Origin: Lysobacter antibioticus
Lineage (GTDB): Bacteria > Pseudomonadota > Gammaproteobacteria > Xanthomonadales > Xanthomonadaceae
NCBI RefSeq assembly: GCF_000731095.1
Contig: NZ_JMTZ01000014.1
Location: forward strand, 1-64,000
DNA length: 64,000 nt
Direction: 5' to 3'
Position 1 is the first letter of the stretch. Each line of letters starts with the position of its first letter. Positions 1-64,000 of the stretch are shown piece by piece. The notes under the pieces are model-generated. The model saw nothing but the letters and a program-made list of their open reading frames with translations. It was not told where the DNA came from and ran no database searches. The position numbers and the translations under genes were made by a program.

Positions 1-17
1 TGACAAAAGAAAGTAAC

Positions 18-35
18 CCGCCGCTTTAGTGGCGG
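18..35. terminator. Hairpin at window edge, possible terminator
   Basis: Seven bases at 18-24 pair with 29-35 around a TTTA loop, with one G-U pair, and a short T-run follows. It probably ends or trails a gene outside the window. From here to the frmR operator at 271 no gene is supported; only a REP-type palindrome is visible. Confidence 0.35.
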
Positions 36-168
36 AAGCTTTTGGCGTTTGATCTTCTTCTTGATCCGATCTTGCTTTAGCGATGCGCGGCAAGACCATC
101 GCAGCGCGGTCGCGACATACGCCGGCCCTACGGAGGACCTCGGCAGCGACGCGAGATCGAGGCATGGC

Positions 169-193
169 GGTCGCGGCTCGCGCCGCTCCTACC
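169..193. repeat. REP-type palindrome (single copy)
   Basis: The core is the GGTCGCGGCTCGCGCCGCTCC type, the reverse complement of the GTAGGAGCGGC...GCCGCGACC repeat found at many places in this window. It lies upstream of frmR and folds into a GCGGC/GCCGC hairpin. Confidence 0.6.
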
Positions 194-270
194 CTGGGCG
201 CGCTGCAGCCCTGGGCGACACCGCCCCGCAGCCCGACCAAATCGGCAATCCCAAATCCACCCGGCGCCTG

Positions 271-292
271 ATACTATCCCCCAGTATGGTAA
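271..292 (+). promoter_or_regulatory. Probable FrmR operator
   Basis: An imperfect dyad, ATACTAT-CCCCC-AGTATGGTA, lies just upstream of frmR. AT-rich half-sites around a C tract are the known layout of CsoR/RcnR/FrmR-family operators. Its position before frmR-adhC fits autorepression relieved by formaldehyde. The in-frame ATG at 286 lies inside this dyad and is unlikely to be the start of frmR. Confidence 0.55.
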
Positions 293-321
293 TCGGCCAG
301 CCGTGGCCGCCGAGGTGCCGC

Positions 322-597
322 ATGCCGCATTCGCCCGCCGAGAAAAAACGCGTCCTGGCCCGGGTGCGCCGCATCAAGGGCCAGACCGAAGCCCTGGAGC
401 GCGCGCTGGAGCAGGGCAGCGAGTGCGCGGCGGTGCTGCAGCAGATCGCGGCCATCCGCGGAGCCATCAACGGGCTGATGTCGGAAGTGCTGGAAAGCCA
501 TATCCGCGAAGAACTCGGCCAGGCCGCGTCGTCGCAGAAGAACCGCAGCGCGAGCATCGACGAAGTCGCCGCGTTGGTGCGCTCGTACCTTAAATAG
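322..597 (+). CDS. frmR: Formaldehyde-responsive repressor FrmR (CsoR/RcnR family)
   Basis: The 91-aa protein matches the all-helical CsoR/RcnR family (DUF156) in length and sequence. With the start at 322 the sensing residues fall at Pro2, Cys35 and His60. In E. coli FrmR, Pro2 and Cys35 are the pair cross-linked by formaldehyde, so this numbering supports both the start and the formaldehyde specificity. It is the first gene of an frm operon, followed by the glutathione-dependent formaldehyde dehydrogenase and a downstream S-formylglutathione hydrolase. It probably represses the operon through the dyad at 271-292. Metal-sensing RcnR is the alternative, but context argues against it. Confidence 0.93.
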
Positions 598-1794
<1,197 letters not shown>

Positions 1795-1802
1795 GCGCGG
1801 CG

Positions 1803-2111
1803 ATGAAGCACGTCCAGGTCGTCGACGGCGCCGATAACTGCGTCTACGACGTGTATGCGATCGACGACGAAGGTTTCCGGTGCTTGTTTCCCGACGGGCA
1901 GGACGTCGCTTTCATCGATGAAGTGCTGGCCAGAGGCGATCCGGACAGGCTGGATGCCGTATTCGAACGGCTCTGGAAACAGCGAGTGGCCAAGCACGAG
2001 ATCATCGGCCTGCACGGCTTGCTGCTTTATGGGTTGGAGCACAAGAAGGCTTACTATCCCGACCGCACCGATGCCGGCGCGATCAATCCGAACGGATCGA
2101 GCTTGCGTTGA
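1803..2111 (+). CDS. Conserved hypothetical protein in the frm operon
   Basis: The 102-aa product is acidic at its N-terminus and has no signal peptide or membrane segment. No family was recognised. It begins nine bases after the adhC stop and runs in the same direction, so it is almost certainly co-transcribed. Its position between adhC and fghA suggests a role linked to formaldehyde or glutathione metabolism, but nothing in the sequence shows an active site. Confidence 0.7.
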   Translation: MKHVQVVDGADNCVYDVYAIDDEGFRCLFPDGQDVAFIDEVLARGDPDRLDAVFERLWKQRVAKHEIIGLHGLLLYGLEHKKAYYPDRTDAGAINPNGSSLR

Positions 2112-2308
2112 GGTTGGGATGCGGCGATGAGGCAGCGGCCCTGACCCAACCCTCTCAGCTTTGCACTTCTTGCGGTCGCAGCAAGCGGGAGAGGGAGCTG
2201 GAAGCGAATCAGTGCGGACGCTTCCTGCTCCAGCATGCGGCGCAAGCGTAAGGCTGAGAAGGCGCCCCGCAGGGGCCAATGAAGGCCAACAAGACCACCG
2301 AGGACGCC

Positions 2309-3139
2309 ATGGAAAAAATCGAATCGCACGCTTGTTTCGGCGGACGCCAGGAAGTCTGGAGCCACACCGCGACCACGCTGGGCTGCCCGATGCGCTTCGG
2401 CGTATACCTGCCGCCGCAGGCCGAGCACGAAGACTGCCCGGTGCTGTACTGGCTGTCGGGCCTGACCTGCACCGAGCAGAACTTCATCACCAAGGCCGGC
2501 GCGCAGCAGTACGCGGCCGAGCACGGGTTGATCCTGGTCGCGGCCGATACCAGCCCGCGCGGCGAGGGCGTGCCCGATGCCGAAGGCTACGACCTGGGCC
2601 AGGGCGCGGGGTTCTATCTCAATGCGACGCGGCCGAAGTGGGCGGCGAATTTCCGCATGTACGACTACGTCGTCGACGAGTTGCCGGCGCTGGTCGACGC
2701 GCATTTCCCGACCACCAGCGCTCGGGCGATCAGCGGCCACTCGATGGGCGGCCACGGCGCCTTGATGATCGCGCTGAAGAACCCCGGTCGCTATCGCAGT
2801 GTGTCGGCGTTCTCGCCGATCGCCGCGCCGTCGCATTCGCTCTGGGGCGAGAAGGCGTTCACCGCCTATCTCGGCGAGGACCGCGAAGCGTGGAAGGCTT
2901 GGGATGCGACGGCCTTGGTCGGCGGCGCGCGCGAGAAACTGCCGCTGCTGATCGATCAGGGCGGCGAAGACGAATTTCTGGTGCCGCAACTCAAGCCCGA
3001 GCTGCTGCGCGTGGCCTGCGAAGTGGCCAAGCACCCGCTCGAGCTGCGCATCCGGCCCGGTTACGACCATAGTTATTACTTCATCGCCAGCTACATCGGC
3101 GAGCATATCGCGCATCACGCGCGCGCCTTGCACGGCTGA
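2309..3139 (+). CDS. fghA: S-formylglutathione hydrolase (esterase D family)
   Basis: The 276-aa alpha/beta hydrolase completes formaldehyde oxidation by releasing formate and glutathione from S-formylglutathione. The nucleophile is Ser145 in GHSMGG. The acid lies in the DQGGEDEF region and the base in GYDHSYYF near the C-terminus. ATG 2309 is preceded by GAGG with five bases of spacing and gives the usual family length of about 280 aa; the open frame extends ten codons upstream without a better start. The 200 bp before it hold a degraded GGGAGAGGG-type repeat and no gene. Confidence 0.95.
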   Translation: MEKIESHACFGGRQEVWSHTATTLGCPMRFGVYLPPQAEHEDCPVLYWLSGLTCTEQNFITKAGAQQYAAEHGLILVAADTSPRGEGVPDAEGYDLGQGAGFYLNATRPKWAANFRMYDYVVDELPALVDAHFPTTSARAISGHSMGGHGALMIALKNPGRYRSVSAFSPIAAPSHSLWGEKAFTAYLGEDREAWKAWDATALVGGAREKLPLLIDQGGEDEFLVPQLKPELLRVACEVAKHPLELRIRPGYDHSYYFIASYIGEHIAHHARALHG

Positions 3140-3205
3140 GCCGGTCTCGCCGTTGCGGCGCCGTTGCGAACCGCGACGGCGCCGGGAATACCGGTACCGC
3201 CGCGC

Positions 3206-3553
3206 TCAGGCGGCGGTGACGTCGCGCAATTCCCAGCCGCTGCCGGCGAGCAGGCGCAGGCGATGCTTGATGATCGCGCCGGACAACCCCGTGGTGATGA
3301 TCAACTCCACGTGCAGATCGCGCTGAGCGCCGCGCGCCGAGGCATTCGGATCGGTCGCGCCCAGCGTGGGGTCGACCTCGTCGGGCTCGGGCTGCTTCGC
3401 GCGCCAGCGCTCGAACAAGCCGTCGCTGCGCAGCGCGGTCTGCAATTGCTCGGCGAAGCCTTCCGCGCTGACCGCGGTGAACGACAGCGAGGCGTCGCTG
3501 CCGCGTGCGCGTTGCGCATCGGGAAGGCTGATGTAGTAACGGGTGGCCATCAT
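3206..3553 (-). CDS. Hypothetical protein
   Basis: The 115-aa product starts MMATRYYISLPD and has no signal peptide or transmembrane segment. It contains a conserved-looking core around RGAQRDLHVELIITTG. No family was recognised. It is convergent with fghA and lies between it and the XRE regulator gene. Two adjacent ATG codons (3553, 3550) are possible starts. Confidence 0.6.
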   Translation of the reverse strand: MMATRYYISLPDAQRARGSDASLSFTAVSAEGFAEQLQTALRSDGLFERWRAKQPEPDEVDPTLGATDPNASARGAQRDLHVELIITTGLSGAIIKHRLRLLAGSGWELRDVTAA

Positions 3554-3642
3554 GGCGTCTCGTGCGGAGGTTGCCGCTAGCCTAGGCCGGCAAACATTGT
3601 TGGTTTGTGAACGCGCGAATTCGGCAACGAGGCGCCGGTCGC

Positions 3643-4443
3643 TCAGCGGGCCGCGACGCGCGACCGCCGTCCGCCCCGGCCGGGTAAGGGCGCATCGCGT
3701 TCGTCGCCGTATTCGCTGCGCAGTGTCTCGATCAGCGAATAGACCCAGGGCCGCGTGGCTAGCAACAGGCCGACGCTGCGCCGCTTTGACGGCGGCAGGC
3801 TGAGGTCGAGCTCTGCGGCTTCCTTGAACTCCGCCTGCAGGCGTTCCAGCTTGCGCCGCAGCACCGCCAGCGAGGCCGCGCCCAGTTCGCGGATGTCCAA
3901 GGCCAGCAGAGCATCCGACGACTGGAATCCGTCCAGCAGAAACTCGCGGCTGGCCGCGCCCAGGTAGCGTGCGCGCACGGGACCGTCGTCGCGCCAGGAG
4001 AAGTCGCGCGGCACGCGCAGGCGCACCTTGTCGCCGGGCAGCAGTTCCGCCAGCGCCAATCGGTCCAGGCGCGCCAGCAGGCGGGTGAGTTCCGGCGCGC
4101 TCAGGTCGAAGCCGGCGCGGATCGCATCGGTGCGCCAGCCCTGACAGAGCAGGTGGAACACGGTCATCAGTCGCGGCGACCGCGCCAGTTCCGCTTCCTG
4201 TTTCGGGCTCAGATGGCGGGTCTCGTCGCGCGCACCGCGCGCACGGCGTGCGAGCTCGAAGAAGTCCAGGTCGAGCACGGCGCAGATGCGCTCCAGCCGC
4301 TCCAGGTCGATGCGTCCGTTCGACAACAGGCGTTTGACGGTGGGCTCCGACAGGCCCAGCGCGCGGGCCAGGTCGGCGTAGCGCCAGCCGCGTTCCTTGA
4401 GCACGGTCTTGAGCGCAGCGAGCAGACGTTCGCGTTCGGCCAT
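3643..4443 (-). CDS. XRE-family transcriptional regulator with a long C-terminal region
   Basis: The 266-aa protein has an N-terminal helix-turn-helix at about residues 10-60, where ADLARALGLSEPTVKRLLSN is the recognition part. The C-terminal region of about 190 aa contains a second helical block (LTRLLARLDRLALAELLPG) that could be a winged helix. ATG 4443 is chosen because the extra upstream codons are unlike the family. It is divergent from the FAD oxidase-methyltransferase pair, 120 bp away, and may regulate that pair or itself. No ligand can be inferred. Confidence 0.8.
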   Translation of the reverse strand: MAERERLLAALKTVLKERGWRYADLARALGLSEPTVKRLLSNGRIDLERLERICAVLDLDFFELARRARGARDETRHLSPKQEAELARSPRLMTVFHLLCQGWRTDAIRAGFDLSAPELTRLLARLDRLALAELLPGDKVRLRVPRDFSWRDDGPVRARYLGAASREFLLDGFQSSDALLALDIRELGAASLAVLRRKLERLQAEFKEAAELDLSLPPSKRRSVGLLLATRPWVYSLIETLRSEYGDERDAPLPGRGGRRSRVAAR

Positions 4444-4562
4444 GGCGGGAAGGTGCGGGCAGTCGGGATGCCGGGGATCATAATCCGATACCTGATCCAG
4501 CGGGGTTGCGATTTTCGATACCGGCCGGCCAAGGTGGACTGGCCTCCTCAACGGTATCCGTC

Positions 4563-5984
4563 ATGTCCGCCGCTATCGCACCGCTCTCCGCGCCGACCCT
4601 GCACCTCAACGACGTCCACTCCGGCCTCAACCGCACCGCCGTCGCCGGCCTGCTGCAGCCGCGCAGCCTGGAACAAGCCTGCGTGGCGGTGCGCGACTGC
4701 GCGCGCCTGGGCCGTTCGACCATCGCCGTGGGTGCGCGACATGCCATGGGCGGCCAGCAGTTCCTGTCCGGCGGCTGGCTGCTGGACACTTCGGGACTGG
4801 ACCGCATCGTCGATTTCGACGACGAGCGCGGTCTGCTCACGGTCGAAGCCGGCGTGCAGTGGCCGGCGCTGCTGGAATGGCTGGCGCGGCATCCGGGCAA
4901 CAGCCGCGGCTGGACCATCCGCCAGAAGCAGACCGGCGCCGACGGCTTCAGCCTGGGCGGCGCGTTCGCATCGAATATTCACGGCCGCGGCCTGGCCTAC
5001 GCTCCGTTCGTCGAAGACGTCGAGTCGATCGTGCTGATCGACCATCGCGGCGATGCGCGCATCGCCGACCGCGAGCGCAACGCCGAATGGTTCGCGCTCG
5101 CCGCCGGCGGCTATGGCCTGTTCGGTCTGGTTGCGCGGCTGACCCTGCGGCTGGTGCCGCGTACGGTGCTGCGGCGCGAGGTCGCGCTGCTGCGGGTCGG
5201 CGAGTTGATGCCGCATCTGCAGGCGGCGATCGCCGAGGGTTGCAGCTACGGCGATTTCCAATTCGCTATCGACCCGAACAGCGACGACTTCCTCGATCTG
5301 GGAATCGCGTCCTGTTATCGGCCGCTCGCCGACGCCGCACCCGACGCCGCACCGCGCCATCTCGGCGGCGAAGATTTCGCCCGCTTGCTGTGCCTGGCGC
5401 ATACCGAGCCGAGCCGTGCCTTCGCCGAATACGCGGGTTTCTACCTGGCCACCGACGGTCAGCGCTATGCCTCCGACAGTCAGCAGGCCGGCGTCTACCT
5501 GGACGGCTACCACGCGAGCGTCGACGCGGCACTGGGGCATTGCGGCTCGGAGATGATCACCGAGCTGTACGTGCCACGCGCGCGTCTGGCCGAATTCATG
5601 GCCGCGGCCGCCGATTGCCTGCGACGCCACCGCGCGCAGCCGATCTACGGCACCGTGCGGCTGGTGTGCGCGGAACGCAGCAGCATGCTGGCCTGGGCGC
5701 GCGAGGACTGGGCCTGCATCGTGTTCAATCTGCACGTGCGCCATGATCCGGCCGGACGCATCGCCGCTGCGGTCGCGTTCCGCGCCCTGATCGACGAAGC
5801 CCTGGTCTGCGGCGGCAGCTACTACCTGACCTACCATCGCCATGCCACGCGCGATCAGGTCGAGGCGGCCTATCCGCAGTTTCGCGAGTTCCTGCGGCGT
5901 AAGCGCGAGCTCGACCCGGACCGGCGTTGGGACAGCGACTGGTTCCGCCATCACGAAGCGCTGTTCGCGCGAGCCGGCGCATGA
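4563..5984 (+). CDS. FAD-binding oxidoreductase (VAO / FAD_binding_4 family)
   Basis: The 473-aa protein has an N-terminal FAD-binding domain (about residues 30-190). GARHAMGGQQF matches the GxxHSxxG region that carries the flavin-linking histidine in aldonolactone and alditol oxidases, and GADGFSLGGAFASNIHGRG is the following FAD loop. The C-terminal part ends in DPDRRWDSDWFR, like sugar-lactone oxidases. The substrate is unknown. ATG 4563 follows the divergent promoter region. The stop overlaps the next gene's start as ATGA, so the two are translationally coupled. Confidence 0.82.
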   Translation: MSAAIAPLSAPTLHLNDVHSGLNRTAVAGLLQPRSLEQACVAVRDCARLGRSTIAVGARHAMGGQQFLSGGWLLDTSGLDRIVDFDDERGLLTVEAGVQWPALLEWLARHPGNSRGWTIRQKQTGADGFSLGGAFASNIHGRGLAYAPFVEDVESIVLIDHRGDARIADRERNAEWFALAAGGYGLFGLVARLTLRLVPRTVLRREVALLRVGELMPHLQAAIAEGCSYGDFQFAIDPNSDDFLDLGIASCYRPLADAAPDAAPRHLGGEDFARLLCLAHTEPSRAFAEYAGFYLATDGQRYASDSQQAGVYLDGYHASVDAALGHCGSEMITELYVPRARLAEFMAAAADCLRRHRAQPIYGTVRLVCAERSSMLAWAREDWACIVFNLHVRHDPAGRIAAAVAFRALIDEALVCGGSYYLTYHRHATRDQVEAAYPQFREFLRRKRELDPDRRWDSDWFRHHEALFARAGA

Positions 5985-6862
5985 GCGGCGCGCCCATGAG
6001 CAACGTGTCCACCGCGATGCTGGTCGCCGCCGCCAGCGTGCAGCACGGTTACGGACGCGTCGAATCGACGCCGCAGGCGCAACTTGCCCGGGCCTGCCTG
6101 GAGCGCTGCGGTACCAGCGGCCGCGGCCTGTTGCGGCTCGTCGATGGCGCGCTGGGGCGCGCCTGCCTGAGCGCGCTGGAAACGCTGGCCCTGCCGGGCT
6201 TGCGCGGGCACTACGCCTGGCGCAAGCGGCGCATCGCGCAATGGGCCGACCGCGCTTGCGCGGACGGTGCGGCGCAGGCAGTGCTGATCGGCAGCGGCTA
6301 CGACGGCCTTGGATGGAGCCTGGCGCAACGGCACCCGATGCTGCGAGTGTTCGAACTCGACCGCACCGATAGCGTAGCGATCAAACGCGAGGCGTTGCGG
6401 CAGTTGCAAGCGGACATGTCGCGTTTGCGGCTGCTGGGGACCGATCTGGAGCGCGACGATGCGCTGGGCACGCTCCTCGCCGATCCCGCTTTCGATCCCG
6501 ATCGGCCGACCCTGTGCGTGGCCGAAGGCGTGCTGATGTATCTGTCGTCGGCGCGCGCGCAGCACCTGCTGCGCGGATTGGCGCAGGGGCTGCCGCATCC
6601 GATCCTGATCGCCACGGCGATGGAACCGTGGTGTGGCCGGCCGCGCTTCCGGCGCGAACGGCCGTGGGTGCGCGGTTGGTTGCAGCGGCGCGGCGAGCCG
6701 TTCCGCTGGGGCTGCGAGCGCGGCGCGATCGGCGCATGGCTCGGCGAGTGCGGCTGGATGCTGCGTACGTTGGTCGAACCGGGCGACCCGGAGGATCCCG
6801 ATCCGAGTCCCGGCGAATGGCTGTTCCTGGCCCATTGCGCGGCGGCTTTGCCGCCGCGCTAA
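5981..6862 (+). CDS. Class I SAM-dependent methyltransferase, leucine carboxyl methyltransferase-like
   Basis: The 293-aa product has a SAM-binding loop AVLIGSGYDGLGW (about residues 98-110), the acidic motif FELDRTD, and AEGVLMYLS, all typical of the LCM/PPM1-like (TIGR00027) group. The start at 5981 overlaps the stop of the FAD oxidase gene (ATGA); ATG 5996 is an alternative. Coupling suggests both enzymes act on the same small molecule, possibly as tailoring steps. That is inference from position. Confidence 0.8.
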   Translation: MSGAPMSNVSTAMLVAAASVQHGYGRVESTPQAQLARACLERCGTSGRGLLRLVDGALGRACLSALETLALPGLRGHYAWRKRRIAQWADRACADGAAQAVLIGSGYDGLGWSLAQRHPMLRVFELDRTDSVAIKREALRQLQADMSRLRLLGTDLERDDALGTLLADPAFDPDRPTLCVAEGVLMYLSSARAQHLLRGLAQGLPHPILIATAMEPWCGRPRFRRERPWVRGWLQRRGEPFRWGCERGAIGAWLGECGWMLRTLVEPGDPEDPDPSPGEWLFLAHCAAALPPR

Positions 6863-6933
6863 TTCCGACGAAGAGTACGCGGCAGTGGCGCCGCGCTAAT
6901 CCGACTAAGTGCGCGGCGGCTCCGCCGCCGCGC
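6838..6933. terminator. Two strong hairpins between convergent genes
   Basis: A perfect 9-bp stem (6838-6846 with 6850-6858, TTT loop) overlaps the end of the methyltransferase gene. A perfect 10-bp stem (6911-6920 with 6924-6933, TCC loop) lies just before the stop of the convergent amidohydrolase gene. Both use the same GCGGCGGC core and neither has a good T-tract. They may terminate both transcripts. Confidence 0.5.
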
Positions 6934-6943
6934 TGGTCGCGCC

Positions 6944-9900
6944 TCAGTCTTCGTGTGCTGCGTGAGCCTCGTGCGGGCCATGCCCCTTCGGGCAATGGCA
7001 GACCGAGGTCGGGCCGAATTCGATGCCGAAGGTCTGGCCGTCGCGATGGCGCTGCCAGTAGAAGTTCGGCGCCTTCTCGCCCAGATTGCCGAGTTCGGCC
7101 ATGTCGGCATCGACGTCGAACAAACGCCCGTCGACCATCACGTAGCGGGTGTCGATGGTCGCGCGGATGTTCTCCAGTGGATTGCTGTTGAGCACCACCA
7201 GGTCGGCCTTCTTGCCGGCTTCGAGCGAACCGAGCTGCTTGGACAGGCCGAGATAATCGGCGCCGTCGATGGTGGCCGCGCGCAAAGCCTCGAAGTTGCT
7301 GAAACCGCCCTGCGGCAGCATCCAGATTTCCCAGTTCGCCGACAGGCCCTGCAATTGGCCGTGGCCGCCGACCTGGATCTTGACGCCGGCGTCGCGCAGC
7401 TTCTTCACCGACTTGGCGACCTGCACATGCCAGTAATCCCAATCCGGCGCGGTCTCGCGACGGATCGAACGCGCGTCGAGGGTTTCGCGCGGGAAGAAGC
7501 GGTTGAGCTTCTTGTCTTCCCAGACGTTGTCGCGGGCATACCACCAGTACTCGCCGGACAGGCCGCCGTAGCTGACCACCAGGGTCGGGGTGTTGCGCAC
7601 GTCGGTCTGCCGCCACAATTCGACCACGTCCTTGTACAGCGGCGCGACCGGGATGTTGTGCTCGATGCCGGTGACGCCGTCGAGGATCATCGGCATATTG
7701 TGGTTGAAGGTCGAACCGCCTTCCTCGACCACCAGCATGCCCAGCTCGCGCGCGGCCTGGTTGATCTGCTGGTGCTGTTCGCGGCGCGGCTGGTTGTAGC
7801 TCTTCACCGAAAACGCACCGTTGGCCTTCATCCGACGCAGGTGGCTGCGGGCGTCGTCGATCGAGTTGATCACCGCCTTGAAGTCGCCGTCGGCGCCGTA
7901 CAGGATCGTGCCGGTCGAGAACACGCGCGGGCCGACCATCTTGCCGGCCTTGAGCAGCTCGGCTTCGGAGAACACGAACTCGGTGGTCGCCGAGGGGTCG
8001 TGCATGGTGGTGATGCCGAAGGCGAGGTTGGTGTAGTAGGCCCAGTTCTGCTGCGGGACTACACCTTGGCCGAAATGCGCGGCGTGCGCGTGCACGTCGA
8101 CATAGCCCGGCAGGATGGTCTTGCCGGTGGCGTCGATGACGCGCGCGCCGGCCGGCACCGCGACCGCGCCGCTGGCGCCGACCGCTTCGATCCTGTCGCC
8201 GCGCACCACCACGGTGGCGTCCTCGATCACTTCCTGCGCGGTCTCGGCGTTGCGCATCGTCACCACGCGTGCGTGGGTGAAGGCGACGGTGTCGCGCGCT
8301 GCGTACACCGGCAGGTCGAGGCCGACGCGCACGCCGGGTTCGTCGGCCGACGGTTTGGCCGGCGTCGCCGGCGCGCCCGGCAGGAAGGCGAAGGCCTGGT
8401 TGAGCGGGCGCGAGTAATAACGATCGCCGACCATCCAATGCAGCGACTTCGAATCGGCGGCCCAGTGCAGATAACTGCCGACGTCGGCGCTGACCGGCGT
8501 CACCGGCATCGCCTTGCTGTCCTTGCTCAGTTCGACCGAGCTGCCGGTGGTCATCAGCGGCGCGACATAGGCGTTGAACAACTCGGTGAACGCCACCCAC
8601 TTGCCGTCCGGGCTGATGCTGACCGAGTCGACGTACTTGAGGTTGTAGACCTCGCGGGGCTCTTCGCCGTGCAGGCCGACCGACATCAGCTTCTTCTTCA
8701 GGCCGCCGCCGGTGAGGTAATACACGCGGCTGCCGTCGGCGCTGAACTGCGGCGCTTCGCCGTTGTCGGCGACGCGGATCGGCTTGCCGCCGTCGGCCGA
8801 CATCACGTAGATGCCGCGATCGGCCGACCACAGGCTGCCGGTGAGACCGCCGCCGCCGGCCTTGGCGTAGACGATGCGCTTGCCGTCGGGCGAGAAGCGC
8901 GGGCCGTAGTAGAAGCCCTTGTCCTGGGTCAGGCGCTTGCCGCCGCCACCGCCGGCGCTGGCGACGTAGATCGCGCTGAGCGCTTCGTCGGACCAGGTCG
9001 TGTACAGCAGTTTGCCGCCGTCGGCGCTGAAGCTGGGCTGGTACTCGTAAAGGTTGTCGTTGCCGGTCAGGCGTTCGGGCTTGCCGTCGGGCAGGCGCTT
9101 GCGCCACAGATGGCCGACGGCGTGGAAGATCAGGGTCTTGCCGTCGGCACTGGTGGCGACGTCGCGGATCATTTTCGGCGCGAAGCGGCCTTCGTCGAGT
9201 TTCTGTTCGAAACGCAACGGCTCGGCCACGGTCTGTTCGATCGACGCCTGGAACGGAATCGCCTCGGGCTTGCCGCTGGCGATGCCGACGCGCCACAGCT
9301 TGCCCTGCGCCCAGATCACCACCGACTTGGAGTCGGGAGTCCAGGAGAAATTCGCGTACGGCCCGAAGATCGCCCAGGCTTCCTGCATGTCGTGCGACAG
9401 CCCGTCCCAGACCGGGCGGGTTTCGCCGCTGGCCAGGTCGAGCACGTGCAGCACCGACTTGTCGCGGATGCGTTTGACGAAGGCCAGCGACTTGCCGTCC
9501 GGCGAGGGCTGCGGCCGCACCGCGCCGCCGGGCGTGCCGATCACGGTTTCGCTCTTGCCGGTTTCGCGGTCGAAGCGCTTGATCGCGTAGACGGTGTCGT
9601 GGACGTTCTTGTTGTACTGGAAGGCCGGGCCGGCGCTGACGTCCTCGGAGTAGTAGACGTAGCGGCCATCCGGCGACAGCGCCGGTTCGCCGAGGTCCTG
9701 CTGGTCGTTCTTCTGCTTGGTCAGTTGCAGGCCGCCACCGCCGCCGGCGGCATGGTAGATCCACAACTCGCCCGCGCCGAGCGAACGCTCGCCGGTGAAA
9801 TGTTTGCGCCCGACCAGGAACTGGCCGTCCGGCGTCCACGCCGGGTTGTTGAGCAGGCGGAAGTCTTCCTTGGTCACCGCGACGGCGTTGCTGCCGTCGG

Positions 9901-10408
9901 CCTTGATCCGCCACAGGTTGTTGCCGCCGCCGCGGTCGGAGGTGAAAGCGAGTTCGCGGCCGTCGGGCGACCAACGCGGCTGCACGTCCCAGGCCGGGCC
10001 GCTGGTGATGCGCTTGGCCTGACCGCCGCCGATCGGCAGCCGGTACAGATCGCCGAGCAGCGAGAACACGATTTCGCGACCGTCGGGCGACACGTCCAGG
10101 TCCATCCAGGTGCCTTCGTCGGTGTCGAAGCGCACGGTCTTGGTCTGGCCGTGCGGCGCCGAGACGTCCCACTTCTTCTCGTCCTTGTCGCCGGGCTTGC
10201 TGACGCCCTTGGCGGTCTGCGCCGAAGCGCGCGCCGGATCGGTGCCGGCGGGTTTCAGCGCGTCCTGTTCCAACTGGGCGGCGGGCGCTTCGCCTTGTTT
10301 CTCGCCCTGTTTCTTGTCCTGCGGTGCGGGTTGCGGCGGGGTCTGGGCATAGGCCGGGACGGCGAGCGCGCTGGCGAGCGCAAGGGCGAGCAGGCGGTGA
10401 TTGGGCAT
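6944..10408 (-). CDS. Exported amidohydrolase with N-terminal TolB-like WD40/PD40 beta-propeller
   Basis: The 1154-aa protein has a signal peptide ending AVPAYAQ, then a Q/K/E-rich linker. About 700 residues of PD40-type propeller repeats follow (recurrent SPDGR, FSPDGKRIVYA, SADGSRVYYL). The C-terminal amidohydrolase domain has the metal-binding HxH in PGYVDVHAHAAHF. The combination is that of large secreted or periplasmic peptidase-like amidohydrolases. ATG 10408 is chosen because it begins the signal peptide; the frame is open further upstream. A long ORF on the opposite strand is a high-GC shadow. The substrate is unknown; peptide or imidazolonepropionase-like substrates are possible. Confidence 0.88.
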   Translation of the reverse strand: MPNHRLLALALASALAVPAYAQTPPQPAPQDKKQGEKQGEAPAAQLEQDALKPAGTDPARASAQTAKGVSKPGDKDEKKWDVSAPHGQTKTVRFDTDEGTWMDLDVSPDGREIVFSLLGDLYRLPIGGGQAKRITSGPAWDVQPRWSPDGRELAFTSDRGGGNNLWRIKADGSNAVAVTKEDFRLLNNPAWTPDGQFLVGRKHFTGERSLGAGELWIYHAAGGGGGLQLTKQKNDQQDLGEPALSPDGRYVYYSEDVSAGPAFQYNKNVHDTVYAIKRFDRETGKSETVIGTPGGAVRPQPSPDGKSLAFVKRIRDKSVLHVLDLASGETRPVWDGLSHDMQEAWAIFGPYANFSWTPDSKSVVIWAQGKLWRVGIASGKPEAIPFQASIEQTVAEPLRFEQKLDEGRFAPKMIRDVATSADGKTLIFHAVGHLWRKRLPDGKPERLTGNDNLYEYQPSFSADGGKLLYTTWSDEALSAIYVASAGGGGGKRLTQDKGFYYGPRFSPDGKRIVYAKAGGGGLTGSLWSADRGIYVMSADGGKPIRVADNGEAPQFSADGSRVYYLTGGGLKKKLMSVGLHGEEPREVYNLKYVDSVSISPDGKWVAFTELFNAYVAPLMTTGSSVELSKDSKAMPVTPVSADVGSYLHWAADSKSLHWMVGDRYYSRPLNQAFAFLPGAPATPAKPSADEPGVRVGLDLPVYAARDTVAFTHARVVTMRNAETAQEVIEDATVVVRGDRIEAVGASGAVAVPAGARVIDATGKTILPGYVDVHAHAAHFGQGVVPQQNWAYYTNLAFGITTMHDPSATTEFVFSEAELLKAGKMVGPRVFSTGTILYGADGDFKAVINSIDDARSHLRRMKANGAFSVKSYNQPRREQHQQINQAARELGMLVVEEGGSTFNHNMPMILDGVTGIEHNIPVAPLYKDVVELWRQTDVRNTPTLVVSYGGLSGEYWWYARDNVWEDKKLNRFFPRETLDARSIRRETAPDWDYWHVQVAKSVKKLRDAGVKIQVGGHGQLQGLSANWEIWMLPQGGFSNFEALRAATIDGADYLGLSKQLGSLEAGKKADLVVLNSNPLENIRATIDTRYVMVDGRLFDVDADMAELGNLGEKAPNFYWQRHRDGQTFGIEFGPTSVCHCPKGHGPHEAHAAHED

Positions 10409-10534
10409 CGAAGCGGTTACCTGGGGCTGACGATGGTTCGAGCCTAACCCGCACGCATGCCTCGACACCTGGGCTAAAAGTCGTGCTTGGTGGGGTATGG
10501 CGAGATGTCGCTGTCGCCACGCCGTGCGAGCAAA

Positions 10535-10571
10535 GCAAATCTCCCCCAACCCCTCTTTGCCAAAGAGGGGA
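10535..10571. repeat. AAATCTCCCCC / CCCCTCTTT palindromic repeat
   Basis: A CCCCTCTTTGCCAAAGAGGGG palindrome-like core is preceded by GCAAATCTCCCCCAA. An inverted partner lies at 10780-10818. They occupy the 458-bp space between the amidohydrolase and DegV genes (10409-10866), where no gene is supported. Related C-rich copies recur at 25.0-25.2 and 36.8 kb. Confidence 0.6.
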
Positions 10572-10779
10572 GTGCTGGCGTCGGGTCGGGGAGGATGAAC
10601 TTCTTTCGAGCTGCATCGCTGCGCAAGCAAGGGATGCTGGCGGCTAGCGGGGCCGAACTGCCGGCTCTCGAATGGAAGCCGTGGACCTCATGTAACGGAT
10701 GCTGCCTTCGAAGCAAGAGCGACGGTGGCCAGTTCTAATGCGTCGACGAGGTGTCGTTGCTCCCGGCAAAGCTAATCCG

Positions 10780-10818
10780 CTCCCCTCTTTGGAAAAGAGG
10801 GGTTGGGGGAGATTTGCT
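10780..10818. repeat. Inverted partner copy of the AAATCTCCCCC repeat
   Basis: This element reads CTCCCCTCTTTGG then AAAAGAGGGG and GGAGATTTGCT, the reverse orientation of the copy at 10535. Two facing copies about 210 bp apart repeat the arrangement seen at 25.05-25.20 kb. Confidence 0.6.
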
Positions 10819-10866
10819 CTTGGCGCCGCCGCATCCGCATCGGCGCTCCAGCCGCTTCGTGCCCGC

Positions 10867-11811
10867 TCAGCCCTTGAAGTCGGCCTGCTCGGCGGCGAAG
10901 CCGACCACCACCGCGCCCTTGCCGACGTTGACCATGCCGGTCAGGCTCATGACGCTTTCGAACAGCTCGACGTTGCTGTTGCGGCAGGCTTCGCGCAGGC
11001 GCTCGTAGCCGGGCAGGGCGTGCAGTTCGGCGAGTTCGCCGCCGTAGCTGACGCACACCGTCGGCGTCAGCAGCCCGGTCTGGGCCTTGTGCGCGGTGAA
11101 CTCGAACAGCTTCTGCGCGGCGTTCTCGTAGCCCTTGATCTTGGCCACCGGGCCGGTCTCGCCGCGGTTGCAGTGCAGCACCGGCTTGATGTCGAGCGCG
11201 GTGCCGAGGGTGGCGCTGAGGAAGCTGACGCTGCGGTCGCCGCGCACGCGGGTGCGCGCGCGCAGGTAATTGAGGTCGCGCGGGATCAGATAGCCGTGGG
11301 TGTGCAGGGCCAGGTGCTCCAGGCGTGCGCGGATCTTCGGCGCGCCTTCGCCGGCGGCGCGCAGGCGCACCGCTTCGACCGCGGTGATGCCCTGGGCGGC
11401 GAACAGGTTGAGAGTGTCGATCACCCGCAACGCGAACGGCGTGTTGATGCCGGCCGCCGAACGCACCGGCTTGTAGTCGTTGAGGATCGCGAAGCTGGCC
11501 TGGTTGGCGTTCTCGTAGACCGGGCTGCGGGTCTTGGTGATCGTCATGCAGAACACGTAGTCGTAATCGATCACGAGCTGGCTGACGAACAGGTCGCGCA
11601 CCTGCTGCACGGTGTAGGGCGTGGTCTCGGCCTCGAAACCGCGCTCGGCCAGGTGCGTGTGCAGGAATTGCAGGGTGGCCTGTTCGTTGCGATGGTCGGC
11701 CAGTACCGCCTGGCCGATGCGCACGGTGATCGGCAACAGATGGATGTCGTGCCGTTCCAGATATTCCAACGGCAGATCGCAAGCGGAGTCGACGACGATT
11801 CCAATGCGCAT
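10867..11811 (-). CDS. DegV family protein
   Basis: The 314-aa protein matches the DegV family, known for binding a fatty acid chain. The N-terminus MRIGIVVDSACDLP carries the DSxxDLP signature. TITKTRSPVYENAN corresponds to the lipid-contacting T/S region. FVSYGGE and MVNVGKGAVVVGF form the C-terminal part. DegV proteins supply bound fatty acids to fatty-acid kinase in Firmicutes; their role in Gammaproteobacteria is unclear. ATG 11811 fits the family N-terminus better than the upstream extension. Confidence 0.9.
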   Translation of the reverse strand: MRIGIVVDSACDLPLEYLERHDIHLLPITVRIGQAVLADHRNEQATLQFLHTHLAERGFEAETTPYTVQQVRDLFVSQLVIDYDYVFCMTITKTRSPVYENANQASFAILNDYKPVRSAAGINTPFALRVIDTLNLFAAQGITAVEAVRLRAAGEGAPKIRARLEHLALHTHGYLIPRDLNYLRARTRVRGDRSVSFLSATLGTALDIKPVLHCNRGETGPVAKIKGYENAAQKLFEFTAHKAQTGLLTPTVCVSYGGELAELHALPGYERLREACRNSNVELFESVMSLTGMVNVGKGAVVVGFAAEQADFKG

Positions 11812-11909
11812 GTTCCCCCCCGGGTAGGGCGCGTGGTGATCGGATAGGACCGCAGCATACCTTTTTGAGACATGAGTCACGCGTGAGCGCGCTCCGGGGC
11901 TTGCGTCGT

Positions 11910-12536
11910 TCAGGCGCGGCGACGTATCCCCACCGGCAGTTGCTTCAAACGCTGCATCTCCGGGTCGTCGAGCAATTCGGGATGTTGCAGTGCGTCAAGA
12001 GCGAAGTCGTGGGCATCGTTGCCCCAGAACAACTCATCTCCAATGCTCAACGTAGGGACACCGAAGACACCGGCCACCAACGCGGCCTCGGTGTTGTCGC
12101 GCAGCGCCGCCTTGATCGCGTCGGCGCCGAGCGCTTCGGCCTCGACCCCGAGCGCATCGATCACCGGCGCCAGGGCCTCGACGCTGTCGCCGGCCTCGCC
12201 GCGCCGCCAGATCCAGTCGAAGATCGCATCGACCGCCTCGGGGGTGGAGCCGGCGACCAGGCACAACCGCAGTGCGGCGAGCGGGTTGAACGGATGCGCC
12301 GGCGGGAAGCGCAGGGCGACGCCTTCGCGCCGCGCCTGCCACAGCACGTGCCGATAGGTGAACTCGCGTTTGCCGACGATTTCGGCCGGGCCCTTCTGGC
12401 CGCGCGCCTCGAGCACGGCGCCGAATGCGACCGGCACCAGCTCGATCGCGCGCTCGCGCACCATCGGCCTGAGCTTCTGCCACTGCAGGTAGGAGAACGG
12501 CGAGATGAAGTCGAAGTACCAGCGCAGCGTGGTCAT
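11910..12536 (-). CDS. DsbA-fold 2-hydroxychromene-2-carboxylate isomerase family protein
   Basis: The 208-aa protein begins MTTLRWYFDFISPFSYLQW, the characteristic N-terminus of the HCCA isomerase branch of DsbA-like thioredoxin folds (kappa GST-like), where a Ser replaces the CxxC thiol. GVFGVPTLSIGDELFWG is the cis-proline region, followed by WGNDAHDFALDAL. These enzymes use glutathione to isomerise aromatic degradation intermediates. No naphthalene pathway is nearby, so the true substrate is open. The DUF1761 gene lies directly upstream on the same strand. Confidence 0.88.
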   Translation of the reverse strand: MTTLRWYFDFISPFSYLQWQKLRPMVRERAIELVPVAFGAVLEARGQKGPAEIVGKREFTYRHVLWQARREGVALRFPPAHPFNPLAALRLCLVAGSTPEAVDAIFDWIWRRGEAGDSVEALAPVIDALGVEAEALGADAIKAALRDNTEAALVAGVFGVPTLSIGDELFWGNDAHDFALDALQHPELLDDPEMQRLKQLPVGIRRRA

Positions 12537-12565
12537 GGTCGTCGGGTCTCTTATGGCCGGCTCTG

Positions 12566-12970
12566 TTACTTCCAGGCGCCGAGGATCAGGCCGTACAGGG
12601 CGAACTGGAGGATGTGGTAACCGGCGTCGATCATCCACAGCATCAGGCTGCGTTGGGCGAAGGCGTAGTTGATGCCGAAGCTCATCGAGACGAAGAACAG
12701 CCCGACCACGAAGCCGACCCCGAAACCGTCGGCGGCGTTGGCGCCGGGCGGCAGGAACACGGCGAACATCAGCGCGGCGAGGAAGCTGCAGGCGATGGCG
12801 GTGGCGAACACCCGGCCGGGGTGACCGGGCTTGGCATCGGGATCGACGCCGGCCTCACGGCACCAGCGCTTCTTGAACAAGGGCCCGTACCAGAGCCCGC
12901 CGAGCAGGAAGGACGAGGCGGTCGCCGCGAGGATCGCCAGCCAGTTGAGTTGCAAGAGGGATGCGGTCAT
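12566..12970 (-). CDS. DUF1761 family membrane protein
   Basis: The 134-aa protein has four predicted transmembrane helices: about residues 8-28, 54-74, 81-100 and 112-131. The N-terminal LNWLAILAATASSFLLGGLW is followed by WYGPLFKKRW, a DUF1761 hallmark. The function of the family is unknown. It is transcribed toward the isomerase gene with a 29-bp gap and may be its operon partner. Confidence 0.85.
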   Translation of the reverse strand: MTASLLQLNWLAILAATASSFLLGGLWYGPLFKKRWCREAGVDPDAKPGHPGRVFATAIACSFLAALMFAVFLPPGANAADGFGVGFVVGLFFVSMSFGINYAFAQRSLMLWMIDAGYHILQFALYGLILGAWK

Positions 12971-13158
12971 CGCGGTGTTCTCCGGGTGTTGGGGTGAATC
13001 GGCACCGACCGATTCCCGATGCGCGATGTCGCGCGGCAGCTCGCCGCAGCGGGCTCGGGGAAGGGGCGGGACGGGCGGCGATCCTTCGTTGGCCGACGAC
13101 AGGATACGCCTGGGTCATCGGAGGCGGTGGCATGGGCCATGCCCGCGGACCGCCCCCT

Positions 13159-13243
13159 TGTAGGAGTGGCGTAAGCCGCGACCGCGTTGTTACCGCTTCG
13201 TCGTCGCCGTGGCTTCGCGGTCGCGGCTTACGCCCATCCTACA
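13159..13243. repeat. Paired REP palindromes (BIME-like)
   Basis: Left copy 13159-13187 and right copy 13216-13243 are inverted relative to each other (TGTAGGAGTGGCGTAAGCCG versus its complement) around a 28-bp spacer. This fills most of the 324-bp space between DUF1761 and the amidohydrolase gene; no gene is seen there. Confidence 0.75.
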
Positions 13244-13294
13244 AAGGCCCGGCGGATTCATTGGCCGCTTCGTCGAAGCGGCCGGGCCGCTGCC

Positions 13295-14641
13295 TCAGCG
13301 CGCCGGCGCCGGATACGCGCGCGGCAGGCCAGTGTCGCCGTGCAGGTAACGGTCGCGCAGCTCGGTCTGGCGGCTGCGCATCTCGATCGCGCGGCCGTCC
13401 ATCCACACTTGCAGGGCGACCTGGGCGACATCGAGCGGATCGCCGCTCCACAGCACCAGGTCGGCGCGCTGGCCCGGGGCGATGGCACCGACCTGGCCGG
13501 CCACGCCGAAGGCTTCGGCCGGCACCCGGGTCAGGCCGGCCAGGCCATCGGCCCAGGGCAGGCCCGCGGCGACGGCGTTGCCGGCGAGCTGGCGCACCTT
13601 GCGCGCGTTGTGCGAGGCGCCGCCTTCGCTGAAACCCACCGCCACGCCGGCCGCGCGCAGGCGCGCGGCGTTCTCCATGCTGGCGCCGACCTGGTCGAAA
13701 TCGCTCGGCAGGTTGGACAGCGGATTGACGAACACCGGCACCTTGGCCGCGGCGAGCTGCGGCGCGAGCCGCCAGGCCTCGCCGCCGCCGGCGATGGCGA
13801 TGCGCAACCGGTGCCGCGCCGACCAGCGCAGCAACTGGCGGATGTCGGCGGCACGGTCGACGCCGAACACGATGCGGCCGCCGCCGTCGAGGTATTTGAG
13901 CAGGGTCGAACGCCCGGCCGGGGTCAGCAGCGCGGCGTGGTGGCCGGGTGCGATGCGGCCGCGCGCCTCGTCGATGAGTTGATCGAGGATCATCCACTGC
14001 GCTGCGCGCGAGCTGCCGCTGAGGCCCAGGCCGTCCTTGCCCAGGCGCACGAACAACACGCGCGGGCCGATCGGGTCGGGGCCGCCGTCGAGCCGTTCGA
14101 CCCCGCCCTGACCGGCGACGATCGACCCGCCGGTGGCGGTGCCGACGCCGAGCAGGGTCCAGCCGATGCCTTCGATGCGCGCGACCGGGATCAACACCGA
14201 GTCGGGGTTGTAGGCCAGGGTCACGTCGAACTCCGGCCGCACCGTCATTTCCTTGGTGTCGGCGCCCAGCGCGACGGTCTGGTCGACCGTGGATTTTTCG
14301 CCGGAGACCTCTTCCAGGCCGATCTCGGTGATGCCGCCGAACAGGGTCGGGGTCAGCGGCCGGCCTTCGGCTTCGACGACCTGGGCGCCGGCCGGCGCCG
14401 ACAAGCCCTTGCCGACCGCGCGCACCACGCCGTTGCCGACCAGCACGTCGGCGTGTTCGAGCGAGCCTTGCGCGGTCGCGGTGTGCACGGTGGCGTTGCG
14501 GATCAGGACGTTCTGCGCCGCGGCGCCGAAACTCGCGCAAGCGCCGAGCAGGGCGAGCAGCAGCGCGCTGTGACGCAGCCCGCGGGTTGCAAGCTTCGCT
14601 GCAACGGCGCAGGACAAGGGTTCGATCCCGCGACGGTTCAT
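13295..14641 (-). CDS. Exported amidohydrolase-family protein lacking the HxH motif
   Basis: The 448-aa protein has a signal peptide (LLLALLGACASFGAAA), so it is periplasmic or a lipoprotein. It keeps the composite beta-sandwich and C-terminal features of imidazolonepropionase-like amidohydrolases (LIRNATVHTA, GAIAPGQRADLVLWSGDPLD). However, the position normally reading PGxIDxHxH reads LTPTLFGGITEIG, so the first two metal ligands are missing. It is probably a non-catalytic or altered partner of the intact amidohydrolase immediately upstream. The stop of that gene overlaps this start as ATGA (14638-14641), implying coupled translation of the two. Confidence 0.83.
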   Translation of the reverse strand: MNRRGIEPLSCAVAAKLATRGLRHSALLLALLGACASFGAAAQNVLIRNATVHTATAQGSLEHADVLVGNGVVRAVGKGLSAPAGAQVVEAEGRPLTPTLFGGITEIGLEEVSGEKSTVDQTVALGADTKEMTVRPEFDVTLAYNPDSVLIPVARIEGIGWTLLGVGTATGGSIVAGQGGVERLDGGPDPIGPRVLFVRLGKDGLGLSGSSRAAQWMILDQLIDEARGRIAPGHHAALLTPAGRSTLLKYLDGGGRIVFGVDRAADIRQLLRWSARHRLRIAIAGGGEAWRLAPQLAAAKVPVFVNPLSNLPSDFDQVGASMENAARLRAAGVAVGFSEGGASHNARKVRQLAGNAVAAGLPWADGLAGLTRVPAEAFGVAGQVGAIAPGQRADLVLWSGDPLDVAQVALQVWMDGRAIEMRSRQTELRDRYLHGDTGLPRAYPAPAR

Positions 14642-16095
14642 CGCAAGCCTCCGGTCTGCGTCGCCGGTTGCCCCAGCAGGAAGTCCGACTTCGGTTGCCG
14701 CGACGGGTCGGCGCGGTCGTAGACGCGCGCGCCGTCGACATAGACCTGTTCGGCCTTGGCGTAGACGCTGAAGGGGTTGCCGTTCCACACCACCACGTCG
14801 CCCATCTTGCCCGGCTCGAGGGTGCCGGTGCGTTCGAGGATGCCGAGCGCCTTGGCCGGGTTCTGGGTCAGCCAGCGGATCGCCCGTTCCGGCGCGATGT
14901 CGATGCCGGCCAGGCGCGCATGCGCGATCACCTTGGCCGCTTCCTGGTTGAGGCGCTGGATGCCTTCCTCGGAGTCCGAATGCACGATCGCGCAGCTGTT
15001 GGCGGGGCGGTCGACGATGGCGATGTTTTCCTGGATGCCGTCGAAGGCTTCCATCTTGAAGCCCCACCAGTCGGCCCACAGCGCGCCGCACACGCCTTCG
15101 GCGGCGAGGCGGTCGGCGATCTTGTAGGCCTCCACGCCGTGGTGGAAGGCGCTGACCTTGAAGCCGAACTCCTTGGCCAGGTCGAGCATGGTGGTCATCT
15201 CGTCGGCGCGGTAGCAATGGATGTGGACGAGGATGTCGCCCTTGATCGCGCCGGCCAGGGTGTCGAGCTTGAGGTCGCGCTTGCCGCCGGTGTCCTTCTC
15301 GCTGTCGGCGCCGTTGCCGTTGCCGTTGCCGGGCTTGGCGCTGCTCTGCCACCAGCGCTTCTTCTGCGGCGCGGCGGCCTTCGGCGCGCTCTTGCGCAGG
15401 TATTCGCTGGCGTCGATGAAGGCGGCGCGGTAACCGGCGACATTGCCCATGCGCGTGCCCGGCGGCGTGTTGCGGCTGCCGTAGACGCGCTTGGGGTTTT
15501 CGCCGCAGGCCATCTTCAGGCCCCACGGCGCGGCCGGGAACTTCATCGCCTGGTAGCTGGTGGCCGGGACGTTCTTCAGCGTCACCCCGCGTCCGCCGAT
15601 CAGGTTGGCCGAGCCGGGCAGGATCTGCAGCGAGGTGATGCCGCCGGCGAGCGCCGCGGCGAAGCCGGGGTCCTGCGGCCACACCGAATGTTCGGCCCAG
15701 ACGTTCGGGGTGACCGGGCCGGTCATTTCATTGCCGTCGGCGTGCGCGCCGACGCCGGGGCTCGGGTAGACGCCGAGGTGCGAGTGCACGTCGATGATGC
15801 CCGGGGTGATCCACTTGCCGCTCGCGTCGACGCGGGTGGCGTCGCTGGGTGCCTCGAGGGCGCGGCCGACCGCGACCACCTTGCCATCGCGCAGCAGCAC
15901 GTCGGCGTCGTCGAGGCGCTGGCCGGCGCCGGTCAGCACGGTCGCATGCTGCAGCAGCACCGGGCCGGCGGCGATCGCCTTGTAGGTGCTCGGATACGGG
16001 TCCTGGGTGAAACGCGAGGCAGACGCGGGCGTGGCGGCCTGCACGGCGCCGGCGAGCAGCGCCAGGCCACAGCCGGCCAGTAGCGGTCGAAACAT
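14638..16095 (-). CDS. Exported amidohydrolase (imidazolonepropionase-like)
   Basis: The 485-aa protein has a signal peptide (LLAGCGLALLAGAVQAA). It carries the metal-binding motif PGIIDVHSHLGVYPSP. Further histidines appear in ILVHIHCYRADEM, SAFHHGVEAY and CAIVHSDSEEG, as expected for a dinuclear amidohydrolase. A low-complexity GNGNGNGAD linker interrupts the domain near residue 280. The C-terminal GTLEPGKMGDVVVWNGNPF is the closing beta-sandwich motif. The start at 16095 is set by the signal peptide. It forms a coupled pair with the HxH-less paralogue downstream. The substrate is unknown. Confidence 0.88.
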   Translation of the reverse strand: MFRPLLAGCGLALLAGAVQAATPASASRFTQDPYPSTYKAIAAGPVLLQHATVLTGAGQRLDDADVLLRDGKVVAVGRALEAPSDATRVDASGKWITPGIIDVHSHLGVYPSPGVGAHADGNEMTGPVTPNVWAEHSVWPQDPGFAAALAGGITSLQILPGSANLIGGRGVTLKNVPATSYQAMKFPAAPWGLKMACGENPKRVYGSRNTPPGTRMGNVAGYRAAFIDASEYLRKSAPKAAAPQKKRWWQSSAKPGNGNGNGADSEKDTGGKRDLKLDTLAGAIKGDILVHIHCYRADEMTTMLDLAKEFGFKVSAFHHGVEAYKIADRLAAEGVCGALWADWWGFKMEAFDGIQENIAIVDRPANSCAIVHSDSEEGIQRLNQEAAKVIAHARLAGIDIAPERAIRWLTQNPAKALGILERTGTLEPGKMGDVVVWNGNPFSVYAKAEQVYVDGARVYDRADPSRQPKSDFLLGQPATQTGGLR

Positions 16096-16226
16096 GGATT
16101 CCCCCAAGACAGAGCGAGCGACGGACAACCTTGGAACCGTAACGGCCGCCCGAGCCCCTGCCAACCCTGACTATCGTCATGGGCGGTGCGACAATGGCCG
16201 GACAACAACAAGAACAGGCACAGACC

Positions 16227-17003
16227 ATGAAAGAGAAAGAACAGATCGTCGAAAACTGGCTGCCGCGCTACACCGGCGTGCCCCTGGACCAGTTCGGCGA
16301 GCACGTCCTGCTGACCAATTTCAGCGGCTACCTGCATACCTTCGCGCGTCTCACCGGCGCCGAAGTGGTCGGCCTGGACCGGCCGATGCCGAGCGCGACC
16401 TTCGACGGCATCACCATGATCAACTTCGGCATGGGCAGTCCCAACGCCGCGACCATGATGGACCTGCTGTCGGCGATCATGCCCAAGGCGGTGTTGTTCC
16501 TCGGCAAGTGCGGCGGCCTCAAGCGCAAGAACCAGCTCGGCGACCTGGTGCTGCCGATCGCCGCGATCCGCGGCGAAGGCACCTCCAACGATTACCTGCT
16601 GCCGGAAGTGCCGGCGCTGCCGGCCTTCGCCCTGCAGCGCGCGGTTTCGACCACCATCCGCGACCTCGGCCACGACTACTGGACCGGCTCGGTGTACACC
16701 ACCAACCGCCGCGTCTGGGAACACGACGAAGCCTTCAAGGAACGCCTGCGCCAGATGCGCTGCATGGCCATCGACATGGAAACCGCGACCGTGTTCGCCG
16801 CCGGCTTCGCCAACCGCATCCCCTGCGGCGCGCTGCTGCTGGTGTCGGACCAGCCGATGATCCCCGAAGGCGTCAAGACCGAAGCCTCCGACGCCAAGGT
16901 CAGCGCGAACTTCGTCGACACCCACATCAGCGTCGGCATCGAAGCGCTGAAGCTGATCCGCCGCCACGGCAAGTCGGTGCGGCATTTGCGCTTCGACGAG
17001 TGA
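16227..17003 (+). CDS. AMP nucleosidase (short, PNP/UDP phosphorylase family)
   Basis: The 258-aa protein fits the short AMP nucleosidase type, which splits AMP to adenine and ribose 5-phosphate. FLGKCGGLK is the phosphate/base loop, and MAIDMETATVFAAGF carries the conserved Glu that binds the ribose of nucleoside phosphorylase-fold enzymes. VSDQPMIPEGVKT follows. ATG 16227 (MKEKEQIVENWLPRYTG) matches the usual family N-terminus; ATG 16194 is in frame upstream and cannot be excluded. It is divergent from the amidohydrolase pair. Confidence 0.85.
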   Translation: MKEKEQIVENWLPRYTGVPLDQFGEHVLLTNFSGYLHTFARLTGAEVVGLDRPMPSATFDGITMINFGMGSPNAATMMDLLSAIMPKAVLFLGKCGGLKRKNQLGDLVLPIAAIRGEGTSNDYLLPEVPALPAFALQRAVSTTIRDLGHDYWTGSVYTTNRRVWEHDEAFKERLRQMRCMAIDMETATVFAAGFANRIPCGALLLVSDQPMIPEGVKTEASDAKVSANFVDTHISVGIEALKLIRRHGKSVRHLRFDE

Positions 17004-17091
17004 TCGCTACGGCACGCCGGCCTTTCAGTCTTTGAGCGCTTCGCGGTGTCGTGACAGTAATCATTCATCTGCAAGCGCCAGCGTACGAAGT

Positions 17092-17128
17092 CCCTCTCCC
17101 GCTTGCGGGAGAGGGGTTGGGGTGAGGG
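17092..17128. repeat. CCCTCTCCCGC-GCGGGAGAGGG palindromic repeat
   Basis: A perfect CCTCTCCCGC/GCGGGAGAGG hairpin is followed by GTTGGGGTGAGGG. A second copy is at 37032-37063 and degraded remnants occur near 2150-2200. It is the main content of the 307-bp gap between the AMP nucleosidase and the next gene. Confidence 0.7.
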
Positions 17129-17310
17129 CCGCGACAGCTCTGCGCGCGCCGTGCCCGCCATCGCAGATCCGTCGTGCGGCCCTGAACCGTTTATCGATGA
17201 GCGAGCGGATAACCCTGTTTTTATAGGGGTTCTGCGACGCCAAGCACACGACATCGCACGGCCTGAGACCTCGCGCGCCGACACTGTATTCCACGGCCGG
17301 AGGACAGGTC

Positions 17311-17880
17311 ATGGAACAGCTCATCTTCACCGTCATCGGCGCCTTGCTTACCTGGGCGTTCTACTTCATCCAACGTTTCGCCGAACGTCGCGGCACGGTC
17401 GACGCGATCGAGCGCGGCAAGCAACTGCTGGCGCTCAAGCAAGAGCTCGACGGCGCTCACACCAGCGTCGAGGAACTGCGCCGTTTCGAAAGCCGGTTGG
17501 TCGGCAAGGCCGAAACCGCCGCGCGCATCGCCGACAGCTATTTCAGCAAGGCCGCCGCGGTCGCGCGCGACAACGAGGACGCGCGGGTCAGCGAGGCCGA
17601 CATGAGCCAGCAGGCGATCGCCGAGCTCAGCCGCGAAGAAGTGCGGTTGCAGGGCTTGGTCGCGCACCTGCGCAAGCAGCTCGACGGCGACGGCCTGGCG
17701 GCGTTCGAGCGGGCGCACGAGGCCTGGCTGACTTTTCGCGAATGCCATGCGCGTTTCGTCTCGCAGTCGTACTCGGCCGGGCCGATCCGTCCGCTGATCC
17801 ACGCGGTGACGATGGAAAGCATTACGGTCGCATGGATCAACGAGCTGGAAACGCAGTTGGGCGAGGATCAGGCCGCTTGA
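17311..17880 (+). CDS. Membrane-anchored protein with DUF1311/LprI-like C-terminal domain
   Basis: The 189-aa protein starts with one transmembrane helix (about residues 4-20). A charged, probably coiled-coil region (about 25-125) follows. The C-terminal WLTFRECHARFVSQSYSAG resembles the YR.C motif of DUF1311/LprI-like lysozyme inhibitor domains, with TMESITVAWINELE after it. GGAGG sits before ATG 17311. It could protect against lysozyme-like enzymes; only the C-terminal similarity supports this. Confidence 0.72.
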   Translation: MEQLIFTVIGALLTWAFYFIQRFAERRGTVDAIERGKQLLALKQELDGAHTSVEELRRFESRLVGKAETAARIADSYFSKAAAVARDNEDARVSEADMSQQAIAELSREEVRLQGLVAHLRKQLDGDGLAAFERAHEAWLTFRECHARFVSQSYSAGPIRPLIHAVTMESITVAWINELETQLGEDQAA

Positions 17881-18000
17881 TGCGGCCGGCGATGTTCGGC
17901 GATTCATGTCGATGCCGCCTGATCGCCGTCGCAGGGTCAGCGCGACAGCTTCGCATCTGGTTTGCTAGGGTTCGCCACCTGATCCTCAGCGAGAACCCGC

Positions 18001-18558
18001 ATGCCCGTGACCGCGAAAGACGTCGTCGACTTCTGGCGAAACGCTGGCCCCAGCCGCTGGTTCGACCGTAACGAGAGCTTCGACCACCAGTGCCGCAGCG
18101 GCTTCCTCGATGCGCACCACGCCGCTGCGCGGCGCGAGCACGACGATTGGGTCGAGCGCGACGCCGAATCCGCGCTGGCCCTCTTGATCCTGCTCGACCA
18201 GATTCCGCGCAACGTCTTCCGCGGCAGCGCGCATTCCTATGCGACCGACCCGCTCGCGCGGCACTACGCCCGGCGCGCGCTCGAACTCGGCCACGACCGC
18301 AGCATCGAGCCGGCGCTGCGCGCGTTCTTCTATTTGCCGTTCGAGCATTCCGAGCAACTCGACGATCAACGCCGCTCGGTCGAATTGCACCGCGGCCTGC
18401 CGCCGAACCAGGACGGCAGCGACGCCGCGCAGTGGGCCGTGGCCCATCTCGAAATCATCGAACGCTTCGGCCGCTTCCCGCACCGCAATGCCGCGCTCGG
18501 CCGCGGGAGCACGGTCGAGGAACAGGCCTATCTCGATGGCGGTGGGTTCAGGGGCTGA
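18001..18558 (+). CDS. DUF924 family protein
   Basis: The 185-aa protein matches DUF924: it opens with VVDFWRNAGPSRWFDRNE. The helical core LALLILLDQIPRNVFRGSAH and FYLPFEHSE are hallmarks. The family has a TPR-like fold and no assigned function. GCGAG precedes ATG 18001. The following 350 bp hold two REP pairs and no gene. Confidence 0.9.
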   Translation: MPVTAKDVVDFWRNAGPSRWFDRNESFDHQCRSGFLDAHHAAARREHDDWVERDAESALALLILLDQIPRNVFRGSAHSYATDPLARHYARRALELGHDRSIEPALRAFFYLPFEHSEQLDDQRRSVELHRGLPPNQDGSDAAQWAVAHLEIIERFGRFPHRNAALGRGSTVEEQAYLDGGGFRG

Positions 18559-18594
18559 GCCGGGGGCGTGCACCCCGCGACCGCGATGAATCAA

Positions 18595-18684
18595 TGTAGG
18601 AGCGACGTGAGTCGCGACCACGCCATCACCCCATGCTGCGCCGCGATCCGCGAGCCCGCGGTCGCGGCTCACGCCGCTCCTACA
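18595..18684. repeat. Paired REP palindromes (BIME-like), first of two
   Basis: A left copy at 18595-18620 (TGTAGGAGCGACGTGAGTCG) faces an inverted right copy at 18658-18684. Each starts or ends with the GTAG tetranucleotide next to a short hairpin. A second pair follows at 18714-18802 with a similar spacer, giving a tandem array. Confidence 0.75.
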
Positions 18685-18713
18685 GGGGCAGCGACAGCGA
18701 CGCCGCGCTTTGG

Positions 18714-18802
18714 GGTAGGAGCGACGTGAGTCGCGACCGCGCACCCCCCCGAGCCTGCGCGGCGATCCGTCAGCCCGCGGTCGCGGCTTGCGCCGCTCCT
18801 AC
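18714..18802. repeat. Paired REP palindromes (BIME-like), second of two
   Basis: A left copy at 18714-18741 and an inverted right copy at 18776-18802 repeat the arrangement 30 bp upstream. The spacers share the ...GATCCG..AGCCCGCGG stretch, so this is a tandem duplication of a whole REP pair. Confidence 0.75.
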
Positions 18803-18837
18803 AGGGGCGGCGACGCGGCAGCCCGCCCCACAAAACA

Positions 18838-18870
18838 GAACGGCCGCGACGCAGGGCGCCGCGGCCGTTC
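18838..18870 (-). terminator. Probable grxD terminator
   Basis: A perfect 11-bp stem, GAACGGCCGCG (18838-18848) with its complement at 18860-18870, is followed on the minus strand by TGTTTTG. It lies 38 bp past the grxD stop, in the correct orientation for that gene. Confidence 0.65.
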
Positions 18871-18907
18871 GATTCGGGCTTGCCGATCGATCAGAACTGT
18901 CGCTCGA

Positions 18908-19834
18908 TCAATACTTCGGAATCGAAGCGTCCAGGTCGGCCCAGGCGTCGATGCCGCCTTCGATGTTGTAGACCTCGCGGAAACCGAGCTGGCGGAAGTG
19001 CTCGGCGGCCTGGGCGCTGCGGCCGCCGTGGTGGCACAGGAACGCCAGCGGGGTGTCCTTGGGCAGGCCTTCGAGGGCATCGGTGCCGCCGTCGAAGGTG
19101 TCGAAGGCGATGCCGATGCGGGCGATCGCGCGTTCGTCGGCGGGGCGCACGTCGACCACGCGCAGCGAGCCTTCGCCGGCGCGCGCGAGCGCCTGCTCGG
19201 GCGCGATCGGCTTCACCGCCGGCGGCGCGTTGGGGTTGGTGATGACCAGGCCGCGGCCGCGTTCGTCGTCGGCCCAGTCGATGCTCACGCCGTCGGCGCG
19301 GCGGGCGTTGATCCAGTCGGTCTGCACGCGCACGCCTTCGGCTTCGACCGCAATGGCGTTGGCATCGACCGGCGCCAACTGCAAACGCACGTTATGGCGC
19401 GCGTCGACTTCGAGCTGCACCGCGTAGTTGTCGCCGGCATTGGCCACCGCGTCGCGCAGCATCTGCGCCGCGGCCGGGGTGATCGTGAGCTTCGGCGGGC
19501 TGCGGTCCGGTGTGGGCAGGCCGAGCAGCCCGTGCAGTTCGCCGCTGCCGGCCATCTGCTCGATGATGTCGCTGCCGCCGACCAGTTGCGCGTCGACATA
19601 CAGCTGCGGGATCGTCGGCCACTCGCCGTATTGCTTGATGCCCTCGCGGATCTCCGGGTCGGCCAGCACGTCGACATGGGCATAACCCTGCGGCAGCAGC
19701 GCGTTGAGCGCGCCGGAGGCCTTGGCCGAGAAGCCGCACTGCGGCGCGGTGGGGCCGCCCTTCATGAACAGAACGACGCGGTTGGACTGGAGCAGGGTTT
19801 CGATGCGCGAACGCAGGGCAGGGTCGAGGGACAT
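18908..19834 (-). CDS. grxD: Monothiol glutaredoxin Grx4 fused to HesB-like and rhodanese domains
   Basis: The 308-aa protein is about three times the size of a simple GrxD. Residues 1-105 form a monothiol glutaredoxin with the active site CGFS (Cys33) and WPTIPQLYV. Residues 112-205 resemble the A-type Fe-S carrier fold (LTITPAAAQMLRDAV ... ITNPNAPP) but lack all the usual cysteines. Residues 210-308 form a rhodanese domain with the loop CHHGGRS and a C-terminal EVYNIEGGIDAW. It probably binds [2Fe-2S] with glutathione and takes part in Fe-S trafficking; the rhodanese may supply sulfur. A terminator-like hairpin follows. Confidence 0.9.
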   Translation of the reverse strand: MSLDPALRSRIETLLQSNRVVLFMKGGPTAPQCGFSAKASGALNALLPQGYAHVDVLADPEIREGIKQYGEWPTIPQLYVDAQLVGGSDIIEQMAGSGELHGLLGLPTPDRSPPKLTITPAAAQMLRDAVANAGDNYAVQLEVDARHNVRLQLAPVDANAIAVEAEGVRVQTDWINARRADGVSIDWADDERGRGLVITNPNAPPAVKPIAPEQALARAGEGSLRVVDVRPADERAIARIGIAFDTFDGGTDALEGLPKDTPLAFLCHHGGRSAQAAEHFRQLGFREVYNIEGGIDAWADLDASIPKY

Positions 19835-19964
19835 GGAGGTCAGCCGGGCGGGAATAGGGGCAAGGTGGGGGCGGGCAGTCTACGTCGCAAGGTAGGATGC
19901 GGCATCCGCCGGCGTCTCGGGCTGCCGCGGAGCCCCTCCCGACCGTCGGAACCGCCCGCTGCGT

Positions 19965-20750
19965 ATGAACGGCATCCTCGTCACCCACCGTCCTCCGCGC
20001 CGCCCGGGCGTCTGGTTGTGGCTGTTCCTCGGCTCGCAGCTGCTGATGGTCGCTTTGTGGGCGCGCTACGGATGGACCGTCGGCCTGCCGGCCCTGCTGC
20101 TGAGCCACGGGGCGATGGTCTGGGGCACCCTGTGGCCGCGCTCGCGTCTGTTCAGCCCGGTGCTGTCGCGGCTGCCGACCCGCGAACGCGTGGTCTGGCT
20201 GACCATCGACGACGGCCCCTCCGACGACACCCTGGCCCTGCTCGACCTGCTCGATGAGCACCAGGCCAAGGCCACCTTCTTCGTGGTCGCGCAGCGCGCC
20301 GAACGACGCGCCGACTTGCTGCGCGAGATCGTCCGCCGCGGCCACGACCTGGGCAACCACAGCGCCAGCCATCCTTCGGCGCGGTTCTGGATGTTGGGGC
20401 CGGCGGCGATGGCCGCCGAGATCGGCGGCGCCCAGGCGCGCTTGCAGGCCTTGATCCCCGGCCTGCGCCTGCGCTGGTTTCGGGCCGTGGTGGGCATGGC
20501 CAATCCGTTCACCGCGCAACCGTTGAGCGCGCACGGTTTGATCCGGGTGGCGTGGAGCGCGCGCGGTTTCGACGCGGTCGCGGCCGACCCGGCCACGGTG
20601 GTGGCGCGGATCGAAAAAGACTTGGCGCCGGGCGCGATCGTGTTGATGCACGAAGGCGCGGGTCACCGGCGCAATGTCGAGACCATGGCGGTGTTGTTGC
20701 GGCGTTTGCGCGAGCTGGATTACCGCTGCGTGGTGCCGTCGGTCGAATGA
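19965..20750 (+). CDS. Membrane-anchored polysaccharide deacetylase (NodB domain)
   Basis: The 261-aa protein has one or two N-terminal transmembrane segments (about residues 16-34 and 38-55), then a NodB homology domain. Motif 1, TIDDGPSDDT, gives the catalytic and metal-binding Asp pair. Motif 2, HSASHPS, provides the two metal-binding His. LAPGAIVLMHEG is near the C-terminus. It would de-N-acetylate or O-deacetylate a cell-surface polysaccharide in the periplasm; the substrate cannot be told. It stands alone, divergent from grxD. Confidence 0.85.
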   Translation: MNGILVTHRPPRRPGVWLWLFLGSQLLMVALWARYGWTVGLPALLLSHGAMVWGTLWPRSRLFSPVLSRLPTRERVVWLTIDDGPSDDTLALLDLLDEHQAKATFFVVAQRAERRADLLREIVRRGHDLGNHSASHPSARFWMLGPAAMAAEIGGAQARLQALIPGLRLRWFRAVVGMANPFTAQPLSAHGLIRVAWSARGFDAVAADPATVVARIEKDLAPGAIVLMHEGAGHRRNVETMAVLLRRLRELDYRCVVPSVE

Positions 20751-20793
20751 GGCGCGGCGTGGGCCGATCGGCCCGCGCTCAGATCGGCTGGTT

Positions 20794-20867
20794 CGCGGTC
20801 GCGACTCGCGTCGCTCCTACTCCAAAGCCGCGTTCCAAGGGTAGGAGCGGCGCAAGCCGCGACCGCG
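20794..20867. repeat. Paired REP palindromes (BIME-like)
   Basis: Left copy 20794-20820 (CGCGGTCGCGACTCGCGTCG...) and right copy 20841-20867 (GTAGGAGCGGCGCAAGCCGC...) face each other across a 20-bp spacer, between convergent genes. Confidence 0.8.
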
Positions 20868-20891
20868 ATCTATCGCACTACCGCGCAAGCC

Positions 20892-21587
20892 TCACTCTGC
20901 ACGCGCCGCCACGATCCGCCAGTTGTTGAATGGCGTGCGTCCGAACAGCGGCGTGAACTCGACTTCGAGCCCGGCCTCGCGCAAACGTGCGCGCAAGGCT
21001 TCGCCGTTGGGGTAATAACGCGGCATGGCATTCATCCAGCCCAGTGCGCGCGAGAACAGGTCGACCGCGAGGGTGATGCGCGCCCGGTGGGTGCCGTCGT
21101 CGAGGCCGGTGCGGATCACCAGGCGAGCGCCCGGGGTCAGCATCGCGATCATGGCGTCGATCGCCCGTGCCTGCGCCGGGTAGGGAATGAACTGCAACAC
21201 GTCGAGCATCACCACGCTGCCGCGATGCTCGGGCACTTCGTGAGCGAGGTCGACGGTTTCGAACACGGCCTGATCCAGGCCGACCCGCGCCGCGGCGCGG
21301 GTGGCACGGCGGATCTTGGCCGCATCGCTGTCGACGCCGCGGTAGGGTAGGCGGATGCCGTCGGCGAGCAAGGTGTGGGCGAGCAGACCGAGGCCGCAGC
21401 CCAAGTCCAGCAGCGGCGCGCGGGTGCCGCGCAAGGCCGCGCTGACGCCCGGATAGAGCGGATCGCTGCCGAGCTTGGCGCGGCTGTAGTAATAGTCCCA
21501 GCGATTGCCGAGCGGATGCTCGGGTAGATAGGCGCGCGCGATGCGGTCCGCCTGTCCGTGGGCCATGGCTTGTACCGCTTCGTTCAT
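20892..21587 (-). CDS. Class I SAM-dependent methyltransferase
   Basis: The 231-aa protein has a SAM-binding motif I LLDLGCGLGLLAHTLL (about residues 61-76), the acidic YRGVDSD motif and a post-motif VVMLDVLQFIPY. The N-terminal YYYSRAKLGSDPLYP is shared with small-molecule methyltransferases found next to biosynthesis genes. ATG 21587 begins MNEAVQAM; the longer open frame upstream is not conserved-looking. It precedes no obvious partner apart from the esterase upstream on the same strand. Confidence 0.82.
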   Translation of the reverse strand: MNEAVQAMAHGQADRIARAYLPEHPLGNRWDYYYSRAKLGSDPLYPGVSAALRGTRAPLLDLGCGLGLLAHTLLADGIRLPYRGVDSDAAKIRRATRAAARVGLDQAVFETVDLAHEVPEHRGSVVMLDVLQFIPYPAQARAIDAMIAMLTPGARLVIRTGLDDGTHRARITLAVDLFSRALGWMNAMPRYYPNGEALRARLREAGLEVEFTPLFGRTPFNNWRIVAARAE

Positions 21588-21730
21588 TGCTGGTCCGGAC
21601 TCCGTGCGCGGCCGTGCCGCCGCCGGCAGTTTGGCATTCCAGGGGCGCCGGTGCTCGGCGGTCGCCGCGCGGCGTCGCAAAGCACATCGTGGGCGGCGAG
21701 GCGATGCGCGCCGCCGCCGCTGTGCCGGGT

Positions 21731-22351
21731 TCAGTCCGCGCGCGAGGCCAGCAGCCGCTGCGCCACCGGCACGGCCAGCTCAGCCCACTGCGTATACATC
21801 GCCGCCGACGGATGCAGGCCGTCCTCGGCGACCATCGCCGCTTCGCTGCCGCGTGCGCGCGAGACCGGGGTGATGTCGACGAAGGCGACGCCGTGCCGCG
21901 TGCAGATCTCGCGCGCGGCCTGGTTGAAGACATCGAGTTCGGCACCGATCGTCGCCGGGCCGCGCTGGTCGCTGGCGCCGAACGGGGTCGCGCCCCAGTC
22001 GGGGATCGACAACACCAGCACGCGGTCGGCGCGGCCGTGGGCGTAGCGGATCGCGCGTTCGAGCAATTCGCGGAACTCGCCGGCGTACTGCGGCGCGCTG
22101 CGGCCGCGGTATTGGTTGTTGACGCCGATCAACAGACTGACGAAATCCCACTGCCCCAACGGTTCGGCCAGGTCCAGCGCGAGCGCGAGCTCGTCGGTGG
22201 TCCAGCCGGTGGTCGCGATGATGCGCGGGTCGGCCAGGCCGATGCCGCGCTCGCGCAGGGCGTTCGCCATCTGCAGCGGCCAGCGCCCGGCCTCGGGCAC
22301 GGCTTCGCCGATGGTGTAGCTGTCGCCGAGCGCGAGATAGGACAGCGTCAT
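21731..22351 (-). CDS. SGNH/GDSL hydrolase
   Basis: The 206-aa protein carries all SGNH blocks: Ser in LALGDSYTIGE (block I), a Gly region, Asn in LLIGVNNQYRG (block III), and the Asp/His dyad in AEDGLHPSAAMY (block V). It has no signal peptide and so is probably cytoplasmic. The substrate is unknown (ester, thioester or acyl group). It starts eight bases after the aminotransferase stop on the same strand, so the two are likely co-transcribed. Confidence 0.9.
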   Translation of the reverse strand: MTLSYLALGDSYTIGEAVPEAGRWPLQMANALRERGIGLADPRIIATTGWTTDELALALDLAEPLGQWDFVSLLIGVNNQYRGRSAPQYAGEFRELLERAIRYAHGRADRVLVLSIPDWGATPFGASDQRGPATIGAELDVFNQAAREICTRHGVAFVDITPVSRARGSEAAMVAEDGLHPSAAMYTQWAELAVPVAQRLLASRAD

Positions 22352-22358
22352 GCTTGCT

Positions 22359-23618
22359 TCATGCCACCGCGGCGCGTTGGGCCTCGACCTGGACGCCGCG
22401 TTCGGCGTAACGGTCGAGCACGCGTTCGATGCGCTGGAACACCTCGCGCACCTCGGCCGGCTGCGGCAGCAGGGTGACGCGGAAGTGGTTGCGATAGGGC
22501 ACGTTGAAGCTCGAGCCCGGCACCACCAGCACGTCTTCGGTTTCGAGCAGTTCCAGCGCGAACCTGTGGTCGTCGAAGCCCTGCGCGGCGGCGCCGACCA
22601 CGGCCGGGAACGCGTACAGGGCGCCGGCCGGGGCGACCAGTTCCAGATGCTGGCTGGCTTCGACCGACTCGATCACCGCGCGGCGCGCTTCGTACAGGCG
22701 TCCGCCCGGCTCGCACAGCGGGGTGATGGTGTCTTCGCCGTTGAGCGCGGCTTCGATGGCGAACTGGCCCGGCACGTTGGCGCACAGGCGCAGCGCGCCG
22801 AGCAGGTCCATGGCGTGGTGGAAGTCGCCGCTGGCGACCGGGTCGCCCGACAGCACCGCCCAACCCACGCGCCAGCCGCAGGCGCGGTGCACCTTGGACA
22901 GGCCGCCGAAGCTCAGGCAGGGCAGGTCGCCGGCGATCGGCGCGACCGGGGTGAACTGGGCGCCGTCGTAGAGGATCGAGTCGTAGATCTCGTCGCACAT
23001 CAGCAGCAGCTTGTGGCGCGCGGCGATCGCGACGATACGTTCGATCAGCTCGCGCGGATAGGCCGCGCCGGTCGGGTTGTTCGGGTTGATCAGCACGATC
23101 GCGCGGGTGCGGCTGGAGATGAGTTGTTCGATCTCGTCCGGGTCGGGCAGGAAGCCGTTCTCGGGCTGGCAGCGGTAATACACCGGGCGGCCGTCGTTGA
23201 GGATGGTCGCGGCCGACCACAGCGGGTAATCGGGCGAGGGCAGCAGCACTTCGTCGCCGGGATTGAGCAGGGCGCGCAGCGACAGGTCGATCAGCTCGCT
23301 GACGCCGTTGCCGACGAACACCCGCTCGGGCGAGGCGTTGGGCGTGCCGCGGCGCTTGTGGAACGCGGCGATGGCTTCGCGCGCGGCCGGCAAGCCCTGC
23401 TGATGGGTATAGGGGTCGGTGTTGGCGATGTGGTCGGCGATCGCGCGCTGCAGGTGTTCGGGCGCGCGGAAGCCGAAGGCGCCGGGGTTGCCGATGTTGA
23501 GCTTGATCTGCTTGCGCCCCTGGGCCTCCAACTCACGGGCTCGCCGGGCCAGTTCACCGCGGATTTCGTAACGGACTTCGGACAGGCGTTCGCGGGTTTT
23601 CAGGGGCGGCAATGACAT
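22359..23618 (-). CDS. alaA: Pyridoxal phosphate aminotransferase, AlaA-like
   Basis: The 419-aa class I/II aminotransferase has the N-terminal YEIRGELARRARELE and LNIGNPGAFGF typical of AlaA (glutamate-pyruvate transaminase). The PLP lysine is in SFGGLSKVHRACGWRVGW. NPNNPTGA and CDEIYD are the other cofactor motifs, and the substrate arginine is in HFRVTLLP. AlaA makes alanine from pyruvate and glutamate. AlaC or an aspartate aminotransferase are alternatives, but the N-terminus favours AlaA. The SGNH hydrolase gene follows closely. Confidence 0.88.
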   Translation of the reverse strand: MSLPPLKTRERLSEVRYEIRGELARRARELEAQGRKQIKLNIGNPGAFGFRAPEHLQRAIADHIANTDPYTHQQGLPAAREAIAAFHKRRGTPNASPERVFVGNGVSELIDLSLRALLNPGDEVLLPSPDYPLWSAATILNDGRPVYYRCQPENGFLPDPDEIEQLISSRTRAIVLINPNNPTGAAYPRELIERIVAIAARHKLLLMCDEIYDSILYDGAQFTPVAPIAGDLPCLSFGGLSKVHRACGWRVGWAVLSGDPVASGDFHHAMDLLGALRLCANVPGQFAIEAALNGEDTITPLCEPGGRLYEARRAVIESVEASQHLELVAPAGALYAFPAVVGAAAQGFDDHRFALELLETEDVLVVPGSSFNVPYRNHFRVTLLPQPAEVREVFQRIERVLDRYAERGVQVEAQRAAVA

Positions 23619-23843
23619 CGGGGCAGGGCTGGGTAGAAGGAGAGACCCCCAGACTAGCTGAATCGGTCCGGCGAATCAGCCGGGGGCGGCGATTCCAGGC
23701 GCCCGCGATCTGCGCCGGCGCGCACGGAATGGCCGGGCCGGCGGCCCCGATCCCGGCCGCCGCCGCGTTCGCCGCCGGTCCGGAGGCCTGCGCCGAGGCC
23801 GAAACCCGCGTCCGGCCTATGTAGAATCGCGCCATGACCCTCG

Positions 23844-24992
23844 TTGCCCGCGCCTTTGACTCCTGAACTCGCTGCCTTGCAGGCGATCGGCTGGCCGATC
23901 ACGGCCGACGAGCCGTTGCCCGCCGACCCCGTCTGGCGCCAGGCGCTGCTCGACCACCCCCAGGCCCGCCCGGCGCGGGTGACCGAGCAGCACCGCAGCG
24001 GCTACGTCGTGTCCGAAGGGCCCGACAGCGGCTATCGGGTCGAGTCCCTGCCCGAATGGCAACGCCCGGCCAATTACAAGAAAGGCTCGGTCGCGCCCGA
24101 ACAGCGTCCCGGGGTCGGCGATTGGCTGCTGATCGACGGCGACGGCAGCGGCGGCAAGGTCGTCGCGCTGCTGCCGCGGTATAGCGCGATCAAGCGCGGC
24201 GCCGCCGGCGAGCATTACAAGCAGCAGCTGATCGCGGCGAACATCGACACGGTATTCATCGTGTGCGGTCTGGACGGGGACTTCAATCCGCGCCGGATCG
24301 AGCGCTATCTGCTGCTGGTGCGCGGCGGCGCCGAGCCGGTCGTGGTGCTGACCAAGGCCGACGAAGCCATCGCCGCCGACGAGAACGCGGTCGCCGACGC
24401 GATCGGCGCCTTGGCCGAACTGGCCGAGGGCGTGGCGATCCGCGCGGTCAACGCGCGCGACCGCGACGGCAGCGTCGCGGCGATGGCGCCGTGGCTGCAG
24501 CCGGGCCGCACCGTGGTGCTGGTGGGCTCCTCCGGCGCCGGCAAGTCGACCCTGACCAACAGCCTGCTCGGCATCGAGCGCATGAAGACCGGCGCGGTGC
24601 GCGAAAGCGATGCGCGCGGCCGCCACACCACCACCCATCGCGCCCTGATCCCGTTGCCGTCGGGCGCCTGCCTGATCGACACCCCGGGCATGCGCGAACT
24701 CAAGCCGACCGGCGAGGAAGACGTCGCCGAAAACTTCAGCGATGTCGAAGCCCTGGCCGAGCAGTGCAAGTTCCGCGATTGCACGCACGACCGCGAGCCC
24801 GGCTGCGCGGTGCGCGCAGCGATCGAGGGCGGCCGGCTCGCTCCGCAGCGTTTCGCCAGCTACCTGAAACTGCGCGACGAAGTCGCCGGTGCGGCCAATA
24901 AGCTGGCTAACCGGCGCGCGCAGAAAGCCGATGTGAAAGCGGTCGGCAAGGCGCCCAACAAGCGGCCGGACGTCAAGCATGGGCGCCGCTGA
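23844..24992 (+). CDS. rsgA: Ribosome small subunit-dependent GTPase A
   Basis: The 382-aa circularly permuted GTPase matures the 30S subunit. It has an N-terminal OB fold, then G4 (VVLTKAD) before G1 (GSSGAGKST) and G3 (DTPGMREL). The C-terminal zinc motif is CKFRDCTHDREPGC. No ATG fits the start: TTG 23844 and TTG 23856 are both in frame, the latter giving MTPELAALQAIGWP. A 10-codon ORF with ATG 23834 and TGA ending at 23866 overlaps this start in another frame and could couple translation. Confidence 0.92.
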   Translation: MPAPLTPELAALQAIGWPITADEPLPADPVWRQALLDHPQARPARVTEQHRSGYVVSEGPDSGYRVESLPEWQRPANYKKGSVAPEQRPGVGDWLLIDGDGSGGKVVALLPRYSAIKRGAAGEHYKQQLIAANIDTVFIVCGLDGDFNPRRIERYLLLVRGGAEPVVVLTKADEAIAADENAVADAIGALAELAEGVAIRAVNARDRDGSVAAMAPWLQPGRTVVLVGSSGAGKSTLTNSLLGIERMKTGAVRESDARGRHTTTHRALIPLPSGACLIDTPGMRELKPTGEEDVAENFSDVEALAEQCKFRDCTHDREPGCAVRAAIEGGRLAPQRFASYLKLRDEVAGAANKLANRRAQKADVKAVGKAPNKRPDVKHGRR

Positions 24993-25049
24993 GCGCTCGG
25001 GTTCAGTCGCAGGGCCGAGCGCAGACGGGATGTTTGCGCAGGCCGAACA

Positions 25050-25086
25050 GCAAATCCCCCCTGCCCCCCTTTTGCAAAGGGGGGAG
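25050..25086. repeat. GCAAATCCCCCC / CCCCCTTT palindromic repeat
   Basis: It has a CCCCCCTTTTGCAAAGGGGGG core preceded by CAAATCCCCCCTG. A facing inverted copy is at 25167-25202. Both lie in the 261-bp gap between rsgA and the QEGLA gene. The family also occurs at 36795-36832. Confidence 0.65.
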
Positions 25087-25166
25087 GTGTCTGGTGGGGT
25101 CAGTAGTTTGCCGAGGACTTTCGTGGCTGGCGATCGCGACGCCATCATCCACAAGCCCCTGCCGTT

Positions 25167-25202
25167 CCCCCCTTTGCAAAAGGGGGGCAGGGGGGATTTG
25201 CT
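25167..25202. repeat. Inverted partner copy of the GCAAATCCCCCC repeat
   Basis: It reads CCCCCCTTTGCAAAAGGGGG followed by GGGGATTTGCT, facing the copy at 25050. The pair could form a long hairpin in RNA. Confidence 0.65.
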
Positions 25203-25253
25203 CCTGCTCTCGCCTCTGCTCTCCACCGCGGAACACCCCCAAGGCCTCGCCGC

Positions 25254-26528
25254 ATGAGTCTGCTCAGCCCCAGCCTGCACAGCGAAATCCAGCACCACGC
25301 CGCGCTCGATGCGCGCATGGTGCGGGTCGCGCGCGGGATCAAGCTGCTGACCATGGCGAGTTGGCCGTCCGGCCTGGAAGTGCAGTTCCTCGACGACTAT
25401 GCGCGCGGCGTCGCGCTGCTGCCGGTCATCGAGTACCCGAAGTACGACTTCAGCGAAGCGCGCCGCGAACTCGAAGCCGTCGCCGCCGAAGCCGACCCGG
25501 ATCATCCGCTCGGCGAATACCTGATCGAATCGGCGCATTCCTGGGGCATCGCCGCGCAGTTGCTGGAATCGCTGGGCTCGACCGCGGTCACTGCCTACTC
25601 GGTGCAGTTGTTCGGCAAGCCCGATGCGGCGCTGCCCGGGCAGGGGCCGAGCACACGCGAGGCCGCCAACCATTTCATCTCGATCGCCAACGAGCTCGAC
25701 CGCGAGCTGATGTCGCCGGCCGAAACGGTCGAGATCTCCGCGACCGCCCTGAGCCTGCAACTGCAGCGCGACCTCGACGACTACTTCGACGCCCGCGTGA
25801 TCGAAGTCGTGCTCGACCCGGACCTGATCGCCAAGGCCGCGGCCGGCGCGACCCGCATCCGCCTGCGCAGCGGCGCGGCCTTCAGCGACTACGACCGCCA
25901 TCAGCTGCTGCAGCACGAAGCCTTCGTGCACTCGCTGACCGCGCTCAACGGCCGCGAACAACCGGTGCTGCCGAGCCTGGCACTATCGTCGCCGCGCACC
26001 ACCGCAACGCAAGAGGGCTTGGCGACCTTCGCCGAACAGATCACCGGCAGCATCGACATCGGCCGCATGAAGCGCCTGAGCCTGCGCATCGACGCGGTGG
26101 CGATGGCGCTCGATGGCGCCGACTTCATCCAGGTGTTCCGTTACTTCATCGACGCCGGCCAATCGCCGGCCGACAGCTTTGCCTCGGCTCAGCGCGTGTT
26201 CCGCGGCGTGCCGACGAACGGCGGCTCCGCCTTCACCAAGGATGCGGTCTATCTGCGCGGCCTGGTTGGCGTGCACACCTTCTTCCGCTGGGCCTTGCGC
26301 CAACAGAAGCTGCACCTGTGCCGCTGGTTGTTCGCCGGCAAGATGACCCTCGGCGACGTGCAGCGCTTCGAGCCCTTGTTCGACAGCGGCGTGCTGGCGC
26401 CGCCGCGCTGGATGCCGCCGTGGATCACCCGCGCGAACGGCTTGGCCGGGATGCTGGCGTTCTCGCTGTTCGCCAACCGCATCCGCCTGGACCAGATGGC
26501 CGAAGGCGATTTCAGCGAAATCGGTTGA
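25254..26528 (+). CDS. QEGLA-motif protein (DUF1704, MATCAP-like metallopeptidase fold)
   Basis: The 424-aa protein matches the family annotated as flavohemoglobin expression-modulating QEGLA motif protein. It has an HExxxH motif (LLQHEAFVHSL, about residue 221) and the signature TQEGLATFAEQ about 24 residues later. This is the layout of the MATCAP-type metallopeptidases that remove C-terminal tyrosine from eukaryotic tubulin. The bacterial target is unknown. ATG 25254 starts MSLLSPSLHSEIQHH. It stands alone between repeat clusters. Confidence 0.85.
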   Translation: MSLLSPSLHSEIQHHAALDARMVRVARGIKLLTMASWPSGLEVQFLDDYARGVALLPVIEYPKYDFSEARRELEAVAAEADPDHPLGEYLIESAHSWGIAAQLLESLGSTAVTAYSVQLFGKPDAALPGQGPSTREAANHFISIANELDRELMSPAETVEISATALSLQLQRDLDDYFDARVIEVVLDPDLIAKAAAGATRIRLRSGAAFSDYDRHQLLQHEAFVHSLTALNGREQPVLPSLALSSPRTTATQEGLATFAEQITGSIDIGRMKRLSLRIDAVAMALDGADFIQVFRYFIDAGQSPADSFASAQRVFRGVPTNGGSAFTKDAVYLRGLVGVHTFFRWALRQQKLHLCRWLFAGKMTLGDVQRFEPLFDSGVLAPPRWMPPWITRANGLAGMLAFSLFANRIRLDQMAEGDFSEIG

Positions 26529-26532
26529 AGAC

Positions 26533-26682
26533 GAGGAGTGAGTGGAGAGGAGTGAGGAGTGAGTAAGGGCAGAAACCTTAGTCTCACTCCACTCTCCCCG
26601 TCACCCGGCCAAGCGGCTATCGGTACGGCAAAGGGCAAGGCTCTGCTTTCGTTCACTCCTCACTCCTCCCCACTCACTCCTG
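26533..26682. repeat. GAGGAGTGAGT inverted repeat element
   Basis: The left arm at 26533-26564 (repeats of GAGGAGTGAGT) is inverted relative to the right arm at 26653-26682 (CACTCCTCACTCCTCC). It fills the space between the QEGLA gene and phbB. Related GTGAGGAGTGAG elements occur at 29001-29074 and, in three tandem copies, at 32581-33016. Confidence 0.65.
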
Positions 26683-26685
26683 GCT

Positions 26686-27426
26686 TCAAGCCATGTGCAG
26701 CCCGCCGTTGACCGCGTAATCCGCACCCGTCACGAAGGCCGCATCGTCGGAGGCCAACCACGCGCACAGGCTGGCGACTTCGTCCGGCTTGCCCAGGCGC
26801 CGCACCGGCACCGATGCGGCGAGCCGGTCGAGCACGTCCGGCGGAAACGCACTGATCGCGGCGCTGGCCACATAGCCCGGCGACACCGTGTTGACGGTGA
26901 CGCCGCGCGCGGCGAACTCTTGGGCCAGGGCGCGGGTGAAACCGTGCATCGCCGATTTGGCGGTGGCGTAGTTGACCTGGCCGATCTGGCCCTTCTGCGC
27001 GCTGACCGAGGCGATGTTGATGATCCGGCCCCAACCGCGCGCCGACATGCCGTCGATGACCTGCTTGGTGATGTTGAACAGGCTATGCAGATTGCCGGCC
27101 ATCACCGCGTTCCAGTCCTCGCGCGTCATCTGCCGGAACAGCACGTCGCGGGTGCCGCCGGCGTTGTTGACCAACACGTCGATCTCGCCGACCTCGGCCT
27201 TGACCTTGGCGAACGCGGCCAGGGTCGAGTCCCAGTCGGCGGCATTGCCTTCCGAGGCGATGAAGTCGAAACCCAGTTCGCGTTGTTCGCGCAGCCAGGC
27301 GGCCTTGCGCGGCGAATTGGGGCCGCAGCCGGCGACCACGGTGTGGCCGCCGAGGGCGAGCTTCTGGCAGATCGCGGTGCCGAGGCTGCCCATGCCGCTG
27401 GTGACGTAGGCGATGCGGAGTGTCAT
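26686..27426 (-). CDS. phbB: Acetoacetyl-CoA reductase (short-chain dehydrogenase)
   Basis: The 246-aa SDR reduces acetoacetyl-CoA to (R)-3-hydroxybutyryl-CoA with NADPH, the second step of polyhydroxybutyrate synthesis. The N-terminal glycine motif is TSGMGSLGTA, and GCGPNSPRK is typical of PhbB rather than FabG. NNAG, Ser in ASVSAQKGQ and the YATAK active site are all present. ATG 27426 is chosen from the family N-terminus. No phaA or phaC is in the window, so it may serve a different 3-ketoacyl substrate. Confidence 0.88.
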   Translation of the reverse strand: MTLRIAYVTSGMGSLGTAICQKLALGGHTVVAGCGPNSPRKAAWLREQRELGFDFIASEGNAADWDSTLAAFAKVKAEVGEIDVLVNNAGGTRDVLFRQMTREDWNAVMAGNLHSLFNITKQVIDGMSARGWGRIINIASVSAQKGQIGQVNYATAKSAMHGFTRALAQEFAARGVTVNTVSPGYVASAAISAFPPDVLDRLAASVPVRRLGKPDEVASLCAWLASDDAAFVTGADYAVNGGLHMA

Positions 27427-27475
27427 GGCGCGGTTCCTAGTGATGGACGAACGACGAAATGGGGCTATGACTTTC

Positions 27476-27638
27476 TGTAGGAGCGGCGCAAGCCGCGAGC
27501 AACCGAAGTGGTGGTCGAAAGCGTTCTGTTCGAAGCCAGGACAAACGGCGCAACCGATCAAACAGATGCTTGCTCCAGGCTTCGGCCGCTCCGCTCGCAT
27601 ACGTGACTGCGGTGGTCGCGGCTCACGCCACTCCTATA
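27476..27638. repeat. Two facing REP half-elements with a long spacer
   Basis: A left copy at 27476-27500 (TGTAGGAGCGGCGCAAGCCG) and an inverted right copy at 27614-27638 lie 113 bp apart, upstream of phbB and beyond the end of the transporter gene. The long spacer differs from the usual 20-40 bp; no gene is seen in it. Confidence 0.6.
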
Positions 27639-27647
27639 AAAGCCAGA

Positions 27648-28976
27648 TCAAGACGCCAGCGGATACAAGGCCAGTGCCAGCGATGCGAACATCAGCACCA
27701 GCGAAATCAGCACCGCCCATTTCAGGGTGAAGCGTTGGTGGTCGGCGAAATCGACGTTGGCCATGCCGACCAGCAGATAGGTCGACGGCACCAGCGGGCT
27801 CAGCAGATGCACCGGTTGGCCGGCGAGCGAGGCGCGGGCCATCTCGACCGGCGTGATGCCGTAATGGCCGGCGGCTTCCGACAGGATCGGCAGCACGCCG
27901 AAGTAGAAGGCGTCGTTGGACATGAAGAAGGTGAACGGCATGCTTGCGATCGCCGTGATCACTGCCAAATACGGGCCCCAGGCGTCGGGAATCACCGCCA
28001 GGAAGCTGCGCGACATCGCCTCGACCATGCCGGTGTTGGACAGGATGCCGGTGAAGATGCCGGCGGCGAAGATCAGCGACACTACCGCGAGTACGTTGCC
28101 GGCATGGTTGCCGATGCGGCGGCGTTGTTCGGCGAGGTCGGGGTAGTTGATCACCAGCGCCAGGGCGAAGCCGATCATGAACAACACCGGCAACGGCAGC
28201 ACGCCGAGCACCAACGCGGTCATCAGCGCGAGCGTCAGCGCGGCGTTGATCCACAGCAGCTTCGGGCGCTTGGTGTCTTCGCTGTCGGCCAGGGTCGGCA
28301 GGTTGTCGCTGGCGGTGTCGAGGTCGGGGTTCCAGTCGGCGGCATGGCCGTCCAAGGTGACGATGCCGAGGCGCTTGCGCTCGCGCAGGCCGAGGTACCA
28401 GGCCAGCAGCAGGATACCGACCAGGGCCACCGCCATCGCCGGCACCAGCGGCACGAACACGTCGCTCGGGTCGACGTGCAAGGCGGTCGCCGCACGTGCG
28501 GTCGGGCCGCCCCACGGGGTCAGGTTCATCACCCCGCCGGCGAGGATGGTCACGCAGGTCAGGTTGAGCGCGTTCATGCGCAGGCGCTGGAACAACGGCA
28601 GCATCGCCGACACGGTGATCATGTAGGTGGTCGAGCCGTCGCCGTCGAGCGAGATCAGCATCGCCAGCACCGCGGTGCCGACCACGATCTTGACCGGGTC
28701 GCCCTTGACCAGCTTGAGGATGCGCTTGACCACCGGGTCGAACAGGCCGGCGTCGATCATCACCCCGAAGTAGAGGATCGCGAACATCAGCATCACGCCG
28801 GTCGGCGCGATCTTCTTGATGCCCTCGATCATCATCTCGCCGATGTCGTTCCTGAAGCCGCCGACGAGGGCGAACAGGATCGGGATCACGATCAGAGCCA
28901 CCAGCGGCGACATCCGCTTGCTCATGATCAGGTACATGAAAGTCAGGACCATGCCGAAGCCGAGTGCGGTCAACAT
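27648..28976 (-). CDS. CitMHS family citrate-metal/proton symporter
   Basis: The 442-aa membrane protein has 11-12 predicted helices. It matches the CitMHS family, which takes up citrate complexed with divalent metal. Signature segments are AMLISLDGDGSTTYMITVSA, GGVMNLTPWGGPTARAA and SNDAFYFGVLPILSE. A hydrophilic loop at about residues 210-245 is the central cytoplasmic region. GGAG precedes ATG 28976. It lies in one direction with the OprP-like porin and is next to a TctDE-like two-component system, which together suggest inducible tricarboxylate uptake. Confidence 0.9.
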   Translation of the reverse strand: MLTALGFGMVLTFMYLIMSKRMSPLVALIVIPILFALVGGFRNDIGEMMIEGIKKIAPTGVMLMFAILYFGVMIDAGLFDPVVKRILKLVKGDPVKIVVGTAVLAMLISLDGDGSTTYMITVSAMLPLFQRLRMNALNLTCVTILAGGVMNLTPWGGPTARAATALHVDPSDVFVPLVPAMAVALVGILLLAWYLGLRERKRLGIVTLDGHAADWNPDLDTASDNLPTLADSEDTKRPKLLWINAALTLALMTALVLGVLPLPVLFMIGFALALVINYPDLAEQRRRIGNHAGNVLAVVSLIFAAGIFTGILSNTGMVEAMSRSFLAVIPDAWGPYLAVITAIASMPFTFFMSNDAFYFGVLPILSEAAGHYGITPVEMARASLAGQPVHLLSPLVPSTYLLVGMANVDFADHQRFTLKWAVLISLVLMFASLALALYPLAS

Positions 28977-29000
28977 GAGGGACTCCGTTGGGGCGAGCAG

Positions 29001-29074
29001 TGAGATGGGAGAAGTGAGGAGTGAGAGAGGGCGAAAGCGGAGTGTTTTTACTCACTCCTCGCTTCTCACTCCTG
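29001..29074. repeat. GTGAGGAGTGAG inverted repeat element
   Basis: The left arm near 29008-29026 and the right arm at 29051-29074 (CTCACTCCTCGCTTCTCACTCC) form a long hairpin between the porin and transporter genes. The right arm stops two bases before the porin stop codon on the minus strand, so it may act as a terminator or processing site for the porin mRNA. Confidence 0.6.
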
Positions 29075-29076
29075 CT

Positions 29077-30261
29077 TTAGAAGTCGTACTGAAACCGCCC
29101 GGTCAACGCGCGGGTGCGGTCGAGCGTGCGATCGGCCAGACGGTCGCGGTTGCGGCTTTCGATCCAGTCGAGCATGAAGCGCAGGTTCGAGCGCAGGTGC
29201 CAGTTGACCCCGACGCTCGCCTGTTCCATCGACACGTCGCTGAAGTTGCCGCGGCCGGCGAGGTGCTGCTTGCCGCGGATCGTGTCGTAGCGCAGCGCGA
29301 CCTGCCACGCGCCGCTGCTGCGCGCCGGCTTGACCCGGGCGAAGCGGCCGGTCTTGCTGTCGTAGGGCATCGATTCGCCGGTCAGGAACCAGCCGACCAG
29401 GCCATAGGCCGAACGGATTTGGCCGCGCTGGCTGCCGTCGTCGAAGTTGGCGCCGCCGAGTTCGGACTGCAGATATAACGGCCCGTGGGCGAGGCCGAAC
29501 TCGAGCGAGTACTTGTCGACATCGGTGTCGAGCCCGCGATTGAAGTTGATCAAGGTCGCGCGGCTGTTGTCGGACAGATGCCCGGCCGGGCGCGGGGCGA
29601 TGCGCAGTGCATTGGCGCCGTCGCGGCCGGGATGGTCGTAGGCCTCGCGCGCCAGCGACAGGCCCAGGTGCAGGGTGCGTTCGTCGGCGTGCAGCGGCGT
29701 CCAGGTGCCGCGCGCGCCGACCGCTTGGCCCTTGACCTGCCACACGTCGATGTTTTCCAGGCTGTAGACGCTGCCGGCAACGGTGTAGTCCTCGCGCGCG
29801 GTGATCCATGCGGCGCCGAGCCGGTACAGCGGCGCGACCGAGCTGGCGAACATGCTGCGCTCCATGAACACGCCGTAGTTCGAGCTGATGCGGTCGTCGA
29901 GGGTGAAGTGCTGCTTGAACTGGCCCAGGGTCAGCTTGCCGGCCTTGAAGTCGCGGGTGACGTAGACGTCCTTGGCTTCGATGCTGTCCTTGGAAAAGTC
30001 GTCCTGCAGGCCGGCGAAGTCGCCTTCGATCTTGTAGCCCCAGCCGTAGAACTTGCCGGACACGTCGAGCCAGAGCCGACGCACCTCGGTGTCGTCGCGG
30101 TTGCGCAGGCCGCGCGCATCGTTGTCGAAATCGGCGAAGTCCCAATGCAGGCGGCCGCCGAGTTCGGCGGTGACCGGGCCGTCTTCGGCCAGGCATGGGG
30201 CGGCGAACAGGCACAGCGCGGCGCACGCGGCGGCGTGACGGAAAAGCACCATCGTAGGCAT
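29077..30261 (-). CDS. Phosphate/anion-selective porin, OprP/OprO family
   Basis: The 394-aa protein has a signal peptide (ALCLFAAPCLAE), alternating beta-strand segments and a C-terminal phenylalanine (GRFQYDF), as expected of an outer-membrane beta-barrel. LWLDVSGKFYGWGYKIEGDF and GQFKQHFTLDDRISS match OprP-like porins. The neighbouring CitMHS transporter and regulators suggest citrate or another organic anion as the passenger, by inference. ATG 30261 is chosen; ATG 30252 is an alternative. It is divergent from the response regulator across a 212-bp promoter region. Confidence 0.88.
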   Translation of the reverse strand: MPTMVLFRHAAACAALCLFAAPCLAEDGPVTAELGGRLHWDFADFDNDARGLRNRDDTEVRRLWLDVSGKFYGWGYKIEGDFAGLQDDFSKDSIEAKDVYVTRDFKAGKLTLGQFKQHFTLDDRISSNYGVFMERSMFASSVAPLYRLGAAWITAREDYTVAGSVYSLENIDVWQVKGQAVGARGTWTPLHADERTLHLGLSLAREAYDHPGRDGANALRIAPRPAGHLSDNSRATLINFNRGLDTDVDKYSLEFGLAHGPLYLQSELGGANFDDGSQRGQIRSAYGLVGWFLTGESMPYDSKTGRFARVKPARSSGAWQVALRYDTIRGKQHLAGRGNFSDVSMEQASVGVNWHLRSNLRFMLDWIESRNRDRLADRTLDRTRALTGRFQYDF

Positions 30262-30473
30262 CTCGTTTCCCTATTTTTCTGCCGTTTTTCGACGACAGGC
30301 GCGTATTCGTGCGCTTATAGTTGCTTCGGCCAGGACGGCCAGCCGCAACCCCTCGAGCGCAGGCTAGGCGGGCGAAGCTGTCATTGACCTGTCACTGGAC
30401 CTGCCATTGGAGCTGTCCCGCCGAGATCGGCCCGGCGGGACCCGACTTCGGCAACTGCAAGGGCCCCCGTTCG

Positions 30474-31181
30474 ATGCGCATTCTGTTAGTCGAGGACAAC
30501 GCGGACCTGGCCGACGCCATCGTCAGGCGGATGCGTCGCGACGGCCACGCGGTGGACTGGCAGTCCGACGGCATCGCCGCGGCCAGTGTGCTTCGCTACC
30601 AGGCCTTCGACCTGATCGTGCTCGACATCGGCCTGCCGCGGCTCAACGGCCTCAGCCTGCTGGCCGGCTTGCGCGAACGCGGCGACACCACGCCGGTGTT
30701 GATGCTGACTGCGCGCGACGGTATCGAGGACCGGGTCAAGGCACTCGACGTCGGCGCCGACGACTACCTCGGCAAGCCCTTCGATTTCCGCGAATTCGAA
30801 GCCCGCTGCCGGGTGCTGCTGCGGCGCAATCAAGGCCGCGCCGCCGGTGTGATCCAGGTCGGCAGCTTGGCCTTCGACAGCGCCGCGCATCGGGTCACCC
30901 TCGACGGCGAGCCGATCGAAGTGCCGAACCGCGAGTTCCGCCTGCTCGAAATCCTGATCGGCAAGCTCGGCCAGGTGGTCAGCAAGGACGAGATCGGCAA
31001 CGGCCTGTTCGGTTTCGACGACGAGGCCGGGCCGAACGCGATCGAGCTGTACGTCGGCCGCCTGCGCAAACGTCTCGCCGCCGCGCCCTTGCGCATCCTC
31101 ACCGTGCGCGGTGTCGGCTACATGCTCGAAGCGGCCGCGCCGGCCGCCGGGCAGGCCGGCGCGGAGCCGCTCGATGCTTGA
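30474..31181 (+). CDS. TctD-like response regulator (OmpR/PhoB family)
   Basis: The 235-aa protein has a receiver domain with phospho-acceptor Asp51 and Lys101 (LGKPF). The OmpR-type winged helix spans about residues 125-220 and ends RLRKRLAAAPLRILTVRGVGYML. ATG 30474 begins MRILLVEDNADLAD. The histidine kinase start overlaps its end by eight bases. It probably activates the divergent porin-transporter operon in response to tricarboxylates, as TctD does; this rests on gene context. Confidence 0.92.
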   Translation: MRILLVEDNADLADAIVRRMRRDGHAVDWQSDGIAAASVLRYQAFDLIVLDIGLPRLNGLSLLAGLRERGDTTPVLMLTARDGIEDRVKALDVGADDYLGKPFDFREFEARCRVLLRRNQGRAAGVIQVGSLAFDSAAHRVTLDGEPIEVPNREFRLLEILIGKLGQVVSKDEIGNGLFGFDDEAGPNAIELYVGRLRKRLAAAPLRILTVRGVGYMLEAAAPAAGQAGAEPLDA

Positions 31182-32601
31182 GCCCGCGCGCACTTCGCCG
31201 GCGCGGCACGGTTCGATCCGCCGCACCTTGTTGGTTTATCTCGGCGTCTTGTCGTTGATCGGCGCGGTGCTGCTGTTCGTCGCCGCGCGCAGCTACGGCC
31301 GCGCCGCCGCCGACCGTTCCTACGATCACCTGCTGATTGCGTCGGCCTTGTCGATCGCCGACAGCGTGGCCCTGGTCGACGGCCAGTGGCAGGTCGATCT
31401 GCCGTACGCCGCGCTCGACCTGTTGGCGATGGCGCCCGAAGACCGGGTGTTCTACCGCGTCGCCAGCCGCGAAGGCGCGACCATCACCGGCTACGACGAC
31501 CTGCCGGTGCCGCCGTCGCCGCCGCGCGACGGTCAGCCGCGTTTGTTCGATGCGCTGTATCGCGGCGAACCCACCCGCTTCGTCGCGGTCTCGCGCTGGG
31601 TCGCCGGACCGGCCACGCAAGGGCAGGCGATCGTCCAGGTCGGCCAGACCCGCATCGCCCGCGAGGCGCTGGCCGACGATGTGGTGCTGCGCGCCCTGGT
31701 CGCCATCGTGGTGCTGTCGTTCGCGGCCCTGGCCCTGGTGGGGATCGGCGTGCATCGCGCGCTGCGGCCTTTGCAGAAGCTCGAACGCGATCTGTCGCTG
31801 CGCGAACCCTCCGACCTCAAGCCGGTCGCCGGCGAGGTGCCGCTGGAACTCGACCAACTGGTCGGCGCCTTGAACCGCTTCATGGCGCGGCTGTCGGCGA
31901 GCAACGAGACCCTGCGCGCGTTCATGGCCGACGCCGCGCACCAGATGCGCACGCCGCTGGCGGCCTTGCGCGCCCAGGCCCAGCTCGCCCTCGACGAGGA
32001 CGACCCGGCCGAGCAGCGCCGCAGCCTGGTCACCATCGAACGCAACGCCAGCCACATGAGCCGGTTGCTCAACCAGTTGCTCAGCGACGCCAGCGCAATC
32101 CACCGCTCGCACCTGCAGCAGTTCGAGACCGTCGATCTGGCCGAGTTGCTGCATCAAGCGCTGTACGAATCGATCCCGCAATCGGGCCCGCGCCCCGACG
32201 TGCGCCTGGCCGCGACCCAGGGCCCGGTGCTGGTGCGCGGCGATGCCTTGCTGCTGCGCGAAGCGATCAAGAACCTGATCGACAACGCGCTCAAGCACGG
32301 CCAGCCGCGGCCCGGCAGCGAAGGCGGGCCGCTGCAGATCGCCCTGACCGTGGCCGAAGGCGAGGGCGCCTCGACCGCAGTGTTGACCGTGGCCGACCAC
32401 GGCCCCGGCATCGCCCCGGCCGACGCGCAGACCGTGTTCGAGCGCTTCGCCCGCGGCCACAATGCCGCCGCCGGCGGCGCCGGGCTGGGCCTGGCGATCG
32501 TCAAGCGCATCGTCGACAGCCACGGCGGCCGCATCGATCTGTCCAACCGCGTCGGCGGCGGGTTAGTGGTGACGTTGCGACTGCCGAGGAGCATGGTTTG
32601 A
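31174..32601 (+). CDS. TctE-like sensor histidine kinase
   Basis: The 475-aa protein has a first transmembrane helix (about residues 17-37). A periplasmic 2CSK_N-type sensor domain (about 40-165) follows, then a second helix (170-192), a linker, HisKA with phospho-acceptor His256 (DAAHQMRTPL), and HATPase_c (NLIDNALKHG, ADHGPGIAP, GGAGLGLAIVKRI). The 2CSK_N domain is typical of TctE-type tricarboxylate sensors. Its start overlaps the regulator gene. Its last codons are contained in a tandem repeat that runs into the next gene. Confidence 0.92.
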   Translation: MLEPARTSPARHGSIRRTLLVYLGVLSLIGAVLLFVAARSYGRAAADRSYDHLLIASALSIADSVALVDGQWQVDLPYAALDLLAMAPEDRVFYRVASREGATITGYDDLPVPPSPPRDGQPRLFDALYRGEPTRFVAVSRWVAGPATQGQAIVQVGQTRIAREALADDVVLRALVAIVVLSFAALALVGIGVHRALRPLQKLERDLSLREPSDLKPVAGEVPLELDQLVGALNRFMARLSASNETLRAFMADAAHQMRTPLAALRAQAQLALDEDDPAEQRRSLVTIERNASHMSRLLNQLLSDASAIHRSHLQQFETVDLAELLHQALYESIPQSGPRPDVRLAATQGPVLVRGDALLLREAIKNLIDNALKHGQPRPGSEGGPLQIALTVAEGEGASTAVLTVADHGPGIAPADAQTVFERFARGHNAAAGGAGLGLAIVKRIVDSHGGRIDLSNRVGGGLVVTLRLPRSMV

Positions 32602-33016
32602 AAAACGTGTACGGAAAAGTGAGGAGTGAGTGCAGAAAAGTGAGAAACGAGAAGAAGCGTTTCGGCGCTGTGCGCTGCTTTTGCCTTTACTCATTTCTCA
32701 CTCTTCTCTACTCGTTCTTCGCTCCTGCCGAGGAGCATGGTTTGAAAAACGAGTTCGGAAAAGTGAGAAACGAGAAGGTGCGCCCAGATTCGCGCTATGG
32801 CGCGGCGTTTTGCCTTTGCCTTTACTCGTTCCTCACTCTTCTCAACTCGTTCCTCGCTCCTGCCGAGGAGCGCGGTTTGAAAAACGAGTACGGGCAGATG
32901 AGAAATGAGTTCAGAAAAGTGAGAAATGAGAAGAAGCGCCATGCCTCGCGCTATAGCGCCGCGCTTTGCTTTTGCCTTTACTCATTCCTCACTCTTCTCA
33001 ACTCGTTCCTCGCTCC
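32581..33016. repeat. Triplicated ~140-bp tandem repeat spanning kinase 3' end and solute-binding protein 5' end
   Basis: Three direct copies begin with CTGCCGAGGAGC..GGTTTGA at 32581, 32725 and 32860 (lengths 144, 135 and 157). The first copy starts inside the kinase gene and contains its stop. Each copy includes a GTGAGAAA..GAGAAG arm and a CTTTACTC..TTCCTCACTC arm, so it carries the GTGAGGAGTGAG repeat family. The third copy reads in frame into the solute-binding protein and supplies its signal peptide. The third also holds an extra ATGAGTTCAGAAAAGT block. Confidence 0.8.
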
Positions 33017-34058
33017 AGCCCACGCCGCGCCCGGTGACGTGCGCCTGTTCAAGGCGCCGCAGACGCGCAACGCGCAACTGCGCATCCACGGCTCGACCGA
33101 CATCGAGAACTTCGCCGCGGTCATCGCCGACTACCAACGCCTGCATCCGGGCACCGAGGTCGAGTATTCCGACCTCGTCGCCCAGGACATCTACACCCGC
33201 CACCTCGCCGCCGGCCGCGGCCGTGTCGCTGACCTGCTGATCAGCAGCGGCATGGACCTGCAGACCAAGCTGGCCAACGACGGCCACGCGCTCGCCCACC
33301 GTTCGCCGGCCACGGTCGGCCTGCCGGCGTGGTCGCACTGGCGTCACGAAGCCTTCGGCATCAGCTACGAACCCATCGTCATCGTCTACAACAAGCGCCT
33401 GCTGCCGGCGGCGCGCGTGCCGCATACGCGCCGGCAACTGCTCGCGCTGCTGCGCGACCCGGCCGCGCCGCTGGCCGGCCGGGTCGGCACCTACGACGTC
33501 GCCCGCAGCAGCGTCGGCTATCTGCTCGCGACCCAGGATCACCAGCTCGGCAGCATGGCCGGCGCCTTGCAGGCCGCGCTCGGCGACAACCGCGTGCGCC
33601 TGGAAGAACGCACCGGCGCCTTGCTCGACCGCGTGACCCGCGGCGAACTCGCCCTGGCCTACAACGTGCTCGGCTCCTACGCCCAGGCCCGCATCGACGC
33701 CGGCGCGCCGCTCGGCATCGTCCTGCCCGAGGACTACACCCTGGTCCTGCTGCGCACCGCGCTGATTCCGCGCACCGCGCCGAACGCGGCCGAGGCCGGG
33801 CGCTTCCTCGATTACCTGTTGTCGCCGCGCGGCCAGGCCATGCTGGCCCAGCAGGTCGGCCTGCAGCCGATCCGCGCCGCCAACGGTGCGCCGCTCTCGC
33901 CGCATGCGCGCGACGGCGCACGGGTGCGTGCCCTGCGCCCGATCCCGCTGGGGCCGGGCCTGCTGGTGTACCTGGACGCGCTGAAGCGCCGCCAGTTCCT
34001 CGAGGCCTGGCGCAGCACGGTCCAGCCCGAGCGCAAGGCGGCCGCCGATGCGCCGTGA
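32898..34058 (+). CDS. ABC-type or TctC-like periplasmic solute-binding protein
   Basis: The 386-aa protein resembles type 2 periplasmic binding proteins: AQLRIHGSTDIENFAAVIADY, then SYEPIVIVYNKRLLP, YNVLGSYAQARIDAG and DYLLSPRGQAML. Its signal peptide lies inside the third copy of the tandem repeat, with a basic n-region, a hydrophobic stretch LYSFLTLLNSFLA and cleavage after APAHA. The start is uncertain: ATG 32898 is chosen, GTG 32919 is in frame, and neither has a strong ribosome site. The ligand is unknown; it may feed the adjacent TctE-like sensor. Confidence 0.8.
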   Translation: MRNEFRKVRNEKKRHASRYSAALCFCLYSFLTLLNSFLAPAHAAPGDVRLFKAPQTRNAQLRIHGSTDIENFAAVIADYQRLHPGTEVEYSDLVAQDIYTRHLAAGRGRVADLLISSGMDLQTKLANDGHALAHRSPATVGLPAWSHWRHEAFGISYEPIVIVYNKRLLPAARVPHTRRQLLALLRDPAAPLAGRVGTYDVARSSVGYLLATQDHQLGSMAGALQAALGDNRVRLEERTGALLDRVTRGELALAYNVLGSYAQARIDAGAPLGIVLPEDYTLVLLRTALIPRTAPNAAEAGRFLDYLLSPRGQAMLAQQVGLQPIRAANGAPLSPHARDGARVRALRPIPLGPGLLVYLDALKRRQFLEAWRSTVQPERKAAADAP

Positions 34059-34316
34059 TCGGGTTCGCCTTAAGCCGGCCGTTCTCAAGCCGGCCCATCC
34101 CGCACCGGCCCGCCCATACGCCGGCGTCGGTTCGGTGTCGCGGCCGATCGCCGCGGCCGGCCCGCGCCGGGTTCGGCAAAGCGCCCGCGCGGCGCTGCGG
34201 GTACAACTCCAAAGTACTAAGGCTTTCGCCACCGCGGTCGCGCGAATCCGCGTCGGCGATCCTTTAGACTGCAAGTCCACCTTTCCTCGCGCCCTTGCCA
34301 CGGCAGCCATTCCCTG

Positions 34317-36629
<2,313 letters not shown>

Positions 36630-36650
36630 GCCGCGTTTCGCGGTAACCGT

Positions 36651-36673
36651 CGGCTGCATCGATGATGCAGCCG
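36651..36673 (+). terminator. Hairpin after maeB
   Basis: A perfect 10-bp stem, CGGCTGCATC with GATGCAGCCG, has a 3-base loop and begins 22 bases after the maeB stop. There is no T-tract, so termination strength is uncertain. Confidence 0.5.
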
Positions 36674-36708
36674 GCGTCGCGGCATCGCGGTTTGCGTTGT
36701 CGTTGCGA

Positions 36709-36739
36709 GGTCGCGGTCGCGACTCACGTCGCTCCTACA
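36709..36739. repeat. REP-type palindrome
   Basis: A single REP copy ends GTCGCTCCTACA. It is the first element of a repeat-packed 450-bp gap between maeB and the LysR gene; four repeats from three families follow one another here and no gene is seen. Confidence 0.7.
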
Positions 36740-36794
36740 GGGGGCGCAACGCCGCGCCTGCCGCGCAACAAATTCCCCACGCATCCTCATGCCG

Positions 36795-36832
36795 CTCCCC
36801 CCTTTGGAAAAGGGGGCAGGGGGGATTTGCTT
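36795..36832. repeat. Copy of the CCCCCCTTT / AAATCCCCCC palindromic repeat
   Basis: CTCCCCCCTTTGG followed by AAAAGGGGGCAGG and GGGGATTTGC matches the facing copies at 25.05-25.20 kb. Confidence 0.65.
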
Positions 36833-36863
36833 CAGCGCTCCGTTTGCATCGGCAATTGATTTA

Positions 36864-36939
36864 CGCGGTCGCGGCTTGCGCCGTTCCTACCCCAAAGCCG
36901 CGCCAGCAAAGGGTAGGAGCGGCGCAAGCCGCGACCGCG
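36864..36939. repeat. Paired REP palindromes (BIME-like)
   Basis: Left copy 36864-36890 and inverted right copy 36913-36939 are separated by a 22-bp spacer containing AAAGCCGCGCCAGCAAAGG, close to the spacers at 39.1 and 40.0 kb. Confidence 0.8.
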
Positions 36940-37031
36940 AACCCGAACGCCAGCGGCGCAACATTCAATGCCCGCGTAGCCCCACGACAACACCTGCGCC
37001 CGCACCCACCCCCGATCACGACGCAGCAAAG

Positions 37032-37063
37032 CCCCTCTCCCGTTGACGGGAGAGGGGTGAGGG
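37032..37063. repeat. CCCTCTCCCG-CGGGAGAGGG palindromic repeat
   Basis: This second copy of the element seen at 17092-17128 lies just before the stop codon of the convergent LysR gene, where it could act as a terminator. Confidence 0.65.
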
Positions 37064-37083
37064 CCGAGCGCCGATCAACCGCC

Positions 37084-37980
37084 TCAGCCCAACTCAACCT
37101 CGCCCGGCAACCACTTCAACGCAAACTCCCGCAACAACTTCACCTTCGCCGAGCGCCGCAAATCCGGATGCGTCGCGAACCACAAATCCGCCCGCACCTG
37201 CGGCAACGGCGCCGAAATCCGCCGCACCGCCGGCGACGCATCGGCCAGATAACACGGCAACAGCGCCCGCCCCAACCCGGCCTCGCAGGCCGCCAACGCC
37301 GCCGGCAAGGTATTGACCCGCATCGCGATGCGCTCGGCCGGCACCCGGTCGCTCAACCACTGCGCCGACGACAGATGCGCCAGGCTCTCATCGAGCGCGA
37401 CCCAATGGCCCTGCGTCAACGCCGCTTCGTCGAGCGTCGTCTTGCCACGCCCGCCGCCGCGCCCGGCCGCCGCATAGGCCGCGATCGAAATCGCCGCGAC
37501 CTTGCGCGAGGACAAACCTTCCGGCGGCAACACGCTCGCCCGCAGCGCCACATCGGCATCCTGCTGCTGCAGGGTCAAGAACGCATTGGCCACGACCAGG
37601 TCGCAACGCAGCCCCGGCTGCTCGGCCCGAAACGCCGCGCACATGCGCGCCGCCACCGGTGCCAGGGTGTCCGGCAGAGTGATACGTATGCGCCCCTCGG
37701 TGCGTGCATCGCGCCCGGCGAGTTCGCGCTGCAAGCGCTCGGTTTCGGCGAGCACGCGTTGCGCGCTGGCGATGGTCAACTCGCCGGCATCGGTCGGCGT
37801 ATAGCCGCGGCGGCTGCGCCGGAACAGCGCCGCGCCGACCCGCGCCTCGACTGCGGCCAGGCGCCGGAACGCACTCGAATGGTCCAGCGCCAAGGCCTTG
37901 GCCGCGCCGGTCAGGCTGCCGTGCGCGCCGATCGCGCGCACCAGTTCCAGGTCGTCCAGGCTCAATCGTTCGTGTCGCAT
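37084..37980 (-). CDS. LysR-family transcriptional regulator
   Basis: The 298-aa protein has an N-terminal winged helix (LDDLELVRAIGAHGSLTGAA, about residues 6-65) and an effector-binding domain. ATG 37980 fits the family; the frame extends to a TTG six bases earlier. It is divergent from a glutathione S-transferase and SMR transporter operon, with only 83 bp between, so it most likely controls that pair. The inducer is unknown. RGGGRGKTTLDEAAL is an unusual Gly/Arg-rich stretch in the effector domain. Confidence 0.9.
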   Translation of the reverse strand: MRHERLSLDDLELVRAIGAHGSLTGAAKALALDHSSAFRRLAAVEARVGAALFRRSRRGYTPTDAGELTIASAQRVLAETERLQRELAGRDARTEGRIRITLPDTLAPVAARMCAAFRAEQPGLRCDLVVANAFLTLQQQDADVALRASVLPPEGLSSRKVAAISIAAYAAAGRGGGRGKTTLDEAALTQGHWVALDESLAHLSSAQWLSDRVPAERIAMRVNTLPAALAACEAGLGRALLPCYLADASPAVRRISAPLPQVRADLWFATHPDLRRSAKVKLLREFALKWLPGEVELG

Positions 37981-38063
37981 GTGCAAGCAATCCTTGTCGG
38001 TTCGCCGTGTTGGCGCGGCGTCGGGGTGCGCGGAAAGTATCGGCTTCCCGACTGGAGTACGCC

Positions 38064-38678
38064 ATGAAGCTCTACTACACCCCCAGCACCTGCTCGTTCG
38101 CCCCGCACATCGTCATCCGCGAACTCGGCCTCGACGCCGAACTGCGCCGCGTGCGCCTCGGCGCCGAACCCCTGGTCGTCGCCGAAGGCCGCGACTTCCG
38201 CGAACTCAACCCGCTCGGCTACGTGCCGCTGCTCGAACTCGACGACGGCCGTGTGCTGACCGAAGGCGTGGCGATGCTGCTGCACCTGGCCGATCTGAAA
38301 CCCGAAGCCGGCCTCGCCCCCGCGGCGGGCACGCCCGAGCGCGACGAACTGCACCGCTGGTTGAACTTCATCAGCTCGGAACTGCACAAGACCTTCAGCC
38401 CCTGGCTGTTCCACCCCGAATACGGCGAACAAGCCGCCAACGTCGCACGCGAACGCCTGGCCAAGCGCCTGGCCGTGGTCGAGCGCCACCTCGCCGACCG
38501 CGACTACCTGCTCGGCGAACGTTTCAGCGTCGCCGATGCCTACTTGTTCACCATCGCCGACTGGACCCGCCCGCTGAAGATCGCGCTCGACCCGTACCCC
38601 GCCTTGGCCGCCTACCTCGAGCGCGTGCGCGCCCGCGACAGCGTCGCCGAAGCCCTGCGTCGCGAGAAAGCGCCATGA
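38064..38678 (+). CDS. gstA: Glutathione S-transferase, beta class
   Basis: The 204-aa protein begins MKLYYTPSTCSFAPHIVI, with Cys10 as in bacterial beta-class GSTs, which form a mixed disulfide with glutathione. NPLGYVPLLELDDGRVLTEG contains the cis-proline and the glutathione-binding region. The helical C-terminal domain includes LLGERFSVADAYLFT. GGAG precedes ATG 38064. The stop overlaps the start of the SMR transporter (ATGA). The divergent LysR gene probably regulates it. Confidence 0.92.
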   Translation: MKLYYTPSTCSFAPHIVIRELGLDAELRRVRLGAEPLVVAEGRDFRELNPLGYVPLLELDDGRVLTEGVAMLLHLADLKPEAGLAPAAGTPERDELHRWLNFISSELHKTFSPWLFHPEYGEQAANVARERLAKRLAVVERHLADRDYLLGERFSVADAYLFTIADWTRPLKIALDPYPALAAYLERVRARDSVAEALRREKAP

Positions 38679-39019
38679 TCGCAGAAGCCATCAAACCCTC
38701 CATGGCCTGGACCATGCTGATCGCCGCCGGCCTGATCGACGTGGCCTGGGCGCTGACGATGAAGCTGTCGCAGGGCTACACCAAGCCCGGCTGGACCGCA
38801 GTCTCGATCGTGGCCCTGATCGCCTTCGTCTGGCTGCTCGGCCGCGCCCTGACCGCCTTGCCCGTCGGCAGCGCTTATGCCGTATGGACCGGCATCGGCG
38901 CCGCCGGCACCGTGCTGATCGGCTCCATCCTGTTCGGCGAATCCATCACCCCGTTGCGCCTGGGCGGCGTCGCCCTGATCGTCGCTGGCATCGTGGTGTT
39001 GCGTAGTGCGCCGGGGTAA
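38675..39019 (+). CDS. sugE: SMR-family small multidrug/guanidinium exporter, SugE-like
   Basis: The 114-aa protein has four transmembrane helices. It carries the SugE/Gdx signature LPVGSAYAVWTGIGAAGT and GESITPLRLGGVALIVAGIVVL. The essential glutamate of helix 1 (AGLLEVVWA in SugE) is replaced by Asp here (AGLIDVAWA), a conservative but rare change at the proton/substrate site. ATG 38675 overlaps the GST stop; ATG 38702 gives the usual family N-terminus (MAWTMLIAAG). The pairing with a GST points to export of a toxic compound or conjugate. Confidence 0.88.
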   Translation: MIAEAIKPSMAWTMLIAAGLIDVAWALTMKLSQGYTKPGWTAVSIVALIAFVWLLGRALTALPVGSAYAVWTGIGAAGTVLIGSILFGESITPLRLGGVALIVAGIVVLRSAPG

Positions 39020-39070
39020 GGCGCCTGGATGATCTGTCGATGCTGAAGTTTGCGCAGCAGGCGAAGCATG

Positions 39071-39145
39071 GCGGTCGCGGCTCGCGCCGCTCCTACCCAA
39101 AAGCGACGTAAGCAAAGGGTAGGAGCGGCGCAAGCCGCGACCGCG
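39071..39145. repeat. Paired REP palindromes (BIME-like) beside the RAYT gene
   Basis: Left copy 39071-39096 and right copy 39119-39145 face each other across a 22-bp spacer. The pair lies 85 bp beyond the 3' end of the RAYT gene. The copies carry the GTAG tetranucleotide at the foot of a GCGGC-GCAA-GCCGC hairpin, the feature RAYT proteins recognise. Confidence 0.8.
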
Positions 39146-39229
39146 AACCCATAACCGCCGCGACCCGATCAGAAAACCCGCGTCCGCGCCCCAGCCACCG
39201 CAACCAGGCTCCGGTAAATCAAACGAACC

Positions 39230-39817
39230 TCAGAGGCCGCCTTCCAGCCAGAGATCCCGAGATTCGGCGCCTGCACCGGCACCGTCCACCGATCCTCCGG
39301 CCCAAACTGCGCCCCAATGCGGGTACTCCCGCACATCACGCACCAACCCGGCCCGCACCGGATTCATCACTACATACCGCGCCGCGTCGATCAACGACTC
39401 CTCCCGCCGTAGTGCATGGTCGTGATACGCCTGCGCCCACACCGCATCCAACACCGGCAACCCATGCATCGCCGCCCGCACCCGGCGCGACGCACAGCAC
39501 TTCAGTTGTCGGACCAAGGCTGGCAACGAATCCCGCGGCCCCAGCTCGACCAGCCCATGCCAATGGTCCGGCATCAACACCCAGGCCAACAGCTCCGACC
39601 GCTCCCACGAACGCCGATCCAATAACGCTGCGATCGCGCACCGCGCCAGCTCGGCGTCGGCGAACAAAGCACGCCGCTGCGCCGTCGTGAACGTCACCAG
39701 ATACACGTGATGCGCTTCCGACACCCGGCCCCGCCGCAGCGCGGCGTGACCGGGGGCTTTCGCGAGAGATTGATCGAGCATGCAGACAGGTTCGCCGCGT
39801 GCCGCAAGCGGGCCCAT
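39230..39817 (-). CDS. REP-associated tyrosine transposase (RAYT, Y1/IS200-like)
   Basis: The 195-aa protein is a Y1 HUH endonuclease. The HUH motif is MPDHWHGLVEL (HWH), the catalytic tyrosine is probably in AQAYHDHALRREE, and YVVMNPVRAGLV is the conserved C-terminal segment of RAYTs. It cleaves REP hairpins and is thought to have spread them; these proteins are single-copy and domesticated. ATG 39817 or ATG 39781 may be the start. REP pairs flank it on both sides, a typical REPtron. Confidence 0.9.
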   Translation of the reverse strand: MGPLAARGEPVCMLDQSLAKAPGHAALRRGRVSEAHHVYLVTFTTAQRRALFADAELARCAIAALLDRRSWERSELLAWVLMPDHWHGLVELGPRDSLPALVRQLKCCASRRVRAAMHGLPVLDAVWAQAYHDHALRREESLIDAARYVVMNPVRAGLVRDVREYPHWGAVWAGGSVDGAGAGAESRDLWLEGGL

Positions 39818-39885
39818 CGGGAAACGAACACGCCGCGTGTCGGGTTTCGTCCCGCCCCCGTATCACCGACCGCGTAGCAAAAGGG

Positions 39886-40237
39886 GTAGGAGCGGCGCGA
39901 GCCGCGACCGCGCCACCGTATAGGCCGGCGCAACCCGCCAATAGCCGACACACCGGCCGGCCGATATAGAACGGACGCCACCCAAACCTTCGCCGCTACC
40001 GGCAACCCTGCGGTCGCGGCTTGCGCCGCTCCTACCCAGAAGCGGCGCAGCAAAGGGTAGGAGCGGCGCGAGCCGCGACCGCGCCGCCGCATAAACCGGC
40101 GAAACCCGCCAATTGCCGGCAGACCGGCCGGGCCCGCCAATGAAGAACCGTCGCCATCCAAGCCCTCGCCGCCACGGGCAACCCCGCGGTCGCGGCTTGT
40201 GACCAAAGGAAATCCCTGTGGGACGCCGCTCCTACCC
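39886..40237. repeat. REP cluster upstream of the RAYT gene
   Basis: Four REP copies lie here: 39886-39912, 40010-40035, 40057-40083 and an interrupted one at 40185-40237. The spacers 39913-40009 and 40084-40184 are diverged copies of each other (shared CCGGCG-AACCCGCCAAT), so a REP plus spacer unit has been tandemly duplicated. In the last copy a 24-bp segment (40200-40223) sits in the hairpin loop. No gene lies between 39818 and 40460. Confidence 0.75.
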
Positions 40238-40460
40238 TAAGAGCGGCACAGCAACGGGCCCCATCCCGCAAACCACACGCCCGCGTATCCCCGCCAACCC
40301 GCCCAACCCCACCCGCCACCCCCAGCACACCCCTAGCCAAAACGGACTATTCCACCCTTTACAGCCGCCACCGCAAGCCGTAACCCCGTCACCGTTTGTT
40401 AGACTCGGTGCTCTAATCCGTCCCCCACCTTTGAGGCGCGGCCACGGGGCCGCGAGATCG

Positions 40461-43166
40461 ATGAATCAGCCGCTTGCCAGCTCTTTGCACGACCTGCTCC
40501 AGAACGACCCCGATCCGACCGAAACCCAGGAGTGGGTCGAGTCCGTACAGGCCGTCATCGCCCGCGACGGTGCCGAGCGCGCGCATCAGCTGCTCGAAGG
40601 CATGGTCGAAGTCACGCGCCGCGCCGGCGCGCACCTGCCGTTCCAGCCCACCACCGAATACATCAACACCATCCCGCCGCACCTGGAGGCCAAGAGCCCC
40701 GGCGACGCCGCGATGGAATGGCGGATCCGCTCGCTGATCCGCTGGAACGCCATGGCCATGGTGGTGCGCGCCAACCGCAAGCCCGGCGACCTCGGCGGCC
40801 ACATCGCCAGCTTCGCCTCGGCGGCCACCCTGTACGACGTCGGCTTCAACCACTTCTGGCGCGGCCCCGAAGGCGACCACCCCGGCGACCTCATCGGCAT
40901 CCAGGGCCACAGCTCGCCCGGCATCTACGCGCGCTCCTTCCTCGAAGGCCGCCTGAGCGAATCGCACCTCGACAACTTCCGCATGGAAGTCGACGGCCGC
41001 GGCGTCAGCTCCTACCCGCATCCCTGGTTGATGCCGGACTACTGGCAGGTGCCGACGGTGTCGATGGGCCTGGGCCCGATCAGCGCCATCTACCAGGCGC
41101 GCAACTGGAAATACCTGGAAGGCCGCGGCCTGATGCCGAAGTCCGACCGCAAGGTCTGGGCCTTCCTCGGCGACGGCGAGACGGACGAACCCGAATCGCT
41201 CGGCGCCATCTCGGTGGCCGGCCGCGAAGGCCTCGACAACCTGGTCTTCGTCATCAACTGCAACCTGCAGCGCCTCGATGGCCCGGTGCGCGGCAACGGC
41301 AAGATCATCCAGGAGCTGGAAGGCCAGTTCCGCGGCGCAGGCTGGAACGTCATCAAGACCGTCTGGGGCAGCTATTGGGACCCGCTGCTCGCGCGCGACA
41401 CCACCGGCAAGCTGCGCCAGCTGATGATGGAAACCGTCGACGGCGAATACCAGAACTGCAAGGCCTTCGGCGGCAAGTACACCCGCGACAACTTCTTCGG
41501 CAAATACCCGGAAACCGCCGCGCTGGTCGCCAACCTGTCCGACGACGACATCTGGCGCCTCAACCGCGGCGGCCACGACCCGCACAAGGTCTACGCCGCC
41601 TACCACGAGGCCGTGAACACCAAGGGCATGCCCACCGTGATCCTGGCCAAGACGGTCAAGGGCTACGGCATGGGCGCGTCGGGCGAATCGCTCAACCCGA
41701 CCCACGGCACCAAGAAGATGGACGACGAAGCCGTCCGCCTGTTCCGCGACCGCTTCAATATCCCGGTCAGCGACGAGCAGCTCAAAGACGGCGCCGTGCC
41801 GTTCTTCCACCCCGGCGAGAAGTCGCCGGAAGTCGAATACATGCTCGAGCGCCGCAAGGCCCTCGGCGGCTTCCTGCCGCAGCGCCGCCGCAAGGCCAGC
41901 ACCTCGCTCGCCGTGCCGCCGCTCGAAACCTATGACCGCCTGCTCAAGAGCACCGGCGAGCGCGAAATCAGCACCACCATGTCGTTCGTGCAGGCGCTCA
42001 ACATCGCCCTGCGCGACAAGCAGGTCGGCCCGCGCATCGTGCCCATCGTGGCCGACGAAGCCCGCACCTTCGGCATGGAAGGCCTGTTCCGCCAGCTCGG
42101 CATCTACGCCCCGCACGGCCAGAAGTACAAGCCGGTCGACCGCGACCAGCTGATGTACTACCGCGAAGACACCACCGGCCAGGTGCTGGAAGAAGGCATC
42201 ACCGAAGCCGGCGCGTTCTCCTCGTGGCTGGCGGCAGCCACCAGCTACAGCACCAACGACCTGCAGATGCTGCCGTTCTACATCTATTACTCGATGTTCG
42301 GCTTCCAGCGCATCGGCGACAGCGCCTGGCAGGCGGCGGACATGCGCGCGCGCGGCTTCCTGCTCGGCGCCACCGCCGGCCGCACCACGCTTAACGGCGA
42401 AGGCCTGCAGCACGAAGACGGCCACAGCATGGTCCAGGCCGGGTTGATCCCGAACTGCCGCAGCTACGACCCGACCTTCAGCTACGAAGTGGTGACCCTG
42501 CTCCAGCACGGCATGCAGCGCATGCTGACCGAGCAGCGCGACGAGTACTGGTACCTCACCCTGATGAACGAGAACTACACCCACCCGGATATGCCCGAGG
42601 GCAGCGCCGAGGGGATCATCAAGGGCATGTACCTGCTGAAGGACGCCGGCAAGCCGAAGAAGGGCGAACTGCGCGTGCAGCTGCTCGGCAGCGGCACCAT
42701 CCTGCGCGAAGCCATCGCCGCGGCCGAGTTGCTCGACAAGGACTTCGGCGTCACCGCCGACATCTGGTCCTGCCCGAGCTTTAACGAACTCGCCCGCGAC
42801 GCCACCGACGCCGAGCGCTACAACCGCCTCAACCCGGAAGCCAAGGCCCCGCGCAAGCCCTACATCACCGAGCTGCTGGAAGGCCGCCAAGGCCCGGCGA
42901 TCGCCGCGACCGACTACATCCGCATGTACCCGGAACAAGTCCGCGCCTTCGTGCCGATGCGCTACACCGTGCTGGGCACCGACGGCTTCGGCCGCAGCGA
43001 CACCCGCGCCAACCTGCGCCGCCACTTCGAAGTCGACCGCTACTACATCGCCCACGCCGCCATCGCGGCCCTGGCGGCGGAAGGCAAGATGACCGGCAAG
43101 GACGTGGCTCGGGCTATCAAGCAGTACAAGATTGATGTGGAGAAGCCGAATCCGTTGGGGGTTTGA
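40461..43166 (+). CDS. aceE: Pyruvate dehydrogenase E1 component, homodimeric type
   Basis: The 901-aa thiamine diphosphate enzyme decarboxylates pyruvate and passes the acetyl group to the E2 lipoyl domain. The ThDP motif is GDGETDEPESLGAI ... NCNLQRLDGPVRGNGKI. GHISSFASAATLYDVG-type and DGHSMVQAGLIPNC segments match E. coli AceE (887 aa). ATG 40461 is preceded by a weak ribosome site; the frame is open upstream into the REP cluster. No aceF or lpd follows, as an AT-rich island begins directly after it. Confidence 0.97.
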   Translation: MNQPLASSLHDLLQNDPDPTETQEWVESVQAVIARDGAERAHQLLEGMVEVTRRAGAHLPFQPTTEYINTIPPHLEAKSPGDAAMEWRIRSLIRWNAMAMVVRANRKPGDLGGHIASFASAATLYDVGFNHFWRGPEGDHPGDLIGIQGHSSPGIYARSFLEGRLSESHLDNFRMEVDGRGVSSYPHPWLMPDYWQVPTVSMGLGPISAIYQARNWKYLEGRGLMPKSDRKVWAFLGDGETDEPESLGAISVAGREGLDNLVFVINCNLQRLDGPVRGNGKIIQELEGQFRGAGWNVIKTVWGSYWDPLLARDTTGKLRQLMMETVDGEYQNCKAFGGKYTRDNFFGKYPETAALVANLSDDDIWRLNRGGHDPHKVYAAYHEAVNTKGMPTVILAKTVKGYGMGASGESLNPTHGTKKMDDEAVRLFRDRFNIPVSDEQLKDGAVPFFHPGEKSPEVEYMLERRKALGGFLPQRRRKASTSLAVPPLETYDRLLKSTGEREISTTMSFVQALNIALRDKQVGPRIVPIVADEARTFGMEGLFRQLGIYAPHGQKYKPVDRDQLMYYREDTTGQVLEEGITEAGAFSSWLAAATSYSTNDLQMLPFYIYYSMFGFQRIGDSAWQAADMRARGFLLGATAGRTTLNGEGLQHEDGHSMVQAGLIPNCRSYDPTFSYEVVTLLQHGMQRMLTEQRDEYWYLTLMNENYTHPDMPEGSAEGIIKGMYLLKDAGKPKKGELRVQLLGSGTILREAIAAAELLDKDFGVTADIWSCPSFNELARDATDAERYNRLNPEAKAPRKPYITELLEGRQGPAIAATDYIRMYPEQVRAFVPMRYTVLGTDGFGRSDTRANLRRHFEVDRYYIAHAAIAALAAEGKMTGKDVARAIKQYKIDVEKPNPLGV

Positions 43167-43179
43167 GCTAAACGTAAAA

Positions 43180-43216
43180 AATGAAAAAGAGCGGCCATTG
43201 GTCGCTCTTTTTCATT
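43180..43216. terminator. Bidirectional terminator after aceE
   Basis: A perfect 14-bp stem (AATGAAAAAGAGCG with its complement) encloses a 9-base loop and ends in a T-run. It starts 14 bases after the aceE stop. It marks the boundary with the AT-richer island. Confidence 0.9.
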
Positions 43217-43222
43217 CTGGCG

Positions 43223-43251
43223 TGGACAATAGTCTGTCCTTGCGCTATAGA
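43223..43251 (+). promoter_or_regulatory. Candidate sigma-70 promoter of the ABC-3C-like operon
   Basis: TGGACA (43223-43228) and TATAGA (43246-43251) are separated by 17 bases. They lie 64 bp upstream of the first small gene of the island operon and just beyond the aceE terminator. It was chosen by eye. Confidence 0.35.
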
Positions 43252-43314
43252 GTTCTCATGTTTTTATAGCTCTTCTGGATTCTTTAGACGCGTAGCACGC
43301 TGGGGGCGTGACGA

Positions 43315-43494
43315 ATGGACGCATTATCTACGTATATCTCCGAGATTGTCTCGTTTGTTGTTGGCGCTGTTTCAGGCTCGCTTCTGACCTTGCATTTCAA
43401 GAATCAGCGGGCCAGCGGCCAAGCAACTGTCGTGGATCAAAGTAAGACCCACGCTGGTGGCGATATAGTCGGACGCGACAAAATTAATAAGTGA
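43315..43494 (+). CDS. Small one-TM protein with AGGDIVGRDK motif (ABC-3C-like operon)
   Basis: The 59-aa protein begins MDALSTYISEIVSF. It has a single transmembrane helix (about residues 9-27), then a short polar tail containing AGGDIVGRDK at 47-56, three residues from the end. The same motif opens the next protein (residues 10-19), so the two probably share a binding partner or interact. It may be the membrane effector or anchor of the system. It is preceded by GGGGGCG and a candidate promoter and is too short for standard gene-length cut-offs. No named family was recognised. Confidence 0.72.
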   Translation: MDALSTYISEIVSFVVGAVSGSLLTLHFKNQRASGQATVVDQSKTHAGGDIVGRDKINK

Positions 43495-43520
43495 CACGGG
43501 CGCATCGGTAGGTGTCGCTA

Positions 43521-44078
43521 ATGAATGTAAACCAAAAAGGAGCCTCCGCAGGAGGCGATGTCGTGGGTCGCGACAAGATGGAGGTACATCATCATCCCGT
43601 CCCGCCGAAACTATCCAAGTTAGAGAAGCTCAAAGAGCGGCTATTGCAGGAAGTCGCCGATGGGCGTTGCTCGTCAGAAATTATTGAGCAGCTTCGATAT
43701 TTTCAGAAGAAGGTTCCTGAGGATGGTATCGCTGGCCTAGAGGCGAAGCTAGAAGCTTCTGGGCGCACTGCGCAGCTCATGATTGCTCTAGAAATGAAAG
43801 AGCAGTTCGCTAAGCTGTTAGAAAAGTGGTCCCTCTATGCATCCGCGCAAGAGATATTTGCGCATCTTCTTGCGATGGCTGAATACAAGTATTCACACCA
43901 GATATTTCCTCTGGTGTCAGAGGTAGGGCCAGTTGAGTTTGACGAGCTAATTGACCAAAAAATAATAGTCCCTGCGATAGACGAACTAGGTATAGATGTA
44001 TTTGCTCTAGATCATCGCACAGCAATGGGCATGATTTACTGGTTGGCTGAGCAGTGCAGATTGAGGTGGCATGTATGA
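43521..44078 (+). CDS. ABC-three component system C-terminal-domain-like protein
   Basis: The 185-aa protein opens with AGGDVVGRDK (residues 10-19), then a charged helical region (LSKLEKLKERLLQEVADG). The C-terminal half includes HQIFPLVSEVGP, FDELIDQKIIVPAIDEL and GMIYWLAEQCRLRWHV, which resembles the C-terminal domains (CTDs) of ABC-3C systems. ATG 43521 is chosen over GTG 43512. Its stop overlaps the next start (ATGA). In ABC-3C systems the CTD is fused to varied effector domains; here no large effector is attached. The assignment is from memory of the family and is not verified. Confidence 0.65.
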   Translation: MNVNQKGASAGGDVVGRDKMEVHHHPVPPKLSKLEKLKERLLQEVADGRCSSEIIEQLRYFQKKVPEDGIAGLEAKLEASGRTAQLMIALEMKEQFAKLLEKWSLYASAQEIFAHLLAMAEYKYSHQIFPLVSEVGPVEFDELIDQKIIVPAIDELGIDVFALDHRTAMGMIYWLAEQCRLRWHV

Positions 44079-44593
44079 ACTACCTCACTTTTCAACCTGC
44101 GTTCGATGTATTTCATACAGAGTTCCGCTTTCTGAGACTGCGAAGGTTGATGGAGTCAGGCATTGCTTGGCACTACGACCAACTCCGCATCGCCGATTTC
44201 TATATGTTGTTCTTCTTCCGTCTCCAAGATGTTCGTCTTGCGCGGCAGCACACCTCGATAAAGAAATTTGCTCACAAGGTCGGCGAGGGGCGCTATGAAA
44301 GGCAGCCCGATAATGCGTTGATCTTCGGCCGTATGGAGCGAATACAGAGAGCTGCCATTGGCACTTTGATTGCGAAAGAATTCTTTGACGCTGAGTCTTT
44401 CAAGAATGAACTAGTTGTCGAGACGGATCTTGTCGAGCCGGAGGCCGTGTCGCAGAGAATTGATGCGATAAATCGACAGGAGACCGAAATAATGCAGTTT
44501 ATTCAGGTGCTAATAGCAGACTATGCCTTATTGGGGCCTAATGGACTAAAGGATAGGACTGGGCTACTGGAGTATCGTTATGACGCGATTTGA
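44075..44593 (+). CDS. ABC-three component system middle component-like protein
   Basis: The 172-aa protein starts MNYLTFQPAFDVFHTEFR and continues LRIADFYMLFFFRLQDVR, with a later FGRMERIQRAAIGTLIAKEF. This pattern matches the ABC-3C middle component families, probably MC5. ATG 44075 overlaps the upstream stop, and its end overlaps the ATPase start by 14 bases, so the three are a tightly coupled operon. In ABC-3C systems it links the ATPase to the CTD protein. AT-rich codon usage differs from the flanking chromosome. Confidence 0.65.
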   Translation: MNYLTFQPAFDVFHTEFRFLRLRRLMESGIAWHYDQLRIADFYMLFFFRLQDVRLARQHTSIKKFAHKVGEGRYERQPDNALIFGRMERIQRAAIGTLIAKEFFDAESFKNELVVETDLVEPEAVSQRIDAINRQETEIMQFIQVLIADYALLGPNGLKDRTGLLEYRYDAI

Positions 44594-46481
44594 TCCGAGT
44601 CTAATGATTCGCCGGATGGTTATTGAGCGGGCCAATAATAAAGTATACGATGAGAGGTTTCACGCGGGAGTTAACATAATTCGTGGAGAAAACTCGTCCG
44701 GAAAATCAACAATACTAAATTTTATTCATTATGGTCTGGGCGGTGACGTAAATGAATGGAGTGAAACGGCTCTCTTGTGCGAGCGGGTAACGATAGAAGT
44801 CCAACTGAGTGGAAAAGTGGCTACGCTCTCGCGCTTGATTTCCGCAAGTCCGCGACAGGCGATGGAGGTGTTCTTCGGCAATTATGATGATGCTGTGAAC
44901 GCCGGCCGATCGCAATGGGAGCGTTACCCATATATCCGATCGCAATCAAAAGAGAGTTTTTCACAGGTATTATTTAGATTGCTTGATATACCCGAGGCCG
45001 CAAGTGAGGATAGTGGCAACATCACTATGCATCAGGTAATGAGGTTGCTCTATGGTGATCAGCTAAGCCCAGTTGACGAATTATTCGCTCATGAGGGGTT
45101 TGATAATTCAAAGATTCGAGAGGCCGTCGGGAGGTTGCTTTGTGGGGCCTTCGACAACGAATTGTACGGGAATGAACTCGAAATTCGAGATGTTGGAAAA
45201 CGATATGATTCAGTTGCGGCGGAGCTTAATAGCCTCTACAAAGCTCTTGGTCAGGCTGGTCATGATCTAACACTTGATTGGGTGGCAGAGCAACGCGTTA
45301 GAAATGAAGCAGAACGGCAAAGCGTTGAGAATGAGTTGACAAGGATTCAAAAAGAGGCCGCGGGGCAAAGCTCCAGCCCAACGTTGAAAGCCCAAGAGGA
45401 AACTTATTTACAGTTAGTAGATAAACAGAAGAAAGTCGCGGCGCTAAGGGAAGAAAAGGATTCCATCGAGTTGGCCATGGCAGATTCCGACGCTTTTATT
45501 CGGAGTTTGGAAGAAAAGCTAACTGCCCTGAAGGACTCCGCTCTAATTGCGCAGGAGATAGGGACGGCTCAGTTTACAGCGTGTCCAGCTTGCTATGCCG
45601 CAATAATCGCAGGTGAGCACGGGGTTTGCGCGCTATGTAAGGCGCCGTATGACGACGACATTGCATCAGAGCGAATCGGGGGGTTGATAAATGAAACAGC
45701 TCTTCAGTTACGTCAGTCAAAACTCTTGCAAGAAGACAGGGTGACCCGTTTTGCTGAGGCGGAATCTTCATTCCTAGTTGCTGCGTCTGAATGGCAAGCA
45801 GCTGCGAACAGATACACGGCAGTTCAAAAACGCCCTACTAACGAAAACGAACATCGGCTCAATGAGCTTTATAAGCGGCTCGGTTACTTAGATAGGCGGG
45901 ATGAAGATATAACAGAAAAGGCGAAAATGATTGAGGTTGTAAACGCCTTGTCTACTCAGAAAAGAGAGCTAAATGATCGACTGTCTTGGCTGAAGGGCCA
46001 GAATGAGAAGCTGGTTTATACTCAAAGGGCGCGTCTAGCTGATGCTTATATGTCGATATCTGATAATGTCAGGATATTGCTCTCTAAAGATCTTAAGCGC
46101 CAAGATTCGTTTGAGAATCCACAAAAAGTGGATTTCAGCTTTGCGGACAATAAAATTAGTGTGGACGGGCATACCTATTTTTCGGCAAGTTCTCGAGCCT
46201 TCCTGAAAAGCGCTTTTCTCTTTGGATTCCACTCCGCCGCCACTCAGAAAAGTTATTTTAGGCACCCTCGTTTTGTCATGTTAGACACCATTGAGGATAA
46301 GGGTATGGAAGCCCCTCGGAGCCAAAATTTTCAACGTCTGGTAGTGGAGTTTTCTGAGGCGGCGCCGTCACAGAGTCAAGTGATATTAGGCACGGCAATG
46401 ATCGCCGAGGAGCTCAATAACGACGCTTATGTCGTGGGCAGATTCTACACCCGAGACAATCGCTCACTGGATTTCGGCTAG
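44580..46481 (+). CDS. ABC-3C-like ABC ATPase (Rad50/SMC-type with CxxC hook)
   Basis: The 633-aa ATPase has Walker A GENSSGKST at residues 36-44 and Walker B FVMLDTIEDKG with Asp569 and Glu572. A long coiled-coil region (about 200-500) is broken by a zinc-hook-like pair of CxxC motifs (C335/C338 and C350/C353). FSASSRAFLKSAFLFG just before Walker B may be the signature motif. The layout is Rad50/RecN-like, as in the ABC-3C ATPases, but with a very short hook. ATG 44580 overlaps the middle component gene. Codon usage is AT-rich, consistent with transfer. Confidence 0.82.
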   Translation: MTRFDPSLMIRRMVIERANNKVYDERFHAGVNIIRGENSSGKSTILNFIHYGLGGDVNEWSETALLCERVTIEVQLSGKVATLSRLISASPRQAMEVFFGNYDDAVNAGRSQWERYPYIRSQSKESFSQVLFRLLDIPEAASEDSGNITMHQVMRLLYGDQLSPVDELFAHEGFDNSKIREAVGRLLCGAFDNELYGNELEIRDVGKRYDSVAAELNSLYKALGQAGHDLTLDWVAEQRVRNEAERQSVENELTRIQKEAAGQSSSPTLKAQEETYLQLVDKQKKVAALREEKDSIELAMADSDAFIRSLEEKLTALKDSALIAQEIGTAQFTACPACYAAIIAGEHGVCALCKAPYDDDIASERIGGLINETALQLRQSKLLQEDRVTRFAEAESSFLVAASEWQAAANRYTAVQKRPTNENEHRLNELYKRLGYLDRRDEDITEKAKMIEVVNALSTQKRELNDRLSWLKGQNEKLVYTQRARLADAYMSISDNVRILLSKDLKRQDSFENPQKVDFSFADNKISVDGHTYFSASSRAFLKSAFLFGFHSAATQKSYFRHPRFVMLDTIEDKGMEAPRSQNFQRLVVEFSEAAPSQSQVILGTAMIAEELNNDAYVVGRFYTRDNRSLDFG

Positions 46482-46539
46482 TAATGTAAAAGAATTTCTG
46501 GGTTATTTGATCTTTCTTTTGGGCAGTGCAGGGTGCTTT

Positions 46540-47163
46540 ATGAAGTCGAGAGATCTTTTAACGACGCCGGTTCTGATCGTTACAAATTACGTAATAGAGC
46601 CTTATTCTGGCGGAGGGTTTCTACATCGATTTACGCCCGAAACAACAAGCACGGTTTATAAATTTATCGCGAATCAAGAGCCGGAGCTTGTGGTAGGGGA
46701 GAGGTACAATATCGGCTATAGGGTCGAGGATGGGGAAAATGTAGTCGATATGTCGGCTACAGCCAAGGCAAATGACGTAAATAAGGACGTTAGCTTTTAT
46801 GTAGCGAGTTTGATTGGAGCTCAACTGCGAGAAACAGAGCTGAACAAGTCTCTACAAAGAGTGAGCTATAGAGCTTCTGATGGCATTTATTTGGGTAAAA
46901 AGTATGCGTGGCGCATATACGGCATGATGATCGCTCGGGATACTTTTGACGAATATTTGACTTGCATCGGACATCCATCCGTTCCGTGTATTACGGATGA
47001 AAGCCCATCGGTGGCCTATAGGGAGGACGGTCTTAAGGAAGCCATGGAGAAGTTGATAATATCTTCGGTGTTAGTTGGAGGAAATCGTTTTAAATCTAAT
47101 CTGCTTCCATCAAAAAAGTGGTTTCAGATAAAAGGAATTACGGCAATTACTGATAAGAAGTAG
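46540..47163 (+). CDS. Unrecognised protein, candidate fifth component of the ABC-3C-like operon
   Basis: The 207-aa product (MKSRDLLTTPVLIVTNYV...) has no recognised domain, signal peptide or membrane segment. GERYNIGYRVEDGENVVDMSA looks beta-rich. The open frame extends upstream across the ATPase stop to 46429, adding a hydrophobic stretch (FLGYLIFLLGSAGCF), but the upstream codons overlap the ATPase gene and the start is uncertain. It is in the same AT-rich block and direction as the operon, so it could be an effector, immunity or DNA-binding component. Confidence 0.6.
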   Translation: MKSRDLLTTPVLIVTNYVIEPYSGGGFLHRFTPETTSTVYKFIANQEPELVVGERYNIGYRVEDGENVVDMSATAKANDVNKDVSFYVASLIGAQLRETELNKSLQRVSYRASDGIYLGKKYAWRIYGMMIARDTFDEYLTCIGHPSVPCITDESPSVAYREDGLKEAMEKLIISSVLVGGNRFKSNLLPSKKWFQIKGITAITDKK

Positions 47164-47238
47164 TTTTCTGGTCTTGAGCTTGGCCCTGCAGTTTTTCCGC
47201 CTTCGTTTATAGTAGTATTGCTAAGTGGTGCTGGTGTA

Positions 47239-47275
47239 TTACGTTTATCGTAATTACGAATATCGTAATTGACGA
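47239..47275. promoter_or_regulatory. Repeated ATCGTAATT operator-like sites
   Basis: A perfect 12-bp palindrome TCGTAATTACGA (47248-47259) lies between a partial ATTACG copy (47239) and a second copy ATCGTAATTGACGA at 47262. The copies are spaced 15 bp apart, so they fall on one face of the helix every one and a half turns. They lie upstream of the decayed XRE gene and probably were its operator. Confidence 0.45.
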
Positions 47276-47360
47276 GTCTCGTCTGCCGGGTGATTCTTTT
47301 TGCTATCGCTTAAGTTAAAGCGAACGACTGTTCTTTAAGTCTGGGCAAAAGGAGCTGGGC

Positions 47361-47622
47361 ATGACCATAGGTCTACCGCAAGAAACCGCTGCCGTGCGGA
47401 TCAACCGCTACGAGAAGGCGGTCCATGACGCCGATCTGGCGACCGCGCGCCGCATCGCCGAAGCCTTGGGCGTCCCGCTCGCCTTCCTCTATGCCGAAAC
47501 CGACACCATGGCCGAGGCTATCCTGACCTTGGGCCCTGTTGTTCAAGCCCGAGCAGCGCAAGGCCGTGGCCGACCTCAAGGCTCGCCTAACGGAGTCGGT
47601 CGCCACCGGCAGCAAGGCTTGA
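47361..47622 (+). pseudogene. Decayed XRE-family regulator (N-terminal deletion and frameshift)
   Basis: A good ribosome site (AAAGGAG) and ATG 47361 are kept, but translation enters directly at GLPQETAAVRINRYEKAVHD, the second half of an XRE helix-turn-helix, so the first 25 or so residues are missing. After ADTxxMAEAILTLG-like sequence the frame shifts by +1 (GGGCCCTGTTGTTC): the family C-terminus FKPEQRKAVADLKARL continues in the next frame to a TGA at 47620-47622. The unshifted frame would run to 47666 without family similarity. Confidence 0.7.
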
Positions 47623-47677
47623 CCGGGGGCGGTCCAGTGGGCAGGGCAGGCGAGGGCGGCGACTGAGCCGCCTCGCC

Positions 47678-48619
47678 TCAAGTTACTGAGCCGACTAGTT
47701 CACCCATAAGATCGTCGATGGGATCAAGACTCTTCTGGTAGCGCCGCTCAAATACTTGCGAGCGGTGGTAGTCCAAGTAAGACGCCTGCTTCTCGCTAAA
47801 CAAGCCGCAGTTCCGCCCTTGGCGCAGGTTCAGACCCAAGCGCTTTATCACGTCGGCCGGCAGGTCACTGGTGACGATGAGGCTGCCTTTGCCTTCGAAG
47901 GTGATCCAGCCGCGATCAAACAGCAGGTCCGCTTGTGGTGTCAGCAGCATTCCGTTGTGGGCGTCGGTGCGTTCGTCGCCACTCGTGCAGGCTGCCCAGG
48001 GCTTGATATGGCTGGCGCGAAGAAAGCGCAGATCTTGAATGCCGGTCAGCCGGCACTGCTTCTCGAGGCCGAGCAGGCGCCGACGGAACAAGGACTGCTT
48101 GTTGCGAACTTCGATTAGTCGCGAAGAGACGGTGCTGTCGAGCGTCTTATACGGGGTCTGGGGCTCTGCGACCTTGTTGCCGGCAAAGAAGGCGCCGTCT
48201 TCTACTGGGACTAGGCGAAAGACGATCGCGGTCCGCAAAGCGCCGCTAGTGTCCGGCGTATTGGGCCTCAGGTAGGACGACTGTTTGACGAACTCGCCGA
48301 GGTAACGATATGGCTTGCCGCGTCCCATCATCTGAAACAGCAGCAGCCTCTTGCCGTCGGCTACATGGTTCTCTATGGCCCGGTTGCCGCCTGTGTACTG
48401 CATGTCCCCGCTTTGGCCTTCACCAAAGTAGTGAAAGACACGTTCGTCATCCCAGAAGTCCTCGTAGCCGTGCGACTTACCTGCCTCGCCGGTGAAGGCG
48501 ATGATGAAGGGCTGGTCTTTTGGCGTAGAGATCCCGCCTTGCCGTTGGCCACCCAGCAAGCCATGAATTTCGTTGCCGCGGTGATAAAGCGCGCCAACTT
48601 CAAAAGGAAGGTCGATCAC
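47678..48619 (-). CDS. HNH endonuclease with SRA-like N-terminal domain (type IV restriction-like)
   Basis: The 313-aa protein has an N-terminal domain (about residues 1-135: GALYHRGNEIHGLLGGQRQGG, HYFGEGQSGDMQ) like the SRA-type head domains of ScoMcrA-like nucleases, which read modified DNA. The C-terminal HNH_2 domain (about 180-250) contains CRLTGIQDL, ASHIKPWAA, NGMLLTPQADLLFDRG. It probably cuts modified foreign DNA. The start is GTG 48619; no ATG is available in frame. It follows an XRE controller gene, 43 bp upstream, in one probable operon. Confidence 0.8.
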   Translation of the reverse strand: MIDLPFEVGALYHRGNEIHGLLGGQRQGGISTPKDQPFIIAFTGEAGKSHGYEDFWDDERVFHYFGEGQSGDMQYTGGNRAIENHVADGKRLLLFQMMGRGKPYRYLGEFVKQSSYLRPNTPDTSGALRTAIVFRLVPVEDGAFFAGNKVAEPQTPYKTLDSTVSSRLIEVRNKQSLFRRRLLGLEKQCRLTGIQDLRFLRASHIKPWAACTSGDERTDAHNGMLLTPQADLLFDRGWITFEGKGSLIVTSDLPADVIKRLGLNLRQGRNCGLFSEKQASYLDYHRSQVFERRYQKSLDPIDDLMGELVGSVT

Positions 48620-48662
48620 TGGGGCTTCGCCATGGCTGCGTCCGATGCGGGCGTAGAGGTAC

Positions 48663-49022
48663 TTAGTCTTCCAACAGGCCTAGCAACATCTTTTGTTTCT
48701 TGGCGGGCAGTCGACGGTAGCGGGCCAGCAATGCCTGCTCGTCCTGACTGTCTGCCGCCCGAGGGGACGGCTCACTGGCTTTGCGGACCTTATCGGTCTT
48801 TGTGGACCCGGACTTCTTCCCCGTGATCAGCCAATCCAGCGTCACGTTGTCCTGGGCGAACACCTGCAAGAACAACTCAAGGTGCCCCAGATTGGGCTCG
48901 GCCCGCCCGGTCTCCCACTTGGAGACAGTCGCCCCTGTGACCTCGAGTTCGAAGCCCAGCTTCTCCTGGGACCAGCCGCGAGCTTCGCGCAGGCCACGCA
49001 ACCTAGAACCGAAAGTATCCAT
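48663..49022 (-). CDS. XRE-family controller protein
   Basis: The 119-aa protein has an N-terminal XRE helix-turn-helix (residues 5-60, with ARGWSQEKLGFELEVTGATV and SKWETGRAEPN) and a short charged C-terminus. Its gene lies directly upstream of the HNH nuclease gene on the same strand, like the controller proteins of restriction systems that set the timing of nuclease expression. TTTCCA-TAT-TGGAAA dyads lie in front of it. Confidence 0.88.
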   Translation of the reverse strand: MDTFGSRLRGLREARGWSQEKLGFELEVTGATVSKWETGRAEPNLGHLELFLQVFAQDNVTLDWLITGKKSGSTKTDKVRKASEPSPRAADSQDEQALLARYRRLPAKKQKMLLGLLED

Positions 49023-49050
49023 GGCCGGAGTCTGACCAAATCGGCAAGGA

Positions 49051-49097
49051 CTTTCCTTTCCAAAATGGTTGACTTTTGTGTTTCCATATTGGAAAGT
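49051..49097. promoter_or_regulatory. Double TTTCCA dyad, probable controller operator
   Basis: TTTCCATATTGGAAA (49081-49095) is a near-perfect dyad. A second related site, TTTCCAAAATGG, begins at 49057, 24 bp away. They sit 30-75 bp upstream of the controller start on the minus strand and upstream of the XRE remnant on the plus strand, as expected for a cooperative controller-type operator. Confidence 0.5.
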
Positions 49098-49161
49098 TAG
49101 GGTGTGTCTGATCTGGACATGTCAGCTGGTTCTACTTGCCGCCTGCTTAAGGAGTAGATGC

Positions 49162-49416
49162 ATGGATGCAGTCCTAAGTGCTCGTCTCGAAAATTCCCGA
49201 TTCTTTCGTTACTTGAAGCCAGGTGAAGAGCCCGAACTGGCCCTTCTGCAAAGCATCGCAGACGAGTTGGGGGTGCCGGTCGCCTACCTACTCACGGATT
49301 CGGATCTGCTTGCCCAGATGGTGCTGGCCTTTGGATTGCTGTCGGAAGGGCAGCAGCGCAGGGTTCTGAATCAGATCAAGCGGCAGATATTTCCGCCGCC
49401 TAAGTCTCGCTGCTGA
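49162..49416 (+). CDS. Short XRE-like remnant lacking the DNA-binding helix
   Basis: The 84-aa product (ATG 49162, AAGGAG seven bases upstream) keeps only the C-terminal part of XRE regulators: SIADELGVPVAYLLTDSDLL and AFGLLSEGQQRRVLNQIKR. The expected N-terminal helix-turn-helix is absent, replaced by about 25 unrelated residues. It resembles the remnant at 47361. It may be a pseudogene or a small dimerising inhibitor. Confidence 0.55.
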   Translation: MDAVLSARLENSRFFRYLKPGEEPELALLQSIADELGVPVAYLLTDSDLLAQMVLAFGLLSEGQQRRVLNQIKRQIFPPPKSRC

Positions 49417-49888
49417 TTCTGTTGCGATGCAGGTGCTGTGCGTGAGTAAGTGCCGCACTAGATGAAAGATCGTAACGAGTGATTTGTCGATTCGCTACCG
49501 TGATCTTTAGCGCGTAGTGCTGTCACTTATTAGGAATGCGCAACTCTTAGTAGCCGTTGATTCGAACGTCGAAGGTGCATACGCTTCTATCGGATGGCAA
49601 TGAGCCGCCGGTGTGCTGACTCGATGCATCTGATCGATGCATACGAAGTTCCCAATGAAATGAAGGGCGATATGGAAGTCGCGCGTGTTCTGTCTAATTT
49701 CCGAGGTTTCGCCATCAGTATTCGGGCAGCTGTCTTTTCGTTCAGCGCCGGCTGTGTCTCTGCATCTAGGTGGATCGTGAAAGAGCGATGCACACCGCTC
49801 AAGCCGCGACCCCATCTCATCTAATTGTTCCCCGCAACGCGCAGGCTCGCTCGCCTGTGCCGTAGTTTCGTCAACAAGGAGTTGCACC
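49417..49888. other. Intergenic region without recognised gene
   Basis: No protein of convincing composition, RNA gene or REP element is seen. ORFs here on either strand have a composition typical of shadows. AAGGAG at 49877 belongs to the next gene. Confidence 0.5.
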
Positions 49889-50827
49889 ATGAACGACCAG
49901 TTACAGATTGCTGCAGTTGGATGTGCAGAGCTGGGTAACCGCTCGGAGTCCTCACGGCCGAAGTGCACAGCTAAACAGAACGCCAGGAAATGGATCGCTG
50001 TCGCTGGAGGCATGCTTCTAATGGCCTCAATGCAAGCACAAGCCATAGGAAAGTACTGCTTCGGATGCTCGGCCGCAGAGATGAACCAGCTTGCGTGGGA
50101 GAGTGTTACCGAAATGGCCAGCCAAGGTCCGCTGTATGCGTTAGACCTCCGAAACGGCGTAGTCCGAAAGTACGAGTATCGAAATAATGTGACGGGAAGC
50201 TGGAACCCGGAGTTCGACCCGTTCGAGCAGTGGGCGGAGGAAGTGCCCGTCGAATCCAACGTTGCTGCAGGCGTAGCGGACGTCGGAAATTACATGCGCG
50301 CAGCGTCGCATGAATCCATAATTCTTCCGCCTAATACCCCGGGTATGCCCAGTGATGTGTACGAGGCAATAACGACATCGTCGTACGATGACGACATCGC
50401 ATACTGGATCAACCTCAATTCTACCGGTGACTTCTATAACCGCGCGGCTGACGCCCTTCAGCTGATTAGCACGTGGTTCGGATCAGAGGGGCTGCGTGTC
50501 TATGTGAAGTTTCAGTGGCAAGATGGCTCGTCTGCTATGTACGGATGGGACTCAGTGCAAAAGACTTGGGTGCGCATACCGAACACGGCGCGTGATGGGC
50601 GCAAAAATTTGATTCCAGAGTCGAAAGAACAGCTCAGCTCAAAGACATATCTATTCCCGAACGCTACCGTCGGCGGGAGCGATGCTGCTGATGATTTCTA
50701 CGATATGTGGAACTATATTAAAGGCATGGAGGTGCCCGTCATTGATGGTACGGGTGGTCTTGGCGGTTACGGCTACAAGATGGTTTGCACCCCTGACAGA
50801 TGCGACATCTACATCCAGCCGCGCTAA
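49889..50827 (+). CDS. Probable secreted protein of unknown function
   Basis: The 312-aa protein has a long basic N-region and a hydrophobic stretch WIAVAGGMLLMASMQAQA, giving a signal peptide with cleavage near residue 52. The mature part starts IGKYCFGCSAAEM and has several aromatic and Asp/Ser-rich segments (WQDGSSAMYGWDSVQKTWVR). Four cysteines (CFGC, CTPDRC) suggest disulfides. No family was recognised. AAGGAG precedes ATG 49889. A lipoprotein gene follows 50 bp downstream, and the two look like a functional pair. Confidence 0.7.
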   Translation: MNDQLQIAAVGCAELGNRSESSRPKCTAKQNARKWIAVAGGMLLMASMQAQAIGKYCFGCSAAEMNQLAWESVTEMASQGPLYALDLRNGVVRKYEYRNNVTGSWNPEFDPFEQWAEEVPVESNVAAGVADVGNYMRAASHESIILPPNTPGMPSDVYEAITTSSYDDDIAYWINLNSTGDFYNRAADALQLISTWFGSEGLRVYVKFQWQDGSSAMYGWDSVQKTWVRIPNTARDGRKNLIPESKEQLSSKTYLFPNATVGGSDAADDFYDMWNYIKGMEVPVIDGTGGLGGYGYKMVCTPDRCDIYIQPR

Positions 50828-50877
50828 ATGAAACCAGGTGGCGTGGATGTCTCCGCGCCACCCTCAGGGAATCGACT

Positions 50878-51855
50878 ATGCATCGAGCTACTTGTTTGGG
50901 ATGGATTCTTCTGCTGGCCGCATGCTCGGACCCGGGGCAGGTGCCCGATAAGGATCCCCCGCGAACGCCGGCCGATACGCCTTTACAGAACGAAGCAGCA
51001 ACGCCTGAAGGCGTGCAACCGCTTAAAGCTGATTTGCCCAAGCGTGGCGCCACCCTCATGCAAGCGATACCCGCGTTGCGGGAGAAGATCGCTAAGGGGG
51101 ACCCGGTGGCTTCGTGCCAGCTGGCGCGTGAATTCGACTTCTGCGTCGGCGCAGAGGACAACGCCGCGTATCTCAGTCGGATGGAGGCATTTCGCAGGGC
51201 GCCGAAGTCTGCTGCGGAAGCCAGAACCGATACGGTTTCGACCATGACCGACTTGGCGAGAATCCGCGGAGAATATTGCACCGGGGTCTCTTCGATCTCG
51301 CCCGCGGAGCGAATTTCGCTCTGGCGTCAGGCCGCGCTGAAGGGTCATGTGTCATCGATGCTTCAGTACGGCTCTGGCTTGGCGTTCGGGAACAATCAGG
51401 CCCTTGCGACATTGGACGAGCTTCGGGTCTATAAGGGCGAAGGGCCCGGCCTCGTGCAACGGGTAGCCAAGAACGGTAGCTTTCAAGCCAACCTGATGCT
51501 TGCCCGTGCTTATGCGCCGCAGTTGACCGCGCCCAACATGACGCCCTTGCTGCGCCAGGCTGTAACGCGGAGTTCCGCGACATCGCTGGCGTATTACCGG
51601 CTCGCAAAGGAACTTCGGTCAGCCACGACAGAATCTGCGCCTTCGGAACTTGCGCTCGACACCGAGATGAAAACGCTTCAGTGGTCGATGTCGCCGCAGG
51701 AGGTCGCAGCGTCGGAACAGGAGTATCGAAAGCTTCGCGGCGAGCTCAACAGCGGTAACAAGGCGGTCGTGGACATCGAGGCTCTCAACAACGCCGACGT
51801 GAATCAGCCCGTTCCCGGAATGGAGCTGTGCACGGACGGCGGTGTTCTGCGCTGA
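50878..51855 (+). CDS. Lipoprotein, possibly helical-repeat (Sel1-like)
   Basis: The 325-aa protein has a lipobox (WILLLAACSD) with the lipidated Cys at residue 16, followed by a proline-rich linker. Helical segments ALKGHVSSMLQYGSGLAFG and VAKNGSFQANLMLARAYA resemble Sel1-type alpha repeats, but weakly. ATG 50878 matches the signal peptide. It is co-directional with the secreted protein and may bind or guard against it; this is inference. Confidence 0.72.
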   Translation: MHRATCLGWILLLAACSDPGQVPDKDPPRTPADTPLQNEAATPEGVQPLKADLPKRGATLMQAIPALREKIAKGDPVASCQLAREFDFCVGAEDNAAYLSRMEAFRRAPKSAAEARTDTVSTMTDLARIRGEYCTGVSSISPAERISLWRQAALKGHVSSMLQYGSGLAFGNNQALATLDELRVYKGEGPGLVQRVAKNGSFQANLMLARAYAPQLTAPNMTPLLRQAVTRSSATSLAYYRLAKELRSATTESAPSELALDTEMKTLQWSMSPQEVAASEQEYRKLRGELNSGNKAVVDIEALNNADVNQPVPGMELCTDGGVLR

Positions 51856-51899
51856 TCGAAGCGGCGCCCGGCCCGGGCGGCCACTGTCCGTCATCCCCA

Positions 51900-51926
51900 A
51901 AAAAACCGGGCCGCTTTCGCGGCCCG
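51900..51926 (-). terminator. Rho-independent terminator of the lipoprotein/M91 operon
   Basis: An 8-bp perfect stem (51907-51914 with 51919-51926, CGGGCCGC) has a 4-base loop. On the minus strand it is followed by a run of seven T. It lies 30 bp past the stop of the minus-strand lipoprotein gene. Confidence 0.85.
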
Positions 51927-51956
51927 ATTCGCATCTATCGCGGGTCTGTCGCTTAG

Positions 51957-52652
51957 TCACTCAACAAACCGCGCCGTCCCCACGTCGTACCACGGGGTGC
52001 ACAGCAGTTGGCGGCCGGCGCTGGTGTCGCCGGTGGCGGTCCAGATGGGGCCGTGGTTGGTCTTGACCGGATTGCGGAACTGCTTTTCGTCGAACGGCGC
52101 CACCGCGACGCACCAGCGCACGCGCTTGGGGGCGCCGGTGCCGGTGAAGCGGTGGACGAACTGGTCGGCCAGTTCGCCGCCGGGCTTCAGTTCGACGGCG
52201 AGCGGGGCGGAACCCAGCGGGTCGGCCGCGGCGGTGGCTGCGGGGGCGCCGGGGGCGTGCAGCAGCACGGTGCCGCCGTCTTGCTGTTCGACGCGCGGTG
52301 CGCCGACCGGGCCGGGGTTGAAGGTGGCGCCGGCGCGGTCGCCGTACACGCCGCGGTCGAACACGGCCAGGGCGCGGTCGGCGCTGCCGTTGCGCAGGCG
52401 GTAGCGCACCAGCAGGGTGTTGGCGTCGGCGCTGTAGTGGAACTCGGCGTGCAGGCTCGCTTCCTGGCCGTCCTGCACGCGCAGGCGGGTGTCGGCGGTG
52501 GCGGTGGTGGTGTCGGGCTGAGCGTTCATTCGGGTGTCTTCTGCAGGATGCGGTAGGCCATGCGCGCAGGCGGCGGCCAGCGAGGCGGCGAACACGGCGG
52601 AGGCCTTGAGCGCGTATCGCGGGCGGGCGGCGGTCGTGTGCTTCGCTGTCAT
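51957..52652 (-). CDS. Periplasmic lipoprotein, candidate immunity or partner protein
   Basis: The 231-aa protein has a lipobox (SLAAACAHG) near residue 29. The mature protein is beta-rich: LLVRYRLRNGSADRALAVFDRGV, VRWCVAVAPFDEKQF. ATG 52652 is chosen because it places the lipobox correctly; the frame opens at ATG 52739, which overlaps the upstream stop as ATGA. It is downstream of the RTX-M91 metallopeptidase gene on the same strand. Toxin-adjacent periplasmic lipoproteins are often immunity proteins in Xanthomonadaceae, but an M91 peptidase would act on cytosolic targets, so a carrier or folding role is possible. Confidence 0.65.
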   Translation of the reverse strand: MTAKHTTAARPRYALKASAVFAASLAAACAHGLPHPAEDTRMNAQPDTTTATADTRLRVQDGQEASLHAEFHYSADANTLLVRYRLRNGSADRALAVFDRGVYGDRAGATFNPGPVGAPRVEQQDGGTVLLHAPGAPAATAAADPLGSAPLAVELKPGGELADQFVHRFTGTGAPKRVRWCVAVAPFDEKQFRNPVKTNHGPIWTATGDTSAGRQLLCTPWYDVGTARFVE

Positions 52653-52735
52653 CGGGCGGGTCTCGGCATGGGTCGTTGATTCACAGGTGGGTGTGGGCGC
52701 GCCGCGCAGGCCCGGGGGCTGCGCGCGGCGGTCGC

Positions 52736-54463
52736 TCATCGGCGCATGCCGCCGGCGCTTTGCGCCGGTTCGGCCTGGGTTTGCTGCTGCGCCTGGGCCT
52801 GCGTTTCCGCCTGGGCTTGTTGTTCCTGGCGGTCGACGGCGTGGATGGCTTCGTGGCGCATGGCCTGGCCGGGCGGTTGTTCGGCCAAGGCGCGGGTGGC
52901 TTCGCGAGTTGCGGTGCGGTCGCCGGATTCCATCGCCTGCAACAGCGCGTCCAGGTGGGCGTGGCTGTGGTTGTGCCCGCCGTTGGGGCTGGCGCCGGTC
53001 GCGCTGGGGTTGCCCGGGGCCGAGAACGCGCTCTTGGCGTCGACGCTGTAGTCCGGCCGGCGCGCCAGGCCCATCTCGTCGCGCATGCCGTTTTCGGTCA
53101 GGTTGCGGGGGTTGGTCTTGGTGTCCGGCGTGGCTGCGTTGTGGTCGAAGTCGAAGGCGACGCCGCTGTTGTCCAGGCCGACGGCCTGGCGCTCGAAGTT
53201 GCGCACGCTGCCCGAGTCCGGGCCGGTGCCGCTGTACACGCCCTGCTGCAGGGTGCCGCCGGTGATGTTGTAGGCGTGCGACATCTCATGGTGCAGCACC
53301 ACGGTCGGCGTTTCGAAGAAGTCGCTGTGGAACGAGGGGTTGTAGCTGATCACCGAGTCCATGCCGGCGCCGCGCGTGGTCACGCCGGTGGCCGGGTCGG
53401 TCTGCAGGAAGGCGTCGTTGGTCAGCGAGGGGCCGGCGTAGCCGTTCATCTCGTTGCTCAGCTCGGTGATGCTGACGCTGTGGCCGGTGCCGATGGCGGG
53501 GTTGGCGTTGCGGTCCAGCTCGCTGAGCATTTCGCGGCCGTTGTTGGACGAGCGCAGCATGTCCAGGTCGGCTTCGACGCGCTGGCGGAAGGCGTCCGAC
53601 GAGCCGGCGGCGACGGTGACCGTGGCGCCGACGTTGGTGGTCATGTCGACCTGGATCTGGTCGTTGCGCGCGCCGCGGGCCGCGGTGACGGTGTCTTCGC
53701 CGCTCTGGCTGTAGACGGTGTCGCGGCCGGAACGGTTGTCGACCGTGTCGGCGCCGGCGCCGGTGTAGACGCGGTCGTTGCCCTGGCCGCCGCGCAGGAT
53801 GTCGTTGTCCTGGCCGCCGGACAGGATGTCGTTGCCCTGGCCGCCTTCGAGGGTGTCGTTGCCGCGCCCGCCTTCGAGGTAGTCGCGGCCTTGGCCGCCG
53901 CGCAGGATGTCGTTGCCGTCGCCGCCGTAGACCACGTCGTTGCCGGCGCCGGCGTCGATGGTGTCGTTGCCGGTGTTGCCGAACACGTCGTCGCGGCCGC
54001 GGCCGGTGCTGATGGTGTCGTCGCCGGCGCCGCCGTCGACGCGGTCGCGCCCGCGGCCGGTGGTGATGGTGTCGTTGCCGTTGCCGCCCTGCACGTCCAT
54101 GTTGACGCGCACGTTGGGGCCGGCGTGGATGATGTCGTTGCCGTCGCCACCGCGCACGCCGAGCTGCTGCTGGGCGGCGAGGGTGATCTCGTACGGCTGG
54201 CCGTTGATCTGCACGTCGAGCACGCCGTTGGCGCGCTGGCTGACCTGCACGTTGTCGTCGCCGGCGCCGCCGTTGATGACGAGCAAATCGCTGAACTGGT
54301 CGCCGCCGGTCACTTGCTCGCGGCTGATGACGATGTCGCCCTGGCGGAACAGTTCCTGCGAGACGATGCCCTTGCCGTCGGGGGTGCTGCGCGACAGATC
54401 GGGCGGCGGACTGCCGGGCGGGACGGTACCGCCGTTGATGACGGTGGGAGTGGGGCCTGCCAT
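52736..54463 (-). CDS. RTX-repeat protein with M91-type zinc metallopeptidase domain
   Basis: The 575-aa protein has no signal peptide. Residues about 60-270 hold 16 or so RTX calcium-binding nonapeptides (GGDGNDII, GGQGNDIL type). Residues 300-430 form an M91-like peptidase with the zinc motif HHEMSHAYN (HExxH). The C-terminal 85 residues (LDALLQAMESGDR ... VDRQEQQAQ) are Gln-rich and similar to the end of the lipase at 59965. The minus-strand AAGGAG precedes the start by seven bases. It is likely a secreted toxin-like effector. M91 includes the effector NleD. Confidence 0.8.
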   Translation of the reverse strand: MAGPTPTVINGGTVPPGSPPPDLSRSTPDGKGIVSQELFRQGDIVISREQVTGGDQFSDLLVINGGAGDDNVQVSQRANGVLDVQINGQPYEITLAAQQQLGVRGGDGNDIIHAGPNVRVNMDVQGGNGNDTITTGRGRDRVDGGAGDDTISTGRGRDDVFGNTGNDTIDAGAGNDVVYGGDGNDILRGGQGRDYLEGGRGNDTLEGGQGNDILSGGQDNDILRGGQGNDRVYTGAGADTVDNRSGRDTVYSQSGEDTVTAARGARNDQIQVDMTTNVGATVTVAAGSSDAFRQRVEADLDMLRSSNNGREMLSELDRNANPAIGTGHSVSITELSNEMNGYAGPSLTNDAFLQTDPATGVTTRGAGMDSVISYNPSFHSDFFETPTVVLHHEMSHAYNITGGTLQQGVYSGTGPDSGSVRNFERQAVGLDNSGVAFDFDHNAATPDTKTNPRNLTENGMRDEMGLARRPDYSVDAKSAFSAPGNPSATGASPNGGHNHSHAHLDALLQAMESGDRTATREATRALAEQPPGQAMRHEAIHAVDRQEQQAQAETQAQAQQQTQAEPAQSAGGMRR

Positions 54464-54864
54464 AGAGATTCTCCTTGGCGTTGAAAGGCTGACGAATGGG
54501 TAAGGCGCTCGGCGCAGCCGTGTTCCTGCCGAGCGGGTTGGATTCGCCGACTATAGGCGGACTGTGGGAGCGAAGGAAATCGGGGTCTCCGACCGACGCG
54601 ACCAACGGTCCGGCCCGGGTGGGCGAGGCGCTGCCCCAGTCAGGCATAGGGGCCTGAAGTGGGAGCGCAGTCACAAGAAACGCGGTGGGTTCGGCGATCC
54701 GGCCAAGCCGGCCGCATCGATGGCCCGGCAACGCGCCTGTTCAGGGATATCAATGCCTGGCGCCTGCGACTGCCGGCGCGCTGCCCGTGGGGCTTCAATG
54801 CGCGGAGCCTTGCGGCTCGTGCGCGGCTGAACAGGCCGCCGGCCTTGCCGTATCCTGCCGCCCC
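54464..54864. other. Intergenic region without recognised gene
   Basis: The first bases carry the leader and ribosome site of the minus-strand RTX gene. The remaining sequence has no convincing gene or named repeat. It divides that operon from the DUF1697 gene on the other strand. Confidence 0.5.
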
Positions 54865-55374
54865 ATGCCCACCTATATCGCCTTGCTGCGCGCCGTGAAT
54901 GTCGGCGGCACCGGAAAGCTGCCGATGGCCGAGTTGCGCGCGATGTGCGAGGCCGCCGGCTTCGAGGACGTGCGCACCTACATCGCCAGCGGCAACGTGC
55001 TGTTCCGCACCGCCATGACCGCGAAGCGTGCGCAGGCGGCCTTGGAGCAGCGCTTGGCCGTGTATGCCGGCAAGCCGGTCGGAGTGATCGTGCGCACCCC
55101 GGCGGAACTGGCGCGCGCATTGGCCGCGCAACCCTTCGTGGGCGCCGCGCCGAACCGCGCGGTACTGATCTTTCTCGACGCGCCGCCGCCGGCCGATGCG
55201 CTGGCGGCGGTCAAGCATCGCAACGGCGAAGAAATCGCCCTGGGCGAGCGCGAGATCTACGTGCACTACGGCGACGGCATGGCCGATTCCAAGCTCGTCA
55301 TCCCCGCAGCCAAGGCCGGCACCGCGCGCAACTTGAATACGGTGGCGAAGTTGATCGAGATGGCGGGCGGTTGA
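54865..55374 (+). CDS. DUF1697 family protein
   Basis: The 169-aa protein matches DUF1697: MPTYIALLRAVNVGGTGKLPM, FEDVRTYIASGNVLF and the end GTARNLNTVAKLIEMA, the family's conserved TARNWNT-like motif. Function is unknown. ATG 54865 fits. It is transcribed alone, ahead of the caspase-like gene. Confidence 0.92.
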   Translation: MPTYIALLRAVNVGGTGKLPMAELRAMCEAAGFEDVRTYIASGNVLFRTAMTAKRAQAALEQRLAVYAGKPVGVIVRTPAELARALAAQPFVGAAPNRAVLIFLDAPPPADALAAVKHRNGEEIALGEREIYVHYGDGMADSKLVIPAAKAGTARNLNTVAKLIEMAGG

Positions 55375-55440
55375 GGGGCGCTGTCTTCACTGTCGTTTGC
55401 AACCGGCCTGGCATCGGCAGCCACTTCTGAAAGGACTCGG

Positions 55441-57234
55441 ATGAAACACCGCATTGCGCTTTGCATCGGCGTGGCCGCCTATCGGCCCGCGAAGGCTGCC
55501 CTGCCCAATCCGGTCAACGATGCCAAGCGCATCCATGCCGCGCTGCGGTCGCGCGGGTTCGACTCGACCTTGCTGACTGATCCGACGGCTGCGGAGCTGA
55601 GGGCGGCGTTGGATGCTTTGCGCGCCAGAGTCGACGGCTACGCCGGCGACCGCGTCTTCAGCGTGGTGCACTACGCCGGGCATGCGGTCGAGATCGGCGG
55701 CTACGGCGTGTTGATGCCGGTCGATTCGGTGTTCCCTGCGACCCCGCTGAGCCTGGATTGCGGCGGGGTTTCGGTGCTGGAGGTCGTCGACGCGCTGAAG
55801 GCAGGGCGCGGCCCGAAGGTAGTGACGATCGACGCCTGCCGCGACGCGGCCCTTCGGTGGAGCCCGCAGCAGATGCTCGATTTCACCCGTATCAGCGCGC
55901 GGGAAACGCAGCGGCTCAAGCAGGCCGCGCAGGCCGACGACGTCGTCATCGCCTACTCGACCAGTGCCGGGCAGCCGGCCTACGACGGGAAGGGCGGCAA
56001 CAGCACCTATTGCAAGAAGCTCGAAGCGGCGTTGTTGCGGCACGACGCGACCATCGTCGAAAGCCTGGGCCAGTGCGGGCAGGAGGTGATTACCGAGAGC
56101 CACGCGCAGCAACGGCCGTGGATCTATACCAGTGTCAGTGGCCGACCGGGTTTCAGCGACCTGCCGGTGTATGCGCTGGCGTGGTCGGCGGCGCTCCACC
56201 ATCCGATGCTGCCCAGCACGCGTCTGCAGGAGCGCGAGATGGATGCCGCGGTCGTGGTGAACGGCGAGGGCCGCCTGCAGTTGGTCAGGGACGGGGTCGT
56301 CCGCAATTTCGTCAAGCATCCGAAGAAGTACACCGTGGCTACCGCCCGGGAGGACGAAGTGCTGCTTGCCGGGGCGAATGTCTTCGTGTCGCTGCAGGTG
56401 TCCGAGCCCGAGCGGGACTCGCCGTTGACCCCCGATGCGAAGCTGAAAATCAGGTGCGCCGATCCCTTCGGTATCAGCCAATCGCCCGACGGCATGCATG
56501 CCGTCGTTTACGGGCATGGCGGCTACAGCGTCCTGCGTCGCGAACACGGGCGCTGGCGCCTGCTTTGCTCCGACAGCCGACCTTCCGATGTCTATGGCGC
56601 GATATTCCAGTCCAACGAGGTGCTGCTTCTGTGCGGAACTTCGGACTCGGTTTGCCGCCTGGACTTGAGTGCAGACAAGCCGCTGCGCACCGACATCCCG
56701 TTGGAGAGTCGCCAACACGTCTACGACCTGGCCTGGGTCGAACACACGAAGCACCTGGTAGGCGTTTGCGACGGAGGCGTGGTGATCCGGATCGATACGC
56801 AGACCGGCAAGGTCGAGCAGCGGTCCATGTTCGAGTGGCCCAGCGTCGATGTGCTCGGCGCCTATGGCCGATTGCGCCACCACAAACTCTCGGCCGACGA
56901 TGCGAATCTCTTCTTGTCCGACCCGGAGCGGTTCGAGGCCCAGCGCGGCGAGAGCATCTGGCACGAGACCGGACATGGGGGCCGACGGCCGACCTACCAT
57001 CTGCTGTGTTGCTCCATGACCAAGGACCCGAGATTGCTCGCGATAGGCGCCGACCAGGGGTTGGTGTTCCTGGTCGACGTCCGCACCTTCGAGCACGTGG
57101 CGACGCTCGATGCTGGCAGCGGTATCGGGGTCGGGCTGCGCTGGATGACCTGCTCGCAGTTCGACGGCGCCATCCATGCGCTGGGGAATGATGGTGTCAT
57201 CCGTTGTTTCGAGCCGATCCAGCCGTTCGTATGA
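55441..57234 (+). CDS. Caspase-like (C14 family) peptidase with C-terminal beta-propeller-like region
   Basis: The 597-aa protein begins with a caspase-like fold of about 230 aa (ALCIGVAAYRPA). The catalytic dyad is His81 (HYAGHAVE) and Cys133 (IDACRD). NPVNDAKRIHAALRSRGF is the first block. The C-terminal 300 residues contain short beta repeats (GISQSPDGMHAVVY, LLCCSMTKDPRLLAIGAD) that could form a propeller for sensing a ligand or protein. Such multidomain caspases occur in bacterial defence and regulated cell death. No signal peptide is seen. AAGGA precedes ATG 55441. Confidence 0.85.
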   Translation: MKHRIALCIGVAAYRPAKAALPNPVNDAKRIHAALRSRGFDSTLLTDPTAAELRAALDALRARVDGYAGDRVFSVVHYAGHAVEIGGYGVLMPVDSVFPATPLSLDCGGVSVLEVVDALKAGRGPKVVTIDACRDAALRWSPQQMLDFTRISARETQRLKQAAQADDVVIAYSTSAGQPAYDGKGGNSTYCKKLEAALLRHDATIVESLGQCGQEVITESHAQQRPWIYTSVSGRPGFSDLPVYALAWSAALHHPMLPSTRLQEREMDAAVVVNGEGRLQLVRDGVVRNFVKHPKKYTVATAREDEVLLAGANVFVSLQVSEPERDSPLTPDAKLKIRCADPFGISQSPDGMHAVVYGHGGYSVLRREHGRWRLLCSDSRPSDVYGAIFQSNEVLLLCGTSDSVCRLDLSADKPLRTDIPLESRQHVYDLAWVEHTKHLVGVCDGGVVIRIDTQTGKVEQRSMFEWPSVDVLGAYGRLRHHKLSADDANLFLSDPERFEAQRGESIWHETGHGGRRPTYHLLCCSMTKDPRLLAIGADQGLVFLVDVRTFEHVATLDAGSGIGVGLRWMTCSQFDGAIHALGNDGVIRCFEPIQPFV

Positions 57235-57358
57235 AGCCCGGGCAGCGACCACCGTCTCGTTAGGCGGCTGAATCCGGGCTCAAGCCGCCTCCGGCAGGGT
57301 CGGGTTCGCAGGCTTCGGCTGCTTCCGACGTCAGGCCCGCCGTACTAGACTCCATCCC

Positions 57359-57898
57359 ATGCGAAATCCATTGCAAGATCAATTGCTCAAGGCCGGCCTG
57401 GTCAAGAAGGCCCAGGTGTCCCAGGTCGCGCGCGAGCAGGCCAAACAGCGCCAGGGCAAGGCGCCGCCCGCGCCGACCGCGGAGCAGATCGAGAGCGAGC
57501 GGCTGCGTGCCGAACGCGCCGAGCGCGACCGCGCGTTGTCGGCCGAGCGCAACGCCCAGGCGAAGGCGCACGAGCTGCGCGCGCAGGTCCGCCAGATCGT
57601 CGAGACCCACAAGGTCAAGCGCGAGGGCGAGATCGCGTACGGCTTCACCGACGAAGGCAAGATCAAGAACGTGCTGATCAACACCGCGCTGCGCACGCAG
57701 CTGGCGAGCGGCGCGCTGGTGATCGCGCGCCACGACCAGGGCTATGAGCTGCTGCCGCGCGCCGCCGCGGAAAAGGTGTATGCCCGCGACCCGTCGATGA
57801 TCGTGCTGGATCATGCCGCGCCCAAGGCCGAAACGCCGCCGAGCGAGGACGACGAGTACTACGCCCGGTTCCAGGTGCCGGACGATCTGATCTGGTAA
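57359..57898 (+). CDS. DUF2058 family protein (YaiL-like)
   Basis: The 179-aa protein starts MRNPLQDQLLKAGLVKKAQ, then a Lys/Ala/Glu-rich helix (AEQIESERLRAERAERDRAL). The C-terminal part has EIAYGFTDEGKIKNVLI and YELLPRAAAEKV, all DUF2058 hallmarks. These proteins are linked to RNA or ribosome processes, but the role is unproven. ATG 57359 fits the family start, although its ribosome site is weak. Confidence 0.9.
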   Translation: MRNPLQDQLLKAGLVKKAQVSQVAREQAKQRQGKAPPAPTAEQIESERLRAERAERDRALSAERNAQAKAHELRAQVRQIVETHKVKREGEIAYGFTDEGKIKNVLINTALRTQLASGALVIARHDQGYELLPRAAAEKVYARDPSMIVLDHAAPKAETPPSEDDEYYARFQVPDDLIW

Positions 57899-57963
57899 GG
57901 CCTTCGCGGTGACCTGTGCGTGCTCCTCGCACAGGCGTGCCCTGACGACTTGAAACCCTCGCC

Positions 57964-58254
57964 ATGCATCCGCCCCGGCCGGTTAGCGCACGCACCTACC
58001 GCTTCGCCTTGCGTTCGATCGAAGACCGTTTCGGTGCCGGCAACTTCGACGATGCCGGCGATGCGATCGTCGCTGCGTTGCGCGATGCCTACGATCAACC
58101 CGAGCGCTGCGCCGTCGATTTCAGTTTCGACACGGCGCATGCCAACCCTTGGTTCCATGCGTTGGTAGTGGCGATAGATCCATTACCGGAATCGGCGCAC
58201 GCAGGGTTCCTGGCGCGGCTCACCGAAGTCGGCCTTCAGCCGGAAGGTCTCTAG
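57964..58254 (+). CDS. Hypothetical protein
   Basis: The 96-aa product (MHPPRPVSARTYRFALRSIE...) has no signal peptide, membrane segment or recognised family. It follows DUF2058 by 65 bp on the same strand and precedes the duplicated lipoprotein locus. It could be a small operon member. Confidence 0.5.
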   Translation: MHPPRPVSARTYRFALRSIEDRFGAGNFDDAGDAIVAALRDAYDQPERCAVDFSFDTAHANPWFHALVVAIDPLPESAHAGFLARLTEVGLQPEGL

Positions 58255-58345
58255 ATCTTCATGTGTCATCAAGCCCATTGCGCTTCTGTGCGCGTTTGCA
58301 GCTGCCTGTTGCATCGGAAACTGTAGCGCCGACGACGTCAGCGCT

Positions 58346-58399
58346 ACTTTCAGTTGCCGTTGTTGCGTGCACGCGCTTGACGTAGGCTTCGAGGCATAA
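58346..58399 (+). repeat. Conserved block upstream of the first lipoprotein
   Basis: The stretch from ACTTTCAGTTGCCGTTG to TGACGTAGGCT...CATAA matches 59172-59225 upstream of the second lipoprotein with the same spacing. It therefore belongs to the unit that was duplicated. Whether it is a promoter or leader is not clear. Confidence 0.6.
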
Positions 58400-58480
58400 G
58401 AACCGATCGAGTCGAGACCGGCGAGTCATCGCCATCGCCATCGTCGCGTAGTCCGAACTTTTTTTGCCATGGAGGCATCG

Positions 58481-59104
58481 ATGCGAACCATAGTCCCTCT
58501 AATCTTTTCCGCGCTGCTGGCGACGACAGTGTCCGGTTGCTACGACACCGGGTTCCCGACGACCAAAGAGCTCGAAGCGATGTACCGTCGCAACCCCGCG
58601 CCGAAGCAGACCTACCGGGTCACACTTAGCGTCGCGGAGGCGCCGGGGCCGTTCGCCAAAGCAGAAGGCTCGATCCGCTACGAGGCGCCGAACTGCGGCT
58701 ATATCGCCGAAGGGATCTCCGGTGTGTCGAAGGTTCCTTACTATTACTTGCCGATCAAGTTCAGCAAAATCGGTGAGAACACCTTTGCCGCCACGATCCA
58801 TGCGGATGCGATGCTGGATGAGGATTATCTCGGCAGGGGCGTATGTCGCTGGCAACTGATGAGTGTGACTTCCTCGATCCGGGCCACCGGCGCCAAGACG
58901 GACATCGAATACGTCGTGGGTTTGAGCGGCGATGAGTTGCGGGGGCTAAAGGCTGACACTAGCTACTTTGTAAAGGACGAGTATCCGGGCAACGATCCGT
59001 CCGAGCGCAGCGATTTGGGCAATGCCGATCCCAATTGGTACAGGCCGGAACTACAGGGGCAACTGTTCAGCGCCACCCTGACGCCAGCGGCGGTGACACC
59101 CTGA
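58481..59104 (+). CDS. Duplicated lipoprotein A, candidate lipase immunity protein
   Basis: The 207-aa protein has a lipobox (LATTVSGC) with lipidated Cys at residue 20. The mature part has KELEAMYRRNPAPKQTY, VAEAPGPFAKAEGS and DAMLDEDYLGRGVCRW, all closely shared with the lipoprotein at 59312. GGAGG sits five bases before ATG 58481, so the in-frame ATG at 58469 is not used. It is the first of two paralogues directly upstream of the lipase. Lipase effectors of Xanthomonas T4SS have such lipoprotein immunity partners, so immunity is proposed from context. Confidence 0.78.
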   Translation: MRTIVPLIFSALLATTVSGCYDTGFPTTKELEAMYRRNPAPKQTYRVTLSVAEAPGPFAKAEGSIRYEAPNCGYIAEGISGVSKVPYYYLPIKFSKIGENTFAATIHADAMLDEDYLGRGVCRWQLMSVTSSIRATGAKTDIEYVVGLSGDELRGLKADTSYFVKDEYPGNDPSERSDLGNADPNWYRPELQGQLFSATLTPAAVTP

Positions 59105-59171
59105 GCGCAGGGTCAGAGCTTGCGACATGGCCTTGGGCGGTCGCACTCTCACGACTGGCAAGGCCATCGCA

Positions 59172-59225
59172 ACTTTCGGTTGCCGTTGCGGCAATCTCCC
59201 ACCTGACGTAGGCTCGGACCCATAA
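59172..59225 (+). repeat. Conserved block upstream of the second lipoprotein
   Basis: This is the second copy of the 58346-58399 block (ACTTTCGGTTGCCGTTG ... TGACGTAGGCT...CATAA). Both end in a TAA that is in frame with a TFxCRC-type peptide (ATG 59127 in this copy), which may be chance or a remnant. Confidence 0.6.
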
Positions 59226-59311
59226 AGGCCCGGCCTTGACCCGGGTCGGGACCGTCGCGGTACTGCCGCCCCCGGCCCGTCCCTTAATCATCTCTTGCCA
59301 TGGAGGCATCG

Positions 59312-59968
59312 ATGCGCGGTGAGCTTCGCACCTTTTGTCTTCTGCTGGCGTTGAGTACTTCCGCCTGTAGCGCTCCCGAGACTGCAATGACTTCCGACAA
59401 ATCCTCGCCCGATTCCGCTCCCTCGACGGCTGAGATGGAGGCCAAGTACAAACGCAATCCGGCTCCGAAGCAGCCGTACCAGATTGTGCTGAAGGTAGCG
59501 GATGCGCCGGGGCCGTTCGCCAAGGTGGAGGGATTCGCAAGCTATGAGGCTACGGAGTGCAGCTACATTCCTGATCCGATCGCCGGCGTGCCGCTGAAGC
59601 CTGGGAGCGATATAGCGATGGAGTTCTCCAAGGTCGACGAATCCACGTATACCGCGACGATTTATGCCGACGCGATGCTCGATGAAGACTATCTTGGTAG
59701 GGGCATCTGCCATTGGCGCCTGATGAGCGTGAACACTTGGGTTAAAGCCACTGGCGCAAAAACCGATATCAGCTATGTTGCGACCTTGTGGAGCGATGAT
59801 CTGATCGCCCAGAAGGTACGTACGAATTACTACGTGAAGCAGGCTTATCCAGGCAATGATCCGGATGAGTTCTCCGATCACGGCGAAGTGGACCGGAGCA
59901 AGTACAAACCTGAATTCCAGGATCAATTGTTCACTATCAGCTTGACGCCGAAGGCTAGGACGCCATGA
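59312..59968 (+). CDS. Duplicated lipoprotein B, candidate lipase immunity protein
   Basis: The 218-aa protein has a lipobox (LALSTSACSAP). EMEAKYKRNPAPKQPY, DAPGPFAKVEG and DAMLDEDYLGRGICHW mirror the upstream paralogue. ATG 59312 has the same GGAGG-CATCG-ATG context as copy A. Its stop overlaps the lipase start (ATGA), so it is coupled to the lipase and is the likeliest cognate immunity protein. Divergence between A and B suggests a second specificity or dosage. Confidence 0.8.
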   Translation: MRGELRTFCLLLALSTSACSAPETAMTSDKSSPDSAPSTAEMEAKYKRNPAPKQPYQIVLKVADAPGPFAKVEGFASYEATECSYIPDPIAGVPLKPGSDIAMEFSKVDESTYTATIYADAMLDEDYLGRGICHWRLMSVNTWVKATGAKTDISYVATLWSDDLIAQKVRTNYYVKQAYPGNDPDEFSDHGEVDRSKYKPEFQDQLFTISLTPKARTP

Positions 59969-61266
59969 CTCTCAATAGCCAGCAGTATGCTGATCTTGCC
60001 AGCGATGCTTACGAGGATCGCTCGAATAAGAAGGGCGTTGTAATCGACGGTGTGCACTACAAGGTGCTCAAGACTGTCGACAAGCCTTCGGGTTATCAAG
60101 GAACGGTTTATCAGCGTTCCGACACGGGCGAGATCATTGTCGCTCACCGCGGCACCGAATTTGATCGAGAAATGGTCAAGGATGGTTTGGCCGATGCCGG
60201 CATGGCCACGAACCGCACCAATGCTCAGGCTGAGGATGCCATCGCTCTGACTCGTTATGCATTGAAGCATGCGGAGGTGCTAGGCATCGGCAAGTCCTCC
60301 CCCCCGGAAGTCACCGTCACCGGCCATTCCCTCGGCGGCACTCTGGCCCAGATCACTGCTCACCATTTCGACCTGCGCGGCGAGACCTTCAATGCCTATG
60401 GCGCGGTCAGCCTGGGCTATCGCATCCCCGAAGGCGGCAACCGCGTCACCAACCATGTGATGGCCGGCGACCCGGTCAGTGCGGCCAGCGACCACTACGG
60501 CAAGGTCAAGGTCTACGCGACGTCGCAGGAAGTCGCGACGATGAAGGACCGCGGCTACGAGAACAACCGCAGTGTCTTCGACGCGCGCAATATGGCCGGC
60601 GCGGTCAAGGACATGGTCGGTACTTCGCACAGCATGCACAACTTCCTCAATGAGGACGCGAACGAAAAACCGGATCGTTCAGTGCTGAGTGATCCGCAGA
60701 CTCAACGGCTGGCGCAGCAATACGACCCGATGATCGACAAGTACCGCGGCGACGTCGAAAGCACCCGAAAGGGCGTCACCCATATTTCGCGCAATCCGCT
60801 CGAACGGGTCGGCGATGCGATCGACGATATTCGCGGCCCGATCAAGGCCGGCGAGCCCGGTCGCAAGGAAGAGCGCCACGCGCCGGCCGTGCCGGAACGG
60901 CATTCGGCGCCGCTGCACCTCAATCCCTATGCACCCGGCAAGAGCATTCCCGACTACATCCATCCGGGCAGGGAGCAGCCGTCCGGCCCCGGCATTCCGT
61001 TCCGCAACGCCACCACCTCTATCAGTGGCGACCCCTCGACCTTCCTCGACCGCATGCTGGCGGCGTCGCAGAACGGCGACCGCGATACCTTCCGGCAAAT
61101 GACCCAGGACGCCGCGTCGGCGCCGCCGGGGCGCGCGCTGCGCGAGGAAGCGGTGGCGACGGTGGACCGGCAGGAACAGGCGCTCGCCCAACAGGCGTCG
61201 GTGCAGCAGCAGGCGCAGGCGGCCGAGCAGGCTTCGCCGGCGCGCAGCGGCCCGCGCATGGCCTGA
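59965..61266 (+). CDS. Lipase (class 3-like) toxin-like effector with Q-rich C-terminus
   Basis: The 433-aa protein has an alpha/beta hydrolase domain (residues 1-250) with the nucleophile elbow GHSLGG (Ser122), IIVAHRGTEFD before it, and His probably in TSHSMHNF. It has no signal peptide. Residues about 350-433 (LDRMLAASQNGDR ... VDRQEQALAQ) match the C-terminus of the RTX-M91 protein. The probable role is a secreted antibacterial phospholipase, countered by the upstream lipoproteins. No canonical XVIPCD motif was seen, so the secretion route is inferred only from the shared tail. Confidence 0.8.
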   Translation: MTLNSQQYADLASDAYEDRSNKKGVVIDGVHYKVLKTVDKPSGYQGTVYQRSDTGEIIVAHRGTEFDREMVKDGLADAGMATNRTNAQAEDAIALTRYALKHAEVLGIGKSSPPEVTVTGHSLGGTLAQITAHHFDLRGETFNAYGAVSLGYRIPEGGNRVTNHVMAGDPVSAASDHYGKVKVYATSQEVATMKDRGYENNRSVFDARNMAGAVKDMVGTSHSMHNFLNEDANEKPDRSVLSDPQTQRLAQQYDPMIDKYRGDVESTRKGVTHISRNPLERVGDAIDDIRGPIKAGEPGRKEERHAPAVPERHSAPLHLNPYAPGKSIPDYIHPGREQPSGPGIPFRNATTSISGDPSTFLDRMLAASQNGDRDTFRQMTQDAASAPPGRALREEAVATVDRQEQALAQQASVQQQAQAAEQASPARSGPRMA

Positions 61267-61344
61267 TCGAGCCATCGAGTGGTGTGAGGCAGCGGTACCT
61301 TAGACAGACAGGCACGGTTTGAGATCGCACCGAGGAGCGGTTGG

Positions 61345-61917
61345 ATGCAACAGGACGAGTTGATGGGCCTGGTCAGCAAGACCGCGGCCTTGATGGAGCA
61401 GTTCGAACGTCGCTGCGAAGAGATCGAGCAACACCAACGGGCGGTCTATCAGCAGTTGCAGCAGCTCGCGCAGCAAGTGCCCGGGGTAGTGCGGCAGTCG
61501 GCCGACGAGAGCCTGCGCAATCTACCCGGCGCGGTGATGGGCAAGCTGGAGAGCGGCCTGTCGCAGCCGGTCGGCGCCTACGAGCGCCGGCTGCAGGACG
61601 CCGGTGGGCTGCTGCAGGAAGGTTCGCAATCGCTGGCGGCCCAGCTCAAGCGCATGGAGTGGCTGCACAAGCAGCTGATCTGGAAAGTGGTCGGTGCGGC
61701 ACTCGGCAGCGTACTGTTGCTGCTTGCGGGCGGCGGTTGGCTGCTGTGGCAGTACCGTGCCGACATCAACGAGAACCGGGTCGCCGCCGACCTGCTGCGC
61801 GCCTACAACCAGGCCGACGTAACCCTGTGCGACGGCAAGCTCTGCGCCAACGTCGATCCGAAGGGCAAGACCTACGGCGACAAAAAACAGTACCGGCCGG
61901 TGCAAGCCCGCCCCTGA
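61345..61917 (+). CDS. Coiled-coil protein with one transmembrane helix
   Basis: The 190-aa protein has an N-terminal coiled coil (residues about 10-65, Gln/Glu-rich) and a second helical segment. One transmembrane helix lies near residues 115-133 (VVGAALGSVLLLLAGGGWLLW), followed by a short tail with CDGKLC. GAGGAG precedes ATG 61345. It lies 78 bp downstream of the lipase effector. Helical membrane proteins like this are often seen beside effector genes; function unknown. Confidence 0.7.
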   Translation: MQQDELMGLVSKTAALMEQFERRCEEIEQHQRAVYQQLQQLAQQVPGVVRQSADESLRNLPGAVMGKLESGLSQPVGAYERRLQDAGGLLQEGSQSLAAQLKRMEWLHKQLIWKVVGAALGSVLLLLAGGGWLLWQYRADINENRVAADLLRAYNQADVTLCDGKLCANVDPKGKTYGDKKQYRPVQARP

Positions 61918-62221
61918 TCGGCGTCTGACCGGTCTCGGTCTGCGCAGGTCGCCTTGGCGCCTGCGCTGGCTGCGAGATTCGCGGCCCGCTTCGCTTCCCG
62001 AAGACTTCGACTCCACCCGAGTTCGCCCGGCCGTGCGCGGCCGGCGGCCGGCCTTCGGCTTGCCGCGAACTGCGGTGACCACCGTGTGGCTGTTCCGCTC
62101 GGCCCGTATCCCCGGCGATCGAAAGCTTCGGCCCGGATCGAATTGAGGACCGATTCTGTCCTCTATGGCGGTTATCTTGGTCCTGCCGCGCAAGACCGGT
62201 ACCCATCACTCCGAGGCCCTT
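61918..62221. other. Intergenic region without recognised gene
   Basis: About 300 bp with no convincing gene or REP element. GAGG at the end is the probable ribosome site of the GST gene. Confidence 0.45.
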
Positions 62222-62827
62222 ATGCTCACTCTGATCCACGCACCGCATTCCCGCTCGACGCGCATCATCTCGCTGCTCAAGGAACTCGACGCCCTGGCCG
62301 ACGTCGAGGTCCGCACGGTCGACATCCAGCGTATGGGCCAGGCGTTCGACGGCGATGCGCGCAACCCGCATCCGGAAGGCAAGGTGCCGCTGTTGATCCA
62401 CGACGGCGTGGAGATCTGGGAAAGCCCGGCGATCATCCTTTACCTCACCGACCTGTACGCGCACCGCAAGTTCGGCGCGGCCATCGGCGACAAGGACCGC
62501 GGCCGTTATCTGTCGTGGCTGAGCTGGTACGGCGGCGTGGTCGAGCCGGTGCTGCTGCTGGGGGCGGCCGAGATCAGCCATCCCTATGTCCATGCCACCT
62601 TCCGCGGCCCGCAGCAGCTGCATGAGCGGCTGGCCAAGGCCTTGGCCGACCAGCCGTATCTGATGGGCGACCACTACACCGCCGCCGACCTGCTGCTGCA
62701 CTCGCCGTTCGCCTGGTTCCCCGACAGCGCGCCGCAAGACCCGGCGGTGCAGGCCTGGATCAAGCGCTGCGGCGAGCGTCCGTCGCTGCAATTCGCCACC
62801 GAATACGACGCCGCGCTGGCGGCCTGA
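62222..62827 (+). CDS. Glutathione S-transferase family protein
   Basis: The 201-aa protein has an N-terminal thioredoxin fold (MLTLIHAPHSRSTRIISLL). NPHPEGKVPLLIHDG contains the cis-proline and ESPAIILYLTDLY the glutathione-binding motif. The C-terminal helical domain includes YLMGDHYTAADLLLHSPF. Ser at SRST replaces the beta-class Cys, so the chemistry may differ. ATG 62222 is chosen for the family N-terminus. A hairpin terminator follows. Confidence 0.88.
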   Translation: MLTLIHAPHSRSTRIISLLKELDALADVEVRTVDIQRMGQAFDGDARNPHPEGKVPLLIHDGVEIWESPAIILYLTDLYAHRKFGAAIGDKDRGRYLSWLSWYGGVVEPVLLLGAAEISHPYVHATFRGPQQLHERLAKALADQPYLMGDHYTAADLLLHSPFAWFPDSAPQDPAVQAWIKRCGERPSLQFATEYDAALAA

Positions 62828-62886
62828 GCCGCGGCACGGATCCGGCGCGACGTATCCGCCGCGCATCCGCCGCGGCGGTGCGCAGG

Positions 62887-62918
62887 GCCGGACGCGCGCT
62901 GCTGAACGCGCGTCCGGC
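62887..62918 (+). terminator. Hairpin after the GST gene
   Basis: A perfect 12-bp stem, GCCGGACGCGCG with its complement, has an 8-base loop. There is no T-tract. It starts 60 bp after the GST stop. Confidence 0.55.
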
Positions 62919-63050
62919 GCTGCCGACCGTCGCCGGGCGATACGCACCGTTCGCGCAATGGCGTTAATCGAATGCGCAAACGACGCTTGACCTCAATCGC
63001 ACTTGAGGCCTTACCGTGGGCCGCACTTCAACGCGATCGAGGGCCACGCG

Positions 63051-63884
63051 ATGTCGCCACGCCTGCAAGACATCACCACTTATCTGCAACGCCTGGGCTA
63101 CCGCAGCGCGCCGCCGCCGACCCTGGACAGCCTGCGCGAGTTGCAGCGGCGGCATACCGCCGAATTTCCGTTCGAGACCCTGGCGACCTTGCTGCGCATG
63201 CCGGTGCCGATCGACCTGACCTCGCTGGAGCGCAAGCTGCTGCACGAAGGCCGCGGCGGCTATTGCTTCGAACTCAACCGGATGTTCCTGGCCCTGCTGC
63301 AGCAACTGGGTTTCGACGCGCGTGGCCTGACCGGCCGGGTGCTGATGGGCGGCCCCGAGGACGCCCTGCCGGCGCGCACGCATCTGCTGGTGCTGGTGAC
63401 GATCGACGGCGTGCGCTACATCGCCGACGTCGGCTTCGGCGGCATGGTGCCGACCGCGCCGCTGCGCCTGGACACGGACGAAGCGCAGGCGACGCCGCAC
63501 GAGTTCTATCGTGTGCAACCGCGCGACGGGCAGTACGTGTTGCGCGCCCAGGTCGGCGAGGAATGGCGGGCCATGTACGTGTTCGATCTGCAGCAGCAGG
63601 TCGACATCGATTTCGTAGTCGGCAATTGGTACGTCTCGGCGCATCCCGAATCGCCCTTCCTCGGCCAGTTGTTCGTCGCCCGCACCGGCGAGGGGTTACG
63701 CAAGACCTTCAACAACGGCAGCTTCGCCGTGCACCGGCTCGGGCAAGACAGCGTGCGCCGCGAACTGCCCGATGCCGACAGCGTGATCGAGGTGCTGCGC
63801 GAGGAGTTCGATATCCGCGTGCCGGCGCATCCGCAGTTGCATGAGGCGATCGAGCGCCTGCTGGCCAAGCCGGCGGCGGCGTGA
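63051..63884 (+). CDS. nat: Arylamine N-acetyltransferase
   Basis: The 277-aa protein acetylates arylamines, hydrazines or a biosynthetic substrate from acetyl-CoA. The catalytic triad is Cys in GRGGYCFELN (about residue 76), His in ARTHLLVLV and Asp in YIADVGFGGM. ATG 63051 is chosen; the frame opens at a TTG upstream. GAGGG lies near it. Homologues also make amide bonds in ansamycin biosynthesis, but nothing here suggests that. Confidence 0.93.
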   Translation: MSPRLQDITTYLQRLGYRSAPPPTLDSLRELQRRHTAEFPFETLATLLRMPVPIDLTSLERKLLHEGRGGYCFELNRMFLALLQQLGFDARGLTGRVLMGGPEDALPARTHLLVLVTIDGVRYIADVGFGGMVPTAPLRLDTDEAQATPHEFYRVQPRDGQYVLRAQVGEEWRAMYVFDLQQQVDIDFVVGNWYVSAHPESPFLGQLFVARTGEGLRKTFNNGSFAVHRLGQDSVRRELPDADSVIEVLREEFDIRVPAHPQLHEAIERLLAKPAAA

Positions 63885-63914
63885 ATCGGGGCGGAGCGAT
63901 GTCCGCCCCGATTC
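63883..63914. terminator. Terminator hairpin overlapping the nat stop
   Basis: A perfect 13-bp stem, GAATCGGGGCGGA with its complement, has a 6-base loop and begins in the stop codon. No T-tract follows. Confidence 0.6.
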
Positions 63915-63944
63915 GACGGCCACCCGGCCGTGCAAGACCGCGAC

Positions 63945-63973
63945 GCAGCGCGCCGGACGAGCCGGCGCGCTGC
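63945..63973. terminator. Second hairpin downstream of nat
   Basis: A perfect 12-bp stem, GCAGCGCGCCGG with its complement, has a 5-base loop. It may terminate a convergent gene outside the window. Confidence 0.5.
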
Positions 63974-64000
63974 GCGACACGATCGGTCAGGGCGTCATGT

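Follow-up and report, generated by a model that had tools for sequence, protein, structure and literature searches.

ABC-3C systems combine a CTD-family protein, a middle component (MC), and a Rad50/SMC-like ABC ATPase in one operon, and reportedly were defined in a 2020 paper classifying ABC ATPases. A fused N-terminal effector is usual for the CTD proteins of ABC-3C systems, though the three-component definition does not call for one. In the Lamassu/DdmABC systems (LmuA-LmuC-LmuB), LmuA bears an enzymatic effector at its N-terminus (PMC10586767). Liberation of LmuA and formation of a tetramer have been reported (PMC12409362), and fused effectors are described as activated by oligomerisation (PMC12799240).

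In BASS (NLR + Bell), a motif is shared by the C-terminus of a small transmembrane (TM) effector and the N-terminus of the sensor, the two genes are adjacent, and several motif families occur; in fungal NWD2/HET-S, the sensor-side motif templates a membrane-active partner that has a C-terminal motif (both PMC7889193). The core of BASS3/RHIM/PP is given as G-(I,V)-Q-(I,V)-G in PMC7885112. The bacterial amyloid motifs described in PMC7889193, PMC8086366, PMC12261475, PMC7885112, and PMC12881547 are NLR-linked. Our literature search, whose scope lay outside the 2020 ABC-3C classification paper (which may mention the TM gene), found no report joining Lamassu with amyloid or giving the letters of the motif described below.

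Gene organization of the locus

The window analyzed here is a 64,000-nucleotide stretch of Lysobacter antibioticus DNA; all features below lie on its forward strand. The five ORFs named in the original prediction were all confirmed. Four of them form a module at 43315–46481, consisting of a 59-aa one-TM peptide proposed as the membrane effector (43315–43494; C-terminal tail VVDQSKTHAGGDIVGRDKINK), a CTD9 protein in the LmuA position (from 43512 [GTG] or 43521 [ATG] to 44078), a middle component, MC5, in the LmuC position (44075–44593), and a Rad50/SMC-like, LmuB-like ABC ATPase (44580–46481). As predicted, the genes are closely packed, the CTD9 and MC genes overlapping by 4 nt and the MC and ATPase genes by 14 nt. 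The predicted overlap of the fifth ORF with the ATPase gene exists only from an upstream ATG at 46429, which is probably the wrong start. The gene probably begins at 46540, 58 bp past the ATPase stop, because the alignment with each of its three plasmid relatives starts at residue 38.

The low G+C content ascribed to this island was confirmed (0.45–0.51 per 1-kb window between 43.0 and 47.5 kb, compared with 0.62–0.73 over the first 42 kb), as was the strong terminator behind aceE, a 17-bp hairpin at 43180–43216 (−28.4 kcal/mol, z −6.9). This hairpin marks the left edge of a cargo slot: with 1.5 kb of flank compared at each of 19 same-genus loci, homology ended at 43164–43213 in all of them, and in relatives the slot was occupied by genes scoring among defence genes, Septu and RmrA included. 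There were no Rfam matches in 43000–51000 and no tRNAs in the window, and a promoter scan gave 5 sites, against 5.7 in shuffles.

The fifth gene (46540–47163) lies outside the module and is cargo with small-plasmid relatives. No relative of its product was found in the other 90 CTD9 loci (E 1e-3), at least 3 kb of downstream sequence being available in 65 of the 72 other paired loci. The protein matched three small plasmids only, among 72,556 plasmid records, and a pattern scan of viral contigs gave no relatives. Thus, of the two extra components originally proposed, the TM peptide recurs (73 of 91 CTD9 loci) and the fifth protein does not.

Family assignment of the CTD9, MC5, and ATPase proteins

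The original assignment to ABC-3C was borne out by profiles (CTD9, MC5, and LmuB) and by a gene order that recurs in many genomes; both the profile search and the gene-order comparison could have spoken against it, and neither did. The CTD9 profile (PF20285) matched residues 75–186 of the 188-aa protein with an E-value of 2.8e-30 and 105.6 bits (cut-off 27.9), and the MC5 profile (PF20291) matched with 1.6e-43 and 148.9 bits (cut-off 25). The ATPase matched the PADLOC LmuB profile (E 1.3e-38; the top 15 PADLOC matches were all LmuB) and Pfam AAA_23 (35.7 bits, cut-off 27). Its motifs, compared over 68 relatives, include a CPxC..CxLC zinc motif and a Walker B Asp followed by Thr in place of Glu. 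PADLOC gave no match for the CTD9 protein. Searched by sequence, neither the ATPase (E 0.01) nor MC5 (E 1) identified a solved structure, and the four matches of the CTD9 profile to solved structures were weak and unconvincing.

The locus therefore has the CTD, MC, and ABC ATPase order of ABC-3C, with CTD9 and MC5 scores that greatly exceed the curated cut-offs. Unlike the usual ABC-3C protein, however, the CTD9 protein contained no Pfam family other than CTD9 and no recognizable effector domain ahead of it; this region holds a short motif matching the separate TM peptide, and we call the system a variant on this account. Neither Pfam nor NCBIfam revealed an effector domain in the CTD9 or MC5 protein. 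With Lamassu, the locus shares the LmuB-like ATPase, the zinc motif, the Walker B without the usual Glu, and the three-gene order. It differs from Lamassu in that LmuA with a fused enzymatic effector is missing, the proposed effector being a separate membrane peptide.

Distribution of paired CTD9 loci

We collected 91 loci with a CTD9 match, the window included. In 73 of them, spanning Pseudomonadota, Bacteroidota, and one Fibrobacterota, a small upstream protein ended in a motif resembling the N-terminus of its own CTD9 protein. Eight others carried a multi-TM protein, and ten were set aside: two repeats (L081 and L093, of L018 and L033), two partial loci (L069 and L099), one at a contig edge (L052), a motif-less locus cut before the downstream gene (L053), a decayed locus (L008), one with a broken CTD9 frame (L012), and two carrying a hydrolase (L014 and L015). 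A weak ORF candidate in L067 (score 18) was taken out of the pairs, and the CTD9 pairs on viral contigs (L108 and L156) stand outside all counts. The partner search covered adjacent genes; where several small ORFs were possible the best-matching one was chosen, and seven further partners were picked by eye, both of which slightly favour the pairing claim. At least 3 kb of downstream sequence was available for 66 pairs, and single-sequence tblastn found the ATPase in all 66 and MC5 in 61 of them. The distribution is spotty: CTD9 exceeded the cut-off in 5 of 398 genomes of the phylum, this one included. Nine plasmid records carried a CTD9 relative, eight of which were entered, and one sub-cut-off genome match (G206, L020) was left out.

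The TM peptide of the window had no match in Pfam, NCBIfam, PADLOC, or PHROGs, its relatives appearing below threshold only, and NCBI records name it "hypothetical protein". When it was searched by tblastn (E up to 0.1), 5 of 72,556 plasmid records matched, all five beside CTD9. In 52 of the 73 pairs the partner is only 52–69 aa long. The C-terminal tail is probably cytosolic, because Lys and Arg were commoner after the TM segment than before it in 71 of the 73 partners. GxxxG occurred 73 times in the TM windows of the partners against 29.4 expected.

Motif and peptide were present or absent together: 72 of 85 loci had both, 11 had neither, and 2 were off-diagonal, at a threshold of 40; for shuffled regions the 95th percentile was 37 and the maximum 42. 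Fisher p-values for this joint absence are inflated by kinship and were not used as probabilities. CTD9 proteins without the motif were also without the peptide, with either a multi-TM protein or a hydrolase in its stead; the eight multi-TM loci formed one clade in a quick ATPase tree, so that these represent few independent absence events. Some Bacteroidota loci (L083, L089, and L090; more weakly L085 and L087) encode a longer, different small protein with a quite different tail, and the start of CTD9 changes accordingly. The 115-aa small protein of L089 gave one sub-cut-off Pfam match, no NCBIfam match, and no plasmid match; judged by layout, it may be likened to Bell.

Co-variation of the matched motif

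The original prediction had pointed out AGGD(I/V)VGRDK in both the TM peptide and the CTD9 protein, and this likeness is present and beyond chance. On the effector side the motif DQSKTHAGGDIVGRDK occupies 43435–43482, and on the receptor side NVNQKGASAGGDVVGRDK occupies 43524–43577. It is polar and glycine-rich and about 20 residues long. The DNA pattern for GGD(I/V/M)VG(R/S)DK had four exact hits in the 398 genomes of the phylum, all from this genome and G382, each of which had one hit per partner (TM peptide and CTD9 protein); among 385 genomes from the class to which G181 belongs there were none. As the survey shows, the motif is a recurrent signature of the CTD9 subfamily, which the original prediction did not recognize.

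The motif drifts between loci, and both copies drift together within a locus. In 35 non-redundant pairs, the cognate score was 63.9 against 34.3 for non-cognate combinations (0 of 20000 permutations), and a partial Mantel test given CTD9 core identity gave r 0.62 (0 of 5000); these permutations leave kinship partly in. When the comparison was confined to partners with less than 35% core identity, the cognate score was reached by 11 of 723 non-cognate ones, and in 16 of the 35 rows some non-cognate N-terminus outscored the cognate one. An 8-residue core could be placed in 27 of the 35 pairs. Three of the four core positions tested agreed within pairs (16/27, 0 of 5000; 20/27, 4 of 5000; 21/27, 23 of 5000), and the fourth did not agree beyond permutations (1092 of 5000). 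Identical residues shared the same codon in 381 of 852 cases (45%; 42% expected). Since codon sharing was near expectation, the likeness is held at the protein level, and recent duplication of the motif DNA is unsupported. These comparisons lend good support to the view that the motif couples the peptide to the CTD9 protein; the matched, co-varying pair, whose role the original prediction missed, is probably a coupling device. In addition, on two viral contigs the same motif recurs as matched C-tail/N-tip pairs, there in proteins that have no CTD9.

In layout the loci follow BASS: matched C- and N-terminal motifs, a proposed TM effector, and adjacent genes, as found in 73 of 91 loci (72 of 85 by the threshold of 40). 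In contrast to BASS, the sensor is a Rad50-like ABC-3C complex and not an NLR, with no NB-ARC or NACHT among the Pfam matches of the five window proteins; the hosts are mostly Pseudomonadota and Bacteroidota, whereas those of BASS are filamentous Actinobacteria and Cyanobacteria; and the BASS3/RHIM/PP core is missing from all 73 tails and all 73 N-termini. Fungal NWD2/HET-S likewise has a sensor-side motif and a membrane partner with a C-terminal motif, templating being a proposal in our case, but no HeLo/HELL domain was recognized in the short partners here.

Discussion

We lean, with considerable reservation, towards reading the operon as an ABC-3C (Lamassu-superfamily) system of the abortive-infection type with a split effector, in which a membrane peptide is activated by motif templating. 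The LmuB-like ATPase, MC5, and the CTD9 protein would make up the DNA-sensing part, and the one-TM peptide encoded just upstream of the CTD9 gene would be the effector, joined to the sensor by the matched motif at its C-terminus and at the CTD9 N-terminus. On sensing of foreign or aberrant DNA, the CTD9 protein would be set free or gathered into clusters, in line with the reports on LmuA. The N-terminal motifs, thereby crowded, may then nucleate a homotypic, probably cross-β (amyloid-like) stack, which would draw in the membrane-peptide tails and template them. These peptides would cluster through their glycine-rich TM helices and damage the membrane, so that the cell is stopped along with the phage or plasmid.

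The co-variation could also arise if the motif were an ordinary one-to-one docking site, formed for example by strand pairing, with the TM peptide a mere anchor and the killing activity elsewhere in the complex. Specific contact alone would suffice for it, and a short, polar motif that lacks the RHIM core would suit docking. However, the CTD9 and MC5 proteins have no effector domain recognized by Pfam or NCBIfam in which such activity might reside, and contact between two copies of one motif fits self-stacking better than lock-and-key. Other CTD9 loci, moreover, swap the peptide for a multi-TM protein or a hydrolase, as would be expected of something in the effector position, and we consider simple docking unlikely, though a serious alternative. 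It is improbable that the TM peptide acts as an inhibitor or as an immunity partner, keeping the CTD9 protein membrane-bound at rest until DNA sensing frees it. The two genes are adjacent in all 73 pairs (only neighbours were searched) and the reverse search agrees (all five plasmid records), which would suit such a partnership; but no recognized effector domain is left that needs restraint, and loci without motif and peptide carry another membrane protein.

The Rad50-like ATPase and the CTD9 relatives on nine plasmid records would also suit a membrane-tethered factor for DNA repair or plasmid maintenance. The defence-type occupants of the same slot in relatives and the spotty distribution (5 of 398 genomes) make a function outside defence quite improbable. 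That the motif likeness is a functionless relic of gene fission or tandem duplication, as two copies at facing ends of adjacent genes might suggest, is scarcely credible, because codon sharing barely exceeds expectation, the motifs drift together within loci, and both copies are missing together.

If the preferred reading, activation of the membrane peptide by motif templating, is true, it would account for the action of an ABC-3C system without a recognized enzymatic effector. A Lamassu-type sensor would then have one more mode of effector attachment, the modes being a fused enzyme, a separate multi-TM protein, and a motif-matched peptide. The CTD9 family offers dozens of natural matched pairs of a size suited to synthesis, in which seeding and specificity are testable at once. 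The adaptor principle may extend beyond CTD9, as the two viral contigs with matched pairs in CTD9-less proteins suggest. A 2021 commentary asks whether NLR-independent signalling amyloids exist in fungi and bacteria (PMC7889193). We propose, tentatively and as an arguable possibility, that prion-like (cross-β) templating serves an SMC/Rad50-type DNA-sensing immune complex in ordinary unicellular bacteria, which would be NLR-independent amyloid signalling with a minimal effector of one TM helix and one motif.

Operon genes and their assignment

Downstream of aceE, the G+C content falls from about 0.67 to 0.45–0.51. ORF analysis of the window showed a tight four-gene operon with products of 59, 188, 172, and 633 aa: a one-TM peptide (43315–43494), a CTD9 protein (43512–44078), an MC5 protein (44075–44593), and an ABC ATPase (44580–46481). 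The second and third products matched Pfam CTD9 and MC5 of ABC-3C systems far over the curated cut-offs, bearing out the original prediction of an ABC-3C operon, the core of which is already known. PADLOC assigned the ATPase to LmuB (1.3e-38) and gave no score for the other four proteins of the predicted five-gene module. No enzyme domain was recognised in the CTD9 protein.

In 68 related ATPases, the G, N, and GK of Walker A and the Walker B Asp were invariant; a Glu lay three residues past this Asp in 67, and the Gly of the KG after it, like the CPxC..CxLC cysteines, was present in 68/68. In at least 65 of the 68, the Walker B Asp was directly followed by T, I, N, or G, whereas Glu is usual. 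This fits the degenerate Walker B of LmuB described in PMC10586767.

Matched motif of the TM peptide and the CTD9 protein

The C-terminus of the TM peptide reads VVDQSKTHAGGDIVGRDKINK, and the N-terminus of the CTD9 protein reads (M)NVNQKGASAGGDVVGRDKM. We collected 91 loci with a CTD9 match (L-numbers below) from plasmids (8 of 9 matches taken in), five genomes including that of the window, GTDB genome contigs (69 loci), and IMG/VR (9 loci). In 73 of them, a small upstream protein carried a tail similar to the N-terminus of the CTD9 protein at the same locus (hereafter, pairs). The hosts were Pseudomonadota (39), Bacteroidota (19), and Fibrobacterota (1), the remaining 14 pairs having no host name. 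Counted from the longest start, 58 of the 73 small partners had 52–78 aa. In 71/73, Lys/Arg were more numerous on the C-terminal than on the N-terminal side of the best hydrophobic window, and therefore the motif tail is probably cytosolic; GxxxG occurred 73 times in the TM windows vs 29.4 in shuffles, a pattern that favours helix packing. Five Bacteroidota loci (L083, L085, L087, L089, and L090) have a longer partner of 113–118 aa (192 aa from the longest start in L087), which on inspection resembles a Bell-type domain joined to the motif; that of L089 had no profile match over cut-off.

The motif varies among loci (GGDIVGRDK, GGDQAGRDI, GRDNIGGD, GGHIAGGN, GKVIGGDDNS, up to NNGNIEKQVNIGNITGN), and the partner copy follows, as in GGDQAGRD/QGDQAGRD (L013), GKVIGGDDNST/GKVVAGDDNST (L064), GGHIAGGN/GGHIAGGN (L080), GKIKKQVNVQNNSGKI/GKIDRQVVVQDNSGAI (L084), and NNGNIEKQVNIGNITGN/NNGNIERQVNTTGN (L089). 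Weak pairs included L085 (score 31), L092 (43), and L075 (44). Among 35 pairs with CTD9 cores less than 60% identical, the mean score was 63.9 for cognate vs 34.3 (sd 14.0) for non-cognate combinations, and the observed cognate sum was reached by 0 of 20000 permutations, which leave kinship partly in; where a locus had several small ORFs, the best-matching one was chosen, and seven partners were added by eye. The cognate partner ranked first in 19/35 and in the top three in 27/35. Given core identity, the partial Mantel correlation of tail and N-terminus was 0.62 (0 of 5000 as high). An 8-residue core could be placed in 27 of these pairs. Three of the four positions tested agreed within pairs (0, 4, and 23 of 5000 permutations as high), and agreement at the fourth was not beyond permutations (1092 of 5000).

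Identical motif residues used the same codon in 381/852 cases (45%) vs 42% expected from local codon use, which argues that the likeness is held at the protein level. A DNA pattern for GGD(I/V/M)VG(R/S)DK had four matches in 398 genomes of the phylum, all in two genomes in which the TM peptide and the CTD9 protein matched once each; the pattern, which misses variant motifs, had no match among 385 genomes from the class to which genome G181 belongs. A search with the TM-peptide sequence returned five plasmid records, every one beside CTD9, and no phage records.

Loci without the motif

With a threshold of score 40 against the tails of other loci (shuffled regions: mean 29.2, 95th percentile 37, maximum 42), motif and peptide were both present in 72 of 85 loci and both missing in 11. 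The two discordant loci were L008, which is decayed and has an interrupted peptide frame, and L082, in which the two copies of the locus's own pair diverge. All eight motif-less loci with enough sequence (L016, L051, L055, L059, L062, L067, L078, and L095) encode a multi-TM protein directly behind the ATPase, and none of the 73 pairs does. These proteins form one family of about 226–254 aa; for that of L016, neither Pfam nor NCBIfam gave a match over cut-off. L014 encodes a fusion of CTD9 with an alpha/beta hydrolase, and a hydrolase-like ORF occupies the same place in L015. Thus, in motif-less loci, another protein fills an effector place. In a quick ATPase tree, the eight multi-TM loci formed one clade beside and among the paired loci, probably reflecting the joint loss of motif and peptide in a single replacement event; p-values for joint presence therefore overstate the evidence.

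Fifth gene and the slot behind aceE

The original prediction counted two extra components. The TM peptide held up, with its counterpart in 73/91 loci. The fifth gene (46540–47163) did not, no relative being found in the 90 other CTD9 loci (at least 3 kb of downstream sequence in 65 of the other 72 pairs; some loci hold little), and it is a passenger outside the module. Among 72,556 plasmid records, it matched three small plasmids; relatives with 44% identity occur on an Acinetobacter plasmid of 8.1 kb and an Edwardsiella plasmid of 3.2 kb (two records). Because these align from residue 38, the start was placed at 46540.

The region from the aceE stop to a small HTH ORF (47346 on) is a swap slot for varying cargo (43167–47345). 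Homology ended at the aceE stop or at most 50 bp away in 19/19 other genomes of the genus (1.5-kb flanks) and resumed at 47345–47346 in six of eight longer stretches, past 3.3–8 kb of different cargo. Nine of the 20 cargo ORFs listed were scored, as RmrA (two genomes), Septu PtuA/PtuB, PDC-M55 (two genes), and a cytosine methyltransferase, and more weakly as a helicase and a PDC-M38/PD-Lambda-5 component. Several genes of the relatives' cargo thus score as defence genes, and the module occupies a place where relatives have defence-like genes.

In two relatives, the 3′-end of aceE is present a second time close to the gene (L117:669–767 and G019:C2:4586737–4587028), as would be expected had elements integrated at this place. 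An HNH endonuclease (47678–48619, minus strand) and an HTH repressor (48663–49022, minus strand) adjoin the slot, also with G+C below that of the chromosome. Another lower-G+C patch holds two neighbouring ORFs (58469–59104 and 59300–59968) that are alike by eye and both start with MEASMR; the ORF after them has a GHSLGG as in lipases.

Motif pairs outside CTD9 loci

The exact motif pattern occurred in seven stretches of viral contigs, four being contigs already known from the CTD9 search. L106 and L108 are also CTD9 loci; L110 is not. On its minus strand, a 125-aa protein ends in VNVDGDVVGRDKT, and VTFGDIGGEVDIGGDVVGRDKIT stands at the start of a 126-aa protein encoded one gene on (3366–3743 and 2525–2905). 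The latter scored slightly below the TCAD2 cut-off (24.9 vs 27 bits), and searches of phage records and viral contigs gave no additional relatives of the L110 protein. A variant pattern gave L152 (3156–3829, plus strand), where ISFGDSAQVGVGGDMVGGDKGG ends one protein and MGIEFGDKAQVEIHGDMVGGSKIT starts the next; no Pfam family reached its cut-off in either. The seven matches of a third pattern were mostly unrelated proteins, and L156 was a CTD9 pair. In another viral contig (L153:413–1159, minus strand), a single protein combines a hydrophobic segment, a GGDMVGGDK motif, and a Nudix domain.

Proposed mechanism

Judging from the sequences, the motif pairing very probably couples the TM peptide to the CTD9 protein. 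In Lamassu, LmuA is reported to be freed upon activation and to form a homotetramer that turns on its nuclease domain (PMC12409362, an addendum citing preprints), and fused effectors are reported to be activated by oligomerisation (PMC12799240). The CTD9 protein, in contrast, has no recognised enzyme; its release or clustering would crowd the N-terminal motifs in place of enzyme activation. According to PMC7889193, bacterial NLR/Bell and fungal NWD2/HET-S systems match a sensor-side motif with that of a membrane effector; each part of this layout has its counterpart here, where ABC-3C is the sensor. We give cross-beta templating by the paired motifs an even chance, and are somewhat inclined to think that the TM peptide harms the membrane. 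A role of the module against phages or plasmids seems rather probable. All these gradings are judgements, none computed. No listing or passage of the literature searched, to which the founding ABC-3C paper did not belong, described a membrane peptide with a matched motif, here a variant on the known ABC-3C core.
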